Shown here in pieces: positions 1 to 64,000 of a stretch of DNA of 64,000 bases (its first letter is position 1; each line of letters starts with the position of its first letter). The position numbers were made by a program, and so were the translations under genes. Source of the stretch: Erysipelothrix urinaevulpis (GTDB lineage Bacteria > Bacillota_I > Bacilli_A > Erysipelotrichales > Erysipelotrichaceae). The DNA lies in NCBI RefSeq assembly GCF_009828835.1, contig NZ_WTTB01000004.1, positions 124,001-188,000 on the forward strand. Reading direction: 5' to 3'. The notes under the pieces are model-generated. The model saw only the letters and a list, made by a program, of their open reading frames with translations. It was not told where the DNA came from and made no database searches.

Positions 1-3000
1 AGTATTACCCTCTTGATTGATTTCAACTTTATACTGGTCACCATTCTCTTCGTCAAGAGTATAGTCAATGGTCTGTCCCATTGCATCATATTCATCAAGA
101 TTGCTAAAAGTATGGGTCCAATTATTCTTATCATTTAACTTAACGCTATCTCTTAACTCAGCATTTGCTAATAAATGAACGATCACTTCTTCTTTTTTAC
201 CAATCCATGATTTATTAATAACAATGTCTTTGCTTCCCAAATTTGTATTGATCACTTCAAACGAATTGTCACTTATTTTTTTAATTTTAGCATCGTATAA
301 CTCACCATTGCTTTCAGTGATTGTATACTCAATAGGCGTTCCATTGTTATCATATTTATGGAGTGCATCAAACGTCGTTGACCAATTGTTTGAACTATTT
401 AAGACATGTGTATCTTTTAGACTACCATTCGCCATTAAATTCACTTCTACTTCATCAATTGCTTTCCCAATCCATGTTTTTTTGACTTCAACATTGGTCA
501 AGCCTAAATTAGTGTTCGTGACTTCATAATTATTTTCAGAAAGTTCGTTTATCTTCGCATCATAAAGGTGCCCATTGACTTCTTTAATTTCATAATAAAT
601 CTTTGAACCATCATCATTATAGACCGGTTGGTTTTTAAACTCATGCATCCAATGATTACTTTCATCAAGTTGGACCGTTTCTATTTTTTTAGAATCTTTG
701 TATAACTCAATGACAACATGATCTTCTTGTTGACCAATCCATTTTTTCTGTACATTTATTGATGTTTCCTTCAGGTTTGTGTTAGTAATTGTAAACTGAC
801 CATTCACGTGTTGAATGTCAACTTTTTCAAATTGATCACTACCAAGTTCTTCAATCGTATACTTTATTTCTGTTCCATCTGGATTAAATTTTTCTAAATT
901 ACTGAATGTATGGGTCCAATTATTATCGTGACTGAGTTCTATCTCCTTCAAACCATTTCCATTCTTAAATAACTTGATCGTAACAGGACCTTCAACATGT
1001 CCTCGCCATTTTTTATTCACTGTTAGATCTCTATCGCCAAGATTGGTATTAATTATTTCAAACGAATTTTTGTCTAATTCAACAATTTTTGCGTCATATA
1101 AATCACCATTTACTTCATTTACAGTATAGATAATCTCATTCCCTGCTGTGTCGTAAAGTGGTAAATCATCGAATCGATAATGCCAATTATTCGTATTATT
1201 TAAGACTGTTTTTGTTACAAATTGATTATTCCCCATTAGTTCAACTTCAACGAATTCACCAATTTCACCACGCCATGTCTTTGTGATATCAACATGTGTC
1301 TTACCAAAGTGTGTATTGATAAGTTTAAATCCTGTATCTGTTGATTCAATTTGATAGTTGTATTGCTCCCCATCAACTTCGTTCACAGTATATTTTATTT
1401 CTTCACCCTTTGCATCGTATGTATACAAGCCATCAAATACATGATGCCATTCATTATTCGGATTTAATTCAGCCGATTTTAAAACCTTCCCATTCGCCAA
1501 AAGCTCAACGATAACAGGTCCTTCAGCTTTTCCAATCCATTCTTTCGTTATTTCAATTTCTCTATCTACAAGATTTGTGTTAATAATTTCAAAGGAATTT
1601 CCTGATTGTATAATTTGCGGATTGTATTTTTCTGCATTAAGTTCTTCGACTTCGTAGACAATCGCTTTCCCTGCATTGGTTAACTTAGGAAGATTTTTAA
1701 AAACATGGTTCCATTGATTTGTGTCATCTAAAGTGACTGTATCAATAATTTTTTTATCTGCTAGTAAATTGACTTTAACAGCTTCACCTTGAAGCCCAAG
1801 CCATGTTTTTTTAACCGAAACATCGGTGATTCCGCGGTTATCATTAATAATGTCAAACCCTGTTGGAGTCTCTTTGATAACTGCGTTATATTTATCACTG
1901 TCGTGTTCCTTGATTGAGTATTCTATTATTCCCTTATCATCATACTCTGGTAGTTTTTCAAAAGTATAAGTCCAATTGTTTTCTTCTCGTAATTCAATTG
2001 TTTCTTTAATTTCACCATTGGCGAGTAAATCTACTTTAGCAAAATTTTCAACAAAACCAAGCCACTTTTTATTGATTGTTAATGCGGTCTCACCATAGTT
2101 TTTATTGATGATTTCATAATGATGATTACCAAGATTTTTAATTTCTCCTTGATACTTGTCTAAATCAACTTCATTGACAGAATATTCAATCACTTTCCCT
2201 TGTTGATTTTTTTCTTTTAAATTAGAAAACTCGTGTTGCCATTGGTTTTCTTCATTTAAAACAACCGTTTCTTTTACATGACCATCAGCAAGTAATTCTA
2301 CTGTAACAGCTTCACCTATTTTTCCTAACCACGTTTTCGATACATTCACATCAACTGTTTTAGGAAGTGTGATGGGAACCGATAGAGGCCACATATGAAT
2401 TTCAGATGTTGTATAAATATTCTTTACAATTTGGTTACCATTAATATTACCTGCCGTGTTATAAATTGTTGCATCTAAAGCTAGAATTTGACCTGTACTA
2501 AAAGCAGCACCACTATTTCCATTGTTTACAATAGTTGTTGCATAAGGATAATTATTAATAATGTTAATACCTTGAGCACTTGGGTATGAACCAAACGCTG
2601 AACCAGGATGCCAACCCGTTTCAATATTATTATGATGTTGACCCGCTTCACTTGCACCATACTTAATTGGCAATTCTCTAACTTGCCCACCTTTTAAGTA
2701 AGATATGATAGTGAGTTCAGTATCAAATATGCTCTTACTCTCAAACATTAAATAATCAATTTGATCATGCAAATGTTCTGGAATCACAATTTGTTGTCCT
2801 GGTTTAACCAAAACATATGTTTCCAAGCCTCGTTGTTTTATATCTTCTTCAGATATAGTAAATTCAGCAACTTGTGCCATTTTCTTTGATTCTGCTTTTA
2901 AATTGGAATATGCTTTATCCCAATCCACATAGGTATCAGTTTCATAAATTGCCTTTGATTCTGTATTCGCATTTTTACCATTAATTGTGTAACGCCAATT

Positions 3001-3453
3001 TTCGTACTTTAAATCATTAACAAGTCCAACATAAAAATTAATGGGTTGGTTAACAGAATACTTCATTTCAACTAAACCTTTAATGTAACTTGAATTTAGT
3101 GTTTTAAAGTCTCCTGTTGTGTCTGAAAAAGCGACACCGCCAACGCCCTTTGTATAGGTTAGCTTATTCATATCAATGGACGACACACTAAAAAGATCCT
3201 CTTGGGATATTATTGCACCGTTAATATGCATACTGGTGACATCACCAAAACTAAATACATTGTATTGACTAAAAATATGTTCTGCAGTGTATTGTCCACC
3301 ATTTGACTCAAATGTATCATCGGTGGTTAATTCAACATTCGCAGTTTTAGTATTTGCTTCAGTTATAAAATCCATCTTAATACTTGTTATTAAAATAGTT
3401 AATGATAATAAAGAAATACCAATTTTCTTCATGTTTTTTCTAATAAAAGACAC
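1..3453 (-). CDS. Choice-of-anchor A / Cna_B-repeat surface adhesin, C-terminus outside window
   Basis: Large secreted surface protein read leftward and cut by the window edge after 1,151 codons. The GTG start at 3453 is chosen because AGGAGG lies 8 nt upstream (3462-3467); the ATG at 3432 has no good site of its own. Residues 1-30 are basic then hydrophobic, like a signal peptide. Residues about 45-355 match the choice-of-anchor A fold (YNVFSFGDV near the start, GQILALDATIYN and NGNQIVKN near the end). Nine Cna_B-like domains follow, with the conserved Trp at residues 375, 464, 551, 639, 727, 816, 905, 994 and 1083, so the period is 87-89 residues. Each carries a Lys just before the Trp, a Glu in a YTVNEV-like strand and an Asn in an IINTN-like end, the triad that forms isopeptide bonds in this family. 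A C-terminal sorting signal is expected but not visible. Confidence 0.88.
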   Translation of the reverse strand, partial: MSFIRKNMKKIGISLLSLTILITSIKMDFITEANTKTANVELTTDDTFESNGGQYTAEHIFSQYNVFSFGDVTSMHINGAIISQEDLFSVSSIDMNKLTYTKGVGGVAFSDTTGDFKTLNSSYIKGLVEMKYSVNQPINFYVGLVNDLKYENWRYTINGKNANTESKAIYETDTYVDWDKAYSNLKAESKKMAQVAEFTISEEDIKQRGLETYVLVKPGQQIVIPEHLHDQIDYLMFESKSIFDTELTIISYLKGGQVRELPIKYGASEAGQHHNNIETGWHPGSAFGSYPSAQGINIINNYPYATTIVNNGNSGAAFSTGQILALDATIYNTAGNINGNQIVKNIYTTSEIHMWPLSVPITLPKTVDVNVSKTWLGKIGEAVTVELLADGHVKETVVLNEENQWQHEFSNLKEKNQQGKVIEYSVNEVDLDKYQGEIKNLGNHHYEIINKNYGETALTINKKWLGFVENFAKVDLLANGEIKETIELREENNWTYTFEKLPEYDDKGIIEYSIKEHDSDKYNAVIKETPTGFDIINDNRGITDVSVKKTWLGLQGEAVKVNLLADKKIIDTVTLDDTNQWNHVFKNLPKLTNAGKAIVYEVEELNAEKYNPQIIQSGNSFEIINTNLVDREIEITKEWIGKAEGPVIVELLANGKVLKSAELNPNNEWHHVFDGLYTYDAKGEEIKYTVNEVDGEQYNYQIESTDTGFKLINTHFGKTHVDITKTWRGEIGEFVEVELMGNNQFVTKTVLNNTNNWHYRFDDLPLYDTAGNEIIYTVNEVNGDLYDAKIVELDKNSFEIINTNLGDRDLTVNKKWRGHVEGPVTIKLFKNGNGLKEIELSHDNNWTHTFSNLEKFNPDGTEIKYTIEELGSDQFEKVDIQHVNGQFTITNTNLKETSINVQKKWIGQQEDHVVIELYKDSKKIETVQLDESNHWMHEFKNQPVYNDDGSKIYYEIKEVNGHLYDAKINELSENNYEVTNTNLGLTNVEVKKTWIGKAIDEVEVNLMANGSLKDTHVLNSSNNWSTTFDALHKYDNNGTPIEYTITESNGELYDAKIKKISDNSFEVINTNLGSKDIVINKSWIGKKEEVIVHLLANAELRDSVKLNDKNNWTHTFSNLDEYDAMGQTIDYTLDEENGDQYKVEINQEGNT
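205..2331 (-). repeat. Nine tandem Cna_B-type domain repeats (261-267 bp period)
   Basis: The TGG codons of the K-x-W motif lie at 2331, 2064, 1803, 1539, 1275, 1008, 741, 474 and 207, spaced 261-267 bp. The copies are diverged at DNA level, so they are old protein-domain repeats, not a recent tandem expansion. The ninth copy is cut by the window edge. Confidence 0.85.
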
Positions 3454-3515
3454 AGCGTCTTCCTCCTCTAACTCATCAATAATCTTCGACGCATAGTGGT
3501 ATAGTCCACACCCGC

Positions 3516-3525
3516 GGTATATACC
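3516..3525. promoter_or_regulatory. Perfect 10-bp palindrome upstream of the adhesin
   Basis: GGTATATACC lies in the adhesin leader about 63 bp before its start codon. It reads the same on both strands and could be an operator or part of a promoter. No clear -35/-10 pair was found, and chance is possible in AT-rich DNA. Confidence 0.25.
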
Positions 3526-3592
3526 ATGATATAATGTTTATACTCTAAGAGCAAATCATATTTTTATAAATAAATAAATAATTGATAATATT

Positions 3593-3620
3593 AAAAAAAC
3601 TCCCTGATTAAGGGAGTTTA
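3593..3620 (-). terminator. Intrinsic terminator after the SGNH hydrolase gene
   Basis: On the minus strand, AAACTCCCT pairs with AGGGAGTTT around a 5-nt loop, followed by a run of T (A at 3593-3599 on the plus strand). It ends the nanE-to-SGNH operon. Confidence 0.85.
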
Positions 3621-3631
3621 AGTATTTTACT

Positions 3632-4264
3632 TTAGTAGTGTTTTTTGTAATAGTCCATGAGGCATTTATATCCTTTTTCATTCACATGTAAGCCATCTTG
3701 ATACAACTCAGTCATTAATTGTCCTTCTTCATTAAATAAAGCGGGGTATAAATTAATGAAGTTTACATCCAGTAATTCAAGATGATATTGATATTCTTTA
3801 TTAAGGAGTTCAATGAGATCTCGTGTTCTCATCCCACGATTTGTCGATTGCATACTGTCGAGTTCATCAATGTTAGGTAACGTAGAAATTAAATTCAATT
3901 CTGCATCTGGTAAATTCCTTTTAAGAATATAAAACAAGCGTTGAACATTTTGGGCAATATCTCGAGGACTATCCATAACTGTTTGTCCAAGATCATTCGT
4001 TCCTATATGAAGGTAAACTTTCGCTGGTTCAAACTTAATAACAAGTTCGTCAAGCAAGCCTTCCAATGCTTTTGAACTCATTCCACCAATTCCATTATTA
4101 ATAACAGGAACATTTGAAGGCATCAATTCCACTAATGAATCCCCAAAGAAGAGCGTTCCTCCTTTAGGTGTAGTTGATTGTTTATCGATAATTTTCAGTA
4201 TTTTCTCTAAGACATCTTTTCTAAATTGATAAGTATCCATATTATATTTCATGTTTTCTTGCAT
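3632..4264 (-). CDS. SGNH/GDSL-family hydrolase
   Basis: A 210-residue cytoplasmic esterase/acetylhydrolase-type protein with no signal peptide. The block I nucleophile is in FFGDSLVE (Ser about 43), block II Gly is near residue 60, block III is GTND (88-91), and the catalytic Asp/His pair is in DGLHVNEKGY (from 190). Family members remove acyl or acetyl groups from sugars or lipids. It is last in the operon, 12 bp after the RpiR regulator, with AAAGGGGG upstream of its ATG. Next to a NanE epimerase and a PTS permease, deacetylation of an O-acetylated sugar is a reasonable guess. The substrate is not known. Confidence 0.82.
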   Translation of the reverse strand: MQENMKYNMDTYQFRKDVLEKILKIIDKQSTTPKGGTLFFGDSLVELMPSNVPVINNGIGGMSSKALEGLLDELVIKFEPAKVYLHIGTNDLGQTVMDSPRDIAQNVQRLFYILKRNLPDAELNLISTLPNIDELDSMQSTNRGMRTRDLIELLNKEYQYHLELLDVNFINLYPALFNEEGQLMTELYQDGLHVNEKGYKCLMDYYKKHY

Positions 4265-4276
4265 AATAAGCCCCCT

Positions 4277-5074
4277 TTATTCCTTGATGTACGTTAATGT
4301 ATCTTCAAGTAACTTTTGTTTTTTAGCAAACCCTTTATTTAAGAAATGGGAATAAATGATATCCATTAACACCAAGGCTGGAAATTGAGGTGAGATCACA
4401 TTTCCAACATCTAAACCTTCGATGCTTGCACTCACTAACACTTCATCACAAACTTCAAACATTTTATCGCTTGGTAGTGCCGTAATCATAATCGTCTTAG
4501 CGCCCCGTTCTTTGGCCTTCTCCAAATATTGAACAAGATTTTGCCCACTCATCGATATCGCAATGACCACTGATTTTGGATCCATTAGGACACTGTTCAT
4601 CTTCATGAGGTGTGTATCAACAACAGATTCAACATGAAGTCCTAAGCGCATAAAACGCATTTTAAACTCTCGTGCACATAAACCTGAATTTCCTTTTCCA
4701 TATATATAGACATAATTTGAATTGTTAAGCATAAGAACGATACGTCGAATTTGCTCTTCATCAATCAAACTATAGGTTTGATTCAAAAGATCTTTATACG
4801 TAAACAAGACATTTTGAGTTAATAAATCAAACTTTATTTCTTCTTGATCTAAAAAACGTTCATAAACAAAAATGAATTCTCGATATCCTTGATACCCTAA
4901 TCGTTGTGAAAAACGAGAAACTGTCGCTTCTGAAACATAATTCATTTTCGCAATATTTTGAGCACTAAAATCTATCTTCTCTCGATTATGCAAGAAAAAA
5001 TCGGCTAATTCACGTTCACTTGATGAAAACTCATTATACTTATCCTGTATCTCTTGAATAATTGTATCGTTCAC
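4277..5074 (-). CDS. MurR/RpiR-family transcriptional regulator
   Basis: A 265-residue regulator with an N-terminal HTH_6 domain (residues 1-77; YVSEATVSRFSQRLGYQGYR is the recognition region) and a C-terminal SIS sugar-phosphate binding domain (about 115-245; YIYGKGNSG and AISMSGQN loops). RpiR proteins respond to phosphorylated sugars. It lies 10 bp after the DUF4127 gene and 12 bp before the SGNH gene, so it probably senses an intermediate of the operon's own pathway, perhaps ManNAc-6-P or a derivative. Confidence 0.92.
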   Translation of the reverse strand: MNDTIIQEIQDKYNEFSSSERELADFFLHNREKIDFSAQNIAKMNYVSEATVSRFSQRLGYQGYREFIFVYERFLDQEEIKFDLLTQNVLFTYKDLLNQTYSLIDEEQIRRIVLMLNNSNYVYIYGKGNSGLCAREFKMRFMRLGLHVESVVDTHLMKMNSVLMDPKSVVIAISMSGQNLVQYLEKAKERGAKTIMITALPSDKMFEVCDEVLVSASIEGLDVGNVISPQFPALVLMDIIYSHFLNKGFAKKQKLLEDTLTYIKE

Positions 5075-5084
5075 ACTTTGTCTC

Positions 5085-6590
5085 CTAGCTTTTAATTTTG
5101 AGGTTTAGTCCAACTTCAAACATACGTTTCCATGGCATCCATACATTAATCGTTTCGATTTTTATAACTTGAGCTAACTTAAGTTCATTATATCGTATTT
5201 GTATTAATTTCGCTATTTCTTCTTCGACAAGTGCTTGTTTATCTTTAAAATTATAATAAGATAAACCATGGATTGGTAAATAAGCATTAACAATTTCTTG
5301 GCGGACCTCAGCTTGGTAAAAACCATCTTCTAATAAACGATAGATTATTGGTTCGTGTCGATTCTCATACGCCTGATCAAAAAAGTAAATACTACTCCCT
5401 AAGACTGTACCCAATGTATTGGAGTTAGTATTCCAACCTGCATATGCTAAAAGCTTGTCAAAAAGTTCAAACTCATCTAAGTATTTAATCAGTTGTAAAT
5501 CACCACCATTTGAGAATGCAGAATCACAAATTGATACCTGGTATCCTTTGTCAATCAATCGGTTAATTTCTTTAACAAAATAAAGTAAATTTCGATGTGA
5601 TGTATAAGTAATATCACGATTTTGTTGATCAAAAGCTTCTTCCATAACCTTTCCTGGAGCATTAATAGCTAAAATAAAATCGGCTTCCTCTGGACTATTT
5701 ACAAGCATAGACTGTGTAACATCTAAATGATATTTCAAATTCTCATGCATTGGTCTATCTTCATAGTTTGGAACAATTGTAGGCCCTAAGGTTGAACTGT
5801 AGAATGCATAAACCTTGGTCAGTCTATTTTTTGTATCATTCAAGCAACGCGCGAGTAGAGATGTTCCGACTTCATCAGCGCCAGGATAAATATTAATCTT
5901 ACTTTCCAAATCGTGCTGACTCAAATACTTGACAACCTTTTGTTGAGCAATGGCTGTATAGCCATACTCAGATGAATCATCTTGGGGAATAACTAAAAAA
6001 TCAAGGATTCCTTCTTTGACTAAGCGAGCAACTTCAAGATTATAGTTTAAATTAAAATCTCGACGCCATTCATAATCTTGAAGATAGTTTTCTGGTATCT
6101 CAATTTCTTTTAGTTCCTTCATTTCAATGTCTGTTAGACTATCTCTGTTTTCTTTATCTTTAAGGTATGCCCTCCGATGCAAGGCATAGCCATGTGTTTC
6201 ATAATAATCGGGTTCTTCCTCTGACGAATCATATTGAGGTGATCTCATAATGCATTCAAAGGCATACAAGTTTAAGGTTGGGTTTAATTTCTTGAGATTT
6301 CTAATCTTGTTGATGGACCACTCAACGTCTTCTTGACTTAAATGGTGAATTCTTGAGGGAATTAGCCCTCCAAATAACAAGGTATCGATACTAAGAACAG
6401 CCCCTTGAACTTGAGAAATATTTTCTTCAACAAAATGCCATAATTTCTTTATATCAGCGGATATTTTTTTTTCACCTAATAATTCTATGGGTGGAACAAT
6501 GAGTTCAACTGCATCATTCCCTTTAACAATCTGTTGTGGTATTTCATAGTTACATGGTCTTTCATCTAAGGGTATATATAAAATTTTCAT
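5085..6590 (-). CDS. DUF4127 family protein
   Basis: A 501-residue soluble protein with DUF4127 hallmarks: IPLDERPCN at residues 6-14, LFGGLIPSR at 72-80, PQDDSSEYG near 213 and YPGADEVG near 246. The many conserved Asp, Glu, Arg and Cys residues suggest an enzyme, but I know no established reaction. It sits between a HAD phosphatase and an RpiR regulator in an amino-sugar-type operon, so a role in processing the imported sugar is inferred. A hairpin overlapping the end of the upstream HAD gene may lower its expression relative to the transport genes. Confidence 0.85.
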   Translation of the reverse strand: MKILYIPLDERPCNYEIPQQIVKGNDAVELIVPPIELLGEKKISADIKKLWHFVEENISQVQGAVLSIDTLLFGGLIPSRIHHLSQEDVEWSINKIRNLKKLNPTLNLYAFECIMRSPQYDSSEEEPDYYETHGYALHRRAYLKDKENRDSLTDIEMKELKEIEIPENYLQDYEWRRDFNLNYNLEVARLVKEGILDFLVIPQDDSSEYGYTAIAQQKVVKYLSQHDLESKINIYPGADEVGTSLLARCLNDTKNRLTKVYAFYSSTLGPTIVPNYEDRPMHENLKYHLDVTQSMLVNSPEEADFILAINAPGKVMEEAFDQQNRDITYTSHRNLLYFVKEINRLIDKGYQVSICDSAFSNGGDLQLIKYLDEFELFDKLLAYAGWNTNSNTLGTVLGSSIYFFDQAYENRHEPIIYRLLEDGFYQAEVRQEIVNAYLPIHGLSYYNFKDKQALVEEEIAKLIQIRYNELKLAQVIKIETINVWMPWKRMFEVGLNLKIKS

Positions 6591-6613
6591 CTCTATCTCT
6601 CCTATCTAAAGAT

Positions 6614-6634
6614 AAAGACCGCTTTACGGTCTTT
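6614..6634 (-). terminator. Operon-internal hairpin, possible attenuator
   Basis: AAAGACCG and CGGTCTTT pair perfectly around CTTTA and overlap the HAD stop codon. The following T-tract is broken (TTTATCTTT), so this is more likely a partial terminator or RNA-stability element between the PTS/HAD genes and DUF4127 than a full stop. Confidence 0.5.
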
Positions 6635-7385
6635 GTCTTTCTATTTTTAATATTTCATCAAGTGCATCGAGTATCTCATGAATGTTTTTAGCTTTGGGGT
6701 GCTTATCTTTCCCAATTAAATATGCTTTTTCAGCAATATCAAACATCGAATAATCATTTTCCGAATCACCGATGGCATAAAGGGTCATTGACTCAAATAA
6801 TTGAGTTAATGCTGCACCTTTTGAAACACCACGAGCCAGAATCTCAAGTGAGGTTTCTGATGTTTTAACAGCGTCCAACTGGTCGAATTTTTGTTCAACT
6901 AATTGACGTGCACTTTCAATTTCATCTTTATTACCAATCAGTAAGAACAAGACGACGGGTTGATTTAAAATAATCTCTTTAAAATCTGCTTTAATATGAC
7001 TCGAATCATAAAACTCTTTTGGAAAATCTGGATCTCGGTCACTGTGCCAAAAACGATTACTAATGGTATTCATTTCAACTCGTATTGACAAGTCTTTGAC
7101 TTGGTCATAGAACTGCAACGCCTGACTTGAATCAAGCAGTGTTGCTTGTAGTTTGTTGTTATGATAAATTACAGCACCATTTTGTGAAATGCGTCCATCA
7201 ATGGGTAAGTGATATTGCAAGCATATATTTTGAATATCATGGTCAAGTCTTCCTGTATTGACTAATAATTTGAAGCCTAATTTATGAAGCTGATGAAGAC
7301 GATCAATCGTGTCTTTACCACCAATAATCTGATTGTTCTCATCAATTAATGTTGAATCTAAATCAAAGGCAACGACTTTATGCAT
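6624..7385 (-). CDS. HAD-IIB (Cof-type) sugar-phosphate phosphatase
   Basis: A 253-residue HAD hydrolase. The nucleophile motif is FDLDSTLID (Asp8, Asp10), and the metal-binding motif GDSEND is at 206-211. A C2-type cap fills the middle. Such enzymes dephosphorylate sugar phosphates or act in phosphate homeostasis. Its start overlaps the end of the PTS IIC gene by 8 bp, so the two are translationally coupled and it probably acts on the imported phosphorylated sugar. Confidence 0.88.
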   Translation of the reverse strand: MHKVVAFDLDSTLIDENNQIIGGKDTIDRLHQLHKLGFKLLVNTGRLDHDIQNICLQYHLPIDGRISQNGAVIYHNNKLQATLLDSSQALQFYDQVKDLSIRVEMNTISNRFWHSDRDPDFPKEFYDSSHIKADFKEIILNQPVVLFLLIGNKDEIESARQLVEQKFDQLDAVKTSETSLEILARGVSKGAALTQLFESMTLYAIGDSENDYSMFDIAEKAYLIGKDKHPKAKNIHEILDALDEILKIERQRP

Positions 7386-8649
7386 TAATTTCTCTTTGCT
7401 TATTCATAATCATAACAAATGGAGCATAAATTGCGACAGAAGCGACAAAAATTAATGAAGTGGTAAGTACCGCTCCCCAACTTCCTCCAGTTGACAAGAA
7501 TGATCCTAAGATTGGTGGTGTCGTCCAAGGAATTAAAATATATGTATGACCCATAAATCCGATTGTGGTTGAAATTACCCCAATTAACAAGCCTGCCATA
7601 GTTGATAAAATCATTGGAACAATTAAAATTGGATTCATAACAACTGGCAAACCAAACATGATTGGTTCAGAAATATTGAAAAGTGCAGGTGCAAATCCTA
7701 ACTTAGCAATGCTTCGATAATCTTCTCGACGAGAAACAATTAAGATTGCGACAATTAAGGCAAGCATATTTCCTGCACCACCCATGAATGCTACAGAATC
7801 TAAAAATGGTTTTGTAATAACATGAGTCATGGCTTGACCAGCTGTATGTGCAGCTTCATTTGCTGCTAAGCTTGTTAAATAAATTGGCTCTAAGATTGGA
7901 TTGAAAATAAAGGCAGTATGGATTCCTAATCCCCATAAAAGCATATAGAGGAAATAGATAACCGTTAACCCAATTCCTGAACTTACAATGCTTGTAAATG
8001 GTGTTTGAATGACACTAAAGATTAAATCATTTAATGGCATTCCAATTTTGTTTGTGATAATTCGAATGATTGCGAAAATTAAAATTGTAAACATAACTGG
8101 AATTAATTGGTTAAATGATCGTGAGATTGATGGTGGAACTGTATCTGGCATTTTAATTACAAATGCTTTTACCTTTGAAAACAAACGAACTAGTTCGACC
8201 GTAGCAATCGCTGCAATAAATGCTGAGAACATCGATGCTGCACCGGTGTAGTGTGTATTAATATACTCTATTCCCATATCTGCATCAAATGTTACTGGCA
8301 TCAGAATAAATAAACTGACAACCGCAATTGCAGGAACAACTGAACCTGTATCACCATAGCTTTCTGATAATGATTTAGCCGTTGTGAATGTTAATAATAA
8401 AGCCATAATTGACATGGTTGCCGGCACAACAACTGCCCCAAACTCTGTCAAAGAAGTAAATGGCATATTGAATAACTTATTTGTAAAACCATTTTCTCCA
8501 ATAATAACATTATTGATAAGTACAAAGAATGATCCAACGATCATAACTGGTAGAATGGCTACAAACCCATCTCTAATTGCTGATAAATATCTGTTTTGTG
8601 CTAACTTATCAGCGATTGGTAGGAAAAAATCTTCTAATTTTTGCATCAT
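7378..8649 (-). CDS. PTS transporter subunit IIC, lactose/cellobiose type
   Basis: A 423-residue polytopic membrane protein of the cellobiose/chitobiose EIIC family, starting with a typical amphipathic leader (MMQKLEDFFLPIADKLAQNR) and ten or so hydrophobic segments. The motif GLGIHTAFIFNPILEPIYL lies in the middle. The ribosome site AAGGAGAGAG precedes the ATG. No IIA or IIB gene is present in the operon, so it must borrow these from another locus. It follows nanE by 2 bp. Confidence 0.9.
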   Translation of the reverse strand: MMQKLEDFFLPIADKLAQNRYLSAIRDGFVAILPVMIVGSFFVLINNVIIGENGFTNKLFNMPFTSLTEFGAVVVPATMSIMALLLTFTTAKSLSESYGDTGSVVPAIAVVSLFILMPVTFDADMGIEYINTHYTGAASMFSAFIAAIATVELVRLFSKVKAFVIKMPDTVPPSISRSFNQLIPVMFTILIFAIIRIITNKIGMPLNDLIFSVIQTPFTSIVSSGIGLTVIYFLYMLLWGLGIHTAFIFNPILEPIYLTSLAANEAAHTAGQAMTHVITKPFLDSVAFMGGAGNMLALIVAILIVSRREDYRSIAKLGFAPALFNISEPIMFGLPVVMNPILIVPMILSTMAGLLIGVISTTIGFMGHTYILIPWTTPPILGSFLSTGGSWGAVLTTSLIFVASVAIYAPFVMIMNKQREINA

Positions 8650-8651
8650 AA

Positions 8652-9338
8652 TTAATCTCTCTCCTTTTTATTAATTTCGTCTGCAAACCGTTTAGTGATA
8701 ACTTGTGGTCGGGTAATAATTGAACCAACAACCACACTTTCACACCCCAATTCTAAAACTCTTCGAGCTTTTTGAGGTGTATCAATATTCCCCTCTGCAA
8801 TAACAGGATGGTTCACGTTTTTAAGTATTTCGCGAATAATCTCAAAGTCATTGTCTTCAATTCTTAAGTCTTTGCTTTGGTTTGTATAGCCCACTAACGT
8901 TGTGCCTATGTAATCAAAGCCTATAGAATCAGCATGAATGGCTTCTTCAATGGTTGAACAATCGGCCATCAACAAGATATCTTGATGTTTCTCTTTAATT
9001 TTTTTTACCATCTCTTCAACTGTTTCACCACTGGGACGACGTGACTTTGTTGCATCCATTGCAATCACATCAACGCCACTTTCCACCAATGCATCAATTT
9101 CATCCATTGTTGGTGTGATATACACATCACACTCAGGATAATCTTGCTTAATAATGCCAATCACTGGAACATCAACGAGTTGTTTGATTTCTTTGATGTC
9201 CTCAATCGAATTTGCTCGTATGCCAACAGCACCACCTTCAACTGCTGCAAGTGCCATACGCCCCATAATAAACGAAGAATGCAAGGGTTCATCGTCTAAT
9301 GCTTGACAGGAAACATGTAATCCCCTTTGTAATTTCAT
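8652..9338 (-). CDS. nanE: N-acetylmannosamine-6-phosphate 2-epimerase
   Basis: A 228-residue TIM-barrel epimerase that converts ManNAc-6-P to GlcNAc-6-P in sialic acid/ManNAc use. Family marks are GLHVSCQA near the N-terminus, the catalytic Lys64 in IIKQDYP, DATKSRRPSG (96-105) and Glu182 in AEGNIDTP. First gene of the operon, with a strong AAAGGAGG site. No nanA, nanK or sialidase is in this window, so the substrate may be ManNAc or a ManNAc-containing compound instead of sialic acid. Confidence 0.94.
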   Translation of the reverse strand: MKLQRGLHVSCQALDDEPLHSSFIMGRMALAAVEGGAVGIRANSIEDIKEIKQLVDVPVIGIIKQDYPECDVYITPTMDEIDALVESGVDVIAMDATKSRRPSGETVEEMVKKIKEKHQDILLMADCSTIEEAIHADSIGFDYIGTTLVGYTNQSKDLRIEDNDFEIIREILKNVNHPVIAEGNIDTPQKARRVLELGCESVVVGSIITRPQVITKRFADEINKKERD

Positions 9339-9363
9339 GGGTCCAATCCTCCTTTACGTCACC

Positions 9364-9392
9364 ATTATTTATGGTTTATCTAGAAAAGACAA
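9364..9392 (-). promoter_or_regulatory. Candidate promoter of the nanE operon
   Basis: On the minus strand TTGTCT (9387-9392) and AATAAT (9364-9369) are 17 nt apart, about 25 bp before the nanE start. Match to consensus is moderate. It begins directly after the sbcC terminator, which fits a new transcription unit. Confidence 0.5.
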
Positions 9393-9422
9393 GAAAAAGA
9401 AAGCAGATTGAAACTACTTTCT
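9393..9422 (-). terminator. Intrinsic terminator after sbcC
   Basis: Minus-strand AGAAAGTAG pairs with CTGCTTTCT (one mismatch) around a 7-nt loop, followed by a T-rich tract. Confidence 0.6.
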
Positions 9423-9456
9423 AATTTTTTATTTAATTATTTTCTCACCGTTGTTA

Positions 9457-12400
9457 TTAAATGTTTTCCATATCCACAACACTACCACCACTTGCTTTTC
9501 GTACATGGATTTGTTGAGGGATGATTTGTTTAAGTTCAGGAACATGGGAAATAATGCCAATAATCCTTTGTTCACTGGCTAAGTCCATCAATGTTCGTAT
9601 TGCTTGGTCCAATGATTTTTCATCCAAAGTACCAAAGCCCTCATCGACAAACATCGCATCAAGGACAACACCTCCAATGGTTGATTGGGTAACATCACTC
9701 AAACCTAAAGCAAGTGCTAAGGACGCTTTAAACGATTCACCACCTGAAAGTGATTTCACTGACCTTTTCTTGCCTGTATAACGATCTAATACTTCTAAAT
9801 CTAAACCACTTTGAGTTCTACGGTTGCTGGCTTCCTCTTGACGATACAGTTCAAATTGATCATTGGTCATTTTTTTGAAACGTTTATTTGCCTCCTGAAT
9901 TATAAATTCAAAATAAGCAGATTGCACATACTGTTCTAAGGAAATTTTATCTTTTCCTTCCAGTTGTCCTCGACTTGTCTTGGACAGTAACGATACATTT
10001 TGATAACGTTGATTCAATTGCTTAAATCGAACACTAACCTCTTGATAATCTTGCAGCAATGTTTCGTGATTTTTTAAAGCATATTTTAATGCATCATTAT
10101 GGTCTGTCTTACTCTTTATCTTTTGATTTATTTGTTCTTGTTCTATTCGATAGGCTTTGATATCTTTTTCTTCTTTTGATGATAATCGTTGCTCTAAATG
10201 GACAATTATTTCATTGAAACGTTCAGTATCTGTTGCATACTTATTAATTTTTCTTGTGTATTCATCAAGCATTGATTCTTGCTTAATCAATCGCTCAAAC
10301 TCTTTTTTATCCTGAATATTATATTTAGCCAAAGCCTCTTCGAACTGTTTTGTTTGGTTGCTTAAGACCGTTTTATTCAGTTTACATTGTTTTTCATATT
10401 CAGTGATTGAATGATTTGTTTGATGACGTTCTTTCTCTAATCGTTGCAGATCCTTTTGATACACGTCTACCTTCTTTTCATCATGAGACAGTGACGCTTG
10501 ATTAATTTTTACCTGCTTTTGTGCTTCGTTCATTGTCGGATAACGAAGTCCCTTTTGAATGGTTTTTAAAAGCTGTTCTTTTAGATTTACATCATTTTTC
10601 ATGGTATGAATCTGACTTGATTCGATGGTTGTCTCTATCGCTTTCAACTTAATTTCAATCTGTTTTACATAGTCACGTTGCTTTTTTGCTTCTTTAACTT
10701 TTTGTTGTAATACGTTAAGTTTTTGATTGAGTGACTCAACGGTTGAGTGAATACGATGTGTAGACTCAACTTGTTCTTGTGCTGTCTTGCCATAGGCTGC
10801 CAATGATTGCAATTCAATCTCTTCTTGTTGAATTTGATTGTTAAGTGCAGCTAATGTTTCAGATAACTTATTTCTATTTTCAAGCAAAATGTTCAGTGCA
10901 TCTTTCAATTGATCAAGTGTTTCCTTATCCACAAGAGTCTCACTCAATGAGCTTGGGCTAGGATGATCTAATGATCCACACACTGGACACGGTTTATCAT
11001 TGATTAATTGTTTGGCTAACAGTCCGGCTTGTGAATGATAAAATGTCGTTTCAACATGAAGATATTCTGTTTGTTTTATATCGATATTCTTTTGTAATTC
11101 ACTGTAATTTTGGCTCAAGCTATCTTTGTTTTTCTTGTTTTCTTCCAATTTTTTAAGTACAGTCTTTGCTTTATTTAGTTCAGCTTGTTGTCGCTTTGAT
11201 TCTTCCAGTGACTGATTCAATTTGCTTATTTCAAGCTCAGCACCATGAATTGATTCGCTTTGCTTTTTTGCTTTTTCTAATGCTTGGTTTAAGACTACTT
11301 TTTGTTCTTTCGCATGCATTAATGTTACTTCTTCTTTAACCGTTTTTTCTTTTAACACCGTTAATTCTTTTTGATGTTGACCAAGTACCTCATAGTCTTT
11401 GAGTGTCTCAATCAATCTGTTCAAATCAATTTTTCGCTGATCAAAGGTTTCACGTAACTGAAGCATATCGGCTTCTTTAGCCTTTAAGTCTAGTTGTAGC
11501 TTATCCAATTCTTTAAGTTTTTGTTTACTTTCTAACAACTTGCTTTCTTCTCGTTTTAAGTCCATGCTCGTCTTCTTTAATTCAAGATAAATTGGATTGA
11601 TGGATTGAAGCGAAATTTGGACTTGATCTCTTAATTTACTTAACCTTAAAATGTTATCTTTTTCTTGAAGATGGTTCATTTGTCGTTTTATTTGATCGTG
11701 ATAACTTTCTAAGTCTTTATTATGTTGCTCAGCTGAACTTATTGTTTTAATGAGGATTTCTTTTTGTTTAGTTAGCGCCTCAATACCTTCTGTCAGTTCT
11801 TGAATCTGAACAGTGTTTTCAGTGATACTCTTTTTAAGATAATCTTCGACTTCAGTGATTAAAACATCTTCATCTTTACTCACTTTTTCTTTTATTTCTA
11901 CAACTTTTTGTTCTTCTACTTTTAACTGATTTTTTAATTGTCGTTCATCATCTGCTAATTTATCTTGGATTTTTTCATAAAGACGGGTATCAAAGATTGT
12001 TCTAAATATTTGTGAGCGTTCACTACTGCTTGCATTTAATAGTTTTAAGAATTCCCCTTGCGCAATCATCACAATTTGTTTGAATTGTTTCGCATCAATC
12101 CCTAAAAGGTCAATGATGGTTTGATTTACTTCTTGAAGATTATCAATTTCGATGCCATTGGGTAAGATCAATGACGAGCGAGCAATTTGTTCTGTCAATC
12201 CAGTTCCTGATAACTTTTCTCGCTGATAACGTGGGTTTCGACGAATTGTATACTCTTTGTTTTTATGTGAAAAGAGCAGCTCGACAAACGTTTCATCGCT
12301 TGGACTTGCATAATCAGACCGCATCATTGATGCATCACGGATTGAACCACTTACTTCTCCATATAAAGCATAGGTAAGGGCATCAAATATACTTGTTTTG

Positions 12401-12516
12401 CCACTGCCTGTATCACCTGCAACAAGATAGAGTCCGTCATGGAATTGACTAAAATCGATGAGAGTTTCTTTAGCATACGGTCCAAATGCTTTCATTGTTA
12501 ATTTGATGGGTCTCAT
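9457..12516 (-). CDS. sbcC: Exonuclease SbcCD subunit C (SMC-like ATPase)
   Basis: A 1,019-residue DNA repair ATPase. The Walker A loop is GDTGSGKTSIFDAL (34-47). Long heptad-rich coiled coils run on both sides of a zinc hook CPVC (about 509-512). The C-terminal head has LSGGESFKASLALALGLSD (near 920) and Walker B LDAMFVDEGFGTLD (near 950). With SbcD it opens DNA hairpins and cleaves palindromes and protein-blocked ends. Its start overlaps the sbcD stop by 4 bp. Length and all catalytic motifs are normal. Confidence 0.97.
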   Translation of the reverse strand: MRPIKLTMKAFGPYAKETLIDFSQFHDGLYLVAGDTGSGKTSIFDALTYALYGEVSGSIRDASMMRSDYASPSDETFVELLFSHKNKEYTIRRNPRYQREKLSGTGLTEQIARSSLILPNGIEIDNLQEVNQTIIDLLGIDAKQFKQIVMIAQGEFLKLLNASSSERSQIFRTIFDTRLYEKIQDKLADDERQLKNQLKVEEQKVVEIKEKVSKDEDVLITEVEDYLKKSITENTVQIQELTEGIEALTKQKEILIKTISSAEQHNKDLESYHDQIKRQMNHLQEKDNILRLSKLRDQVQISLQSINPIYLELKKTSMDLKREESKLLESKQKLKELDKLQLDLKAKEADMLQLRETFDQRKIDLNRLIETLKDYEVLGQHQKELTVLKEKTVKEEVTLMHAKEQKVVLNQALEKAKKQSESIHGAELEISKLNQSLEESKRQQAELNKAKTVLKKLEENKKNKDSLSQNYSELQKNIDIKQTEYLHVETTFYHSQAGLLAKQLINDKPCPVCGSLDHPSPSSLSETLVDKETLDQLKDALNILLENRNKLSETLAALNNQIQQEEIELQSLAAYGKTAQEQVESTHRIHSTVESLNQKLNVLQQKVKEAKKQRDYVKQIEIKLKAIETTIESSQIHTMKNDVNLKEQLLKTIQKGLRYPTMNEAQKQVKINQASLSHDEKKVDVYQKDLQRLEKERHQTNHSITEYEKQCKLNKTVLSNQTKQFEEALAKYNIQDKKEFERLIKQESMLDEYTRKINKYATDTERFNEIIVHLEQRLSSKEEKDIKAYRIEQEQINQKIKSKTDHNDALKYALKNHETLLQDYQEVSVRFKQLNQRYQNVSLLSKTSRGQLEGKDKISLEQYVQSAYFEFIIQEANKRFKKMTNDQFELYRQEEASNRRTQSGLDLEVLDRYTGKKRSVKSLSGGESFKASLALALGLSDVTQSTIGGVVLDAMFVDEGFGTLDEKSLDQAIRTLMDLASEQRIIGIISHVPELKQIIPQQIHVRKASGGSVVDMENI

Positions 12517-13646
12517 TCTTCATCCACTCCTTCTAAAACACTTATTAAATAGTCTTTTTCTTCATCGCTTAATGATCGTTCGTTTTGTTGTTTAAAAAAC
12601 GTTGAAATTAGCTCGAAGGGCGCCATTTCTAGAATACCTTCTGCGCGTTGAAGATCTTGTTGTTCGTTTTGTTGATTATTTTTTAATTCCATTGTCAGTA
12701 AGTTTGGGTACACATTCCTTAAACGTCCGATTGGATTATAGCTTAAATGATCATCAGTTAAAATAACATGAATCAAATCATCAGACTTTTCTTCTAAACC
12801 TTGAAGATAGATATCATCAAATGTTCCTTCTAATACTCTCACATCTCTTAACGACTGCAGCGGTCTATAAAAAACTTCGAGGGTATTCGTGATGTTTAAA
12901 ATAGGCACAGTTTTCTTGTGACTAACTTCTGAAAAGCTATATTTTAACGGTGTACCAGCATAGCGTATGGTATCTTTATGAATGCGTTGAGGACGATGTA
13001 TATGACCTAATGCAACATAATCAAAAGCATCAAAGAGGCTGGCATTAACAGAATCTATGCCTCCAACCATGGGTCCAATTTCAGAATCTGATAATTCTGG
13101 TTCAAGTTCTCCGCTTACAACAAATTGATGAGCCATTAGAATATTTCTTTCATCTTGATTAACTTCACAATCCCTTAGCACTCGTTTGACAGCACTGTGG
13201 TGAGTACTTTCTGTGTAATCCGTATGGACATTTCTTACAAATGACGGTTTAATAAATGGCATCATGTAAATGTTTATCGGTCCATACTCATCCTCTATTT
13301 GAACACTCACCAGTTTTCCCTGATAATCTGAAACAATATGTATTTTCTCTTTGCGCAAGATTGAATGTCCAACCCCTAATCGTTCTTGAGAATCATGATT
13401 CCCTGATATCACAAAGACATGAATATCTAAGTCATGCAAGTCACTTAAAAAATCATTCCACAGTGAAAAGGCTTTTTCACTGGGGCTGTTTTTATCATAA
13501 ACATCACCACTTATCATGACACCGTCAATATTTTCTTCCTTAAATATTGTGATTAGTTGTTGTAAAATATCACGTTGTTCTTCATATAAATCATACTCTC
13601 CCAATTTACGACCGATGTGTAAATCAGCAATATGTGCTAGTTTCAT
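12513..13646 (-). CDS. sbcD: Exonuclease SbcCD subunit D (Mre11-type nuclease)
   Basis: A 377-residue calcineurin-like phosphoesterase. Metal-binding motifs are ADLHIGR, SGDVYDK, SGNHDS and LGHIHRP in order. The ATG at 13646 is preferred because AAAGGGG lies 8 nt before it; an in-frame GTG at 13655 almost touches that site. It forms the nuclease partner of SbcC, with which it overlaps by 4 bp. Confidence 0.96.
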   Translation of the reverse strand: MKLAHIADLHIGRKLGEYDLYEEQRDILQQLITIFKEENIDGVMISGDVYDKNSPSEKAFSLWNDFLSDLHDLDIHVFVISGNHDSQERLGVGHSILRKEKIHIVSDYQGKLVSVQIEDEYGPINIYMMPFIKPSFVRNVHTDYTESTHHSAVKRVLRDCEVNQDERNILMAHQFVVSGELEPELSDSEIGPMVGGIDSVNASLFDAFDYVALGHIHRPQRIHKDTIRYAGTPLKYSFSEVSHKKTVPILNITNTLEVFYRPLQSLRDVRVLEGTFDDIYLQGLEEKSDDLIHVILTDDHLSYNPIGRLRNVYPNLLTMELKNNQQNEQQDLQRAEGILEMAPFELISTFFKQQNERSLSDEEKDYLISVLEGVDEE

Positions 13647-13694
13647 TGTATACACCCCTTTATCACTAATTGTATCATTATTTTTAAGTCACTA

Positions 13695-13725
13695 TAAAAA
13701 AAGAACAAATATTTACATTTGTTCT
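13695..13725 (-). terminator. Intrinsic terminator of the MgtC-like gene
   Basis: AGAACAAAT pairs with ATTTGTTCT around 6 nt, then seven T on the minus strand. The stem overlaps the stop codon at 13725-13727. Confidence 0.85.
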
Positions 13726-14438
13726 TAAACATTGGTGCTATCGACACTGATGATGTTTTCAATGGTTGTAATATAACGAATGAACTCATCGAAATCAAAG
13801 TTACTCGATGTGATTCTAAATGTCATAATTGCAACCAATTCATCGCCATAAAACTTACTATCATAGCCAATGATCTCTGCTTGTTCATCTACTTTTAAAA
13901 GTGCTGTCATCACTTTTTCAGATGTTTCGCTCTTTTTCAAGTATTTAATCGTAACCTTTTCAGTCTTTTTAACTTTGATGACTCGTTTAAAGATGAACAA
14001 GGTACTGATAATAAATAGAAAACCAATAATTGCTAATGGGTACATGCCCATTCCAAGGGTAATTCCAATAATAGCAACAGTCCAAATTGAAGCGGCTGTT
14101 GTTAGGCCAGATACATGACGTTTTGTCACGATGATTGTACCTGTACCCAGAAAACCAATTCCTGATATTACCTGAGCAATAAGCCGTGTGGGATCACTGC
14201 CTAAACCCGTGGTAATATCTCCCATTGCCAAATTTTGATGATAAATTTGTTGTGTCAATAGCAATTGAACAATCGCAATCATGGTACTTGAGACGCCAAC
14301 AATAATGTGGGTCTTGATTCCTGCACTGCTTTCGTTCATTTCTCTTTCGTAGCCAATTAAACCTGAAAAAAGCAACGATAAAGAGAACTTAAAAACAAAA
14401 TCAAGCAGGTTTGGTGTTGAGTTTGTGAATATGTCCAT
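13725..14438 (-). CDS. MgtC/SapB family membrane protein
   Basis: A 237-residue protein with four or five N-terminal membrane segments carrying the MgtC signature (LIGYEREMNESSAGIKTH, then GIGFLGTGTI) and a C-terminal ACT-like cytosolic domain. Family members help cells cope with low Mg2+ or modulate membrane ATPases. The ATG at 14438 is used because GGAGGAAATA precedes it; an ATG 12 nt upstream is part of that ribosome site. It is monocistronic with its own terminator. Confidence 0.9.
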   Translation of the reverse strand: MDIFTNSTPNLLDFVFKFSLSLLFSGLIGYEREMNESSAGIKTHIIVGVSSTMIAIVQLLLTQQIYHQNLAMGDITTGLGSDPTRLIAQVISGIGFLGTGTIIVTKRHVSGLTTAASIWTVAIIGITLGMGMYPLAIIGFLFIISTLFIFKRVIKVKKTEKVTIKYLKKSETSEKVMTALLKVDEQAEIIGYDSKFYGDELVAIMTFRITSSNFDFDEFIRYITTIENIISVDSTNV

Positions 14439-14511
14439 TATTTCCTCCATTCTCCTCTATATTATGACCTATTTAAGCGCTATCAACAAGTATATTATGC
14501 TGTGAGTCCAC

Positions 14512-14551
14512 AAAAAAACTCAAATCATTGCCCTGAAGGTGATTTGAGTTT
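14512..14551 (-). terminator. Intrinsic terminator after the GNAT gene at 14573
   Basis: A 12-bp stem, AAACTCAAATCA with TGATTTGAGTTT, around a 12-nt loop and followed by seven T on the minus strand. Confidence 0.85.
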
Positions 14552-14572
14552 CCTGTTTGTCGTATATTTTAT

Positions 14573-15049
14573 TTATTTTAACGCTAATTCATAGTTCACT
14601 GTTTTGAGAGGATGCCCCATAATCTCTCCATAACCACAGTCTCCTCGAATAAAATTATGTTGTTGATAGAAATTTTCTGCTGATTTATTTCCGACTTCAA
14701 CTTCCGTCACAATCTTATCGACTTTAAGCTTATACTCTCTCACTAAATACTTGATCAACAAAGCACCAATGCCTGATCGTTGATGTGTTGGTAGAACATA
14801 CATTGCGAGTAAATAACAAGTATCTTCTTTTATTTGGGTGTACGCATAAGCAACAATGAGGTCATCTTCTGTTGCCACTAAAACTTCTTTTGCATTAATT
14901 CTCTTTGTTAAAGCTTCTTCTGAGTAATTGTTTTTAATATATTCTTCTTGAATATTTGTTGGAATCATTGATTCGTATGCTTGAGCCCATGTTATGGTTG
15001 CTATTAAACGAATAGCAGTAATATCCTCCAGCTTTGCATGTCTTATCAT
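14573..15049 (-). CDS. GNAT-family N-acetyltransferase
   Basis: A 158-residue GNAT protein. It starts MIRHAKLEDITAIRLI, typical of the family, and the acetyl-CoA binding loop is in QRSGIGALLIKYLV. The reading frame is open to an ATG at 15073, but that codon has no ribosome site. The ATG at 15049 has AAAGG 12 nt upstream and fits the domain start better. Substrate unknown. It is transcribed alone. Confidence 0.8.
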   Translation of the reverse strand: MIRHAKLEDITAIRLIATITWAQAYESMIPTNIQEEYIKNNYSEEALTKRINAKEVLVATEDDLIVAYAYTQIKEDTCYLLAMYVLPTHQRSGIGALLIKYLVREYKLKVDKIVTEVEVGNKSAENFYQQHNFIRGDCGYGEIMGHPLKTVNYELALK

Positions 15050-15172
15050 AAACTGCACCAACCTTTCACTCATTATTATAAAGTTTTTAAATATAAATGC
15101 AATCTTGTGAAGTTTGTCTAACAGTTCAAGTTCCTAATAATCATGACACTTTTAACAAATTTATCTCTATAC

Positions 15173-15236
15173 TTCAATGAATTATCAGGTTATTTCATTG
15201 AATATTTACATATGATTTATAAATATAAGGTATAAT
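15173..15236 (+). promoter_or_regulatory. Candidate promoter region with 9-bp inverted repeat
   Basis: TTCAATGAA (15173-15181) and TTCATTGAA (15194-15202) form a perfect inverted repeat with a 12-nt spacer, upstream of a TATAAT -10 box at 15231-15236. No good -35 box is visible, so an activator bound at the dyad is possible. It serves the HprK/PEPCK-like gene. Confidence 0.45.
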
Positions 15237-15269
15237 GATAACAATGTATAGAAAAGAGGATGATTAAAT

Positions 15270-16955
15270 ATGAGCAAAACGCTATATCTAAATCGCAACA
15301 CAGCAATTATAAACTTTAATCAAGGATTTCCTGGGCAAACAGTTAGTATTATTAATAGTGAGTCTTATAAGACGCTATTAACAGCATTTATCAACCAAAC
15401 CTCAAGACATGCTCGTCGACGTATTGAAGCATACACAGGTGAGGATGTTGTGAATGAATTAATTGAATTCACCCGTCAACTTCATGTTTATAACCTTGAA
15501 GATATTAAACATCCTTTAAGTAATAATCTTGAACTGGTGGAACGACTCATTGAAGAAATTTATGAATACTGGCGTAATTACCAACGATGTTCAGTCTTAC
15601 ATCTTGGAAAAAAATCACCATCTCAAACCGTTAATTTTATTGCTAAAGACACTGAATTTAATGGTCGTATTCTTGCATTCTATCGTAGTTTACAAGAAAA
15701 AGTTCAAGGGCGTAAAAATAAAATTTACCGACAATTGAAAGCTGGTACCAATGCATCAGTATCAGTTATTGAGAAAGCATCACAAATACCAAGTCAATAT
15801 GACAGTTTTAAAAACATACTCTTTGTTGATTCTGTTTTATTACACTCACCCCTTATTTTACATCCGAAAACAAATAAACGTGAGGGACATTTCCAAGAGA
15901 CATTCGAAAACCCAATCGAGAATCTGTGGTTATCAAAGGACGATTTTTACTGTTATCCAGCTAAAGTAGGTAGCTTACTCGCTTTTGTTTACTTTCACAA
16001 AGATTTTATTTTCTCAGGTTTATCTTTGGCTAACTTATTTGAACTTGCGACAACAGAAGAAATTGCTGAACGAAAACCAGATATCATGGTTGTTTTTGGA
16101 CACAAAGAAGATAGCGATGAAATGGTCTTTCACTACGATAAAGAAAATGAAATGGTCGTATCAAAGGTTGCTTACCAAGAAAAAATCGAATATTTTGGTT
16201 ACATGAAGAAAATGATTCTTACGAGTTTCAACGTTGCAATGATGCATCGTTCTTATTTACCAATCCATGGTGCCATGGTCAATATTTACTTAGAGAACAA
16301 AGAAAAATATGGTGTTGTTTTCATGGGTGATTCAGGCGCTGGAAAATCAGAGATCATTGAAGAAATTGGTAACCTAGGCGACGATAAAATTGATCATATC
16401 GATGTTATCTTCGATGATATGGGAGTTTTCATGAACCACGATGGAACAATCGTTGCGCAAGGATCAGAAGTTGGAGCGTTTGTTCGTCTCGATGATTTAG
16501 ATCGAGGTCTACCATATCAAGCAATGGACAGAAGCATCTTCATGAATCCTGAGTCAAGCAACAATGCACGGGTTATTATTCCGATTTCAACCCATCTAAC
16601 CGTTTCAAGTGATCATACGATTGATTATTTCTTCTATGCCAATAATTATGATGACAAGATTGGTGTTAACTTCTTTGATGATTTAGATGAAGCAAAAGCA
16701 ACGTTTGTTGAAGGTAAACGGATGGCTAAAGCCACAACACATGAAGTAGGTATTACAAAATCCTATTTTGCTAATCCATTTGGACCACTCCAAAAACAAG
16801 AAATGTGTGATGTCTTGATTGATGAATACTTTACAACATTACAACAGAATGGGGTAAAACTTGGGGAAGTCTATACAAACCTAGGTGTTGAAGGTCGAAA
16901 TGAACAAAGTTTAAAAGATTCTGCTCAAGCCGTTCTTGATTTATTAACAAAATAA
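15270..16955 (+). CDS. HprK/PEPCK-superfamily P-loop protein
   Basis: A 561-residue cytoplasmic protein. The C-terminal half has the fold signature shared by HPr kinase and ATP-dependent PEP carboxykinase: IHGAMVNIY, P-loop GDSGAGKSE (353-361), an acidic IFDDMGVF metal-site strand and TKSYFANPFGP near residue 497. The roughly 300-residue N-terminal part is not recognised. Databases often label such proteins PEP carboxykinase, but it lacks a standard PEPCK layout, so a kinase or another phosphotransfer activity is equally possible. The ATG follows AGAGGATG. A MepB gene follows after 4 bp. Confidence 0.75.
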   Translation: MSKTLYLNRNTAIINFNQGFPGQTVSIINSESYKTLLTAFINQTSRHARRRIEAYTGEDVVNELIEFTRQLHVYNLEDIKHPLSNNLELVERLIEEIYEYWRNYQRCSVLHLGKKSPSQTVNFIAKDTEFNGRILAFYRSLQEKVQGRKNKIYRQLKAGTNASVSVIEKASQIPSQYDSFKNILFVDSVLLHSPLILHPKTNKREGHFQETFENPIENLWLSKDDFYCYPAKVGSLLAFVYFHKDFIFSGLSLANLFELATTEEIAERKPDIMVVFGHKEDSDEMVFHYDKENEMVVSKVAYQEKIEYFGYMKKMILTSFNVAMMHRSYLPIHGAMVNIYLENKEKYGVVFMGDSGAGKSEIIEEIGNLGDDKIDHIDVIFDDMGVFMNHDGTIVAQGSEVGAFVRLDDLDRGLPYQAMDRSIFMNPESSNNARVIIPISTHLTVSSDHTIDYFFYANNYDDKIGVNFFDDLDEAKATFVEGKRMAKATTHEVGITKSYFANPFGPLQKQEMCDVLIDEYFTTLQQNGVKLGEVYTNLGVEGRNEQSLKDSAQAVLDLLTK

Positions 16956-16959
16956 TACC

Positions 16960-17397
16960 ATGAAATCATTCATAACCCTTAAGCCTTTGTTTCCAATCAT
17001 GCTCGATTTTTCTGATGAAATTCACAATAAAGACTATGAAGGCTTTACCTTCGAAGATCCAAAGAGCAAACATACAGTCCGCTCACGACTTGCTAAGAAA
17101 ACAGCTACAAAGCCAGGATATTTTGTTAGTTTTTGGGAAAAAGATAGTCATAATAAAAATCAAGCTTATGCATATGAAGATAGCCCAGATATTATCGCCA
17201 TTAACATACTTGATGACCAGCATCAAGGCGTCTTTTTGTTTCCTAAAGACGTACTTCTGCATCATAAAATCTTACGAAGTCATGAGTCAAAAGGAAAAAT
17301 GGGGATTCGAGTCTATCCACCTTCTTGCAAAAACTTAAACAAAACTGCTCAACACACACAAGCATGGCAACAAAACTATTACAAAGAAAAACGATAG
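16960..17397 (+). CDS. MepB family protein
   Basis: A 145-residue protein matching the MepB family: YEGFTFE, VRSRLAKKTATKPGYFVSFWEKD, then VFLFPKDVL, KGKMGIRVYPP and LNKTAQHTQAWQ. In staphylococci mepB lies in the mepRAB drug-efflux operon, but its function is not settled. Here it follows the HprK/PEPCK-like gene by 4 bp with no ribosome site of its own, so it is probably translated by coupling. No efflux pump or MepR is nearby. Confidence 0.85.
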   Translation: MKSFITLKPLFPIMLDFSDEIHNKDYEGFTFEDPKSKHTVRSRLAKKTATKPGYFVSFWEKDSHNKNQAYAYEDSPDIIAINILDDQHQGVFLFPKDVLLHHKILRSHESKGKMGIRVYPPSCKNLNKTAQHTQAWQQNYYKEKR

Positions 17398-17415
17398 GAA
17401 AATCCTATCGTTTTT
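17386..17415. terminator. Bidirectional terminator
   Basis: A perfect stem (CGATAGGA with TCCTATCG) flanked by A and T runs. It overlaps the mepB stop codon and also faces the end of the oxidase gene at 17418 on the other strand. Confidence 0.85.
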
Positions 17416-17417
17416 AC

Positions 17418-18773
17418 TTACTCAATATCGAAAACTTTGCCTGGATTCAATCTGTTTTCGGGGTCAAAGGCTAATTTGACACGTTGTAAATACTTAATAT
17501 ATGTTGGATCCATCATTTGATAAAAATATTTTTTCTTAATTAAACCAATACCATGTTCTGCGGATGGTAGTCCTTCATACTCTTTAATTTTTGCATAGAG
17601 TAAGGTTAAGACGTCATCCCTTTTTGTATCCCACTCAGTTTGACTTAAATCACCGCGTAGAACACAGGTGTGTAAGTTACCATCACCTGCATGACCAAAA
17701 CTCATAATTGACACACCGTATTCATGTTCTAATTCTTTTGTATAATCATAAAGTTTCGCAATCAAGTGAACAGGGACTGTTTCATCGAGTGTCACTTGTT
17801 CTGTGTAATTAACAACTGCTTGAAGAAGATTATCACGCAGTTTCCAAACGTTTCTATTTTGTATTTCATCAAGCTCGACAAAATCATCGGCATCTTTACC
17901 AACAACATCGCGCAATTTCTTGACTTCTTCTTGAATAAATTCTGTCGAGGTTCCGTCAATTGTTACGAGTAAAAATGCTTGACCTTTATCTGTTACAAAC
18001 GGAATTTTTGTTTCATCCATACTCATCTGCAACATATCTCTTTCAAAGAATTCTAAGGCTGAAGGTGACAAGCCCGCTTTAATAATTTTATTAACGTTTG
18101 TACTTGCTGTATGTAAATCATCAAATGCAAGGATAAGCGATTCACTGTACTGAGGAAGCGGAATTAATTTTAGTTTTATTTGAGTTGTAATTCCAAGGGT
18201 TCCTTCTGATCCAATAAATAAGTGTTTTAAATCATACCCTGAACTTGACTTAACATTTTCACTCCCAAGCTCTAAGGTTTCTCCGTTTGCTAAAACAACA
18301 GTGAGTGCACGAACATAATCGCGCGTGACGCCATACTTTAATGCTCGCATTCCACCAGCATTCGTTGCGATGTTTCCACCAATACTTGAATTCTTTGAGC
18401 CAGGATCTGGGGGATAAAAGAAATGATGCTTTTCAACATATTCTTGAATCGTTTGTAATTCTACACCTGGTTCAACCGTGAGCGTCATTGTCTTGGGATT
18501 TAGATCAATGATTCTATTCATAGCTGTCATATCAAGGATTATTGTGTTTAGATTGGGAAAGGTTGCTGCAGAAAGCCCCGTCCCTGATCCTCTAGCAATA
18601 ATATTAAGATCATGTTCATTTGCATAATTGACAGCGCTTACAACTTCTTCATGATTTTTGGGCACAAAGACAGCATGAGCACCTTCACTTTTCCCTAAAA
18701 ATTCGTCTTCTATGTAATGTTTGGGAATATCATTACCAGTAAAATATTTTATGTTTAATGTCTCGATTGTCAT
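17418..18773 (-). CDS. FAD-binding oxidase, GlcD / D-lactate dehydrogenase type
   Basis: A 451-residue flavoprotein. The FAD_binding_4 domain holds RGSGTG (61-66) and PPDPGSKNSSIGGN (121-134). The C-terminal FAD-oxidase domain carries SFGHAGDGNLH and a closing SAEHGIG and NPGKVFD. It oxidises a 2-hydroxy acid such as D-lactate or glycolate, passing electrons to the membrane or an electron-transfer flavoprotein. AGGAGG precedes the ATG. No glcE/glcF or etf genes are adjacent, so the acceptor is unknown. Confidence 0.9.
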   Translation of the reverse strand: MTIETLNIKYFTGNDIPKHYIEDEFLGKSEGAHAVFVPKNHEEVVSAVNYANEHDLNIIARGSGTGLSAATFPNLNTIILDMTAMNRIIDLNPKTMTLTVEPGVELQTIQEYVEKHHFFYPPDPGSKNSSIGGNIATNAGGMRALKYGVTRDYVRALTVVLANGETLELGSENVKSSSGYDLKHLFIGSEGTLGITTQIKLKLIPLPQYSESLILAFDDLHTASTNVNKIIKAGLSPSALEFFERDMLQMSMDETKIPFVTDKGQAFLLVTIDGTSTEFIQEEVKKLRDVVGKDADDFVELDEIQNRNVWKLRDNLLQAVVNYTEQVTLDETVPVHLIAKLYDYTKELEHEYGVSIMSFGHAGDGNLHTCVLRGDLSQTEWDTKRDDVLTLLYAKIKEYEGLPSAEHGIGLIKKKYFYQMMDPTYIKYLQRVKLAFDPENRLNPGKVFDIE

Positions 18774-18838
18774 AGTATCCTCCTATCTTTATTATAAAGA
18801 ATAGAAATGATATTCCCATTGTTTTGCCCTGTTTCTTC

Positions 18839-19282
18839 TTACTTTATGGGTATTAAAATTTCACATAGGTTTTGTTTTAGTAATGGACTATCATATCGTT
18901 CTAGGACAGCATTTTTTTCATCAAACTGTAAGTCGTTTTCGATGAGGTATTGAGGAAAATTACGCCAAAATTCATGGATTGCTTTTTCCGTATGATCAAG
19001 GACAATCACTGCATAGTTTCCATCATTAATTACACCCTCATTCAGTTCTTTTACTAAGTCTTTCTCTACATTGATAATTCCAATATCATAACGACATAAG
19101 TTAGGATTTGTTATTTGAGGATTATCAAGTGCCTGTGCAATAATCACAAGGTCATCTCTCATTAAATTTTGTTCGTCTAAATATTTTTTAAATTGTTTCA
19201 TATGACGTCTGTTTTCAGGTCCATATGGACCTATATACCGCTTGTAAAATAGTGACTTATTCTTTAAAACTTCTATTTTCAT
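18839..19282 (-). CDS. GyrI-like small-molecule-binding protein
   Basis: A 147-residue stand-alone GyrI-like (AraC effector-binding) domain: YIGPYGPENRRHMKQF near the start, LCRYDIGI in the middle and a CEILIPI end, all typical. Such proteins bind or hydrolyse drugs and other hydrophobic molecules, or act as gyrase-protective factors. A GAGGAATGAACG leader precedes the ATG. It is transcribed alone, 65 bp upstream of the GlcD-type oxidase. Confidence 0.82.
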   Translation of the reverse strand: MKIEVLKNKSLFYKRYIGPYGPENRRHMKQFKKYLDEQNLMRDDLVIIAQALDNPQITNPNLCRYDIGIINVEKDLVKELNEGVINDGNYAVIVLDHTEKAIHEFWRNFPQYLIENDLQFDEKNAVLERYDSPLLKQNLCEILIPIK

Positions 19283-19404
19283 CGTTCATTCCTCTTTCTT
19301 TTTCACCGGTGATACTGGCATCATAACGTTCATTAAAATGATAATCAAGTCGGTTTAAACTATTCTTTTAAAATTATGGTAAACTAATTAAAAGAGGTGA
19401 AACT

Positions 19405-19914
19405 ATGGAATTTAAACAATTGGTCATGAGTAATTTAAGTGAAGTAAATCATCTCTATCAAGACGTTGTTAAAGATTTGGATAACAATGGCTTATCCATT
19501 TGGGACCATACTTATCCCTTTGAACGCTTTGAAAAAGACATTAATCAAAAAACTATGGTTGGACTTTTTAGTCAATCAAAAATAGTCGCTTGTGCTAATC
19601 TTACTTTTTCAAATTCAATCAGCGATCTAATTGATTGGGATTTTCCATTCGAAAAATCCTTGTATATTGATCGATTTGCAGTGTCTGTGGATCATAGAGG
19701 GAATAAAATTGGCTATCATTTCCTAAAACACATTGAATCATTTGCATTAAAAAACAACTGCTGTTCAATCCGTCTATCAGTTGTTGATTTTAATACTCCT
19801 GCAATTAACTTTTATGAGGCTTATGGATTTAAGCGTGTTGAGGGAAAACGTTCTTCTTTTATCGATTCCAACTCTTCTTACAAAGAACTTGCTTTTGAAT
19901 TAAACATAAAATAA
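19405..19914 (+). CDS. GNAT-family N-acetyltransferase
   Basis: A 169-residue GNAT protein with LYIDRFAVSVDHRGNKIGYH (strand 4 and acetyl-CoA loop) and a FYEAYGFKRVEG C-terminal motif. AAAAGAGGTGAAACT precedes the ATG. Monocistronic, converging on another GNAT gene. Substrate unknown. Confidence 0.85.
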   Translation: MEFKQLVMSNLSEVNHLYQDVVKDLDNNGLSIWDHTYPFERFEKDINQKTMVGLFSQSKIVACANLTFSNSISDLIDWDFPFEKSLYIDRFAVSVDHRGNKIGYHFLKHIESFALKNNCCSIRLSVVDFNTPAINFYEAYGFKRVEGKRSSFIDSNSSYKELAFELNIK

Positions 19915-19955
19915 AAATATGCAATCGGCCTTCTAAAGCTGACTGCATATTTTTT
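19915..19955. terminator. Bidirectional terminator between convergent GNAT genes
   Basis: AATATGCA and TGCATATT form the base of an imperfect hairpin with A and T runs on the two sides, so it can stop transcription from both directions. Confidence 0.7.
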
Positions 19956-19956
19956 A

Positions 19957-20469
19957 TTATTCTGTGTATTTTTTGATATATTCATTACGAAGCATGCCAT
20001 AGCAGATGAGATTTACAGGTTTACCGTGTTGAAATAACATCTCACGCATTTCACCTTCTTTAACAAATCCCATTTTTTCATAAAGACCAATTGCTCGTGT
20101 ATTGGTTGAAAAGACGTGAAGATAAAGTCTGTTTAAATTGAGACCGTAAAATCCCCATTCCAATAGTTGTTTCATAATTTTAGTTCCAAAACCTTGACTC
20201 CAATAATCTTTATTTCCAATTACAATCGCTAATTCAGCATGGCCATTTCTTTGATCTAAATTCATGAATGCACAGGTTCCTAGCGCTATGTCATCATCGT
20301 AGGCAACAAAAGTTTGTCCATCAACCATGATTTGACTCCATTCAGCCACTTCATTATAAGACATCGGACGAATAAAGCCTGATTGATCAAACTGAGCGAC
20401 TTCTGGATCATTTCTCCATGAATAATATAAAGGAATATGATCTTCCGTAAATTTTTCAAATCGTAACAT
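19957..20469 (-). CDS. GNAT acetyltransferase, RimJ/RimL type
   Basis: A 170-residue GNAT_3 protein: LRFEKFTEDHIPLYYSWRND at the start, IGNKDYWSQGFGTKIMKQLL (acetyl-CoA loop) and NTRAIGLYEKMGFVKEGEMR. Related enzymes acetylate ribosomal proteins, amino sugars or polyamines. It is the last gene of the pepV-yfcC unit, 12 bp after the carrier gene, so an amino-acid or peptide-derived substrate is possible. Confidence 0.88.
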   Translation of the reverse strand: MLRFEKFTEDHIPLYYSWRNDPEVAQFDQSGFIRPMSYNEVAEWSQIMVDGQTFVAYDDDIALGTCAFMNLDQRNGHAELAIVIGNKDYWSQGFGTKIMKQLLEWGFYGLNLNRLYLHVFSTNTRAIGLYEKMGFVKEGEMREMLFQHGKPVNLICYGMLRNEYIKKYTE

Positions 20470-20481
20470 AAATTCTCCTAT

Positions 20482-22020
20482 CTACTGGACTAAGCCAAGG
20501 TATGGAGCAATTGAAATTATAATTGCTGCCGCAAACAATAGTACTGATAATATTTTAACTGTGAATTTTAAATAACGATCATAGGGTACATTAACAAGTT
20601 CAAGTGTTCCCATAAGTGTCGCACCTGGGTATAAACCAGACATAAAGTTAACACCCGCAGCAAAGGCACTTATCAAGATGATTTGTCCACCAGCTGCTCC
20701 AAGTTTACTTGAGACAAAGAGTGCCGAAGCAACAGCTCCCAAGATTGGCATAGAAATACCGGCAACACCACTTGTTGATTGTAAGAATAAACCAATCAGC
20801 ACATATGCTGCCATTGCAAAAATTCCAAATATCCATAATGGAACACTTGAAAGTGCATTGGATATGTAGTAGATAAATGTAATCGACATTCCTTGCGTTG
20901 CATCACCCATGATGATTGCAATTCCGCGAGCGATAGATAAAACAACAACAACTCCTAGGAGATCTTTTAAACCATCTAAAAACACATCAAGAAATTCCAT
21001 TTCACTCATATTATTAATCACTTTAAGGATCAATGATCCACTTAAAAATAAGAACGCAAATTCATTAAATCCCCATGTTCCAAATGGGCTAACATGACTT
21101 GCTCCAAGAATTGTTCCTAGGAATGGAACCTTCGCAAGAGCAGTAAATGGTGCATTAACAAGGTTGTAACCTGCTTCACCTGTTAATTCAAGCCATGGAA
21201 AGAATCCAACAATCATCAAGAACACTAGGATAACAAAAACAAAAACGGATCGTTTTCTTTCTTTTGTAAATTCTGGCATTTCAGCTTTTTGATCGACCAA
21301 TGTTTTCACATCTTCTAAATCAGCTAAAATTGATTTAGATTTATCGTCTTTCACTTTATTGGCATAGGATAACACAAAGGCTGTTGCGATAACATACAGT
21401 ATAAGAAATGTAATCGATCGAAGGATAATCCCTGAACCTAGCGTTAATTCTGGGTTACCAATGGCTGAAACAGCTGCACCTGTGGAAAATGGATTCACAA
21501 CACTTGCCATGTTTCCCACCGTAGAACCAATAAACAATACTGCAAGTCCAGTCATCACATCATAACCCGCTAAGACAAACATCGGAACAACTACGACAGC
21601 AAAGGCAGTGATTTCTTCCCAAAAACCAAACGATGTTCCTAACAAAGCAAAAACAAACATCATAATCGCAATTAACACAGACCCTTGAAATTTATTTAAG
21701 AGTTCGCCAATTCCTGCTTCTAAAGCTCCTGTTTTATTAAGAACAGCTAAAAATCCACCTGCCACAAGAATTCCTACTCCAACATCAGAGGATGCTTGGA
21801 ATCCTTTTATCGGTGCCATAAGAACATCCCATAAACCAAATGGTTGCATTCCTTGGCCTTGTAATATTTGTCCATTATCACTCAAAACAGCATCCAAGAC
21901 TATTTTTCCTGTTTCTTTATCAAAAACAGATTGTGGAATAAAGTACGAAAGAATCGCTGTCACAACAAGTGCTATTGCAACAATCGTATAGGCACTTGGC
22001 ATTTTAAACTTTTTCTTCAT
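20482..22020 (-). CDS. YfcC family membrane transporter
   Basis: A 512-residue polytopic protein of the YfcC/ArsB-NhaD-like group with about 12 membrane segments. Family marks include SYFIPQSVFDKETG after the first helix and GNMASVVNPFSTGAA. Members are thought to carry amino acids or related organic acids. The gene begins 1 bp after the end of pepV and is followed by a GNAT gene, so uptake or exchange of a dipeptide breakdown product is inferred. Confidence 0.88.
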   Translation of the reverse strand: MKKKFKMPSAYTIVAIALVVTAILSYFIPQSVFDKETGKIVLDAVLSDNGQILQGQGMQPFGLWDVLMAPIKGFQASSDVGVGILVAGGFLAVLNKTGALEAGIGELLNKFQGSVLIAIMMFVFALLGTSFGFWEEITAFAVVVVPMFVLAGYDVMTGLAVLFIGSTVGNMASVVNPFSTGAAVSAIGNPELTLGSGIILRSITFLILYVIATAFVLSYANKVKDDKSKSILADLEDVKTLVDQKAEMPEFTKERKRSVFVFVILVFLMIVGFFPWLELTGEAGYNLVNAPFTALAKVPFLGTILGASHVSPFGTWGFNEFAFLFLSGSLILKVINNMSEMEFLDVFLDGLKDLLGVVVVLSIARGIAIIMGDATQGMSITFIYYISNALSSVPLWIFGIFAMAAYVLIGLFLQSTSGVAGISMPILGAVASALFVSSKLGAAGGQIILISAFAAGVNFMSGLYPGATLMGTLELVNVPYDRYLKFTVKILSVLLFAAAIIISIAPYLGLVQ

Positions 22021-22021
22021 T

Positions 22022-23353
22022 CTACCTCACCACTAAATGCATGAAAGCTTCAATATAAACTTCCATCGCTTTCTTAATATCTTCAATCACAATATACTCA
22101 TTCGCTTGATGTTCAGTCTTTTCAGTCCCTGGGAAACCTGCGCCAAATGCAACAACATTTTTCATTGCACGAGCATACGTCGCGCCACCACTTACAATCG
22201 GTTCTGACGCTAAGTCGCCTGTTACATTTTGATAAGCTTTCATGAGACCTTGAATTAATTCTGATTCACGTTCAACATATATCGATGGCAATTCATCGTA
22301 TAATTCAACAACGACACGATATTGATGACTGATTTTCTTTAATCCTTCATCAACCTTATCGCGTGAAAATGTTACTGGGAATCGCATATCAATGCCAACT
22401 TTTTGACTGTTGCCATCAAATTCAACTTTCCCAACATTTAACATCAATTTTCCAGACACTTCATCTTCAACCGGTCCATAAATACCTTTTCCATTTGGAT
22501 CCGCTAATACATCGACAATGAAATCAATCATACGATTTCGTTTTCCAACTTTATGAAGTGCTTGAGCAGCATAAACAATCGCATTTTCACCCTGGTCTGC
22601 TGCCATGGCATGCATTGCTTTTCCATAAACGATTAAATCATCCGCTTTAACTTCATAACGAACATTCATCGCTTCTAATTCTTTTATCACATCTTCATCT
22701 ACATCAATAAAGGCTTGTGATGGAACAGCATTCAACGGTCCACCACCTTCTAAACGAATGTCAGATAGTTCGTGTGATGTTAAGAAATATTCGATTAATC
22801 CTTTTTCAGCATAGGTTAAGGGGAATGATGAATCAGGTGTGAACCCCATTGTAGGAATTTCTTCTTTTGCGGTATAAGCCTTCATGCATCTCCACAATGA
22901 TTCTTCATCCGTTCCAAAGATAAAACGAACGCGTTTATCTAATTCTTTACCTTGTTCTAATAATATCTTTAACGCATACATTGATGCCAACGTTGGTCCT
23001 TTATCATCTGAACTTCCACGACCAAACAATTTTCCATCTTTTTCGACTAATTCAAAAGGATGTGTGTGCCACTCATTAATATCACCAACAGGAACAACAT
23101 CAATATGCCCAAGCACACCAAATAATTCCTCTCCTTCTCCAATTTCTGCATAACCATAATATCCTTCAGGATCAATATAAGTCTTAAAGCCCATACGTTT
23201 AGAAATTGCAATAATTTCTTCCAATGCTTGTTGAATTGGAGCACCAAATGGTTTGACACCATTTTCATCCAATACACTCTCAACTGCTACTAAGCTCTTT
23301 AAATCATTCTTATAATCTTCAAAACTATTATCAATTAGTTCTTTTATATTCAT
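22022..23353 (-). CDS. pepV: M20 dipeptidase, PepV family
   Basis: A 443-residue zinc dipeptidase. Metal ligands sit in GHIDVVPVGD (His83, Asp85), SSDDKGP (near 116) and GTDEES (near 149), with a late His in EHQANEYI. A dimerisation/lid domain separates the catalytic parts. It hydrolyses dipeptides in the cytoplasm. The ribosome site GGAGG precedes the ATG. It leads an operon with a YfcC carrier and a GNAT enzyme. Confidence 0.92.
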   Translation of the reverse strand: MNIKELIDNSFEDYKNDLKSLVAVESVLDENGVKPFGAPIQQALEEIIAISKRMGFKTYIDPEGYYGYAEIGEGEELFGVLGHIDVVPVGDINEWHTHPFELVEKDGKLFGRGSSDDKGPTLASMYALKILLEQGKELDKRVRFIFGTDEESLWRCMKAYTAKEEIPTMGFTPDSSFPLTYAEKGLIEYFLTSHELSDIRLEGGGPLNAVPSQAFIDVDEDVIKELEAMNVRYEVKADDLIVYGKAMHAMAADQGENAIVYAAQALHKVGKRNRMIDFIVDVLADPNGKGIYGPVEDEVSGKLMLNVGKVEFDGNSQKVGIDMRFPVTFSRDKVDEGLKKISHQYRVVVELYDELPSIYVERESELIQGLMKAYQNVTGDLASEPIVSGGATYARAMKNVVAFGAGFPGTEKTEHQANEYIVIEDIKKAMEVYIEAFMHLVVR

Positions 23354-23425
23354 ACTATTACCTCCATAGTCCTATTGTAACAAATTTTCATTGTGCACTA
23401 AAGATAAGCTCTGTATTATTTCAAA

Positions 23426-23449
23426 GAAAAAAGACACTATTGTGTCTTT
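23426..23449 (-). terminator. Intrinsic terminator of the GDPD gene
   Basis: AAAGACAC pairs with GTGTCTTT around AATA, followed by a T-rich tract on the minus strand. It overlaps the stop codon at 23437. Confidence 0.8.
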
Positions 23450-24210
23450 GGTTCAAAATATTCAAATATCATTGCATCCACGTTTTCAAATTGTGGATCT
23501 TTTTCATGAATTGTCCACGAAACAATGTTCCCCCCCATTGCTTGGTAAAGTTTAAGATTAATGCTTAGTGGGAATAAATTTTTATGAACTGCCATAAAAT
23601 CAGGACGAGTTAAAACATTGATCCACAAATGAATCCATAAGTATGGAACAAAACGAACATCATATTCCTTTTCTTGCATAATCAATTGACCACGGGTGTA
23701 ATTTCGACGATGAAGTCTAAACCAAAATACAATGCGTGGGTCAAACGATTCCACAACAAACTCACCCTCATAATCATCAAGCTGTTCAACAGTCTTTGTT
23801 GCCAATCGTTTATAATCACCCAACGGTTTCAACTCTACAATTAATGGTACACGTCCAGCTACACATTCTAAAACTTCTGAGAATCTAGGAATAGTATGAC
23901 CATTAATGGTCATTAAATCGATTTCCCAGCTATTCAAATCACTGAGTTTGTCATTGTTTCCCAGTAGTCGTACAAAATCACCATCATGGAAAACATACAC
24001 GACATCATCTTTCGATAACTGAACATCAAGTTCGATTCCGTATCCTTTTTGGCAAGATTTCTCGAATGCCGCAAGGCTATTTTCTAAGACAATATTATTT
24101 TCATCGTGATGACCACGGTGTGTAAAGAGTCCTTTCACATGCCTTTTTCGAAATGGAGGTTTGATTAACAATACATAAACCAGAATTATTATGATGATAA
24201 TTTTAAGCAT
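23437..24210 (-). CDS. Glycerophosphodiester phosphodiesterase
   Basis: A 257-residue GDPD with an N-terminal membrane anchor (LKIIIIIILVYVLLI). Catalytic residues are visible as FTHRGHH, IELDVQLSKD and VFHDGD. It hydrolyses glycerophosphodiesters to glycerol-3-phosphate and an alcohol at the membrane. Its start overlaps the end of the upstream MFS gene by 8 bp, which suggests the carrier and enzyme act on the same compound class. Confidence 0.92.
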   Translation of the reverse strand: MLKIIIIIILVYVLLIKPPFRKRHVKGLFTHRGHHDENNIVLENSLAAFEKSCQKGYGIELDVQLSKDDVVYVFHDGDFVRLLGNNDKLSDLNSWEIDLMTINGHTIPRFSEVLECVAGRVPLIVELKPLGDYKRLATKTVEQLDDYEGEFVVESFDPRIVFWFRLHRRNYTRGQLIMQEKEYDVRFVPYLWIHLWINVLTRPDFMAVHKNLFPLSINLKLYQAMGGNIVSWTIHEKDPQFENVDAMIFEYFEPKTQ

Positions 24211-25468
24211 GATTTATGACATCTTCCAATTTAGAATCACCATGATGAACCTGCATCATCGTCAAGAAAGCAACGAGTAAAAAGAAAGCAGCATAGGGAA
24301 ATAATATTTGATAACCAATCATATCAAACAATAAGCCCGATAAAATGGGAGTTATAATTTGAGCTGACATTGAAAAGGTATAGTAAAGACCCGTATATTT
24401 ACCAATATCATCTCCACTTGCCATTTCGAGAACCATGGGTAATGAGTTTACGTTAATCGCTGCCCAAGCAAACCCTGCTAAAAGGAAATTACCAAACATT
24501 AAAGGCGTAAACTGACGATACAGTCCAGCAGTTCCAAAGGCAAAGGTTAGGACAACAACACCGACAAGAATCATTTTTTTACGACCAATCTTTTCTGACA
24601 TCTTTCCAATCGGAATAAATGATAGGATTGCTCCTACATTTGCGATGAGTAAAACAGTGGAAGCTTGTGATCCTGTAAAACCAATTTGAATCGTTGCATA
24701 TCGAGAAAATGCAGAGATAACAGCATTGTACCCCATAAACCAAAGGGCAATGGAAAGTAGAAGAAAGATCATTGAACGACGAACTTCTTTTGCCATCTTT
24801 ATTCCTGTACTATCTGTCTTCTCTTCATCACTTAGATCGATTCCAAGTTCTAAAGAAGTTTCTTGCATTTCTAAGGACCACTGTTTTTCATTGACCGTAA
24901 AGACCATCACTAACATAGCAATCAAGATAAAGGTTGCGACTGCAATAAACAATCGATGATAGGACCCCATTTTATCAGGACTCAATAAACTAATCATCAC
25001 TAAGACCACTACACCACCAACTGCCCCCATTAAATTAATGATAGCATTAGCACCTGACCGAAGTGGCTTGATTGTAATATCTGGCATTAAGGCCACTGCT
25101 GGTGTGCGATAGGATGCGACAGACAACAACACCAATGCTAACCCCAAAGCAAACGCAATAAAATTACGGGCTTCAGCGGCATAAGGAATAATAATCATAG
25201 AAATAATCGTTAAAATCGAACCGACGACAATGTAGGGCATTCTTTTCCCGTACTTCGTATCTGTTTTATCAGACAATGCCCCAAAAAAAGGTAACAATAA
25301 CAGGGCAAGTATGTTATCCAATGACATGACGACCCCTGCCCATGTATCAGAAATCATAAATTCATTTTTCAAAATTAATGGAATGACAAAATCATAAAGT
25401 TGCCAAAAACCTGAAATTGTCATAAACGCTAAACCAACTAAAAAAGTTCGTTTTGTATTTAATTTCAT
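24203..25468 (-). CDS. MFS transporter
   Basis: A 421-residue carrier with 12 predicted helices. Loop motif GALSDKTDTKYGKRMPYI (loop 2-3) and GKMSEKIGRKKMIL (loop 8-9) are typical of the major facilitator group, close to the SLC45/GPH-like sugar carriers. The ATG at 25468 has AGAGGAGG 5 nt upstream; an in-frame TTG further up was rejected. Coupled to the GDPD gene. Confidence 0.88.
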   Translation of the reverse strand: MKLNTKRTFLVGLAFMTISGFWQLYDFVIPLILKNEFMISDTWAGVVMSLDNILALLLLPFFGALSDKTDTKYGKRMPYIVVGSILTIISMIIIPYAAEARNFIAFALGLALVLLSVASYRTPAVALMPDITIKPLRSGANAIINLMGAVGGVVVLVMISLLSPDKMGSYHRLFIAVATFILIAMLVMVFTVNEKQWSLEMQETSLELGIDLSDEEKTDSTGIKMAKEVRRSMIFLLLSIALWFMGYNAVISAFSRYATIQIGFTGSQASTVLLIANVGAILSFIPIGKMSEKIGRKKMILVGVVVLTFAFGTAGLYRQFTPLMFGNFLLAGFAWAAINVNSLPMVLEMASGDDIGKYTGLYYTFSMSAQIITPILSGLLFDMIGYQILFPYAAFFLLVAFLTMMQVHHGDSKLEDVINHA

Positions 25469-25531
25469 AAGAGCCTCCTCTATCCCCAATTAAGCTAATA
25501 ATACCATAATTAAACCCCTATTAATGCTAAT

Positions 25532-26164
25532 TCATGAAGTCTTAACAATCAAAACTCCACACAAGATAATCGATAACATTAAAAACAACAACCAATATAA
25601 GCTCTGATTAATCACTGCAAGATTCAAAGCAACGTTATCTATTTTACTGAGTTTAATATGTTGTTTAACCCAAAAGTTAGCCCAAACTTCCATAAAGACA
25701 ACCATCAACCAGTGCAATATTTGAACAAGCGTCAATAGCACCAACAACCATTTTAAAATAAGGTATCCTTTAGGAAAAAAGAAACTCACAACACCACTCA
25801 ATAAACTTAGAATTAATAAACCATATAACCCCATTTTTAATGCAATAAAAAGTTTCAAGATAATTGACGTCTTGATGGATCGAAACGTATGTGCATGACC
25901 AAGTTCATGCGCAATACTCAATCTATCTTGAATGGTATAATTTTCTTTTTTTATAATGGAAATCGACTGATCAATACTGTTACACGAATAGTGTTGATCC
26001 TCTTTTACCTCTATCTCTTCATATGTGTTAAGCCACAGCTTTATATCATGATAACTCCATTGTTCGTGATTATTTGCATCCTTTTTAATCCACTGATGTT
26101 GGACAAACTCTAAGAGTATGATGACAATCAATAAAATCCCCAACAGAACTTGAATCCAAATCAT
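25532..26164 (-). CDS. Membrane zinc metallopeptidase, YugP-like
   Basis: A 210-residue membrane protein with an N-terminal helix (WIQVLLGILLIVIILL), a HELGH zinc motif in SIAHELGHAHTF, and two or three further hydrophobic helices. This matches the Zn_peptidase_2 (YugP) family. Substrate unknown. It overlaps the DUF4886 gene by 4 bp. Confidence 0.8.
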   Translation of the reverse strand: MIWIQVLLGILLIVIILLEFVQHQWIKKDANNHEQWSYHDIKLWLNTYEEIEVKEDQHYSCNSIDQSISIIKKENYTIQDRLSIAHELGHAHTFRSIKTSIILKLFIALKMGLYGLLILSLLSGVVSFFFPKGYLILKWLLVLLTLVQILHWLMVVFMEVWANFWVKQHIKLSKIDNVALNLAVINQSLYWLLFLMLSIILCGVLIVKTS

Positions 26165-26880
26165 TGATGACCTGAAACCACTTCTTTTACTAGAATATTT
26201 GTCAGTTCTAATACTTGAGGTGTCAGTGTCGTTATGATGTCAGTTTTAGTGGCTTCTGGATAAAAAAAGTATAACCAGATAAGCGCTCCTACATACTTAC
26301 CAAACTCTGTATTAAGATGATACCCATCTAGACACATTGGAATGTCTTGCAACTCTTTTGTTTCTCTAATCACAGAAACAGCATCCGCCGCCAAGATAAC
26401 ATCAAGCCCTTCACGTTTTTGAATTTCTTTGGCAGTTTGATCAATCATCTCATTCATCCTTTGCTGAGAATGATCATAGTGACCATAACTCTCATGATCA
26501 CAGTCCTTTTCATATGACCATGTTTTATGTAAAACAAGACGTGCTTGGGGTTGATGTTTTTTTAAATAATCAATTAATTCATTGATGTATGGATAATAGG
26601 TCTTAATTAAGCCACTCTCACCCGAAAATTGTTGGAGTGTTATAACATCCCACGGTTCACTTAACACAGTCCTTAAGCCAACCTTTTTTTGACATATTGC
26701 ATCAACTTGATATTCATACACTTCCTCATTTGTTTGTAAATTATGAGCATGAGTTTTGAGCGAACAACCTGGAATATATAAGTTCACAACCTGTGCATCG
26801 TAATGATTTAATGCAAATAAACGATTTAAATTTTCAGTAGTATTCATTGAAAAACTATTACCAATTGCTAAAATTTTCAT
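26161..26880 (-). CDS. DUF4886 (SGNH-like) protein
   Basis: A 239-residue protein beginning ILAIGNSFSMNTTENLNRLF, the DUF4886 signature in which GNSFS resembles the SGNH block I nucleophile. A late DGYHLNTEFGKY block matches the Asp/His end of that fold. Probably a hydrolase or esterase with unknown substrate. No signal peptide. First gene of a pair with the YugP-like protease. Confidence 0.82.
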   Translation of the reverse strand: MKILAIGNSFSMNTTENLNRLFALNHYDAQVVNLYIPGCSLKTHAHNLQTNEEVYEYQVDAICQKKVGLRTVLSEPWDVITLQQFSGESGLIKTYYPYINELIDYLKKHQPQARLVLHKTWSYEKDCDHESYGHYDHSQQRMNEMIDQTAKEIQKREGLDVILAADAVSVIRETKELQDIPMCLDGYHLNTEFGKYVGALIWLYFFYPEATKTDIITTLTPQVLELTNILVKEVVSGHQ

Positions 26881-26973
26881 TCTACACCATCCTTATTAAC
26901 TATATTATAAGCCTTTATCATGGCATTACCATGATTATCTTGCTAAGTCTTTTAACAATTTAGAGGATAAGTA

Positions 26974-27002
26974 TTTACAACACTGAATCAGTGTGCTAGT
27001 AT
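26974..27002 (+). promoter_or_regulatory. Promoter with operator in the spacer
   Basis: TTTACA (26974-26979) and TAGTAT (26997-27002) are 17 nt apart. Almost the whole spacer is a perfect dyad, ACACTGA-A-TCAGTGT (26980-26994). A repressor bound there would block RNA polymerase. It drives the ABC exporter genes; the regulator is not encoded next to them. Confidence 0.75.
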
Positions 27003-27035
27003 AGTTAGGACAGTGATACAGGAGGAAGTATTAAG

Positions 27036-27941
27036 ATGAAAAAAGCAATTGATATTAAAAACCTAAATAAATACTACGGAAAATTTCATGCATTAAATGA
27101 TGTTTCATTAAGTGTTTATGAAGGGGATATTTACGGGCTTATTGGAAAAAATGGTGCCGGTAAAACAACATTATTTAAACAAATTTTAGGGCTTTCAAAT
27201 TACCAGGATGGTGATGTGAGCATTCTCAGTAGTACATCTGAAGATCAACTAAGAAAAGCAAGAAAAGACATTGGTTTCTATATAAACTCTACTTTTTTTC
27301 CTTATCTTAGCGCAAAAGAAAACCTTGAATATTTTAGAATTTTAAAAGGAATTGAAGATAAAGATGAGGTTGATCGCGTTCTAAAAATTGTTGAATTAGA
27401 TAAAGTTAATAAAAAATATAAATCTTTTTCAATGGGAATGAAACAACGTCTAGGAATCGCGAATGCTATCATGGGAAATCCTAAAATTGTAATCTTAGAT
27501 GAGCCAATTAATGGTCTTGACCCTCAAGGAATTGTGGATATTCGTAATCTAATTAAAAAGTTAAATAAAGACTATAACATGACCTTAATCGTATCATCCC
27601 ATATCCTGAATGAGTTGAGTTTAATTGCCACTCGTTTTGGAATGATCGATCATGGTGTTTTACTAAAAGAAATTACCAGCGACGAATTGCAAGAACAGAA
27701 GGACTCAATCATGATTCATACAAATAAATATGACCAAACATTGAAATTTTTGGAAAACAATGCAGTTACGACTATCATTAACCAAAACAATGAGAATGAA
27801 ATTCAAGTCACAACGTCACTTGAAGCAGATTTACTTTTAAAACAATTAATGCAACATGACTTAGGGATTGAAGAATTTTACTTCCATAAGAGCAGTTTAG
27901 AAGAATTCTACTTTTCATTAACTGAAGGAGGAATTAAATAA
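27036..27941 (+). CDS. ABC transporter ATP-binding protein (BcrA-like)
   Basis: A 301-residue ATPase of the bacitracin/antibiotic-exporter type: Walker A GKNGAGKTT, signature FSMGMKQRLGIA, Walker B IVILDEPINGLDP and the switch His in SSHILNEL. The last 80 residues form the variable domain of BcrA-like proteins. AGGAGG lies 8-9 nt before the ATG. Its stop overlaps the permease start (TAATG), so the two form one exporter, perhaps for lantibiotic or peptide defence. Confidence 0.93.
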   Translation: MKKAIDIKNLNKYYGKFHALNDVSLSVYEGDIYGLIGKNGAGKTTLFKQILGLSNYQDGDVSILSSTSEDQLRKARKDIGFYINSTFFPYLSAKENLEYFRILKGIEDKDEVDRVLKIVELDKVNKKYKSFSMGMKQRLGIANAIMGNPKIVILDEPINGLDPQGIVDIRNLIKKLNKDYNMTLIVSSHILNELSLIATRFGMIDHGVLLKEITSDELQEQKDSIMIHTNKYDQTLKFLENNAVTTIINQNNENEIQVTTSLEADLLLKQLMQHDLGIEEFYFHKSSLEEFYFSLTEGGIK

Positions 27942-28690
27942 TGTTAGGACTATTTAAAGCAGATTTTTACCGTATTACTCATAAACGTTCGTTTTACTAT
28001 TACACGTTATTTTGTACAGCAATGTTTACCATTATTGCCATTATGGCAGGTGGACGCGCTATGTCGGATGGAGCGTTTGCTGATTTTGGTATCATGATGA
28101 TTACCTTATCACCGATGATTATTGGAATCTTTATTTACACACTCTACTTTGGTGATGATATCCGTTACAAAAATGCCCAAGCAACTTTAGGTTATGGTTA
28201 CACTCGAACATCTCTATTACTTTATAAATTTATATTCTTTGTCTTGTTAACCATATCGGCAAGTGCATACTTATTTCTAATTATTTTTGTTAACTCATTT
28301 ATCTTTGGAAAAGTACTTCCTAGCCAAGTTACTAATTCAATGGTTTTAATTAGCATCATGGCATCGTTAAAAACAATAATATTTGCAACACTTTCAAATA
28401 TTATTCTTTACAAGACTCAACAAACATCTGCCAGTACTGTGGTTTTCGTTATGCTAGCAACGTCAACATTAAATATGCTTTTAGGTCTTTTACTCGGACA
28501 AAACTTCATTATCAATGTTATTGGTAATCTTACGCCTTACCTGGCAACTACCCTTAGCAACACTGTAATGAATGAATGGATGGCTAATGGAATAGGCTAC
28601 TCAAGCAACTTATTAATCTTATTGGGTTATATTCTAATATCCTTAACTGCAGCAGTGTTCTTATTTGAAAAGAAAGAACTAGAATTCTAA
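27941..28690 (+). CDS. ABC transporter permease
   Basis: A 249-residue membrane protein with six predicted helices, typical of the ABC-2 permeases that pair with BcrA-like ATPases. Translationally coupled to the ATPase. The last 94 bp of the gene are present again at 31153-31246 as part of the large direct repeat. Confidence 0.88.
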   Translation: MLGLFKADFYRITHKRSFYYYTLFCTAMFTIIAIMAGGRAMSDGAFADFGIMMITLSPMIIGIFIYTLYFGDDIRYKNAQATLGYGYTRTSLLLYKFIFFVLLTISASAYLFLIIFVNSFIFGKVLPSQVTNSMVLISIMASLKTIIFATLSNIILYKTQQTSASTVVFVMLATSTLNMLLGLLLGQNFIINVIGNLTPYLATTLSNTVMNEWMANGIGYSSNLLILLGYILISLTAAVFLFEKKELEF

Positions 28691-28697
28691 TCCACAT

Positions 28698-28735
28698 AAA
28701 AAAACAGCTAACTTCAATCGTTTAGCTGTTTTTTT
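28698..28735. terminator. Bidirectional terminator (left copy)
   Basis: AACAGCTAA and TTAGCTGTT form the stem, with runs of A and T on the two sides. It ends the exporter operon and is duplicated at 31254-31291. Confidence 0.85.
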
Positions 28736-28739
28736 GTGT

Positions 28740-28984
28740 CTATTTTTTTATGTTCAATTTTCCCAGACAATTCTCGTTGTTGTTATTATTATTCGATCGA
28801 GCACAAACCTTATTGTCTTCTAAATTTAAATATAACCAATCTTCATCAATTCCATTTTTATTCGTACTTTGAATAAAGATAAAATCGCCTGCTCCCATCA
28901 AATCAAAAAGCCAAAGATTCTGATCAACTTTTTCATTCTTGTCTCTAAAATAACTTTTCACTTGTGGATCAGTATCTGAACTGA
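28740..28984 (-). pseudogene. 3' fragment of the lipoprotein gene (duplicate)
   Basis: Encodes the same C-terminal residues as the intact lipoprotein gene at 31296 (KSYFRDKNEKVDQNLWLFDL and onward) but has lost the signal peptide and N-terminal half. At 28984 the sequence changes to the rep gene. It arose from the 388-bp duplication and is not expected to be expressed. Confidence 0.88.
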
Positions 28985-29730
28985 ATATATTTTTGACTAT
29001 TTGTGCAAGTATTAAAGAAAAAGGAAATGACTTGGTAGTTTATGATTTTAATAAAATAAGAGAATTGGCAAAGTATGATTCTACAAGTGTAGAACGCTTT
29101 GTAAATGACTTAAAATCAACGTATAGTAAACTCCTTGCAACAAATTATACGCTTGATGATGGCGACGTAATTGAATCATTTACTTTATTTAACCATTACA
29201 AGATAATTAGTTCAGAGCAAACTGTTGAAATACAGGTAAACCCTAACTTTAAACACATTCTTAACGACCTAAACTTAGGCAATTTCACTCGTTTTGAATT
29301 GCAAGAATATACCAGCATAAACTCAACCTATTCAAAGGCTCTTTATATGCGCTTAAAACAATGGAAGATTATAGGTAAATGGGAAGTTAATCTTGATGAA
29401 TTTAAACGTGTTATGGCAATACCTGATAGTTATAGAAAGAGTAATATAGACCAAAAAATATTAAATCCAGCATTAAAGGATTTAAGTCCTTATTTTGACA
29501 AATTGAAAATTAAGAAATTAGATATGAATAAACGAGCTAGTGGTCGTGGTCGCCCCGTTAAATACATTCAATTTACATTCACGCCACAAGATGACAAAAA
29601 AGAATGGTTAAAATCAAAAAGAAAAAAGATAAATAAACGACCACAACCAATTTATGATAAATTTGTTTTTGAAGAAATTTCTGATGAACAAATTGAAAAA
29701 ACTGAAGAACTATTAAAATCATTAAAATAG
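28975..29730 (+). pseudogene. Rep_3-family plasmid replication initiator, 5'-truncated
   Basis: About 250 codons matching the Rep_3 (RepB) winged-helix initiator of theta plasmids: ELNIF, TICASIKEKG, FTRFELQEYTSINSTYSKAL, YMRLKQWKIIGKWEV and FKRVMAIPDSYR. Family proteins start some 40-50 residues earlier, and the frame is open only from 28954 with no ATG; a TTG at 28993 is the first possible start and would lose ELNIF. The missing 5' end lies exactly at the repeat junction. No iteron array is seen upstream, so it should be unable to drive replication. Confidence 0.85.
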
Positions 29731-29852
29731 CAAGGGTGTGGGATATCCCACAAATATAAATTATCTTCTGTAAGAAGTAATTTGGTAATGTCCGTACAAA
29801 ACACTGTGATGTTTGTGTACGGACATTACCCTTGCTTGCTATTCGTTTAACC
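29724..29852 (+). repeat. Structured ~129-bp element, copy 1 (oriT-like), inverted relative to copy 2
   Basis: Order: the rep stop codon and AGCAAGGGTGTG, the 16-bp palindrome TGTGGGATATCCCACA (29737-29752), TATAAATTATCTT, a long hairpin (29784-29830; 15-bp stem GGTAATGTCCGTACA with its complement) and CTTGCTTGCTA directly after the stem. A diverged copy lies inverted at 30997-31124. A hairpin followed within a few bases by a conserved short motif is the layout of a conjugation nick site; that role is an inference. Confidence 0.75.
29784..29830 (+). repeat. 15-bp perfect stem hairpin in copy 1
   Basis: GGTAATGTCCGTACA pairs fully with TGTACGGACATTACC; an inner AAACA/TGTTT pairing extends it. 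Five stem positions differ from copy 2 and their partners differ too, so pairing is kept. Confidence 0.85.
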
Positions 29853-29869
29853 CTCATATTATACATAGA

Positions 29870-29909
29870 AATAACACACTGTTGTAACCGATTACAACAG
29901 TGTGTTATT
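29870..29909 (+). promoter_or_regulatory. 18-bp perfect stem-loop in the leader of the secreted-protein gene
   Basis: AATAACACACTGTTGTAA pairs perfectly with TTACAACAGTGTGTTATT around CCGA. It ends about 9 nt before the AAGAGGAGGG ribosome site. TTGCTA (29836) and TTATAC (29859) upstream are 17 nt apart and could place the transcript start close to the stem base, making it a 5' stability or control hairpin. Confidence 0.6.
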
Positions 29910-29933
29910 ATTGATTTAAGAGGAGGGATTTAT

Positions 29934-30791
29934 ATGAGGAAAAAAATGAAGTTTATAAGTTTTGGAATTCTTTGTTTTTTTGTCACAATAATTTCAACTA
30001 TACCGCTATCAGCTGAACATTCGAACCTGAGTACAGAGTATCAAAACTTCATATCTAGAAGAGTTAGGTCATTTTCAAGTTACAATTCTTTGGATGAAAA
30101 TGATATTAAAGAACTGGAGAAACATGATGTAGATAAAGACTTTTACTTGTTTTTTGAAGCGTTTGTAGGAAGTGATTTTACAAATTATATGTCTACAAGT
30201 GAGGGGAGTATTATTATAAATGAAGAATCAAAGGTTCCAATTCTTTTAGACGGATCTATTGAAAATAAATTAATTGTATTAATCGGAGATACACAATATG
30301 CTATAAAACAAGAAGATAATTTATTTGGAAGTAATCTGTTACTAGAACATCATAACGGAAAAAAAATGTATCTCCATGAAGAAACATTTAATAATGCGCC
30401 TGTAAGTAACGAAAATCATAATCCAATGGCCAATGTACGTTCTGGAGCATATTGGAGATCTCCATCTGGTCCTGTTAGAGGGAAAACAGGTTCTTGGCTC
30501 GCTGTTCTATCATTAGCTTTAGAGGCTGTTGGCTGGGTAGGAAAATTCAAGCATCCCGTTGTTGGTACTATATTCAAGGCTGTTGGTTCTGCTGTAACAG
30601 TTGGTTCGTTAGTTTACGTAACTTTATATACTGAAACTTATCAGTCACAAAGAAGTGATTGTAGAACCTATATTCGTCAGCAGACTTTGTACTATAAACA
30701 TAGTAATTATTCGGGTTATCAAAAAACTAGATTCAGTTTCTTCCACAGTGTTCGTCCTGACTATGCTGGTGGATCATGTAGGAAATATTAA
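29934..30791 (+). CDS. Secreted protein, candidate bacteriocin-like toxin
   Basis: A 285-residue exported protein. The start at 29934 follows AGAGGAGGG by 7 nt; the frame is open further upstream but runs through the leader hairpin. Residues 1-24 form a signal peptide (KKMKFISFGILCFF, ending PLSA-EHS). The middle is acidic. From about residue 170 the sequence becomes Gly/Ser/Trp-rich (GAYWRSPSGPVRGKTGSW), then has a hydrophobic stretch (about 190-225) and a basic, Tyr/Arg-rich tail with two Cys. I recognise no family with certainty; some large bacteriocins have this shape. The small membrane-protein gene right behind it fits an immunity partner. Confidence 0.7.
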   Translation: MRKKMKFISFGILCFFVTIISTIPLSAEHSNLSTEYQNFISRRVRSFSSYNSLDENDIKELEKHDVDKDFYLFFEAFVGSDFTNYMSTSEGSIIINEESKVPILLDGSIENKLIVLIGDTQYAIKQEDNLFGSNLLLEHHNGKKMYLHEETFNNAPVSNENHNPMANVRSGAYWRSPSGPVRGKTGSWLAVLSLALEAVGWVGKFKHPVVGTIFKAVGSAVTVGSLVYVTLYTETYQSQRSDCRTYIRQQTLYYKHSNYSGYQKTRFSFFHSVRPDYAGGSCRKY

Positions 30792-30796
30792 TTCAT

Positions 30797-30955
30797 ATGA
30801 AAAAATATATTATATTTCATTCTCTTTTTATTATTTTATTATCAATTATTTCTCTGTCAATAGATAAACTAGATACTTATAGAAAACTGAATTATTTTAT
30901 AATAGGTTTTGTTGTTATTGGTTTAATAAAATTTGTTTTGGATAAAAAAAAATAA
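30797..30955 (+). CDS. Small two-helix membrane protein, candidate immunity protein
   Basis: A 52-residue reading frame starting 5 bp after the secreted-protein stop. It is basic at both ends (MKKY..., ...LDKKK) with two hydrophobic helices (IIFHSLFIILLSIISL and FIIGFVVIGLIKFVL) joined by a short charged turn. Size, topology and position match bacteriocin immunity proteins. The ribosome site is weak (TAGGAAAT, about 10 nt away), so translation may be coupled. No family recognised. Confidence 0.6.
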   Translation: MKKYIIFHSLFIILLSIISLSIDKLDTYRKLNYFIIGFVVIGLIKFVLDKKK

Positions 30956-30996
30956 TTTAACTATCTTAGCTTATTTTTTGATGCATCAAAGTAATA

Positions 30997-31124
30997 GGTT
31001 AAATGAGTAGCAAGCAAGGACTATGTATACACACCAACTCTCACGTGTTTTGTATATACATAGCCAATTTTTTCTTTCAAAAGATAATTTATACTCGTAG
31101 GATATACCACACCCTTACTATTTT
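30997..31124 (-). repeat. Structured ~129-bp element, copy 2 (oriT-like), inverted relative to copy 1
   Basis: Read on the minus strand it gives AGTAAGGGTGTGGTATATCC, TATAAATTATCTT, a hairpin (31018-31065) and CTTGCTTGCTA, in the same order as copy 1. The stem GGCTATGTATATACA pairs with its partner apart from one bulge and one G-T wobble. Loop and spacer have drifted, while the flanking motifs are kept. It stands downstream of the candidate immunity gene, so the pair bounds the toxin/immunity cassette. Confidence 0.75.
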
Positions 31125-31152
31125 TAAAAAACGCCATTAAAAACAGTTGTTT

Positions 31153-31246
31153 CTACTCTAGCAACTTATTAATCTTATTGGGTTATTTTCTAATATCCTT
31201 AACTGCAGCAGTGTTCTTATTTGAAAAGAAAGAACTAGAATTCTAA
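31153..31246 (+). pseudogene. 3' fragment of the ABC permease gene (duplicate)
   Basis: The last 94 bp of the permease gene, ending at the same TAA. It has no start and is a by-product of the repeat. It lies in the 340-bp gap 30956-31295, which otherwise holds element copy 2 and a terminator. Confidence 0.88.
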
Positions 31247-31253
31247 TCCACAT

Positions 31254-31291
31254 AAAAAAACAGCTAACTTCAATCGTTTAGCTGTTTTTTT
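31254..31291. terminator. Bidirectional terminator (right copy)
   Basis: Same hairpin as at 28698-28735. Here it ends the lipoprotein gene on the minus strand. Confidence 0.85.
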
Positions 31292-31295
31292 GTGT

Positions 31296-31736
31296 CTATT
31301 TTTTTATGTTCAATTTTCCCAGACAATTCTCGTTGTTGTTATTATTATTCGATCGAGCACAAACCTTATTGTCTTCTAAATTTAAATATAACCAATCTTC
31401 ATCAATTCCATTTTTATTCGTACTTTGAATAAAGATAAAATCGCCTGCTCCCATCAAATCAAAAAGCCAAAGATTCTGATCAACTTTTTCATTCTTGTCT
31501 CTAAAATAACTTTTCACTTGTGGATCAGCATCTGAACTGAGATCCCACTTTGCTTGATCACCTTCATACCGAAGTCTGATTTGATTCGTGAGAATCTTAT
31601 TTCCTTTTTTTACCTCTATTTGAACATAGTCTTTATCAACTTGTTCGATATTATGATAGGTTATTTTACCTGTATCTTGTGAACATCCTACAAGTAATAA
31701 CACTAAAAGTATACTTAAAACTATATTTTTTTTCAT
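31296..31736 (-). CDS. Small predicted lipoprotein
   Basis: A 146-residue lipoprotein with signal peptide KKNIVLSILLVLLLVGC and lipobox LLVGC. The mature part is hydrophilic with an Asn-rich stretch before a short Cys-containing end. ATG at 31736 is used; the upstream TTG overlaps the AAGGA ribosome site. No family recognised. Its 3' half is duplicated at 28740-28984. Before the insertion it must have lain tail-to-tail with the ABC exporter genes. Confidence 0.8.
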   Translation of the reverse strand: MKKNIVLSILLVLLLVGCSQDTGKITYHNIEQVDKDYVQIEVKKGNKILTNQIRLRYEGDQAKWDLSSDADPQVKSYFRDKNEKVDQNLWLFDLMGAGDFIFIQSTNKNGIDEDWLYLNLEDNKVCARSNNNNNNENCLGKLNIKK

Positions 31737-31821
31737 GGCCCCTCTTCCTTTCAATCAAAATATAATACACTTAAATCCTAATATAATTAAGTTTGGATTT
31801 CAACTCAAATTTTATTCCATC

Positions 31822-31851
31822 AAAAAAGCTATCACGTGTCGTGATAGCTTT
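31822..31851 (-). terminator. Intrinsic terminator of the D-2-hydroxyacid dehydrogenase gene
   Basis: AAAGCTATCACG pairs with CGTGATAGCTTT around a short loop, followed by a T run on the minus strand. Confidence 0.85.
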
Positions 31852-31854
31852 CTA

Positions 31855-32841
31855 TTATTTAATTTCGTATTTGCTTTCGCCTGTTTCAAGGAATGAAGTA
31901 AGTGATGTTAGTGCAACTTCAACCATGTCACTGACTGCTTGATCTGTATAAAATGCACTGTGTGGTGAAACAATCACGTCTTGATGATTCATAAGGTAAG
32001 CTAAATTATGATCTGTTAAACGTGTATTTCGGTGATCTTGGTGAAATACACCCAATTCACCTTCTAAGACATCGAAGCCACATGTAGAAATATGTCCATT
32101 GTCTAAATATTTAATTAAGGCATTGGTATCAATTAATTCACCACGTGATGTATTGATGACAATTAAACCTTTTTTTGTTTTTGCAAATGTTTCTTCATTT
32201 AATAAGTGATGTGTTGATTCAAGTAGAGGTGCATGTAAGATAATCACATCCGCTGTCTCTAATAATTCATCAATGCTTACATAAGTAACAAACTCTTTAA
32301 GTCCTTCGTTTTCAAACACATCTTGTGCGATGATTTTCCCACCAAAGCCTGCCAATTTACGGGCTGTAGAAGCACCAATACGTCCTGTACCAACGATACC
32401 AAATGTTAAGTTATGCATTTCTCGGCCTTGAATATTATTCAATGAGAAATCTTGATTTTCCATTCGTTTCATGACTTTTTTCATGCGACGAACTGCCATT
32501 AGTGTCAACATAACTGTGTAATCAGAAACACAGTCTACTGAATAGGTCGCATTAGAGAATTTAATTCCATGTTCTCGAACTGCTTCCATATCAACGTTGT
32601 TGAAGCCAGCACTTCTTGATGCGAGGTATTTACAACCTAATTCACTTAATGTTGCAATGTTTTCTTTACTTGCATCACAATTCCCTAAAATACTAACAGC
32701 TTCATATCCTTTAGCAAGATGAATGTTTTCACTTGATAATGAACTGTATACTAATTCTACCTCAATATTTAACGCTTTTGAAAAACGTTCAAAGTCTGCA
32801 AGCTCATCAGGTCTTGCGGCATATGCTATAATTTTTTTCAT
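31855..32841 (-). CDS. D-isomer-specific 2-hydroxyacid dehydrogenase (D-lactate dehydrogenase-like)
   Basis: A 328-residue NAD enzyme. It has ASRSAGFNNVD (substrate-binding loop), the GTGRIG Rossmann loop, NTSRGELIDT (catalytic Arg), and SPHSAFYT (catalytic His). Closest in layout to LdhA/VanH-type D-lactate dehydrogenases that reduce pyruvate or another 2-keto acid. It follows a PTS IIC-like gene by 28 bp, in a unit with a MerR-type promoter, so production under a chemical stress signal is possible. Confidence 0.9.
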   Translation of the reverse strand: MKKIIAYAARPDELADFERFSKALNIEVELVYSSLSSENIHLAKGYEAVSILGNCDASKENIATLSELGCKYLASRSAGFNNVDMEAVREHGIKFSNATYSVDCVSDYTVMLTLMAVRRMKKVMKRMENQDFSLNNIQGREMHNLTFGIVGTGRIGASTARKLAGFGGKIIAQDVFENEGLKEFVTYVSIDELLETADVIILHAPLLESTHHLLNEETFAKTKKGLIVINTSRGELIDTNALIKYLDNGHISTCGFDVLEGELGVFHQDHRNTRLTDHNLAYLMNHQDVIVSPHSAFYTDQAVSDMVEVALTSLTSFLETGESKYEIK

Positions 32842-32869
32842 TTTTTATTTCCTCCCTTTAATGTTAAAT

Positions 32870-33904
32870 CTAATCAAATTTAATTGCGTAGTCTTCATCG
32901 CTTACAAGTTTAACTGTTCGCTTGAAAACAAAATCAAATACAAATCCCATTGCAACAGGAATAGCGATAAATGCTAAAGCTGTAATTAGTAAATTGGACA
33001 TTGTATAACCAACAATATTTAAATGATTGAGTGGTCCAATTAAGCCACTAATTCCAAATCCAGCACTTGCTGGTGTTCCAACAATATTTAGAATTCCTGC
33101 AAAAGCGCCACAAACTGCCGCATTCGCAATAATTGGTATCATCATGCTTGGCTTTTTAATAAAGTTTGCCATTTGCATTTTTGGTGATCCTAAGAAATGA
33201 GCAATACTTGTTCCAAAACCATTTTGTTTGTAACCTGAAATTGCTAATCCAAAACCAGCTGCACAAATTCCTAAGTTCGCTGCGCCTGATCCAACACCAC
33301 TTAAACCAATGGTTAAAGCAACACCCGCTGTAGATAACGGTGAAACAATCATCACAGCAAAGGTAACACTAATTAAAATTCCTGCAACGATAGGTGTTAA
33401 ATCCGTAAACTGAGAAACCAATGTTCCCACAAGTCCTGTTAGTTGAGAAACAACTGGTAAAAGTACAAATAATCCTAAGCCACCAATGACTGTCGTCACT
33501 AAGGCCGGAACAACAAGGATAGTATACGCTTTTAGACGATTACCAATCAGTTGAATTGCAAAGACAGCAAGACCAGCAACAATCCCTGCATTCACAACAT
33601 CACCAATACCAACTAATGTTAAGCCAGTTTCAGTAAAACGCATAACTCCTGAACCAATGGCGGTTGTAATTGCAAGTGTTCCCGATTGAATTGGGTTTAA
33701 TTTGAATTGCATTGCAATCGTTAATCCCATAATAACCGGTAAAAGGCTTGTCGCCATTCCCGTTAATTGAGCCACTTTTGTCCATTCAAACGCTTTGGCT
33801 AATTCCCCTAATAATGCACCGGGTATCAGTGCAACAACAATACCAACACTCATTCCTGTTAGTACTTTGTTTGTAAATTCTTTAAATCCTATTTTGTTTT
33901 CCAT
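32870..33904 (-). CDS. PTS IIC-like transporter (PTS_EIIC_2 family)
   Basis: A 344-residue polytopic membrane protein with about ten helices. It starts FKEFTNKVLTGMSVGIVVAL and has MQFKLNPIQSGTLAITTAIG, typical of the EIIC_2 family. Substrate unknown, and no IIA or IIB partner lies nearby, so PTS coupling is uncertain. Cotranscribed with the dehydrogenase gene and placed just after a MerR regulator. Confidence 0.82.
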   Translation of the reverse strand: MENKIGFKEFTNKVLTGMSVGIVVALIPGALLGELAKAFEWTKVAQLTGMATSLLPVIMGLTIAMQFKLNPIQSGTLAITTAIGSGVMRFTETGLTLVGIGDVVNAGIVAGLAVFAIQLIGNRLKAYTILVVPALVTTVIGGLGLFVLLPVVSQLTGLVGTLVSQFTDLTPIVAGILISVTFAVMIVSPLSTAGVALTIGLSGVGSGAANLGICAAGFGLAISGYKQNGFGTSIAHFLGSPKMQMANFIKKPSMMIPIIANAAVCGAFAGILNIVGTPASAGFGISGLIGPLNHLNIVGYTMSNLLITALAFIAIPVAMGFVFDFVFKRTVKLVSDEDYAIKFD

Positions 33905-33929
33905 GTGAAGAAAACCCCCTTACACCTAA

Positions 33930-33960
33930 AATCTAAACTATGACCTTAGGGTAGAGTAAA
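33930..33960 (-). promoter_or_regulatory. MerR-type promoter with 19-bp spacer
   Basis: Minus-strand TTTACT (33955-33960) and TAGATT (33930-33935) are separated by exactly 19 nt, and the spacer holds a rough dyad (CTACCCTAAGGTCATAG). A 19-bp spacer is the hallmark of promoters untwisted by MerR regulators. The regulator encoded next to it is the likely partner. Confidence 0.65.
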
Positions 33961-33966
33961 GTGATT

Positions 33967-34776
33967 TTATCGAACTTTTACCTGATATTGTTGAATCATT
34001 TCATCCTCTGAATTTGTAAAAGTATAATCAACTAAGCAAAAATCAAGAATCGGTCCATCAACCTCATACCCTTCATTTTTAATCCACTCTAAAAACTCAA
34101 TAAGCGCTTGTTTACTGTGGTATCCGCCCTTTTTATACATACAAACATATTTCCCTGAGGGCAATATTTGCTCTGTATTCATCCTTAACCCATCAGATAA
34201 TCGGATAAAAGACCCCGCTTTTTCATCAATATTTAACGGATCAGGGTAGATGGTACCATACTCCATTTGTGAAAAAATGTCTTTTTCAATCAACTCTCTG
34301 AGCAAAACCCTATATGCAAGCATGATATTTTTTTTGCTTACATTTCCCTCACTCACCGATAACGCTATTCGTCGTTCATCAAATAATTTGATTGCAGGTT
34401 TATTTAAATCTCGTTCATCTAAATGTTGGACACGATCATAAAATGATAACAAAAACTCCAAATCTTTTTTTCTTTGTGAGATTAATTTAAATTCTTTTTC
34501 AACTTGTTGGTGGCGTTCTTTTAAATTACCAATTAAGTAATCAAAATCTCTTGTTTCCAACATTTGTTTTATTTCGGTTAATGTAAACCCTAAGTCTTTA
34601 AAGTATATAATTTGTTTTAGATAAGGAAATTGCTTCCGTGAATAATAGCGATACCCTGTTTCTTCATCACTATACTCTGGAGAAAAAAGCCCAATCCGAT
34701 CATAATAATGAAGTGTTTTACGTGTAATCTTGTGTAAATTAGCAACTTCATTAATTAAAAACATCTCTTCATCCAT
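33967..34776 (-). CDS. MerR-family regulator with GyrI-like effector domain
   Basis: A 269-residue regulator of the BmrR/TipAL layout: HTH at residues 8-75 (INEVANLHKITRKTLHYYDR), a coiled coil to about 125, then a GyrI-like ligand domain to the end. ATG at 34776 has GAGG 8 nt upstream; an upstream GTG overlaps that site. It probably senses a drug-like or hydrophobic ligand and controls the PTS IIC-like/dehydrogenase genes through the 19-bp-spacer promoter that follows it. Confidence 0.88.
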   Translation of the reverse strand: MDEEMFLINEVANLHKITRKTLHYYDRIGLFSPEYSDEETGYRYYSRKQFPYLKQIIYFKDLGFTLTEIKQMLETRDFDYLIGNLKERHQQVEKEFKLISQRKKDLEFLLSFYDRVQHLDERDLNKPAIKLFDERRIALSVSEGNVSKKNIMLAYRVLLRELIEKDIFSQMEYGTIYPDPLNIDEKAGSFIRLSDGLRMNTEQILPSGKYVCMYKKGGYHSKQALIEFLEWIKNEGYEVDGPILDFCLVDYTFTNSEDEMIQQYQVKVR

Positions 34777-34840
34777 ACTTAACACCTCGTTCTTATTATA
34801 ACAAGTTTGCGTCTTTCATGCTTTGCTTTCAATCATAAGA

Positions 34841-34863
34841 AAAGAAAGTCTAGATGACTTTCT
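34841..34863 (-). terminator. Intrinsic terminator of the trehalose operon
   Basis: AGAAAGTC and GACTTTCT pair around 5 nt, followed by a T-rich tract on the minus strand. It overlaps the treC stop codon. Confidence 0.7.
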
Positions 34864-36448
34864 TTAATACGACACTTTCATATGGCCTTAATTTAAGATC
34901 TTTTTTAATCTTAAAATCCGAGTAATTATTAATAACGACGTCATGATAATCTTCCTTTAATTCATAGTCAACAACCTTATCATAAAAGTTATGAATGCAA
35001 AGATATTGATCAGCCCTTGTATAAATAAATAAATTGGGATGATCAAGATCGATGAATTCAATATCTCCATCAATCAAAATAGGATCGGACTTACGAATAG
35101 CAATGAGATTTTTATAGAAATAAAAAATTGATTCTTTATCCGCTAAAGCATCTTCCACCGTCCATAAAGTTTTAGCTTTAGAAAAGCCTAACCATGGCTC
35201 AGCATTACTAAAGCCATAATGAATATCGTCATTCCAAGGGATCGGGGTACGTCCATTATCGCGTGATCGTTCTTGAAGTATTTTTAAAACTTCTTTTTCG
35301 GAATGGTCTTTCAATAATATTTTATAGTAATTCAATGATTCAATATCTTGATAGTCACGAATTGAATCGAAATAAGCATTGGGGAGTCCTATTTCTTCAC
35401 CTTGATAAATATAAACAACACCTTTTAATGTGAAGATCATGCTCGCCAACATTGTGGCACCTTCAAAAGATTCATTGGTAAATCTTGAAATTGCCCTGGG
35501 TTGATCGTGATTGTTTAAAAACAATGACATTGACGCATCGTTTTCAATCATTCCTTTTTGCCAATCTGCATAAAGATGCTTAAGTTCTAAAAAATCAAAT
35601 GGTTTTAATGCCCATTTATTTCCATCCTTATAGTCAACTTTAAGGTGATGAAAATTGAAGACTGTACTTAAACCACTTTCACTTTTTTTAGAATATTGAC
35701 TGGCTTTTTCAATGCTAGTGGATGATAATTCTCCCACGGTCATCACATCATCAACCAATGCAAAACTTTTTGCTCCAAGTTTGCGTAAGTATTGACTAAC
35801 GTTGGGTCCATCAGTGTATAAACGTCGTCCATCACCCTGATGATCATCTTCAAACACATCTGGTTTGGAAATTAAATTAATCACATCAAAACGAAATCCT
35901 CGTACACCTTTATCCAACCAATAGCGACATATTTTAACAAATTCATCAAATACAATCGGATTCTCCCAGTTAAGATCAGCTTGTGTTTTATCAAATAAAT
36001 GAAGGTAATATTTATCTAGTTCTTTGACGTATTCAAATGCTGACCCTCCAAATTTAGATTGCCAATTGACCGGATTATCAACGAAGATATAACGATTCAT
36101 AAAATCAACATCGCCTTGAAGCGCTTTTTGAAACCATGGATGTTCTGTTGATGAGTGATTAAATACCATATCAAGCATAATATCCATCCCTCTTAAACGA
36201 GCTTGATCAATTAATGCTTGCAAGTCAGCATCAGTTCCAAAGCGTGGATCTACATGATAATAATCACTGACATCATAGCCATTATCAACGTGTGGAGAAC
36301 GAAAAACAGGTGTTAACCAAAGCACATCGACGCCTAAGAGTGCGAGATAGTCAAGGCGTTGGATAATCCCTTGAATATCTCCTTCTCCACGTCCCCTGGA
36401 ATCATTGAATGATTTTGGGTAAATCTGATAAACAATTTTATTCTCCAT
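34850..36448 (-). CDS. treC: Alpha,alpha-phosphotrehalase (GH13)
   Basis: A 532-residue GH13 enzyme that splits trehalose-6-phosphate into glucose and glucose-6-phosphate. Motifs: YQIYPKSFNDSRG at the start, DMVFNHSS (region I), GFRFDVINLISKP (nucleophile Asp), VGELSS (acid Glu) and LNNHDQPR (region IV). It overlaps treP by 11 bp. Length and motifs are normal. The preceding trehalose-type PTS supports the substrate; oligo-1,6-glucosidase activity is less likely. Confidence 0.93.
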   Translation of the reverse strand: MENKIVYQIYPKSFNDSRGRGEGDIQGIIQRLDYLALLGVDVLWLTPVFRSPHVDNGYDVSDYYHVDPRFGTDADLQALIDQARLRGMDIMLDMVFNHSSTEHPWFQKALQGDVDFMNRYIFVDNPVNWQSKFGGSAFEYVKELDKYYLHLFDKTQADLNWENPIVFDEFVKICRYWLDKGVRGFRFDVINLISKPDVFEDDHQGDGRRLYTDGPNVSQYLRKLGAKSFALVDDVMTVGELSSTSIEKASQYSKKSESGLSTVFNFHHLKVDYKDGNKWALKPFDFLELKHLYADWQKGMIENDASMSLFLNNHDQPRAISRFTNESFEGATMLASMIFTLKGVVYIYQGEEIGLPNAYFDSIRDYQDIESLNYYKILLKDHSEKEVLKILQERSRDNGRTPIPWNDDIHYGFSNAEPWLGFSKAKTLWTVEDALADKESIFYFYKNLIAIRKSDPILIDGDIEFIDLDHPNLFIYTRADQYLCIHNFYDKVVDYELKEDYHDVVINNYSDFKIKKDLKLRPYESVVLKKVI

Positions 36449-37865
36449 TGTTTTTTCGTTTTCCTAAATAAACTGTAATTCCAAAAGGAACCACCATTGC
36501 AACCAACGCTATAAACATAAACTTAGGATAATCAACCAGATTAAAGGATAAAATGCCTGGTAATCCACCAACACCCACAGAATTAGCCATCAGGCCCATA
36601 CCAACTGACAAGATTGCTGCAATACTTGAACCAATCATTGCCGCAATAAAGGGATAGTGATACTTTAAGTTAATCCCAAACATAGCGGGCTCTGTAACCC
36701 CTAAGTAACTAGATATCGCTGCAGGAATTGAAACTTGTTCTTCTTCCTTATTACCACGATTTAAGAATATTATTCCAACGACTGCACTTCCTTGAGCAAT
36801 GTTACTAAAGGCAATCATCGGCCATAATAATGTTCCACCAAAGTCATTGGCTAATTGTAAGTCAATAGCATTGGTCATATGATGAAGCCCTGTAATTACC
36901 AAAGGTGAGTAGAAGAAACCGAAAATCGCGGCAAAGATAACTCTGACTTGGGAGGTCAAACCAGCATAGACACCACTGGAGATCGCACTCCCAATCTTCC
37001 AACCAATTGGCCCTAAAACAACATGAGCAAATAATACAGTGGGAATCAGGGCAAACAAAGGAACAAAAATCATTGATATTGCATTAGGAATAATCTTTTT
37101 AAAGAATCGTTCTAAATAAACAAGGGTAAATCCTGCCAACATGGCTGGAATAACCTGTGCTTGGTAACCAATCATTTGAATTTGTGTAAAACCAAAATCC
37201 CATACAGGTATTTCCGCAACAGGAGTTCCTGCAACAGCATATGCGTTAAGAAGTTGTGGAGAAACCAATGTGATTCCTAAGACAATCCCTAAAATTTGAG
37301 TTGTCCCCATCTTACGAGAAATAGACCAGGTAATACCAACTGGTAAAAATTGAAAAATTGCTTCCCCAATTAACCATAAGAAATGATTCACACCACCCCA
37401 AAACGGATAAACACTCGCAATGGTCGCTTTACTTCCATCAATCAAAGTTATAATCTTAACACCTTCGAGAATATTTCTAAACCCTAAAATTAATCCCCCA
37501 ACGACAATCGCTGGAATTAAAGGTGCAAATATTTCCGCTAAATTACTGGCTAATTTTTGCAAGAAATTTTGCTGTGTCTTTGCCAGTTCCTTAACCGTGT
37601 CTTTACTTGTTCCTTCAATTCCACTTAACGCAGAAAGTTCTTGATAAAATACATCAACATCATTCCCAATAATAACTTGGAACTGACCTGCTTGCGTAAA
37701 ACTCCCCTTGACACTTGGAATGGCTTCAATTGCCTCCACATCAGCATTCCCAGGCTCAACCAGAACAAATCTCAAACGTGTAACACAATGGGTCATGCCC
37801 GAAATATTATCCTTACCCCCAATTGCATCCAAAAGTATCTGTGCATCGTTTGTATAGCTTGCCAT
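36438..37865 (-). CDS. treP: PTS trehalose transporter IIBC
   Basis: A 475-residue IIBC protein. The IIB domain (residues 1-85) has its phosphorylated Cys in GMTHCVTRLRF; the IIC domain has about ten helices with a glucose-superfamily layout (TEPAMFGINL near the end). No IIA domain is fused, so a general glucose-type IIA is needed. AGGAGG precedes the ATG. Expression is controlled by the leader described at 37911-38129. Confidence 0.92.
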   Translation of the reverse strand: MASYTNDAQILLDAIGGKDNISGMTHCVTRLRFVLVEPGNADVEAIEAIPSVKGSFTQAGQFQVIIGNDVDVFYQELSALSGIEGTSKDTVKELAKTQQNFLQKLASNLAEIFAPLIPAIVVGGLILGFRNILEGVKIITLIDGSKATIASVYPFWGGVNHFLWLIGEAIFQFLPVGITWSISRKMGTTQILGIVLGITLVSPQLLNAYAVAGTPVAEIPVWDFGFTQIQMIGYQAQVIPAMLAGFTLVYLERFFKKIIPNAISMIFVPLFALIPTVLFAHVVLGPIGWKIGSAISSGVYAGLTSQVRVIFAAIFGFFYSPLVITGLHHMTNAIDLQLANDFGGTLLWPMIAFSNIAQGSAVVGIIFLNRGNKEEEQVSIPAAISSYLGVTEPAMFGINLKYHYPFIAAMIGSSIAAILSVGMGLMANSVGVGGLPGILSFNLVDYPKFMFIALVAMVVPFGITVYLGKRKNNGE

Positions 37866-37910
37866 AACTCTTCCTCCTTTTTCTAGACATCAATCAAGAG
37901 TAGAAAATAA

Positions 37911-37960
37911 TAAAGACCTTTCCTAGGCCACTATAAAAAGTAGCTTCTAAGAAAGGTCTT
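37911..37960 (-). terminator. Leader terminator controlled by antitermination
   Basis: AAGACCTTTC pairs with GAAAGGTCTT at the base of a long hairpin, with an AT-rich T tract after it on the minus strand. It lies between the promoter and treP and shares bases with the RAT. Confidence 0.85.
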
Positions 37961-37988
37961 GCCCAAATTACATTAAGGTTACAAGCCT
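37955..37988 (-). promoter_or_regulatory. RAT (ribonucleic antiterminator) site
   Basis: Minus strand reads GGCTTGTAACC, then a spacer, then GGGCAAGACC: the two conserved halves (TTGTNAC and GGCAAAACC-like) of a BglG/LicT RNA target. The second half overlaps the terminator stem, so the two folds exclude each other. Confidence 0.85.
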
Positions 37989-38071
37989 ACTTTAATCATT
38001 TAAGACTAAAGCCTCGTTATTATTTTCATTCATCAGAATCGATGTCATTTTTTAAAGAATCATTGAAACGC

Positions 38072-38085
38072 TGTAAGCGCTACGA
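38072..38085. promoter_or_regulatory. CcpA cre site
   Basis: TGTAAGCGCTACGA matches the cre consensus around its GCGC core. It starts about 10-20 bp after the expected transcript start of the treP promoter, a position where CcpA acts as a roadblock. It also lies in a hairpin (AAAGAATC/GATTCTTT, 38048-38092). Confidence 0.75.
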
Positions 38086-38100
38086 TTCTTTTCATCTTCA

Positions 38101-38129
38101 TTATCATATAGGTCCTACACTTTGTCAAG
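38101..38129 (-). promoter_or_regulatory. Promoter of the trehalose operon
   Basis: TTGACA (38124-38129) and GATAAT (38101-38106) on the minus strand with a 17-nt spacer. The transcript would carry a leader of about 230 nt with cre, RAT and terminator in order. Confidence 0.85.
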
Positions 38130-38163
38130 TTTTTATTTAGTACCCTTGCCTATGGTTTATCAT

Positions 38164-39000
38164 TCAAATAGATGTGGACATTAACTCCAAACGATGAATA
38201 TGAATGGTTAAGTACACCATTTCCTGTGATTTAAGAGGCGTATCAAAGCGTTTTTCAATATATAAACGAATAGAGTTTGCAACACCGTATGCTTTAGGAA
38301 AATCTGTCATTACATTTTTTAGTACGATTTCATCAAAATCAATCTGTTCTTTCGATACAACACGATGTAAGAGCATTTTTAAATGAACCATAATTCTTTG
38401 TGTCGCTAATTCTTCTGGCTTAAGAGCAATAAGATATGTATCACGGATAATGTTTAAAAGATCAAACACTGCATCAATGACAATGGTTGATTGATTATTA
38501 AGATTATCGTTTAAACCATTCACAACATGAACTGTTAAAAAGCCAACCTCATCAAATGGTAAATTAATAGCAAACTCTTTATTGATACGTTGAAATACCT
38601 TTTCTGAAAATCTGAATTCTTCTGGATATAAGATTTTTAAATCATAGATTAATAAGTTCCGAATTTCTTGTCCATCACGATGACGCTGCATTGCAAAATT
38701 TATATGATCGATTATTGTTAAAAAAGCGTGCGAACCGAGAGTTAAACTCAACAACTCACTTTCCTCTTTAATCAAGCGATACAATTTCATAAAGACATCT
38801 TCAGGTATTTCCTCGATTAATTGGCTCGATTTGTAATAATCTTCACGTTTAAGTTCGAATATTTTTTCTATTTTTTCATTCGGTATCTGTTGAAGGGGTT
38901 TTGAATTAAAGCCAATACCTAAACCTACAACGATATATTCTTGAAAATTATGCGTTGCTTGGACAACATTATTGTTTAATATTTTCTTAATTCTATACAT
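38164..39000 (-). CDS. BglG/LicT-family antiterminator
   Basis: A 278-residue RNA-binding antiterminator: CAT domain at 1-55 (YRIKKILNNNVVQATHNFQE), then PRD1 (conserved His in DHINFAMQRHRDG) and PRD2 (LTVHVVNGL and LTIHIHRLE). PTS phosphorylation of PRD histidines controls dimerisation and RNA binding. It is just upstream of treP, whose leader holds a matching RAT, so it very likely switches on trehalose use. Confidence 0.93.
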   Translation of the reverse strand: MYRIKKILNNNVVQATHNFQEYIVVGLGIGFNSKPLQQIPNEKIEKIFELKREDYYKSSQLIEEIPEDVFMKLYRLIKEESELLSLTLGSHAFLTIIDHINFAMQRHRDGQEIRNLLIYDLKILYPEEFRFSEKVFQRINKEFAINLPFDEVGFLTVHVVNGLNDNLNNQSTIVIDAVFDLLNIIRDTYLIALKPEELATQRIMVHLKMLLHRVVSKEQIDFDEIVLKNVMTDFPKAYGVANSIRLYIEKRFDTPLKSQEMVYLTIHIHRLELMSTSI

Positions 39001-39057
39001 ATTGCCACCCCTTTCTCTTATTCCATTATAGTGTAAGTTTTAATTTATTTCCATAAT

Positions 39058-39088
39058 AATAAAAACAAGCAAAGCTTAACTTTGCTTG
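39058..39088 (-). terminator. Intrinsic terminator at the end of the shikimate/quinate-like operon
   Basis: ACAAGCAAAG and CTTTGCTTGT form a perfect 10-bp stem followed by TTTT on the minus strand. It overlaps the MFS stop codon. Confidence 0.85.
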
Positions 39089-40245
39089 TATCGTCGTACA
39101 ACAATGGTCGCTGCAATTAGATTAATAATGCCAACCATGAGATTAAAATACATCACTAATTTAATATTTCTATTTGCTAGAACCCCCGTAATGTAGGGAA
39201 TCAACATCACAGAAATGCTTGTTGCCATTGTATAGACACTGGTAACCCTACCTTTAAAATGGGGGTAGAAATCAATCATAATCGCAAGTGCGATTTGCCA
39301 TATTCCTCCAGCAGCAAATACACCGATAAAGAATGTAGCGACCTTAATGAATAAAACACTGGGTATTAAGATAATCAATGTTAATAAAACAACAGAGATC
39401 GAGGAACAAACCCAAAGAATCCAGTGATCACACCGAGTCTTTTTTGATACATATGCAGTAATGAATACAGATATAAAAGATCCTAAACTATAAAGAGAAA
39501 CTAATTTCAATGCTTCAGCACGTTCCATATTCACAACTTGCATCGCATACTCTGGCATCCACCAAGCAATGATATTGAATAGTGTAACAATTGTAAAACC
39601 TAATGTAACAAGAGCTACCCCTTCTAATTTAGAATCACGTTTTAGATGTGTGTCAATCTTATTTATGACATTTTGTTTTGGGTTAAGTTCTGGAAACTTG
39701 CATCGCCACATTACAATTAGATTAATGAGCAATAAAAGAATGCACATGACAAAAGTATATCCATAATAAAGGTCTTCGATTAGGAGAAATCCTACAATGT
39801 AAGGAAGAATAAATTGTCCAATCGAAATAAATGCTTTGTTAAAAACTGAAACACTGCAAGAGAAATTTGGGTAAATTTCTGCAATGGCTGGGTACGTCCC
39901 AGTATCTAAAAATGCATTCGCGAAACCTGCAAATAAAGCAAAAAAAGCAGCTAAATAAATGAGATGACTGAACATAATGCCAGTAAAGAAAATAAGATAG
40001 GAAATCATACCGATAAGAATAATTGGTTTTCTTCCCAGTCTATCAGAGAGATAACCACTTAAGTACAAGACAAGAACTCGACCTAAACCAATGCAAGAAA
40101 TAACAAGAGAGACCCCCTTTGCATCGGTTTGAAGTTGAACCATCAATTCTTTAAGATGTTGCGATAATATAATTGCAGCCATCCCTTGTAAAATATAGTT
40201 AAAGAAGAGCGAAAAAACAGTGATCTTTTTCTCTCTATTGTTCAT
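39076..40245 (-). CDS. MFS transporter
   Basis: A 389-residue 12-helix carrier: GYLSDRLGRKPIILIG (loop 2-3) is the MFS hallmark. The ATG at 40245 overlaps the end of the oxidoreductase gene by 11 bp and fits the domain start (NNREKKITVFSLFFNYILQG); a longer frame adds 24 residues unlike the family. Related to the carrier at 43105 in the same operon. Likely moves a cyclic organic acid. Confidence 0.85.
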   Translation of the reverse strand: MNNREKKITVFSLFFNYILQGMAAIILSQHLKELMVQLQTDAKGVSLVISCIGLGRVLVLYLSGYLSDRLGRKPIILIGMISYLIFFTGIMFSHLIYLAAFFALFAGFANAFLDTGTYPAIAEIYPNFSCSVSVFNKAFISIGQFILPYIVGFLLIEDLYYGYTFVMCILLLLINLIVMWRCKFPELNPKQNVINKIDTHLKRDSKLEGVALVTLGFTIVTLFNIIAWWMPEYAMQVVNMERAEALKLVSLYSLGSFISVFITAYVSKKTRCDHWILWVCSSISVVLLTLIILIPSVLFIKVATFFIGVFAAGGIWQIALAIMIDFYPHFKGRVTSVYTMATSISVMLIPYITGVLANRNIKLVMYFNLMVGIINLIAATIVVRRYKQS

Positions 40246-42253
40246 TGTCGCGCTCTTTTTCTTCGTCAATTCGATGAAGAACACTGATAATATCATGAGC
40301 TTCACGTACACCATCAATTATTTTTCGTGCCCGTTTACTATCACCAATGTTTAATATTTTTATGCCTTTCGTAGCATTTAAATGTCCAAGTTTTTCTAAG
40401 AGTGGATTAAAAGATTTCATACCTAGGCATACAAATCCCTCATCAAAAAATAGTTCTTTTTCTTGATTACGATGTTCGACAACAAAACTATTTTCTTTCA
40501 CTTCTATAAGTTTAGTATCTGTTAACATTTCAACACGATCATCATCAAGAACATGCAATGTATGGAGTTTAGTAATCAGATCTAAATCTTTCCCAACTTC
40601 GTCTTGTAGTTCAATCACTTTAACAGACTTCGCATTTCGTTTAGTATAGTATTCTGCTACATCAAGCCCCACTGCACCACCACCAACAATGACAATATTC
40701 TTGTCTTGAGTTTCTTTGAAATTACCCATGTTATGAATTAAATCAAAAATAGTATGAACGCATTTATCATCCTTGCTTAGATTTGATAATAACCCTTTAA
40801 TCGGTGGTAAAAGAGGAACAGAACCTGTCGCATTTACAATGAGATCATACGACATTTCTTCAATATCTTCTTCTTGAATTTGAGTATTCAAATGAACAGA
40901 TAAACATTCAAGTTTATTTGCACGTTGAATTAAATAAGTAGAAAAGTCTTCAATTCTGCGCTTTTCTGGTAGTTTACTAATATCGACTGATAATCCACCT
41001 AAATACGATTTTTGTTCATATAAATCAACCGTACAATTTAACTCAGCAGCAGTACAGGCAGCTTCTAGTCCTGCTGTTCCTCCCCCAATAACCGCTACTT
41101 TTACATCATGTTTAACTGGTGATAACTTATAATCATCTTCATAAAATATATCAGGATTTACAGTGCATCGGATTGGTCGTCCTAAACGAATTCGATGATC
41201 GGCACAACCAATATTACAAGAAATACACTTTCTTAATTCTTCGATCCGACCACTTTCAACTTTTTTAACCCAATTTGGTTCGGCAATCAAACCACGACCC
41301 ATTGCAATTAAATCAGATTCATTGTTTTTAATAATTTTTTCAGCCACAAATGGTGTTCTTATATTTCCCGAGACGATTGTCAGTTTATGAGGAAACCGTT
41401 CTTTTACAGCTTTTGATAAATAGGATCGCCAGCCATCTTCGAGATGCATGACATCAATTTGATAAAACAAGCTATCATTTAGTGCACAGGATACATCCAA
41501 AATATCGATTTCTTCGACAAAGTATTCTAATAAATCTAATGTTTCTTCGAGTGTATTCCCATTTTCTAAAAATTCATCTGCACTGAATCGAAGCATGATT
41601 GGAAAGTTATTACCGACTGCTTTCCTTATTGCCTCCACAACTTCTTTAGCAAATCTTGCTCTATTCTCAATCGAACCACCATATTCATCCTTGCGATTAT
41701 TTGTGATAGGTGATAAAAATTGACTGATTAAATAGGAGTGTCCTGCATGAATTTCTACCGCGTCAAATCCTGCTCTTTGAGCACGATGAGCTCCTTCGGC
41801 ATACTTTTCTATAATTGATTTGATTTCAACTTGAGTCAATGGTCTTGGAATTGCTCCGTTTTTCTTCGACGGTAAATTCGAAGCTGATACTTGTTGCAAT
41901 CCATCCAATCTCAATGGACTTGCTGATGCGCCAGCATGATTAATTTGAACTGAACAGCATGCACCATAAAAGTGCATCCGTTCAGTAAATTTATAGAGAC
42001 CTGGTAAATATTGATCATTATCCATTCTTAATTGAGTCGTTCCGTTTGTGCCCATGGGATAGTCAATACATACATTCTCTAAAATAATAAGACCTGTGCC
42101 CCCTTGGGCACGTTGTTCATAATAGGCAAGATGGTCTTTATTCATCGAACCATCAATATTCGCAAAATTGGTTCCAATCGGCGGCATAACAATACGATTC
42201 CGTAGTGTCATTGCTTTAACCGAAAGTGGTGATAATACATTGTTAAATGACAT
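40235..42253 (-). CDS. FMN/Fe-S/FAD oxidoreductase, 2,4-dienoyl-CoA reductase type (old yellow enzyme)
   Basis: A 672-residue three-part flavoenzyme. Residues 1-335 form an FMN-binding TIM barrel (RIVMPPIGTN, IHAGHSYLISQFLSP, RKDEYGGSIENRARF). A [4Fe-4S] site follows (CISCNIGC near 341, with a further Cys in RCTVNP). The rest binds FAD and NAD(P)H (VAVIGGGTAGLEAA and IVIVGGGAVGLDVAEYY). Such enzymes reduce activated C=C bonds. With an AroE-like dehydrogenase and two organic-acid carriers, reduction of a shikimate/quinate-derived ring is a likely role, as in the Listeria qui genes. Confidence 0.88.
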   Translation of the reverse strand: MSFNNVLSPLSVKAMTLRNRIVMPPIGTNFANIDGSMNKDHLAYYEQRAQGGTGLIILENVCIDYPMGTNGTTQLRMDNDQYLPGLYKFTERMHFYGACCSVQINHAGASASPLRLDGLQQVSASNLPSKKNGAIPRPLTQVEIKSIIEKYAEGAHRAQRAGFDAVEIHAGHSYLISQFLSPITNNRKDEYGGSIENRARFAKEVVEAIRKAVGNNFPIMLRFSADEFLENGNTLEETLDLLEYFVEEIDILDVSCALNDSLFYQIDVMHLEDGWRSYLSKAVKERFPHKLTIVSGNIRTPFVAEKIIKNNESDLIAMGRGLIAEPNWVKKVESGRIEELRKCISCNIGCADHRIRLGRPIRCTVNPDIFYEDDYKLSPVKHDVKVAVIGGGTAGLEAACTAAELNCTVDLYEQKSYLGGLSVDISKLPEKRRIEDFSTYLIQRANKLECLSVHLNTQIQEEDIEEMSYDLIVNATGSVPLLPPIKGLLSNLSKDDKCVHTIFDLIHNMGNFKETQDKNIVIVGGGAVGLDVAEYYTKRNAKSVKVIELQDEVGKDLDLITKLHTLHVLDDDRVEMLTDTKLIEVKENSFVVEHRNQEKELFFDEGFVCLGMKSFNPLLEKLGHLNATKGIKILNIGDSKRARKIIDGVREAHDIISVLHRIDEEKERDNEQ

Positions 42254-42262
42254 AGTACACCT

Positions 42263-43105
42263 CTAATCTTCTCTTAACTTCTGCCCTGTCCACATTTTAA
42301 AATTAATTTCGGCTTGCCCAATGAGCATTCCTTCTCCATTAATTATCTGACAGTTTTTTTCCTTCGCATGGTCTAACAGTACCGTTGTTTCTGGATTATA
42401 AATTGTATCCGCAACAACCATTCCATCTTTAATGAAATTAGCATGAGGCAACGCCATCTTATCCTCATGTGGTTCCATCCCCATTGATGTCGCATTAATT
42501 AATATGCTACTTTTCAAGATTGCTTTTTTTAATTGCTCTTCATCAAGCAAATCAATCAAATGAACAATCGTATTGGTTTGACTTTCAAGTCGTTTCACTA
42601 AGTCTTGAGCTAATTCAAACGATGCATCTTTAATATTGAACAAGTATAATTCTTTTACATTTTCTAAACATAATTGGGCAGCAATGGCAGTACCTGCACC
42701 CCCAACACCTAATAATGTTACAATTTCCGACTCCAATTTAACACCATGTTTTTTTAAGTTGTTTGTAAACCCGATCCCATCAGTGTTGTAACCGACCACC
42801 GCCTCATCTTCAACGACTAAACAGTTGACAGCTCCCACTAATTCCGCGCTTTTATCTAAACGATCTAAATATGGAATCACTGACACTTTATTAGGCATGG
42901 AAACATTCGCTCCCAAGAAATTTAATGCTTTAAAACTATCGACAGTTTCTTTGATATTTGATCCATTAACATTAAAAGACAGATAAATTGCATTGATATC
43001 TAAACGTCTAAACGCTTCATTGTATAAGTCTGGTGATTTAGAATGATCGTGTGGATCTGCAAATAATCCCAATAATCGTGTTTTTGCATTGACTATGTTT
43101 CCCAT
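42263..43105 (-). CDS. Shikimate/quinate dehydrogenase (AroE family)
   Basis: A 280-residue NAD(P) enzyme. It has SKSPDLYNEAF (substrate site), NVSMPNK with the catalytic Lys, NTDGIGF with the catalytic Asp, GVGGAGTAIA (cofactor loop), INATSMGMEP and NGEGMLIGQAEINF. Its ATG overlaps the stop of the MFS gene. The Ser in SKSP is kept and the family also uses quinate. In an operon with carriers and an old yellow enzyme, a catabolic role is more likely than aromatic amino acid synthesis. Confidence 0.9.
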   Translation of the reverse strand: MGNIVNAKTRLLGLFADPHDHSKSPDLYNEAFRRLDINAIYLSFNVNGSNIKETVDSFKALNFLGANVSMPNKVSVIPYLDRLDKSAELVGAVNCLVVEDEAVVGYNTDGIGFTNNLKKHGVKLESEIVTLLGVGGAGTAIAAQLCLENVKELYLFNIKDASFELAQDLVKRLESQTNTIVHLIDLLDEEQLKKAILKSSILINATSMGMEPHEDKMALPHANFIKDGMVVADTIYNPETTVLLDHAKEKNCQIINGEGMLIGQAEINFKMWTGQKLRED

Positions 43106-44325
43106 TATCGTTCTTCTTTCTCAAAAATAGATTTTAATCCAAAGACTTTTTTGTAACGTGTTGCTAGAATTACCATCAAAATGAAGCCAACAATCGCAAC
43201 GCCTGCATCAAGAAGCATGACTTTTGTGAAATCAACATTTAATAAGTATTGGGCTATTTTGGGCATGACGAATGTTGCGGACGCCATAAATATATTATAG
43301 ATCCCTGTATTTCTCCCTTTACGTGCTGGGAAAAATCGTGATAACAAGGCATTTCCCATTTGTAAAACACCACCCGCTGCCGTGAAGCCGACGATAGGTG
43401 CTCCAATCGACAAGGTTGTTGCACTTGGGAATAAATAAATCATCATTAATGCAAGCGATGATATCAATGTATAAATAACTAACAGCGCCATTTCTCTTAT
43501 GCCTTTTGACATCAGCATTGATGATACAAATACTGCTAAGAATGCTCCAAATGTATAAGTGGTCGTCAAGAAACGAGCGGACATGTCACTCATCCCAACA
43601 ACGTCAGTTCCATAAAGTGTAATCACTTGTTGGAAAAGATAAAAGGTCGACATACAGAAGAAAGCATAAATAATAATCATGACACCCTCTACATTATATC
43701 GAGGTTCAACCACGAATATTTCTTTGGCTGCTTCACTCTCTGTTTCTTCTTTAGCAATCTTTTTATGATCTGGAAAATCAGCTTTAAGCATGATAATAGT
43801 GTTGATAATTATAATAACAAGCGGCAAGACAATTGACCAACCATACCACATATTTTTTCCAGTCAAGAAACCGATGAAGATTGGTAATAACATACCAGAT
43901 GTTGAAATGAATCCTTTAACGATAACTGAAGCTGTACTTTGGTTATTTGGATAAATCTCCATTAATGCTGGATAGGAAGCGGCATCCAAGAACGAGGTCG
44001 CTGCTCCTGCAATAAATGCCACGAATGAAGCAACAAATAGATTTGTATTCACGAGCAATAAACCAAAGAACAGAATGTATCCAAACATCCCAATTAACGC
44101 TAATGGCTTACGCCCAAATCGATCCGATAATTCCCCGGCAAAAAATAAGATTAGAAATTTACCAATTCCTACCGCAGAAATAACGCCCATAACACCAGCC
44201 TTATCTGTGTTCCATAATACAGCAAACGATGCTGCGTTTTGTGAAATAATAATTGCTTGGATCCCATGAACAAAATAATTCATGTAGATTGCAAAAGCAG
44301 TAAGATTGTACTTGTTTTTTTTCAT
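43105..44325 (-). CDS. MFS transporter, organic-acid type
   Basis: A 406-residue 12-helix carrier with GELSDRFGRKPLALIGMFGY in loop 2-3. First structural gene of the operon after the LysR regulator, with which it overlaps by 4 bp. Probably imports quinate, shikimate or a similar cyclic acid. The operon has a second related MFS gene at its end, perhaps for product export or exchange. Confidence 0.86.
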   Translation of the reverse strand: MKKNKYNLTAFAIYMNYFVHGIQAIIISQNAASFAVLWNTDKAGVMGVISAVGIGKFLILFFAGELSDRFGRKPLALIGMFGYILFFGLLLVNTNLFVASFVAFIAGAATSFLDAASYPALMEIYPNNQSTASVIVKGFISTSGMLLPIFIGFLTGKNMWYGWSIVLPLVIIIINTIIMLKADFPDHKKIAKEETESEAAKEIFVVEPRYNVEGVMIIIYAFFCMSTFYLFQQVITLYGTDVVGMSDMSARFLTTTYTFGAFLAVFVSSMLMSKGIREMALLVIYTLISSLALMMIYLFPSATTLSIGAPIVGFTAAGGVLQMGNALLSRFFPARKGRNTGIYNIFMASATFVMPKIAQYLLNVDFTKVMLLDAGVAIVGFILMVILATRYKKVFGLKSIFEKEER

Positions 44326-45254
44326 TTTTTCTCCTTATGAGGTCCATACGAAAAATCAAATTCATTCATGACAAAATTCTTAAAATTCCTTAAATTATCT
44401 GACTCATTAATATCTTTTCGAGTTACAAGATAAATTGTACGCTTATACTTCGGTTTATGAATCGGTAAACAATAAACATCTCGACTTTCATAAATCATTT
44501 TCATCGGTGCAATTGCATACCCTATATTTTTTTCAATTAATGCTAACATCGATAACTCATCATCAATTTCAGTTAAAACTTTAGGTGTTTCCCCAATTTC
44601 AGAAAATAAATCTAAAATTTCATTCCGAGTTGCGTATCGATTTGCATATTGAATTAACGATTTGGATGCCATATCACTTAAATCTATCGATTTCTTCCCT
44701 TGGTAAATCGTCGTTTTAGGTAGAATTGCTACATAGTCCTGATCAAAGAGTGGGGTAATTTCTTCTGATGGACTGGTCAGTGCAATTCGATTAATAAAAA
44801 TAGCATCAAATCTCCCTTGTCTTAACCCTTGAATCATTTCATAAGTCCCCTCACCACTTTTTGTATCACTCTCAAAAATATCGATGATAACGTTGTTATT
44901 GGGATAGGTCTTATAATAGAGATCAATTAATCCTGGGATATAATCAGCAGTCAGTGAGTATAAAAAAGCAATTCTTATATGATTACTTTGATCACTTTGA
45001 AGTTGATGGATATGTTCAACGCCATCATTTATCAATAAAAAGGCCCGTTCAATGTACGTGATAAATTCTTTCCCACACTGTGTCAGTTGAACATTTCTTC
45101 CTATTTTTTCAAACAACGTTACATTTAAATCAGCTTCAAGTTTATTCATCGCAATACTCAGTGTCGGTTGAGTTATGTGTAATAACTCTGCTGCCTTTGT
45201 ATAATGTTGCGTACGTGCAAGAACTAAGAAATATTCTAAATGATTGTAATTCAT
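44322..45254 (-). CDS. LysR-family transcriptional regulator
   Basis: A 310-residue LTTR: N-terminal winged HTH (HYTKAAELLHITQPTLSIAM, residues 17-36) and a periplasmic-binding-type ligand domain (about 90-300). Unlike most LysR genes it is not divergent from its target but is the first gene of the same operon. By analogy with Listeria QuiR, its ligand may be shikimate or a related acid; this is an inference from the neighbours. Confidence 0.9.
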   Translation of the reverse strand: MNYNHLEYFLVLARTQHYTKAAELLHITQPTLSIAMNKLEADLNVTLFEKIGRNVQLTQCGKEFITYIERAFLLINDGVEHIHQLQSDQSNHIRIAFLYSLTADYIPGLIDLYYKTYPNNNVIIDIFESDTKSGEGTYEMIQGLRQGRFDAIFINRIALTSPSEEITPLFDQDYVAILPKTTIYQGKKSIDLSDMASKSLIQYANRYATRNEILDLFSEIGETPKVLTEIDDELSMLALIEKNIGYAIAPMKMIYESRDVYCLPIHKPKYKRTIYLVTRKDINESDNLRNFKNFVMNEFDFSYGPHKEKK

Positions 45255-45455
45255 CGTTTTTCCTCTTCTCTTTTAAAAGCACAACTTTAGTCTACTTTGT
45301 GAAATCATTCTCTACCAATTAATTTTATCAATACACCAAGCAATCTATACATATTCTTTATCAATTGCCTCATTTTCGTGGCATTATTGTAGGTTTAAGA
45401 GTTAACTACCTTAAAGTTTGTGAAAACAATAGCATAATGTAAGAACTTATGTATA

Positions 45456-45486
45456 TAAAAAAGACTCCATTCAAGATGAAGTCTTT
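45456..45486 (-). terminator. Intrinsic terminator of the YxeA-like gene
   Basis: AAAGACTTCAT pairs with ATGGAGTCTTT (one mismatch) on the minus strand, followed by T. The remaining gap to the LysR gene (45255-45455) shows no gene or clear site. Confidence 0.75.
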
Positions 45487-45494
45487 AAGAAACA

Positions 45495-45875
45495 CTATTC
45501 TAAATATTGAATCACGGCTTGCGGAACATCTTCCTTTGCCACTATTTTTTCTCCCAAGACAAGCGTATCACTTGTTTCAACCTTTACATAATCACCAGGT
45601 TGTAATAATTTTTGTGGGTCCTCTGTTTGAAATGTGAATTCAACAATTCGACTGTTTCCTTCTAAATCCCAGGCTGTAAAGCGATACTCTTTACCTTTAT
45701 CAACTTCTTTTCCATCCATATTAAAGAGTGGGTCAATCTCAGTTGATTGATCAGTAGGGACCTTAACATAAAATTCTCCACTTGCAAGATATCTTTTTTG
45801 ATAATAACGTCCACCCAACACTAAAATAAAGATAAATAACACCATTCCAAAGAAAAACATTATTTTTTTTGACAT
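45495..45875 (-). CDS. YxeA family (DUF1093) protein
   Basis: A 126-residue protein with one N-terminal membrane helix (IMFFFGMVLFIFILVLGG) and a small extracytoplasmic beta-barrel-like domain (FYVKVPTD, YRFTAWDLEGNSRIVEFTF). YxeA-like proteins are common in Bacillota as membrane-anchored or secreted proteins without a clear role. Monocistronic. Confidence 0.75.
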   Translation of the reverse strand: MSKKIMFFFGMVLFIFILVLGGRYYQKRYLASGEFYVKVPTDQSTEIDPLFNMDGKEVDKGKEYRFTAWDLEGNSRIVEFTFQTEDPQKLLQPGDYVKVETSDTLVLGEKIVAKEDVPQAVIQYLE

Positions 45876-45935
45876 AGAATCACTCCGTTTCGTTGTACCA
45901 ACACATTAATACAGTTGAGTGAGATTGTCAAATGA

Positions 45936-46778
45936 TTAGATTAAGTTGTTTTTCAAAAAACTTTTGTAGATACTATCCTCTTCAGCGATGCCTATCTGTT
46001 CATTGGCTATTTGTTTGAGTCCGTCTTTTGCATTACGCATCGCTACAGCGTGATCAACAACCTCAAACATTGGAACATCATTTAATCCATCACCATACGC
46101 ATAAGATTTAATGTCGGGATCATACTGGCGATAGACTTTGTTTATAGCTGTTTTCTTATCAATTCCTTTAAGACCAATCTCGCCACTTTCAGGACCAAAT
46201 TCAAACACCGTTGCATGATATATTTCAAACTCGTTTTTAAATTGTTGTTCAATGTCTTTAAATGGAAACTCTGTTGAAATAAATGATAATTTATTTATAT
46301 CATGATAAGGAATCTCTTTTCCTTCACTCTTTTTTAGGATATCTAAAAACCAGCTTGGTTCGGGATTCTCTTGGTTTAAAAATAATTCTGGGCTTGTTTG
46401 ATAGAGTTTATAGGCTGCTTCTTTTATTTTTGGAATACAGTATTCATTGATAAATAACCCTTGATTGCTTTCTAAGTAATACCCAATTTCTCGTTCATTT
46501 AAATAATTTGTAACATCATGTAATGATTGTTCTGGCATGGTTGTGTGTTGTATTACCTCACCTTTTAATTCAATGTATGCACCACCCGCACCGATAATTC
46601 CATCAAAGCCAATCTCCAGGATATCATCCGTTATTTCAGCTAAGGAACGACCGGTAGATAGAATAACGTCATTCCCTAAGTCTCTTGTTTTTTTAATTGC
46701 TTTTTTTGCACTTTCTGGAACGAAACCATCTTGTCCTGTCAGTGTTCCATCAATGTCCATAAATATAACGTTTTTCAT
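45936..46778 (-). CDS. HAD-IIB (Cof-type) phosphatase
   Basis: A 280-residue HAD hydrolase: FMDIDGTLTG (Asp nucleophile), STGRSLAEI (motif II), and GDGLNDVPMF (motif IV). It has a large C2 cap with an insertion. Likely a sugar-phosphate phosphatase. It lies 45 bp after the GH1 gene, but a terminator hairpin separates them, so expression may be partly independent. Confidence 0.88.
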   Translation of the reverse strand: MKNVIFMDIDGTLTGQDGFVPESAKKAIKKTRDLGNDVILSTGRSLAEITDDILEIGFDGIIGAGGAYIELKGEVIQHTTMPEQSLHDVTNYLNEREIGYYLESNQGLFINEYCIPKIKEAAYKLYQTSPELFLNQENPEPSWFLDILKKSEGKEIPYHDINKLSFISTEFPFKDIEQQFKNEFEIYHATVFEFGPESGEIGLKGIDKKTAINKVYRQYDPDIKSYAYGDGLNDVPMFEVVDHAVAMRNAKDGLKQIANEQIGIAEEDSIYKSFLKNNLI

Positions 46779-46792
46779 ACGTCCTCCTTTTA

Positions 46793-46820
46793 AAAAAGAA
46801 AGAGCAACTGCTCTTCCTTT
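46793..46820 (-). terminator. Intrinsic terminator after the GH1 gene
   Basis: AGGAAGAGCA pairs with TGCTCTTTCT (one mismatch) and six T follow on the minus strand. Confidence 0.75.
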
Positions 46821-46823
46821 AGT

Positions 46824-48293
<1,470 letters not shown>

Positions 48294-48385
48294 TTATTAT
48301 TCCTCCTTGTTTTATCTGTTTTGTCATAGCGATGTTAATGATCAATTCTACGTAATTAACACCACGCCAAACAACTTACAGTCCT

Positions 48386-48414
48386 ATTATATTCGATATT
48401 GGAAATATTGTCAA
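48386..48414 (-). promoter_or_regulatory. Consensus promoter of the GH1 gene with dyad in spacer
   Basis: TTGACA (48409-48414) and TATAAT (48386-48391) on the minus strand, both perfect, 17 nt apart. The spacer and its edge hold the inverted repeat ATATT-TCC-AATAT, a likely operator. A strong promoter with a buried dyad fits repression by the neighbouring RpiR protein. Confidence 0.82.
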
Positions 48415-48462
48415 TTATTGTTGGAAAGTTTACCAATTTGTGTATTTACATGGATATTAATG

Positions 48463-48468
48463 TATAAT
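48463..48468 (+). promoter_or_regulatory. -10 box of the RpiR regulator gene
   Basis: TATAAT 28 bp before the ATG, with no convincing -35 box. AAAGGAG is the ribosome site downstream. It is divergent from the GH1 promoter and about 50 bp away. Confidence 0.55.
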
Positions 48469-48496
48469 AGAGACAATCAGTAAAGGAGAATACATC

Positions 48497-49270
48497 ATGA
48501 ATCAAAGAAAAATAGATGCTTTAATTGAACAAAAGTCGAAAAATCTAACTTCAACTGAAATCGAAATCGCAAACTATGTCAAAACTAACCCGGAACTGTT
48601 AACCCAAATTCCCACAATCACCAAACTATCCGAAGTTTCCGGATTTTCTGTTGGTAGTATTGTTCGGTTTTGTAAAAAATTGGGGTTTGAAGGATACAGT
48701 GAATTCAAATTTTTTATCGCGAATAATTTAATTGAAATCGATTTAAATCATGATGACGACTATCTTGATGTACTCTTAGACATTTACATTCGGGAGATTT
48801 CACTATTAAAACAACAATTAGATCTTAAAGCAGTGTCCAACCTTTCAAAAAAAATTGTGGAGAGTGATACCGTAGTTATTATTGGTAAAAACAATAGTTA
48901 CACAGCCGCCAATCAATTAAAGTTACGACTCATTCGACAAGGTATCAAAGCAATCAGCCTTGATGATGATAAAACAATCTATAATTATGCAGATATTTTA
49001 GATCTAAATGACATTGTCTTAATTTTTTCAGTTTCTGGATTTGGCTTCAATGATTACCCTGGTATGATACAAGCCTATCAAAAAAATAACGTTCCACTCC
49101 AACTCATTACTATGGACAAAAATAGCCGCATCTATGACATTGCTAATCAGACGATTTTATTGCCAAATAGTATGATAGCAAAAAAACATATGGCATTGGA
49201 TGGGCAAATTCTTTTTCTAATATTTATTGATATTCTTCTCCATAAAATTGCTAATTACCAAATAAAATAA
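48497..49270 (+). CDS. MurR/RpiR-family transcriptional regulator
   Basis: A 257-residue regulator: HTH_6 domain (residues 1-75, SGFSVGSIVRFCKKLGFEGY) and an SIS domain (about 105-240, VVIIGKNNSYTAANQLKLRL). It is divergent from the GH1 gene, so it probably senses a phosphorylated beta-glucoside or glucose-6-P derivative and controls that gene. Confidence 0.9.
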   Translation: MNQRKIDALIEQKSKNLTSTEIEIANYVKTNPELLTQIPTITKLSEVSGFSVGSIVRFCKKLGFEGYSEFKFFIANNLIEIDLNHDDDYLDVLLDIYIREISLLKQQLDLKAVSNLSKKIVESDTVVIIGKNNSYTAANQLKLRLIRQGIKAISLDDDKTIYNYADILDLNDIVLIFSVSGFGFNDYPGMIQAYQKNNVPLQLITMDKNSRIYDIANQTILLPNSMIAKKHMALDGQILFLIFIDILLHKIANYQIK

Positions 49271-49278
49271 ACACTTTC

Positions 49279-50973
49279 TTAATTTCCGAGGTAAGGACGA
49301 AGCAATGTTTCTGCTTGTTTAACACTTAAAAGATCATTTTTCATAAGGATCTCAACAATGTATGTTTTCTTTTCATCAATATAGAGTGTTTGACGTGTAT
49401 TTTCCTCTGAAAACAAAATTAAATGTCCTGGATTATTTTTTATCAATTTGTTTTGAAGAATAAGCCATTCATTTAGCCAATGGTTATATACATCGAATTG
49501 AATTGGCATTTTATCTTGGTTAATCACCAATGTTGGCTTATTATTCTTTTTAAAAGTTGTTTTACTAAAATTATTTTTTTGATGTTTTAAAATCAATTTG
49601 TCCCACAATTTGCGATACTCTTTTTGTTGGACAAACAAATCAAAATCAAAAACAGGAATACCATACGTTTTGAATTCTTTCTGAGAATTTTCAAGGAATA
49701 TGATTGCATCGATTTCTTGCAAGTTATAATGAACAATTTCATGTTCATATACATTAATAAAGTCTATTTCTGACAAATCTAAATCAGAACGATATATAAA
49801 AGTCTCATTCATTATCTTTGCGACAGGATTAACGACAAGTATTTTTAATTTTTGATAGGTATTGGGAATGGTAAAGAATTGATTGTATAAAAACAATGCA
49901 AGTTTTGAATATAATTCTACAACATACAACTTATCTGAATCTTGACATAAACTACAATATATTAAGAATGCTATTGAATTCGAAACATTCAAATACTGAA
50001 GCAGTTTAAACTCTGTTTGACTATACTTATATTTATAGTAACCTATGTTCTTCATGGCTTCGATTCGTGTTGATAGATTGTTAACATAGCTGTTAATTGT
50101 GTCATCACTTTCTAAGTTTACTTTTATTTCTTTTGAAAGATTTTCAATCAATTTATTCTTTTTGTTGTTGTCATCTAAATTGATGTCCATACTCATCTGC
50201 ACATAGTCTTGAAAGTCAGATGTCGGTTCTTCTAGGTAGCTTTTAAGCCATTCCAGGATATCTGTCGACTTGTTCGCCCTTCGGTAAACCGCACTTACAA
50301 AAACACTCGCATCCAACACACTGTTATCATTCATGCTTATCATATTGTCCTGACAATACGATATAACGTGTCGGTAGACTTGTTCAAACTCACAATCTGT
50401 AATCAGTAAGTCATCAAAGCTGTGTACAACAAACATGTGTCCTGATTTAAAACTATAAATATCAGAAAAATCGACATAAGCACAAAGTTTGGAAAATTCA
50501 ATTCCCGTCACTTTTAAGCCATAATATGGTTTATATTCAAGGTGTAGATTGTATTCTTTTAACAAAGAACGGACACAATTAAGATCTTTCGTTAGGGTTG
50601 TATCGCTAATATTATAGTAATCTTGAAAGAAACTAGACTTTATATAATCCTGAGCAATTACAAGAGTTCTTAAAATATGATCAATGCGTTCATTTTCAAG
50701 ATTCCATGGTAATTTTCTATCCACTCTTTTTCTAAATTCTATCTCAAATTGCTTGAAAGACTGCTCTTGTTGATATTCCCATAAATAGACTTGTTTTTCA
50801 CGTACGATGGATACTTGCATGTCTTCGTAAGCAAGTTGTTGATTAATCATTTCAATATCGATGTGTAGGGTTCTCAAACTAATCTCAACATGTTCAGCTA
50901 ATTCTGATACATTCACACTATTTTTAGAAAATAGGTGATTCATGATTTCAAGTTCTCTTGAAGAAAATAGCAT
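49279..50973 (-). CDS. Mga/BglG-like helix-turn-helix regulator
   Basis: A 564-residue regulator with two N-terminal HTH domains (LFSSRELEIMNHLFSKNSVN... and YYNISDTTLTKDLNCVRSLL near residue 122) and a long PRD-like helical middle. The end resembles an EIIB-like fold but I see no clear catalytic Cys. This layout is used by Mga and PTS-controlled activators. It follows the mannose-type PTS operon and probably regulates it. Confidence 0.78.
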   Translation of the reverse strand: MLFSSRELEIMNHLFSKNSVNVSELAEHVEISLRTLHIDIEMINQQLAYEDMQVSIVREKQVYLWEYQQEQSFKQFEIEFRKRVDRKLPWNLENERIDHILRTLVIAQDYIKSSFFQDYYNISDTTLTKDLNCVRSLLKEYNLHLEYKPYYGLKVTGIEFSKLCAYVDFSDIYSFKSGHMFVVHSFDDLLITDCEFEQVYRHVISYCQDNMISMNDNSVLDASVFVSAVYRRANKSTDILEWLKSYLEEPTSDFQDYVQMSMDINLDDNNKKNKLIENLSKEIKVNLESDDTINSYVNNLSTRIEAMKNIGYYKYKYSQTEFKLLQYLNVSNSIAFLIYCSLCQDSDKLYVVELYSKLALFLYNQFFTIPNTYQKLKILVVNPVAKIMNETFIYRSDLDLSEIDFINVYEHEIVHYNLQEIDAIIFLENSQKEFKTYGIPVFDFDLFVQQKEYRKLWDKLILKHQKNNFSKTTFKKNNKPTLVINQDKMPIQFDVYNHWLNEWLILQNKLIKNNPGHLILFSEENTRQTLYIDEKKTYIVEILMKNDLLSVKQAETLLRPYLGN

Positions 50974-51012
50974 CGTCTCACTTCCTTTGTTTTATGATAA
51001 CATATCTTGACT

Positions 51013-51041
51013 AAAAGACACTTAAACCATAAGTGTCTTTT
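51013..51041. terminator. Bidirectional hairpin terminator
   Basis: AAAAGACACTTA and TAAGTGTCTTTT form a perfect 12-bp stem around 5 nt. It lies between the phosphatase gene and the Mga-like regulator gene, so the regulator probably has its own promoter or receives partial readthrough. Confidence 0.8.
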
Positions 51042-51049
51042 TTAAAATA

Positions 51050-52090
51050 TTATTCTAAATATTTTTCGCGAATTAAGTCAAGCATTCTATCGCTAATTTT
51101 TAATTCAGTTTTTATGTAGTCGAGAACAGATTCATAATGCTCAGAAATTTCATTTTGTGCCGCCACTATAAAACTTTCTCTAGTATCAAAATGCATATAT
51201 AAATAATCAGCAACATCTTGATTATTGTGTGCTAACTTTAAAAATCTTTCTTTATACTGTTTATTTTTCTTCGCTCTTGCCCGTTTCGTCAACATATAAT
51301 CATCGATAATTAAGTGAGGGTAAATGCCTAATATCTCTTGTATTAACATGATTGAATAACCTGTTCGATCTTTTCCACCACGACAATGTTGATAGGATAT
51401 TGTGGTTTCAGAAGACCCAATCGTTCTTAACATTCTTGCAAAAGCAAGTTTACTTTCAGGCTCATAAACAAACCGTTTTTGTTGACTTTCCATTTGAGTG
51501 ATTGCTTGCTTCTTTGTATACATACTTCCTTGCAAAAGAACATGATCATCCTTACCATCTAAGTCTTGTAGAATCCCTGCAAATGCTGCTGTATGAGCGT
51601 TGGGATCACAATAAACTGTTTGATCTTGATTTAAATATGGATTCGGATGCGAATTTATTTCTTCTGATGAACGTAGATCAATAATTGTATCAACGTCTAA
51701 GGATAAAAACTTAGTAAATGAAGCTTCTTTTAAATTAATGAGGTGATCACCACGATAAATGTGCCCCCACTTTGTTCGTTTCCCATCTTTGCATAAGTAC
51801 CCTCCCATATCTCTTACATTATACATACCGTCTAATGGGATAATTCTATGGGAAAAAACTAAAACTTCACCGTGACTTTCAAATAGAAAATATTGGCGTT
51901 TTGTCTCACTTAATTCACAGATGAATTGATCCTTAATATGATGACTTTCAAGCAACAACTGACCTTTCATCTTCTTCTCATGATCATAACTATAAATAGC
52001 ATAGGATGGCATTGTTCCTTTGATATCAAAGCTGATTTCGTGAGTATTATCACCGATATAAAAGCAATGAATTGCATAAAGACTACTCAT
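51050..52090 (-). CDS. Tyrosine-protein-phosphatase-like enzyme in a PTS operon
   Basis: A 346-residue protein. Residues 85-300 match the bacterial tyrosine phosphatase family (NVRDMGGYLCKDGKRTKWG, then the P-loop HCRGGKDRTG with Cys and Arg of CX5R). The first 80 residues form a separate beta-rich part that is not recognised. Relatives act on phosphotyrosine or phosphoinositides. Its start overlaps the PTS IIB gene by 8 bp, so it may dephosphorylate the imported sugar or control the PTS. No signal peptide. Confidence 0.83.
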   Translation of the reverse strand: MSSLYAIHCFYIGDNTHEISFDIKGTMPSYAIYSYDHEKKMKGQLLLESHHIKDQFICELSETKRQYFLFESHGEVLVFSHRIIPLDGMYNVRDMGGYLCKDGKRTKWGHIYRGDHLINLKEASFTKFLSLDVDTIIDLRSSEEINSHPNPYLNQDQTVYCDPNAHTAAFAGILQDLDGKDDHVLLQGSMYTKKQAITQMESQQKRFVYEPESKLAFARMLRTIGSSETTISYQHCRGGKDRTGYSIMLIQEILGIYPHLIIDDYMLTKRARAKKNKQYKERFLKLAHNNQDVADYLYMHFDTRESFIVAAQNEISEHYESVLDYIKTELKISDRMLDLIREKYLE

Positions 52091-52574
52091 TCTTATTCTT
52101 GACCTCTGCTAGTTTATCTTTGATCGGTACTGCATCATTATAGGCTGCAATTTGATAGGTAACATCAACGCCTTTAGCTAAGATAGCATCAAGTGCTTTT
52201 AATTCTTCATCCGTAAATGATAGGTCGTGATCATAAGCAATACGTCCCTCTTTTGAACGCATACCACCAAAGTTTATTGTTTCAAGGTCTAATCCTGCCT
52301 CCAATAATCTTAAGACGTCTACTGTGTTGGTTAAAATCAAAAATGTGCTTCGTTTGATCGGATGATTTTGAAGAATATTTATGAATTCATCCACCGAGAA
52401 AATATGCACTTTTAAATCTGGCGCTGCCATTTTTAGAACTTGTTGTTGAACTGGATTACTTGCAGCAACATCATCAACACAAATAACCTGGTCTGCACCG
52501 ACATGCCTTAACCATGATGATGCAACTTGCCCATGAATTAAACGATCATCTATTCTTAACAATTTTATTGACAT
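52083..52574 (-). CDS. PTS mannose/fructose/sorbose-family IIB
   Basis: A 163-residue IIB protein. The phosphorylated His lies in RIDDRLIHGQV at residues 6-16. It takes phosphate from IIA and passes it to the sugar. It starts 3 bp after the IIA gene. Confidence 0.92.
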   Translation of the reverse strand: MSIKLLRIDDRLIHGQVASSWLRHVGADQVICVDDVAASNPVQQQVLKMAAPDLKVHIFSVDEFINILQNHPIKRSTFLILTNTVDVLRLLEAGLDLETINFGGMRSKEGRIAYDHDLSFTDEELKALDAILAKGVDVTYQIAAYNDAVPIKDKLAEVKNKNE

Positions 52575-52577
52575 ACT

Positions 52578-52979
52578 TTATTCCTCCATCATTTCATTAA
52601 CATATTTAAATAAATCATGACTAATTGTCGCAATCTTATCTTTAATTATTTGATTCTCTTCATCAGAATCCATCGCAATTTCCAATAAAAGTGGCAAATT
52701 GAATCCCGTGTATATTTCTACTGGATAGCCTTCTAAGAGTAACTTTAGTGCAATGTTAAATGGCGTACCACCGTACATATCACAAAATAAGAAATAACTT
52801 TTGTCATTCTTGATATCAAGCAGTTTTTTTGTTTCTAAATAGACTTGTTCTGGACTTTTATCTTGAGTGACAGATATTGAATTAAAGTTATCAGCTAAAT
52901 CACCCATAATCAGTCTTAAGGAACCCAAAGACGCTTTTGCAAATTCACCATGACTCATGACAATAAATCTTTTTGTCAT
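52578..52979 (-). CDS. PTS mannose-family IIA
   Basis: A 133-residue IIA protein with the phosphorylated His in MSHGEFAKAS (His10) and FCDMYGGTPFNIAL. Its start overlaps the IID stop by 4 bp. Separate IIA and IIB genes are the sorbose/fructose-type arrangement. Confidence 0.92.
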   Translation of the reverse strand: MTKRFIVMSHGEFAKASLGSLRLIMGDLADNFNSISVTQDKSPEQVYLETKKLLDIKNDKSYFLFCDMYGGTPFNIALKLLLEGYPVEIYTGFNLPLLLEIAMDSDEENQIIKDKIATISHDLFKYVNEMMEE

Positions 52980-53812
52980 ACTAATATTCCTACCGCTGCT
53001 AAAGCAGTTCCTAATACTAAAATCGTAAAGATCATCGTAATCAAGTGTTTTCGTGGAATTTTATCATGTAGTTTATATAAGAATACCGTAAATAAAAGTG
53101 GCAATAGATTTGGCATTACGTTATCTAACAATTCTTGAATGACAACTTTTGTCTCACCAACAACAAGTTCTGTTCCAATTTGTATTTTAACAAACGAACC
53201 GATCAAAGCCCCTAAAACAATGACTCCAACTGCTGTTGCAATATTAATAATTTTTTCAATTGCTTTTGCTTGGTCACCACTTGTGATAAAATCCAATCCT
53301 TTTTCATACCCTAGCATGACCCCTTTATACTTAATAAAAATATTAATACCGTTGTAAATAACAAACATCAAGATTGGGCCTAAAATATTTCCCTGTAAAG
53401 CATAAGCTGCACCAATACTTCCGGCGATTGCTTGAATTGTTATTTTAAATACAGAGTCTCCAATCCCAGCAAGCGGACCCATCATTCCTGATTTAGTCGC
53501 AATAACCGCCTCTTTTTCATCTTCGTTTGTAGTTTCCTCTAAAGCAGCCGTAATTCCTAAAATCATACCCGTTGCTGTGTTTTGAGATAAGAAGTAAGTT
53601 AAATGACGTTCCATTGCCGCAACTTTTTCTTCTTGAGGTTTCCCATCATAAATTTTTTCCAATACTGGAGAGATTGCTGTAGCAAATCCGATGGCCTGCG
53701 CTGACATATTATTAACTGTTAATCCTAAACCGAAAATTTGTAAACGCCAAAATGATTTATGTAGATCTTTCTTTGTAAGTTTATTTTCAACTATGACTGT
53801 TTCTGTTTCCAT
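52976..53812 (-). CDS. PTS mannose-family IID
   Basis: A 278-residue membrane subunit: LTKKDLHKSFWRLQIFGLGL at the start, ALEETTNEDE, GMMGPLAGIGDSVF, and C-terminal helices. IIC and IID together form the channel. Its start overlaps the IIC stop (TAATG). Confidence 0.93.
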   Translation of the reverse strand: METETVIVENKLTKKDLHKSFWRLQIFGLGLTVNNMSAQAIGFATAISPVLEKIYDGKPQEEKVAAMERHLTYFLSQNTATGMILGITAALEETTNEDEKEAVIATKSGMMGPLAGIGDSVFKITIQAIAGSIGAAYALQGNILGPILMFVIYNGINIFIKYKGVMLGYEKGLDFITSGDQAKAIEKIINIATAVGVIVLGALIGSFVKIQIGTELVVGETKVVIQELLDNVMPNLLPLLFTVFLYKLHDKIPRKHLITMIFTILVLGTALAAVGILV

Positions 53813-54576
53813 TATAAATCATACCCTCCCGTATCATTATTACTTGGTGCTTGTTTAGCTTCCATTATCCATGTGTATAAGATTGCAAATATGAATGAGA
53901 TGAGCGTAATTGCCAAAATATTTAAATTGAGATAAGTTGACAATGCGAAACCAAAAAGCAAGAAGGCCCACATACCATCTTTCATCATAAGTGTCATCAA
54001 AATTGATAATCCAACCGCTGGCAATATTTTTGAAGCGATACCAAGTCCACCTAATATATTGGCTGGGATCCAACCAATGACTTGATCAACAATGCCATGT
54101 CCAAAGTAAATAAATAAAAATACCGGAACAAATCGAATTAAAAACTGTAAAGCAATTGAAACGTAGTTTATTTTTAATAAACCATTAAAATCTCCTGTTT
54201 TTGCAATCTTATCTGCCCATGGTGCGTAAAGATTTCTTAGCATCCCAACAATGAGTTCAAATTGTTGAGACAAAATTGCAACGGTTGTGGCTGTTGCTAC
54301 ACCAGCAGCAATTCCTTGACCTGTAGTAATAGCAAATGTTGTTCCGACGATTGTTCCTACAATAACATCTGGAGTTTTATAACCTGCCATATTACCAAGA
54401 CCCATCCACATTAGCTCAAGTGTCGCTGAAACAACCAGCGCCTCAGGGATATTCCCCAAAATAACCCCTACCATCGGACCAACTAAAAGTGGTCGTCTTA
54501 ACATCTGAGGCCCTTGATCATCATACGATGCAAAACCAGCCCACAAAGCAATTAAAAGTGATTCATAGAATAACAT
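53812..54576 (-). CDS. PTS mannose-family IIC
   Basis: A 254-residue membrane subunit with about seven helices: GPMVGVILGNIPEALVVSAT and LELMWMGL are family marks. First gene of the operon; AAGGAGGATGAATT precedes its ATG. Promoter and cre site lie at 54629-54656. Confidence 0.92.
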   Translation of the reverse strand: MLFYESLLIALWAGFASYDDQGPQMLRRPLLVGPMVGVILGNIPEALVVSATLELMWMGLGNMAGYKTPDVIVGTIVGTTFAITTGQGIAAGVATATTVAILSQQFELIVGMLRNLYAPWADKIAKTGDFNGLLKINYVSIALQFLIRFVPVFLFIYFGHGIVDQVIGWIPANILGGLGIASKILPAVGLSILMTLMMKDGMWAFLLFGFALSTYLNLNILAITLISFIFAILYTWIMEAKQAPSNNDTGGYDL

Positions 54577-54628
54577 AATTCATCCTCCTTGACTCTTATT
54601 CTACGCTCCTTCCTACAAGTCACAAGCA

Positions 54629-54656
54629 GTAATATTTCAACTGAAAGCGCATTCAA
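54629..54656 (-). promoter_or_regulatory. Promoter of the mannose-family PTS operon
   Basis: Minus-strand TTGAAT (54651-54656) and TATTAC (54629-54634), spacer 16 nt. Match to consensus is moderate. The cre site overlaps the -35 box and spacer, which supports this location. Confidence 0.6.
54642..54655. promoter_or_regulatory. CcpA cre site
   Basis: TGAAAGCGCATTCA matches the cre consensus in nearly all positions and is palindromic. It overlaps the PTS promoter, so CcpA should repress the operon in good sugar supply. Confidence 0.85.
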
Positions 54657-54714
54657 CTTGCACAAGGTTCGTGCTTAGAAAACGGTGTTTAAATTTGGAT
54701 ATATTTTTTTACAC

Positions 54715-54743
54715 AAAAAGAAGCCTCTGGGGGGCTTCTTTTT
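54715..54743 (-). terminator. Intrinsic terminator of the ABC importer operon
   Basis: AAAAAGAAGCC pairs with GGCTTCTTTTT around a short C/G-rich loop. The minus-strand stem ends in T5. Confidence 0.85.
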
Positions 54744-54786
54744 AGTCTTTGAGCATCAATGATTTACAAGGAGGTAAGTCAAGTGA

Positions 54787-55863
54787 TTAAATGCTCAATG
54801 ATTCATTGTCTTCATCATACCAAACAGGGTTAATGAATTTTAGATAGCATTCTTCACCTTCTTCAAAAAACTTATGGTGAGGAGCTTGTACCTTAATTGT
54901 TTGTTCACCCATTTTAACATAGTATTCTGTATACTCTGCTAGAATAATACGACGTTCAATAATTGATTTAAACCCAGTTTCTTTGTTTATTTCAATTTCA
55001 CTTGGGCGAGTTGCAAGGGTTTTTACCAAGTGTTTTTTTGCGATATTACAGCTTATTTCTTGTTCTTGGTCGCCCTTTGCATAAACTTTTCCATCTTGTA
55101 AATCAACCTGGGTAAAGTTGGATTCACCTAAGAAGTTATGAACAAATAAATTAATGGGTTTATTGTATAAGTTTTCAGGTGTATCAACTTGAATAATTTC
55201 TCCTTTATCCATGACCAACATGCGATCTGACAATGCCAAAGCTTCTGATTGGTCATGAGTAACAAAGATAATTGTAAAGTTAAATTCTCGTTGTAAACGT
55301 TTAATTTCAAAACGCATACTTTCTCTTAGTTTAGGATCTAAGTTAGATAGAGGTTCATCTAACAATAGAATCCCTGGATTAACAACGATTGCACGAGCTA
55401 AGGCAATTCGTTGTTGTTCTCCACCCGATAAATCGGATGGATAAATGTGTGCTTGTTTGTCTAAGTTTGTTTGTTTTAAAGCAAGTTCAACTCTTTCTTT
55501 AATCTCTGCCTTGGATTTTTTTTGTACTTTCAATGGAAACGCAACGTTGTCAAAGACATTTAAATGTGGCCACACTGCGAAAGCTTGGAAAACCATTCCT
55601 AAGTTACGATCTTCAGGTTGAACGTATAAGTTTTTATCCTTTATAGAAACAGCTTTTCCTTCTAAATGAATTTCACCTTCTGATAAGTCTTCAAATCCAG
55701 CAATCATTCTTAAAGTCGTTGTTTTCCCACATCCAGAAGGACCTAGGAATGAGAAACATTCGCCTTTTTTGATATTTAGACTGAAGTCATTAACAGCAGT
55801 TATGGTTCCAAGTGTTTTGGTTGTAAAGCGTTTCGTTACATTTTTTAATTCAATTTGATTCAT
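54787..55863 (-). CDS. ABC transporter ATP-binding protein (FbpC/PotA-like)
   Basis: A 358-residue importer ATPase: Walker A GPSGCGKTT, signature LSGGEQQRIALARA, Walker B ILLLDEPLSNLDP, His switch FVTHDQSEAL, and a C-terminal TOBE domain (about 280-355). Last gene of an operon that has a second ATPase of the same type. It follows the permease gene by 2 bp. Confidence 0.93.
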   Translation of the reverse strand: MNQIELKNVTKRFTTKTLGTITAVNDFSLNIKKGECFSFLGPSGCGKTTTLRMIAGFEDLSEGEIHLEGKAVSIKDKNLYVQPEDRNLGMVFQAFAVWPHLNVFDNVAFPLKVQKKSKAEIKERVELALKQTNLDKQAHIYPSDLSGGEQQRIALARAIVVNPGILLLDEPLSNLDPKLRESMRFEIKRLQREFNFTIIFVTHDQSEALALSDRMLVMDKGEIIQVDTPENLYNKPINLFVHNFLGESNFTQVDLQDGKVYAKGDQEQEISCNIAKKHLVKTLATRPSEIEINKETGFKSIIERRIILAEYTEYYVKMGEQTIKVQAPHHKFFEEGEECYLKFINPVWYDEDNESLSI

Positions 55864-55865
55864 CG

Positions 55866-57593
55866 CTATACTCCCTTTCTATCTTTGGTAATTTGCGTAA
55901 TCACTGCATTACAAATAATAATTAACACAATTGTTAAGGTTGCAAGTGCACTCGCTTCTGTAATATATCCATCTGAGCGAAGTGAATAAATCGAGACCCC
56001 TAGAGTTCTGGTATAAGGTCCATAGAGCAATGCACTCGTTGTTAATTCTCGCATGGCTGGTAGGAAAATGAGGAAGAATCCAGATACCATGGCTGGCCTA
56101 ATTAGAGGGAACGTTATATCTTTCAGAGATTCGGTATGTGAGGCACCACATGAACGGGAGGCTTCTTCTAATGACGGGTGAACCTGTCTTAAAGCAGCCG
56201 AGGAAGCGTTCATAGAGAATGATAGATAACGCGCTAAATAGGCAATTAAAATAATCCAAATTGTGTTGTACAAGTTAATTCCACCAATTTTCCCTGACCA
56301 AGCAAGAATAACCCCAATGGCTAAAACTGTACCTGGTAATGAATATGGAAGCATGGACAAGAACTCAAGAACACCTTTTCCTTTAGGTTTGATTTTAATA
56401 ATAACATAAGCAATCATAACACCTAAGAACATATCAATGATACCTGCTGAAGTTGAAAGGAATAAGGAGTTTCTCAGACCATCGCGGACCATTGTATTAT
56501 TAAATAAGATATTTGAATAGTTCTTAAACGTCATGTTCGCAAACGTTAATGGTAATCCGTAAGACTTCAACAGTCCAACAAGGAAAATCATACCCATTGG
56601 AACAACAACAACCACAAACAATGTAACAAACGAAACAATTAGAAGAGGTATTTTAGCTCCACGCAACTTAATAAGTGTTGGACGCATACTCTTTCCTTTA
56701 ATAATATCGTAACTTCCTGATTTCAAGAGCATTCTTTGAGCAATCAGAGCAACCGATACGACCAAGACAAGCAAGATCGATAAGATTGAGGCTTCTCGAA
56801 TCCCTTGGAAACTACCAGATGAACGGTTGATCAACTGGAATATACGAGTTGGAAGTGTATAAATGTTTTGTGAGAACCCTAAAATTGAAGGAACTCCAAA
56901 GTGTGAAAGTGATGAAATCATAATTAGAAGGGCACCTGATGAAATTGCTGGACGAACAAGTGGCAAGGTAATCTTGCGAATAACATAGCCTTGTTTTGCA
57001 CCGGCAATACGAGCAGATTCTTCTAACGTTGGATCCATTCTTTCTAATGCACTAACAACTTGCATAAAAACAAATGGGAAGTAATACGATATCTCAACGA
57101 ATATAATTCCCCAAAGCGAGTTGATATTGATTGGAGCGCTACTTAAGTTAAAAGTAGCCATTAACCAATTATTCAAATATCCTCCACGACCTGATAATAA
57201 TAAATCCCAGGCCATCGCTCCAAAGAAAGGTGGAAACATATAAGGAATACTAAACAAAGCGCGCATGAATCCCTTCATTGGGATATCACTACGACCTAAG
57301 AGCCATGCATAAAATAATCCCATTGCTGTCCCGATTAACGTAACCCAGAAAGCAATCTTAATTGTATTCCACATTGATCCTAAGTTTTCAGGATCAAATA
57401 AAACTCGACCAAATGTCGCAATATCTAAACTACCATTACTAAATAAAGCATTATAGATAATCATCATGACAGGGATAATTGCTACAATAAATAAAATTAC
57501 AAAACTTAACACTGTCATAATTTGATCTAATGGTAATTTTTTTCCATCCAATGAGGCTAAATCTTTATTTTTTCTAAATCTATTTTTAAACAT
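55866..57593 (-). CDS. ABC transporter permease, fused two-domain (FbpB-like)
   Basis: A 575-residue permease of about 12 helices, with two BPD_transp_1 domains in tandem. Each has an EAA loop: LEESARIAGAKQGYVIRKI and LEEASRSCGASHTESLKDI. Fused permeases of this type serve Fe3+, thiamine, aminoethylphosphonate or hexose-phosphate importers. It overlaps the upstream ATPase gene by 1 bp. Confidence 0.92.
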   Translation of the reverse strand: MFKNRFRKNKDLASLDGKKLPLDQIMTVLSFVILFIVAIIPVMMIIYNALFSNGSLDIATFGRVLFDPENLGSMWNTIKIAFWVTLIGTAMGLFYAWLLGRSDIPMKGFMRALFSIPYMFPPFFGAMAWDLLLSGRGGYLNNWLMATFNLSSAPININSLWGIIFVEISYYFPFVFMQVVSALERMDPTLEESARIAGAKQGYVIRKITLPLVRPAISSGALLIMISSLSHFGVPSILGFSQNIYTLPTRIFQLINRSSGSFQGIREASILSILLVLVVSVALIAQRMLLKSGSYDIIKGKSMRPTLIKLRGAKIPLLIVSFVTLFVVVVVPMGMIFLVGLLKSYGLPLTFANMTFKNYSNILFNNTMVRDGLRNSLFLSTSAGIIDMFLGVMIAYVIIKIKPKGKGVLEFLSMLPYSLPGTVLAIGVILAWSGKIGGINLYNTIWIILIAYLARYLSFSMNASSAALRQVHPSLEEASRSCGASHTESLKDITFPLIRPAMVSGFFLIFLPAMRELTTSALLYGPYTRTLGVSIYSLRSDGYITEASALATLTIVLIIICNAVITQITKDRKGV

Positions 57594-58669
57594 TAATTTG
57601 CCTCACTTTCATAATAAAATTCTTTCATAAATTTCAATCCTACAGTTTCATTTTCGTCATAGTAACCATTTTGTAAGACATCAAGTGCAGATTGTTGAAC
57701 ACGGATTATCTGATCACCCAATTCAACAAAGTAATTCGTAACATTCCCAAGGAAAGTCACTGATTTTACTGTTGCTACACATTCCGACTCATCATCAAAT
57801 ACAATGTCCATTGGACGGACCGCTAGTTCATAAGCTTGTCCTTTTTCAATTGAATCATCAACATCTGAAATTTTGACTGAACCGTTTTTTGTCTCAATCA
57901 TGATTGAATCATTTTTAATTTCTACCGGTATAAAATTGGATATACCAATAAATTTGAAAACAAAACGATCAATTGGATTCATAACAATATCTATATCGTT
58001 ACCAATTTGTCGCAAGTATCCTTGATTATCCATAATTGCTAAATGATCACACAACTGTAACGATGCTTCTTGATCATGAGAAATGTAAATAATCGTTGTA
58101 CCAATCGTTTCTTGGATTTGACGAATTTCTTCAAGCATTGCTTCACGCAATTTTAAATCTAAGTTTGTGATGGGCTCATCCAGAACAATAAGTTCTGAAG
58201 ATGAAACTAAGGCACGAGCAATCGCAACACGTTGTTGCTGTCCACCACTCAATTGTGAAGGTAAGTGCTTTGCATATTCAGACATTTGAACTTGCGCTAA
58301 TGCCGCTTCTCCCATTTTAATTCTTTCTTCCTTTGGAACTTTACGTTTTTTCAAAGGATACATAACATTTTCTAAAACTGTTAAATGTGGCCAAACCGCA
58401 TAATCTTGAAATACTACTCCAATATTACGACGTTCTGGTGGTACATTAATTTTTTTCTTAGCATCAAATACGCACATATCCCCAATGTGAATCGCACCTG
58501 TTTCTGGTTTGATAAAACCACATAGCATTCTAATCAATGTAGTTTTACCGCAACCAGATGGGCCAATAACACCCATAATCTCTCCGTCTTCGACGTCAAG
58601 GCTAAGATTATCGATGATTTTTTTGTCTCCATAACTGAAAGACACATTTTCAAATCTTACTTTAGCCAT
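57593..58669 (-). CDS. ABC transporter ATP-binding protein, second ATPase
   Basis: A 358-residue ATPase like its neighbour: GPSGCGKTT, LSGGQQQRVAIARA, LIVLDEPITNLD, YISHDQEASL and a C-terminal TOBE-like part. Two complete ATPase genes with one fused permease suggests a heterodimeric motor. It lies 20 bp after the binding-protein gene. Confidence 0.92.
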   Translation of the reverse strand: MAKVRFENVSFSYGDKKIIDNLSLDVEDGEIMGVIGPSGCGKTTLIRMLCGFIKPETGAIHIGDMCVFDAKKKINVPPERRNIGVVFQDYAVWPHLTVLENVMYPLKKRKVPKEERIKMGEAALAQVQMSEYAKHLPSQLSGGQQQRVAIARALVSSSELIVLDEPITNLDLKLREAMLEEIRQIQETIGTTIIYISHDQEASLQLCDHLAIMDNQGYLRQIGNDIDIVMNPIDRFVFKFIGISNFIPVEIKNDSIMIETKNGSVKISDVDDSIEKGQAYELAVRPMDIVFDDESECVATVKSVTFLGNVTNYFVELGDQIIRVQQSALDVLQNGYYDENETVGLKFMKEFYYESEAN

Positions 58670-58689
58670 TACTTTCTCCTTACTTAATA

Positions 58690-59715
58690 TTATTTAAATA
58701 TTGCATCAAATTCTTTAAGAATTTCAGCACTTTCCTTCGCTACAATTGAATCATCAACTTGCATTGATTTTGAAATAATCTCATCAATTGGCATTGATCC
58801 TTCTTTAATAACATCTGGTCTAATTGGTGTAGTATCTGTTGAAGCCAAGATTTCTTGACCTTCTTTTGAAATAATGAAGTCATAGAGAAGTTTTCCATTT
58901 TCTTGGTTTGGTGAATCTTTTACCAAAGCAATTGGACTTGAAACAACAACCATATCTTGGTCAGGGTATGTAAAGCGAATACGTGATCCATCTTTTTCTA
59001 ATGTTTGAGTAACATAGTCAACACCAATTGCTGCTTTATAAGCATTTGCCGCAACTTTTGTATGTGCTGAAGTTGTTCCTGATTCTAACTCAGTTCCTTG
59101 TTCTTTCAATTGTTTGAAGAAATCTAGACCGTAGTCAGGATGATTCATTAATCCAGCAACAAGATAGAATGTCGTTCCTGACTCTCCTGGGTCAGTCATA
59201 ACAATTTGATCTTTAAACTCTGGTTTTAAGAGATCTTTCCATGTTTTAGGGATATTAGCATCTTCGACGTTATCTTTATTTGTTGCTAATCCCATAACAA
59301 CTAAACGTGCTCCAATATACATATTGTCTGGATCTTTAAATTTTTCGTTAATAACTTCTGCTTCTTTTGATTCATAAGGTTCTAAAATCCCTTGTTCTTT
59401 AAAAGTTACATAGTTTGACGGATCTCCAATCCAAACAACGTCTGTTGCAATTTGTCCTGATTGAGCTTCTGTTGCCATCTTTGTTGCTACTTTACCAGTA
59501 CCTGCAGCATAATAATCCATTTTAATTTCTGGATATTTTGCTTCGAACCCTTTCTTTAAAGCATCGAGTTGAGCTTCTTTAAGTGATGAGTAAAGCATGA
59601 CTTTGTTACCAGCATCTGCTTCCCCCTCTGAGGTATTGTCATCACCTTTCTTACCACAACCGGTAAGGACTAGCATTAAAACTAATACACTTAAAAGCAT
59701 CTTTTTTGCTTTCAT
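58690..59715 (-). CDS. Extracellular solute-binding lipoprotein (Fe3+/phosphorylated-solute type)
   Basis: A 341-residue lipoprotein with lipobox LVLTGC and an acidic linker, then a type 2 binding fold: VMLYSSLKEAQLDALKKGFE, DVVWIGDPSNYVTF, KTWKDLLKPEFKDQIVMTDP. The fold fits the FbpA/AfuA/PhnS group, which binds ferric iron, hexose phosphates or aminoethylphosphonate. I see no clear twin-Tyr iron site, so an organic phosphate may be as likely. First gene of the operon, divergent from an AraC regulator. GGGAGGAATT precedes the ATG. Confidence 0.88.
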   Translation of the reverse strand: MKAKKMLLSVLVLMLVLTGCGKKGDDNTSEGEADAGNKVMLYSSLKEAQLDALKKGFEAKYPEIKMDYYAAGTGKVATKMATEAQSGQIATDVVWIGDPSNYVTFKEQGILEPYESKEAEVINEKFKDPDNMYIGARLVVMGLATNKDNVEDANIPKTWKDLLKPEFKDQIVMTDPGESGTTFYLVAGLMNHPDYGLDFFKQLKEQGTELESGTTSAHTKVAANAYKAAIGVDYVTQTLEKDGSRIRFTYPDQDMVVVSSPIALVKDSPNQENGKLLYDFIISKEGQEILASTDTTPIRPDVIKEGSMPIDEIISKSMQVDDSIVAKESAEILKEFDAIFK

Positions 59716-59871
59716 TATAATTCCTCCCTTTTCTGTATGAATGCACTTACATCATAGGTAATAAGTGTTGTTTGTGATAGTTCAATATTTTGATTTAGAG
59801 CAAAACTCAAGATAATGAATGGGCTTTCAACACGGAAAGGTTTATGATAATATTAGTGTCGAGGTGAAGGT

Positions 59872-61941
59872 ATGAAATTTTTTAAATCTAAGCATTCTTA
59901 TATGGCAACGACGTGGATTTTGAATATAATTATAGTTTTTATCTGTACTTCAGCGATTTTTATTGGTCTAGCGAGTTTCTATACAAAAAAACGATTAGAT
60001 AGCTTCCTATCTTATAATGTAAAAATGCAAGAAGGAATCCAAGCAATGATAGACCACTCATTAGACACCGTTCGTTATTCTGCCTTCAATACATTCTATT
60101 CACCCGATGTCGAGCGTTTAAGACATTCTGACAATCTAAATAATTATGAAATGATTCAAGGAACTCGATCAATCAATTCGCTTGCAAGTACTAACACCTA
60201 TATTCATTCCGTTTATGTCTATAATAAGGATGTTAATAAAGTATTTACAACTCATCTTGGTACCTTAACAAAAGAAAACTTTGATGACATTGATGTCTTT
60301 AATCAAAAATATGACCAACCCACCCCACGGAATCTTAAAGTAAATAATAAACATATTTGGGTTTATACATTGACCTTCAAGGATTTCAAAGAAGAAAATA
60401 GTTCACTGGTTGTGAATATTGACGCCAATATGTTTAATAATTCTATTTTTACCACCGATCAAGCGGACGAATACCTTTATATACCATCCGTTAATAAAAC
60501 ATTTTATTCTGAAAACAATCAAAAAATAAGAGATATTGATGAGCTTGCTCACAAGTTCAACCATGAAACAGGCTATGTACGGCTACCCAATAAACATTTA
60601 TTATTCTACTCTTCCATGCCGAATCTAGGTTGGACCTTTATAAAAGAAATTGATCAAAGTTTAATTGGTCAATCTGATGCAATGATTCTAAGTTTTAGTT
60701 TTATTATTTTCTCTATCATTTCGATGATGTTTGGCTTACTCTATTTGAATATAAAGAAACGTTATCATAAACCCCTTCGAAGTATTATTGATGAATTTAA
60801 CATTGATGATCATGAAGATGCTCGATTTAATGCAGTATTACACCAATGGATAAATTCTCAGAAAATTCAAGGATTAAAAATTGAAGAGAATAAAAAACAA
60901 GATCACCTTGAACAAATTATTTTAGGTCAGTGTCAAAATTGCATTCAAGATATTGTGACTAACATTGATTTTTTAACAGGATTCCACATGACGTTGTTTA
61001 GAAGTGATGCTCTTTTAATTGATACTTTAGAAGAGTATATGAAAGATATTCCCTATGAAATTGTCTTTTTAGGAAAATATACCGTACTATTTACACAACA
61101 ACTGCATAAAGAACATTTTTTAAATATGAGTGATGCACTCCAAATATCAATCATTCAAAGCAGACACTGCATGATTAATGATGCGAAAGATGGTTTTGAT
61201 AATCTGAAAGAAATCGATGATCTCATCATCATGAATCCATCTCTTCTTTATCGTGATGAATCGAATTTGCCAGACTTCTCAATTGATTTAGATCAAACCA
61301 TTGAATATGAAACAAATTTCCTACAATCTTTAATGAGGACTGAGCAACAGCAAGCGTGGGACGCTTTGAATCAGTGGTATGATTCATTAAAAAACGTCCG
61401 ATACACTTCAATTTTGTTTTTCTATAATAAACTTTTTGTACGATTAAGAATTCTCATTGCTGAGGAACTCCCTGAAGAGCCTATTATTTCAATTCGAGAA
61501 TTTGAGGAGCGTTTACGCAATACAAATGATATCAAACATATTAACCATTACATTGAACATCTTGCCTATCGTTACCTTGATTACCATGAAAGTAAAAAAG
61601 AAAATCGTATTTTAAATTTAATTTCCAATGTTAAAACCTTTATTGATAAAAATATTTGCGATCCTAATTTCTCAACAAATTGTGTTTCAGAAGAATTTGA
61701 TTTAAGTTCAACACACTTAAGTCGCCTCTTTAAAACCTATGAAACCTATTCTGTTAGTGAATATATTACCATTTCTAGACTTGATCGAGCTTGTAATCTT
61801 TTAATAAACACAGATCGTTCGATTAAGGATATCTCAAAAGACTGTGGCATTATTAATACACCTTATTTCTACACGGTGTTTAAAAAATATTTTGATTGTT
61901 CACCTAGCCAATATAGAAAAAATAATAAAATAAAAAAGTAA
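59872..61941 (+). CDS. Membrane-bound AraC-family regulator
   Basis: A 689-residue regulator with a transmembrane helix near residues 13-35, an extracytoplasmic sensor of about 230 residues (Cache-like), a second helix near 265-290, a cytoplasmic linker, and a C-terminal AraC DNA-binding domain with two HTH motifs (about 590-685: STNCVSEEFDLSSTHLSRLF and SIKDISKDCGIINTPYFYTV). This single-protein sensor type reads an external ligand. Divergent from the ABC importer operon, it probably controls it. GAGGTGAAGGT precedes the ATG. Confidence 0.88.
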   Translation: MKFFKSKHSYMATTWILNIIIVFICTSAIFIGLASFYTKKRLDSFLSYNVKMQEGIQAMIDHSLDTVRYSAFNTFYSPDVERLRHSDNLNNYEMIQGTRSINSLASTNTYIHSVYVYNKDVNKVFTTHLGTLTKENFDDIDVFNQKYDQPTPRNLKVNNKHIWVYTLTFKDFKEENSSLVVNIDANMFNNSIFTTDQADEYLYIPSVNKTFYSENNQKIRDIDELAHKFNHETGYVRLPNKHLLFYSSMPNLGWTFIKEIDQSLIGQSDAMILSFSFIIFSIISMMFGLLYLNIKKRYHKPLRSIIDEFNIDDHEDARFNAVLHQWINSQKIQGLKIEENKKQDHLEQIILGQCQNCIQDIVTNIDFLTGFHMTLFRSDALLIDTLEEYMKDIPYEIVFLGKYTVLFTQQLHKEHFLNMSDALQISIIQSRHCMINDAKDGFDNLKEIDDLIIMNPSLLYRDESNLPDFSIDLDQTIEYETNFLQSLMRTEQQQAWDALNQWYDSLKNVRYTSILFFYNKLFVRLRILIAEELPEEPIISIREFEERLRNTNDIKHINHYIEHLAYRYLDYHESKKENRILNLISNVKTFIDKNICDPNFSTNCVSEEFDLSSTHLSRLFKTYETYSVSEYITISRLDRACNLLINTDRSIKDISKDCGIINTPYFYTVFKKYFDCSPSQYRKNNKIKK

Positions 61942-61958
61942 CCATGGGTTACTTTTTT
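61932..61958. terminator. Bidirectional terminator
   Basis: AAAAAAGTAACC and GGTTACTTTTTT form a perfect 12-bp stem around ATG. It ends the AraC gene and the TauE/SafE gene. Confidence 0.9.
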
Positions 61959-62748
61959 AAAATAGTTGTCCTATAATTTTAATCGCATTGGTGATGTTGA
62001 TAAAAAATATCACCGCAATGATACTTTGATAGACTTTTTTTACGGTGTCTGAATTGCATTTTTTATTACAGTAAGCTCCGAGAGTACCACCAATTAACGC
62101 TGATACGATAATCAGTGGTAAAGGTTTTAAGTCATAACTTAAATAACTTGCATTAAGTATCTCATTGAGCAGCTTTGATCCTTGAGAAAATATAATACTC
62201 AGAATCGAGTAAATTGTAGCTTCTTTAATCGATAATGCATAGATAAGCATCAATAAAGCGACATTTAATGGGCCTCCCCCGATGCCTAAAAAACTTGCTA
62301 AAAAACCTAATACAACGCCAATTGATATACTTTTACCATAACTTATCGTTAAATTAAGCGATACAGGCTGCTTGGAATAAAGATACGAGAAAATTAAGGT
62401 TATGATAATAATGATAATTTGAATTAGATTTACAAATAACTCATTTTTGGTTGAATTAAGTAAACTTGCGAAGACGATCGATCCTAAAACTCCCCCTATA
62501 ATTGAACCACTGCTTATACCCACGGCAACTTGATAATTAATGGATGATTTCATTTGTATTTGCTTGATTGTTGAAGCTATTGCCATAATAAAAACAGCGA
62601 CTGATGAATAAAAAGATATTTCTACGAGACTATGAAACCCTAAAAAATCAAAAACAGGTTTAATAATTGAACCGCCACCTAATCCGGATATTGCTCCCAA
62701 AATGTTTGCTGAAACAATCACCAAAGCATATATTATGAGTTTAATCAT
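61957..62748 (-). CDS. TauE/SafE-family sulfite/anion exporter
   Basis: A 263-residue eight-helix membrane protein with two inverted halves marked by ISGLGGGSIIKPVFDFL and FLGIGGGPLNVALLM. The family moves sulfite, sulfoacetate or similar anions out. Its start overlaps the end of the maturase gene by 8 bp, which supports export of sulfate/sulfite released by a sulfatase. Confidence 0.88.
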   Translation of the reverse strand: MIKLIIYALVIVSANILGAISGLGGGSIIKPVFDFLGFHSLVEISFYSSVAVFIMAIASTIKQIQMKSSINYQVAVGISSGSIIGGVLGSIVFASLLNSTKNELFVNLIQIIIIIITLIFSYLYSKQPVSLNLTISYGKSISIGVVLGFLASFLGIGGGPLNVALLMLIYALSIKEATIYSILSIIFSQGSKLLNEILNASYLSYDLKPLPLIIVSALIGGTLGAYCNKKCNSDTVKKVYQSIIAVIFFINITNAIKIIGQLF

Positions 62749-63880
62749 ATTGATTTATTTCCGAACTTTGAATAATTTTGTTTAGATGGAGAATTATTTG
62801 GGGTATCTTTGATGTAAACGTATCAAGGACATGTTGATAACCACAGAATGTTCCATCCTCACTTACGTACATTGTTTTATTCATCCGTTTACAGCCGTTT
62901 CCACACATCTTTTGGTAAGGACATGTGCCACACTTTAGCGATTCTGATTTTTTTGAAAAGATAAATTCCCAAGCTTTGGGCTGTGCTGATAGTTGAGCAA
63001 GGGTCAGTTCAGTAATATTTCCTAGGTAATAATCATCAAGAACATAAAAATCACAGGGAAAAACACTGCCGTCTGCTTCAATAACAAATTGTATTTGGCA
63101 CCGTCCTAACATACCACAAGCAGTTTCTTGTCCTTTAACAAATAAGTTAAATATATCATCAAAGAGTTTAATGCTTAGATAATGTTTCTTTTCCAATTCT
63201 TTTAACCATCGATCAATCAAACAATCATAAAAGCTAGAAAAAAGTTCGGGTGTTAAGTTATACAGGTGTGAATTACACAAATTAAAGTCTTCCAAACACG
63301 GAATAAATTGGACATATTCAATCTTTTCTTGTAATAGAAAATCGAATATTTCATTTGGGTGTCTTGCAATCTCTTTACTTAAAACAGTTAGGACATTGTA
63401 CTCAATTGAATACAGATCAAAAAGTTGTTTAGTGTGAATTACTTTATCATAGGAACCTTTTTGGAGCCATGTAACCCGTCCTTGATCATGAAATTCTTTG
63501 GGTCCATCAATCGATAAACCGACTAAAAAATTATATTTTTTGAAAAACTTACACCACTCATCGGTAATTAAAGTCCCATTGGTTTGTATTGAATAGCTCA
63601 CATTAATACTTTTTGTTTTCTTCTCGACATAATCGACCAAGGTTTGGAAATAGTCTAATCCATCAATCGTTGGTTCTCCCCCTTGAAATGCTAATGTTAA
63701 ATAATCACCTTCCTCCACACTTTTGAAGATGTTATCAATCATTTTATAGGTGGTTTCACTCGTCATTTTCCCATATGATTTTATATCTCTTAGAGAGCTT
63801 ATATCATTGTAGAAGCAATACTTACATTTTAAATTACAAACGGATGATGCAGGTTTGATTAACACTGAAAATTGTCTCAT
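62741..63880 (-). CDS. Anaerobic sulfatase-maturating radical SAM enzyme
   Basis: A 379-residue anSME-type protein. The radical SAM cluster motif CNLKCKYC is at residues 15-22, with GGEP later. The C-terminal SPASM domain has CGMLGRCQ, FPCDFYVL (with the family's Asp) and CGTCPYQKMCGNGCKRM. It turns an active-site Cys or Ser of a sulfatase into formylglycine without oxygen. AAAGGATTTATC precedes the ATG. No sulfatase is in the window; a target may be encoded upstream, beyond 64000. Confidence 0.9.
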   Translation of the reverse strand: MRQFSVLIKPASSVCNLKCKYCFYNDISSLRDIKSYGKMTSETTYKMIDNIFKSVEEGDYLTLAFQGGEPTIDGLDYFQTLVDYVEKKTKSINVSYSIQTNGTLITDEWCKFFKKYNFLVGLSIDGPKEFHDQGRVTWLQKGSYDKVIHTKQLFDLYSIEYNVLTVLSKEIARHPNEIFDFLLQEKIEYVQFIPCLEDFNLCNSHLYNLTPELFSSFYDCLIDRWLKELEKKHYLSIKLFDDIFNLFVKGQETACGMLGRCQIQFVIEADGSVFPCDFYVLDDYYLGNITELTLAQLSAQPKAWEFIFSKKSESLKCGTCPYQKMCGNGCKRMNKTMYVSEDGTFCGYQHVLDTFTSKIPQIILHLNKIIQSSEINQYD

Positions 63881-63912
63881 GATAAATCCTTTCTATACGC
63901 TTTTAAACACAA

Positions 63913-63941
63913 CAAAAGGGAGACTGAAGTCTCCCTGTTTT
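63913..63941 (-). terminator. Intrinsic terminator of a gene beyond the right edge
   Basis: GGGAGACT and AGTCTCCC pair around 2 nt and are followed by TTTT on the minus strand. It is placed to end a gene entering from the right. Confidence 0.7.
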
Positions 63942-63960
63942 GCCAATCTATTCTCAACAG

Positions 63961-64000
63961 TTAGCATTCATATCGCTTAATTGAATTGTCGATTATATAA
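63961..64000 (-). CDS. Possible C-terminal end of an upstream gene, partial
   Basis: The minus strand is open from the window edge to a TAA at 63961-63963 and reads YIIDNSIKRYEC before the stop. A terminator follows 20 bp later. That is all the support there is. If it is real, it is the gene before the sulfatase maturase and could be its sulfatase. Confidence 0.3.
   Translation of the reverse strand, partial: YIIDNSIKRYEC

What the first reader, a model, noticed from the sequence alone, without database searches (positions are those of the whole stretch)
29724..31124. Two inverted copies of a structured element with covarying stems frame a gene pair
The elements at 29724-29852 and 30997-31124 share order: AAGGGTGTGG, a palindromic box, TATAAATTATCTT, a 15-bp hairpin, then CTTGCTTGCTA. 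Five stem positions differ between the copies and each change is balanced on the other arm. That is strong evidence that the structure itself is under selection. The hairpin-plus-motif layout suggests an oriT or a relaxase/recombinase site. Two inverted copies around a toxin/immunity-like pair suggest the cassette could be moved or inverted by a trans-acting relaxase, similar in principle to RSA-site recombination by Mob/Pre proteins.
Basis: partly seen in the sequence, partly recalled or inferred. Interest (0 to 1): 0.75.

Follow-up and report, generated by a model that had tools for sequence, protein, structure and literature searches.

The report
Paired transfer origins on plasmid remnant
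Two facing copies of a hairpin site look like start points for passing DNA to another cell by mating; they sit in a small plasmid remnant lodged in a bacterial chromosome, and similar sites on other small plasmids suggest that these could borrow another element's transfer enzyme.

Summary
Element A (29724-29852, +) and element B (30997-31124, -) are 78% identical inverted copies; in their 15-bp stems five pairs changed on both sides, two on one side to G.T, none is broken. They are most likely origins of transfer (oriT) for a MOBP (MobA/VirD2-type) relaxase with a NikA/MobC partner. A covariance model built without the window, from sites beside such relaxases, finds only A (30.9 bits, E 1.1e-5) and B (19.9 bits, E 0.0066) in the window. 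The core GCTTG|C agrees with published nic sites of Tn1549, pRS01 and pRJ6. Of 71 strong relaxases in 272 genomes, 53 have such a site within 2.5 kb. No such relaxase was found in the window's genome, so mobilisation would be in trans. Opposite-strand pairs have a precedent in S. aureus (PMC4652767) and make up 11 of 13 two-site records seen here. The pair lies in a chromosomal remnant of a small Rep_3 plasmid. Nicking is untested.

The parts
29724..29852 (+). Element A: putative oriT (copy 1)
   Evidence: Inverted repeat with B; covariance model R2, built without the window, hits 29732-29842 at 30.9 bits, E 1.1e-5
29737..29752 (+). Upstream palindromic box of A (TGTGGGATATCCCACA), candidate binding site of a NikA/MobC-type accessory protein (inferred)
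   Evidence: Sequence; helix 1 of R1/R2 covaries in relatives
29758..29783 (+). Middle hairpin of A
   Evidence: DNA fold
29784..29830 (+). Long hairpin of A; conserved 15-bp stem 29784-29798 / 29816-29830
   Evidence: helix 2 of R1/R2
29831..29841 (+). Core CTTGCTTG|CTA of A; predicted nick between 29838 and 29839 on the + strand, 8 bases after the stem
   Evidence: Position; nic strings from PMC7755788 and the pRS01 nick in PMC4256276, which is also 8 bases after its hairpin
30997..31124 (-). Element B: putative oriT (copy 2), inverted relative to A
   Evidence: R2 hit 31007-31115 (-), 19.9 bits, E 0.0066
31019..31065 (-). Long hairpin of B; 15-bp stem 31065-31051 / 31033-31019
31008..31018 (-). 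Core CTTGCTTG|CTA of B; predicted nick between 31011 and 31010 on the - strand
29934..30791 (+). Exported 285-aa protein of unknown function (cargo; first gene on A's leading strand)
   Evidence: ORF; no Pfam or NCBIfam hit at a curated cut-off; the only other match in 272 family genomes is a 64-residue C-terminal stretch, 47%
30797..30955 (+). 52-aa hydrophobic protein (cargo; possible partner of the exported protein, inferred)
   Evidence: ORF; Pfam and NCBIfam hits only below cut-off
28993..29730 (+). Replication initiator of the Rep_3 family, lacking its N-terminus
   Evidence: PF01051 E 4.3e-17 from profile position 25, PF21205 E 2.4e-11; 73% DNA identity to the pAP1 rep region
28985..31152 (.). 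Plasmid-derived insert
   Evidence: Lies between two copies of a 388-bp chromosomal segment; GC of 28987-31152 is 30.1% against 34.0% for the window
28597..28984 (.). Left copy of the chromosomal direct repeat
   Evidence: 99% identical to 31153-31540; three mismatches, at 28603, 28631 and 28973
31153..31540 (.). Right copy of the chromosomal direct repeat

Best explanation
Both elements are origins of transfer of the MOBP type. A NikA/MobC-like accessory protein would bind the upstream palindrome; a MobA/VirD2-type (PF03432) relaxase would recognise the long hairpin, cut the strand 8 bases 3' of it at GCTTG|C (A: 29838|29839 on +; B: 31011|31010 on -), stay bound to the 5' end and lead that strand through a conjugation channel. 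From either site the two cargo genes would enter the recipient first. No such relaxase was found in this genome, so an integrative conjugative element or plasmid would supply it in trans. The pair belonged to a small Rep_3 plasmid, a piece of which is now in the chromosome with its replication gene cut short. The two sites may persist because they are on opposite strands (same-strand pairs can be deleted by the relaxase), and their different hairpins may fit different helpers. Shown: sequence, structure, covariation, model match, linkage to relaxases in relatives, nic-site agreement. Inferred: binding, nicking, transfer, helper identity, reason for the pair.
For: R2, built without the window, gives A 30.9 and B 19.9 bits as its only hits at E<=10 in 64 kb with default filters; A is the only hit at E<=0.01 in the window's own 1.9-Mb genome. 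R1, from 18 plasmid sites, hits 23 of 30 relaxase loci of the family at E<0.1; in 20 of the 23 the site is upstream of the relaxase on the opposite strand. In 272 genomes 53 of 71 relaxases of at least 70 bits have an R2 hit within 2.5 kb. In G012 (same genus) the site lies just before a NikA/MobC gene and a relaxase. In a Priestia conjugative plasmid it lies upstream of a NikA-like gene (25.2 bits, just under Pfam's cut-off of 27) and a relaxase. Both helices covary (20 both-sided cells against 5.5 shuffled; 70 against 21.2, on an alignment fitted to the structure). The core agrees in GCTTG|C with nic of Tn1549, pRJ6 and pRS01; the pRS01 nick, 61 bases into the printed oligonucleotide, is 8 bases after its hairpin, as predicted here. 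Opposite-strand pairs: 11 of 13 two-site records and the S. aureus precedent.
Against: R1, the plasmid-only model, scores A at just 12.4 bits (E 0.15) and B at 10.1 (E 0.71), below an unrelated place at 16152 (14.7 bits). B folds weakly alone and is not in the genome-wide list at E<=0.01. 70 of 122 R2 hits are not within 2.5 kb of a relaxase, and 18 of 71 strong relaxases have no R2 hit nearby. R2 was trained on 22 family sites; 21 of them are among the 52 hits counted as near a relaxase (hand count), so part is by construction. The window differs from Tn1549's nic string at its first letter (R there, T here) and from pRJ6 and pRS01 after the C. No PF03432 relaxase was found in the window's genome (92.8% complete). 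Two records carry same-strand pairs, against the survivor argument. E-values of the home-made models are rough.
Confidence: 0.87

Rival explanations
1. The two elements are the ends of a cassette that a relaxase or another single-strand recombinase moves or inverts, with 29853-30996 as cargo.
For: Inverted flanking copies whose similarity runs a few bases past the hairpins; two other genomes have a convergent pair around a single TnpV gene.
Against: 22 of 33 loci with an R1 hit show a single site (several loci are only parts of records). Nine of the eleven close pairs face outward, 152-187 bases apart, with no annotated gene lying wholly between them in the eight that are annotated (one hypothetical gene overlaps the gap in L025). 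No second copy of the cassette in the genome.
Confidence: 0.06
2. Structured RNA or transcription terminators (A after rep, B after the 52-aa gene).
For: A begins at the rep stop codon and B follows the last cargo gene; strong hairpin in A.
Against: No Rfam match at gathering score; no T-run after the hairpins; conserved core 3' of the hairpin and a recurring place beside relaxase operons in relatives.
Confidence: 0.04
3. Single-strand (sso) replication origin or multimer-resolution site of small plasmids.
For: Several carriers are small plasmids with no relaxase gene listed, some with an initiator annotated 'protein rep' (that these are rolling-circle plasmids is recalled).
Against: The same site lies beside relaxase operons on a conjugative plasmid and in genomes, and on plasmids with Rep_3-type initiators, which are not thought to need an sso (recalled).
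Confidence: 0.03

Closest known systems
oriTs with nic RYGCTTG|C, TGCTTG|CCA, CTTG|CA (Tn1549, pRJ6, pRS01)
   Same: GCTTG|C core; in pRS01 the nick is 8 bases after a hairpin, as predicted here; relatives of the window's site are linked to a PF03432 relaxase plus NikA/MobC
   Different: 15-bp stem with a long loop, an extra middle hairpin, T where Tn1549 has R, CTA where pRJ6 has CCA; no relaxase found in the genome
pWBG749-family oriTs on relaxase-less S. aureus plasmids (relaxase in trans; PMC4652767, passages)
   Same: Inverted repeats forming a branched hairpin before a core; carried on plasmids without mob genes; pairs on opposite strands; pair members often differ in a repeat
   Different: Core there is CTTATGCTCTT; staphylococci; free plasmids rather than a chromosomal remnant; here two same-strand pairs were seen among 13 two-site records
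RSA / oriT sites of Mob/Pre (MOBV, pMV158)
   Same: Hairpin site acted on by a relaxase (recalled)
   Different: Different relaxase family; no test with a MOBV site was run here

Membership tests
MOBP-type oriT, nic class GCTTG|C | Core GCTTG|C | tested here: met
   CTTGCTTGCTA in both copies against nic strings in PMC7755788 and PMC4256276; first letter differs from Tn1549's R
MOBP-type oriT, nic class GCTTG|C | Hairpin just 5' of the core, conserved in pairing more than in letters | tested here: met
MOBP-type oriT, nic class GCTTG|C | Upstream inverted repeat | tested here: inconclusive
   Good palindrome in A; imperfect in B
MOBP-type oriT, nic class GCTTG|C | Match to a model from relaxase-linked sites that holds no window sequence | tested here: met
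   R2: A E 1.1e-5, B E 0.0066; weak with the plasmid model R1
MOBP-type oriT, nic class GCTTG|C | Cognate relaxase in the same element or genome | tested here: not met
   No PF03432 match in G000 at E<=1; one in G012 of the same genus with the site upstream. Not a defining feature of relaxase-in-trans plasmids
MOBP-type oriT, nic class GCTTG|C | Strand-specific nicking and transfer | not testable with these tools
   Needs bench work
Relaxase-in-trans plasmids with paired oriTs (pWBG749 type of arrangement) | No mob gene; two oriTs on opposite strands; different hairpins | tested here: met
   No relaxase gene among the insert's ORFs; rule from PMC4652767 passages. The plasmid is only partly preserved
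pWBG749 oriT family itself | Core CTTATGCTCTT | tested here: not met
   Core from PMC4652767; not in either element as read
Described RNA families | Match to an Rfam model at its gathering score | tested here: not met
   0 matches in the window
MOBV (Mob/Pre) RSA-type oriT | MOBV oriT sequence and linked mob/pre gene | not tested
   No search with a MOBV site was made

The most novel reading that the evidence does not exclude
Inverted pairs of unlike oriTs are a selected unit, not only survivors: two sites of different specificity let one small element be moved by two helper families, from either strand; and where a pair frames a gene (the window's cargo; the TnpV gene in two other genomes) it acts as the ends of a relaxase-driven cassette that can enter chromosomes and leave oriTs there, making chromosomal DNA transferable.
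Probability: 0.08. Interest if true: 0.8.

Novelty: new member of a known kind. Interest (0 to 1): 0.5.

Why it matters
It gives sequence-and-structure models that find likely transfer origins on plasmids labelled non-mobilizable, including carriers of bacteriocin-like, tet and cfr(D) genes, and points to the kind of relaxase that could move them. If oriTs also sit in chromosomes, as here, a visiting helper could in principle mobilise chromosomal DNA. The tendency of paired oriTs to lie on opposite strands, published for one S. aureus family, appears in a different core class, with exceptions.

Tried and rejected
Rejected: the 33-base match in G005 (it lies before what looks like an ssb gene by eye, and R2 does not hit that locus). 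E. raffinosus hits (E 5) and the six phage records (E 0.7 to 9). The pAP1 cruciform at 1790-1902 was first thought to be the same element; R1 and R2 do not hit pAP1 and it has no GCTTGC. Homology of the 285-aa protein to three bacteriocin-plasmid proteins: no meaningful alignment (the names dysgalacticin and SA-M57 for the pW2580 and pDN571 genes are recalled, 'geobacillin-26 family' is the annotation). No relative of it in plasmids or viral contigs.

Led nowhere: pattern scans of viral contigs and the first of genome contigs found nothing. An empty insertion site could not be shown: among 13 genus genomes only G000 holds the flanking DNA apart from two matches of 32-34 bases. The second genome-contig scan gave 30 stretches, of which 13 had an R1 hit at E<=0.01, one of these probably chance; a home-made relaxase HMM hit none of the 30. 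Rep relatives were found in two other genomes of the 272; R2 did not hit those loci or the whole 4.2-kb contig of one of them.

Searches show a Vagococcus contig (L126 and L129 are its two parts) with two sites on one strand about 7.5 kb apart, and searches place two same-strand sites on V. lutrae plasmid NZ_CP116509.1. The count is now 11 of 13. I left the odds as they were, because the oriT reading does not rest on that rule.

Full report
What is in the sequence. The stretch holds a Rep_3 replication initiator whose N-terminus is missing (28993-29730; PF01051 matched from profile position 25), element A (29724-29852, +), an exported 285-aa protein (29934-30791), a 52-aa hydrophobic protein (30797-30955) and element B (30997-31124, -). 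The whole lies between two copies of a 388-bp chromosomal segment (28597-28984 and 31153-31540), 99% identical with three mismatches. The left copy starts inside an intact permease-like gene (27941-28690) and ends in a shortened copy of a lipoprotein-like gene; the right copy starts in a shortened copy of the permease end and runs into the intact lipoprotein-like gene (31296-31754). The insert (28985-31152) is therefore best read as a piece of a small plasmid lodged in the chromosome.

The observation. A and B match at 78% over about 128 bases. In the 15-bp stem before CTTGCTTGC, five pairs are changed on both sides, two on one side to G.T, eight are unchanged and none is broken; random placement of as many substitutions kept all pairs in 1 of 200,000 trials. 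A folds strongly as DNA (z -9.9), B weakly (z -1.46).

From the window to a family. A weak blastn hit of A's 3' arm and core in a Vagococcus plasmid (E 5) turned out to have the same layout. A search from that site matched 31 plasmid records, and one from a Streptococcus agalactiae site 97; both were run to E 10 and include weak and unrelated records. The shared plan is a palindrome (TTAGGA..TCCTAA), CAAG, an optional hairpin, a hairpin (GGGTTTGT..ACAAACCC) and the core GTTGCTTGCC. On 18 such sites both helices covary: 20 both-sided cells against 5.5 in shuffles, 0 of 500 as high.

The link to relaxases. On a Priestia conjugative plasmid the site lies directly upstream of a NikA-like gene (25.2 bits, just under Pfam's cut-off of 27) and a PF03432 relaxase (94.8 bits). 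I searched 272 genomes of the window's family with that relaxase; 43 had a match. Of the 30 loci taken, 23 had a hit of R1 (the model from the 18 plasmid sites) at E<0.1; in 20 of these the site is upstream of the relaxase on the opposite strand, and in L050, L056 and L060 it is not. Of the seven others, L034, L045 and L054 show a similar site by eye, L045's downstream of the relaxase, and L046 has a weak hit (E 1.4). Of the 24 sites printed, 12 read GCTTGCTA, as in the window, and three read GCTTGCC. In G012, of the window's genus, the site lies just before a NikA/MobC gene (PF21983 and PF05713, both over their cut-offs) and a PF03432 relaxase.

Testing the window. R1 scored the window poorly: A 12.4 bits (E 0.15), B 10.1 (E 0.71), below an unrelated place at 16152 (14.7 bits, E 0.032). 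R2 was built from 24 R1 matches: 22 loci of the family, the Priestia site and one stray partial match on the Priestia site's other strand; no window sequence was included. On the 23 sites so aligned, 70 both-sided cells stand against 21.2 in shuffles (0 of 500 as high); the number of pairs with a both-sided change, 11, was reached by 10 of 500 shuffles, and the alignment is fitted to the structure. With R2 the only hits in the window at E<=10 are A (30.9 bits, E 1.1e-5) and B (19.9 bits, E 0.0066); with filters off over 26000-34000 three more places score 4.8 to 7.6 bits. Across 272 genomes R2 gave 122 hits at E<=0.01 in 67 genomes; A was the only one in the window's genome, and B was below the cut. 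Of the 122, 52 lie within 2.5 kb of one of 92 PF03432 matches over the cut-off (one borderline row was left out), 44 upstream and 41 on the opposite strand; 70 do not, most of them on contigs with no relaxase match. By my hand count 21 of the 52 are training sites, leaving 31. Of 71 relaxases of at least 70 bits, 53 have an R2 hit within 2.5 kb and 18 do not.

The core. A published table lists nic as RYGCTTG|C for Tn1549, TGCTTG|CCA for pRJ6 and CTTG|CA for pRS01 (PMC7755788, passages of its appendix tables). For pRS01 the relaxase LtrB cuts a 96-nt oligonucleotide to give 61 nt (PMC4256276, passages); base 61 of the printed sense strand is the last G of TATGCTTG, and the nick is 8 bases after a perfect 8-bp hairpin. 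The window's cores read CTTGCTTG|CTA directly after the stem, giving predicted nicks 8 bases after it, at 29838|29839 (+) and 31011|31010 (-). The agreement is GCTTG|C: Tn1549's first letter R is T here, and the letters after C differ from pRJ6 and pRS01. The S. suis 89K island, a MobC plus MobA system, has a predicted nic CTCG/CAAA, also 8 nt from its inverted repeat (PMC3132442, passages).

Why two, and why inverted. In S. aureus, plasmids with two pWBG749-type oriTs invariably carry them on opposite strands, most multi-oriT plasmids (58/67) carry different subfamilies, and same-strand sites were seen to recombine with loss of DNA (PMC4652767, passages). Here, of 51 loci searched with R1, 33 had a hit at E<=0.01 (L115 is probably chance), 11 of them two hits, and these 11 pairs are inverted: nine facing outward, 152-187 bases apart, and two facing inward, 15 and 129 bases apart, one member of the first weak (23.9 bits). 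These plasmids are partly related, so they are not 11 independent cases, and some loci are only parts of records. Two records break the rule: a Vagococcus contig (parts L129 and L126) has two sites on one strand about 7.5 kb apart, and V. lutrae plasmid NZ_CP116509.1 has same-strand sites at 24260-24340 and 2576-2658. So 11 of 13. In the 272 genomes, of eight neighbouring R2 pairs within 10 kb, seven are on opposite strands and one on the same. The window's pair fits the published tendency; pairing in itself does not show that the genes between are a mobile cassette.

How it would work. Shown: the anatomy, the covariation, the model match, the relaxase linkage in relatives, the agreement of the core. 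Inferred: an accessory protein binds the palindrome; the relaxase cuts at the core; the strand leaves with the two cargo genes first from either site; a helper supplies the proteins in trans. The genome itself gave no PF03432 match (92.8% complete). With rep shortened, the remnant is unlikely to replicate, and a nick in place would mobilise chromosomal DNA; PMC4652767 cites mobilisation from cryptic chromosomal oriTs.

What is new. My searches did not turn up a description of this site or its pairs in streptococcal, enterococcal, Vagococcus or Erysipelotrichaceae plasmids (a library of open papers, seen as listings, with passages of six papers; figures and supplements were not seen). The kind of thing is known: relaxase-in-trans oriTs, often in opposite-strand pairs. 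Hence 'new member of a known kind', with moderate interest.

Noticed in passing
window 28597-28984 and 31153-31540: A 388-bp chromosomal segment is duplicated on both sides of the plasmid-derived insert, with three mismatches; how so long a duplication arose is unexplained.
   Followed up: partly
window 29870-29909: Perfect 18-bp inverted repeat with a 4-base loop between element A and the exported-protein gene; operator or terminator, not studied.
   Followed up: no
L094:573-1321 and L095:149-900: Two genomes of one other genus in the family carry a convergent pair of R2 sites (core variant GCTCGC) around a single TnpV gene (PF14198), near what look like tRNA genes; possibly a tiny mobilizable element.
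   Followed up: partly
L016, L017, L018, L019, L024, L025, L026, L027, L123: Eight plasmid records and one S. suis contig carry outward-facing site pairs 152-187 bases apart; 7 of the 8 plasmids are typed non-mobilizable in PLSDB and one conjugative, and some carry resistance or bacteriocin-like genes.
   Followed up: partly
L129:7409-7475 with L126:6965-7030; NZ_CP116509.1 2576-2658 with 24260-24340: Two Vagococcus records with same-strand sites several kilobases apart, exceptions to the opposite-strand tendency.
   Followed up: partly
L004:1790-1902 (pAP1): A 19-bp closing stem with an inner 17-bp hairpin in the small Erysipelothrix plasmid pAP1; not matched by R1 or R2, function unknown.
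   Followed up: partly
L099:2400-2523 (G005): An R2 site in a genome of the same genus that gave no PF03432 match, near what looks like an integrase gene by eye, close in sequence to the G012 site.
   Followed up: partly
window 16152-16225: R1 hit of 14.7 bits, higher than elements A and B with that model, lacking the GCTTGC core; probably chance.
   Followed up: no
G201:C17, G172:C16, G170:C25, G235:C7: Outward-facing R2 pairs 5.4-7.6 kb apart with a relaxase between them, in four genomes (partly alike); may bound a transfer region.
   Followed up: no
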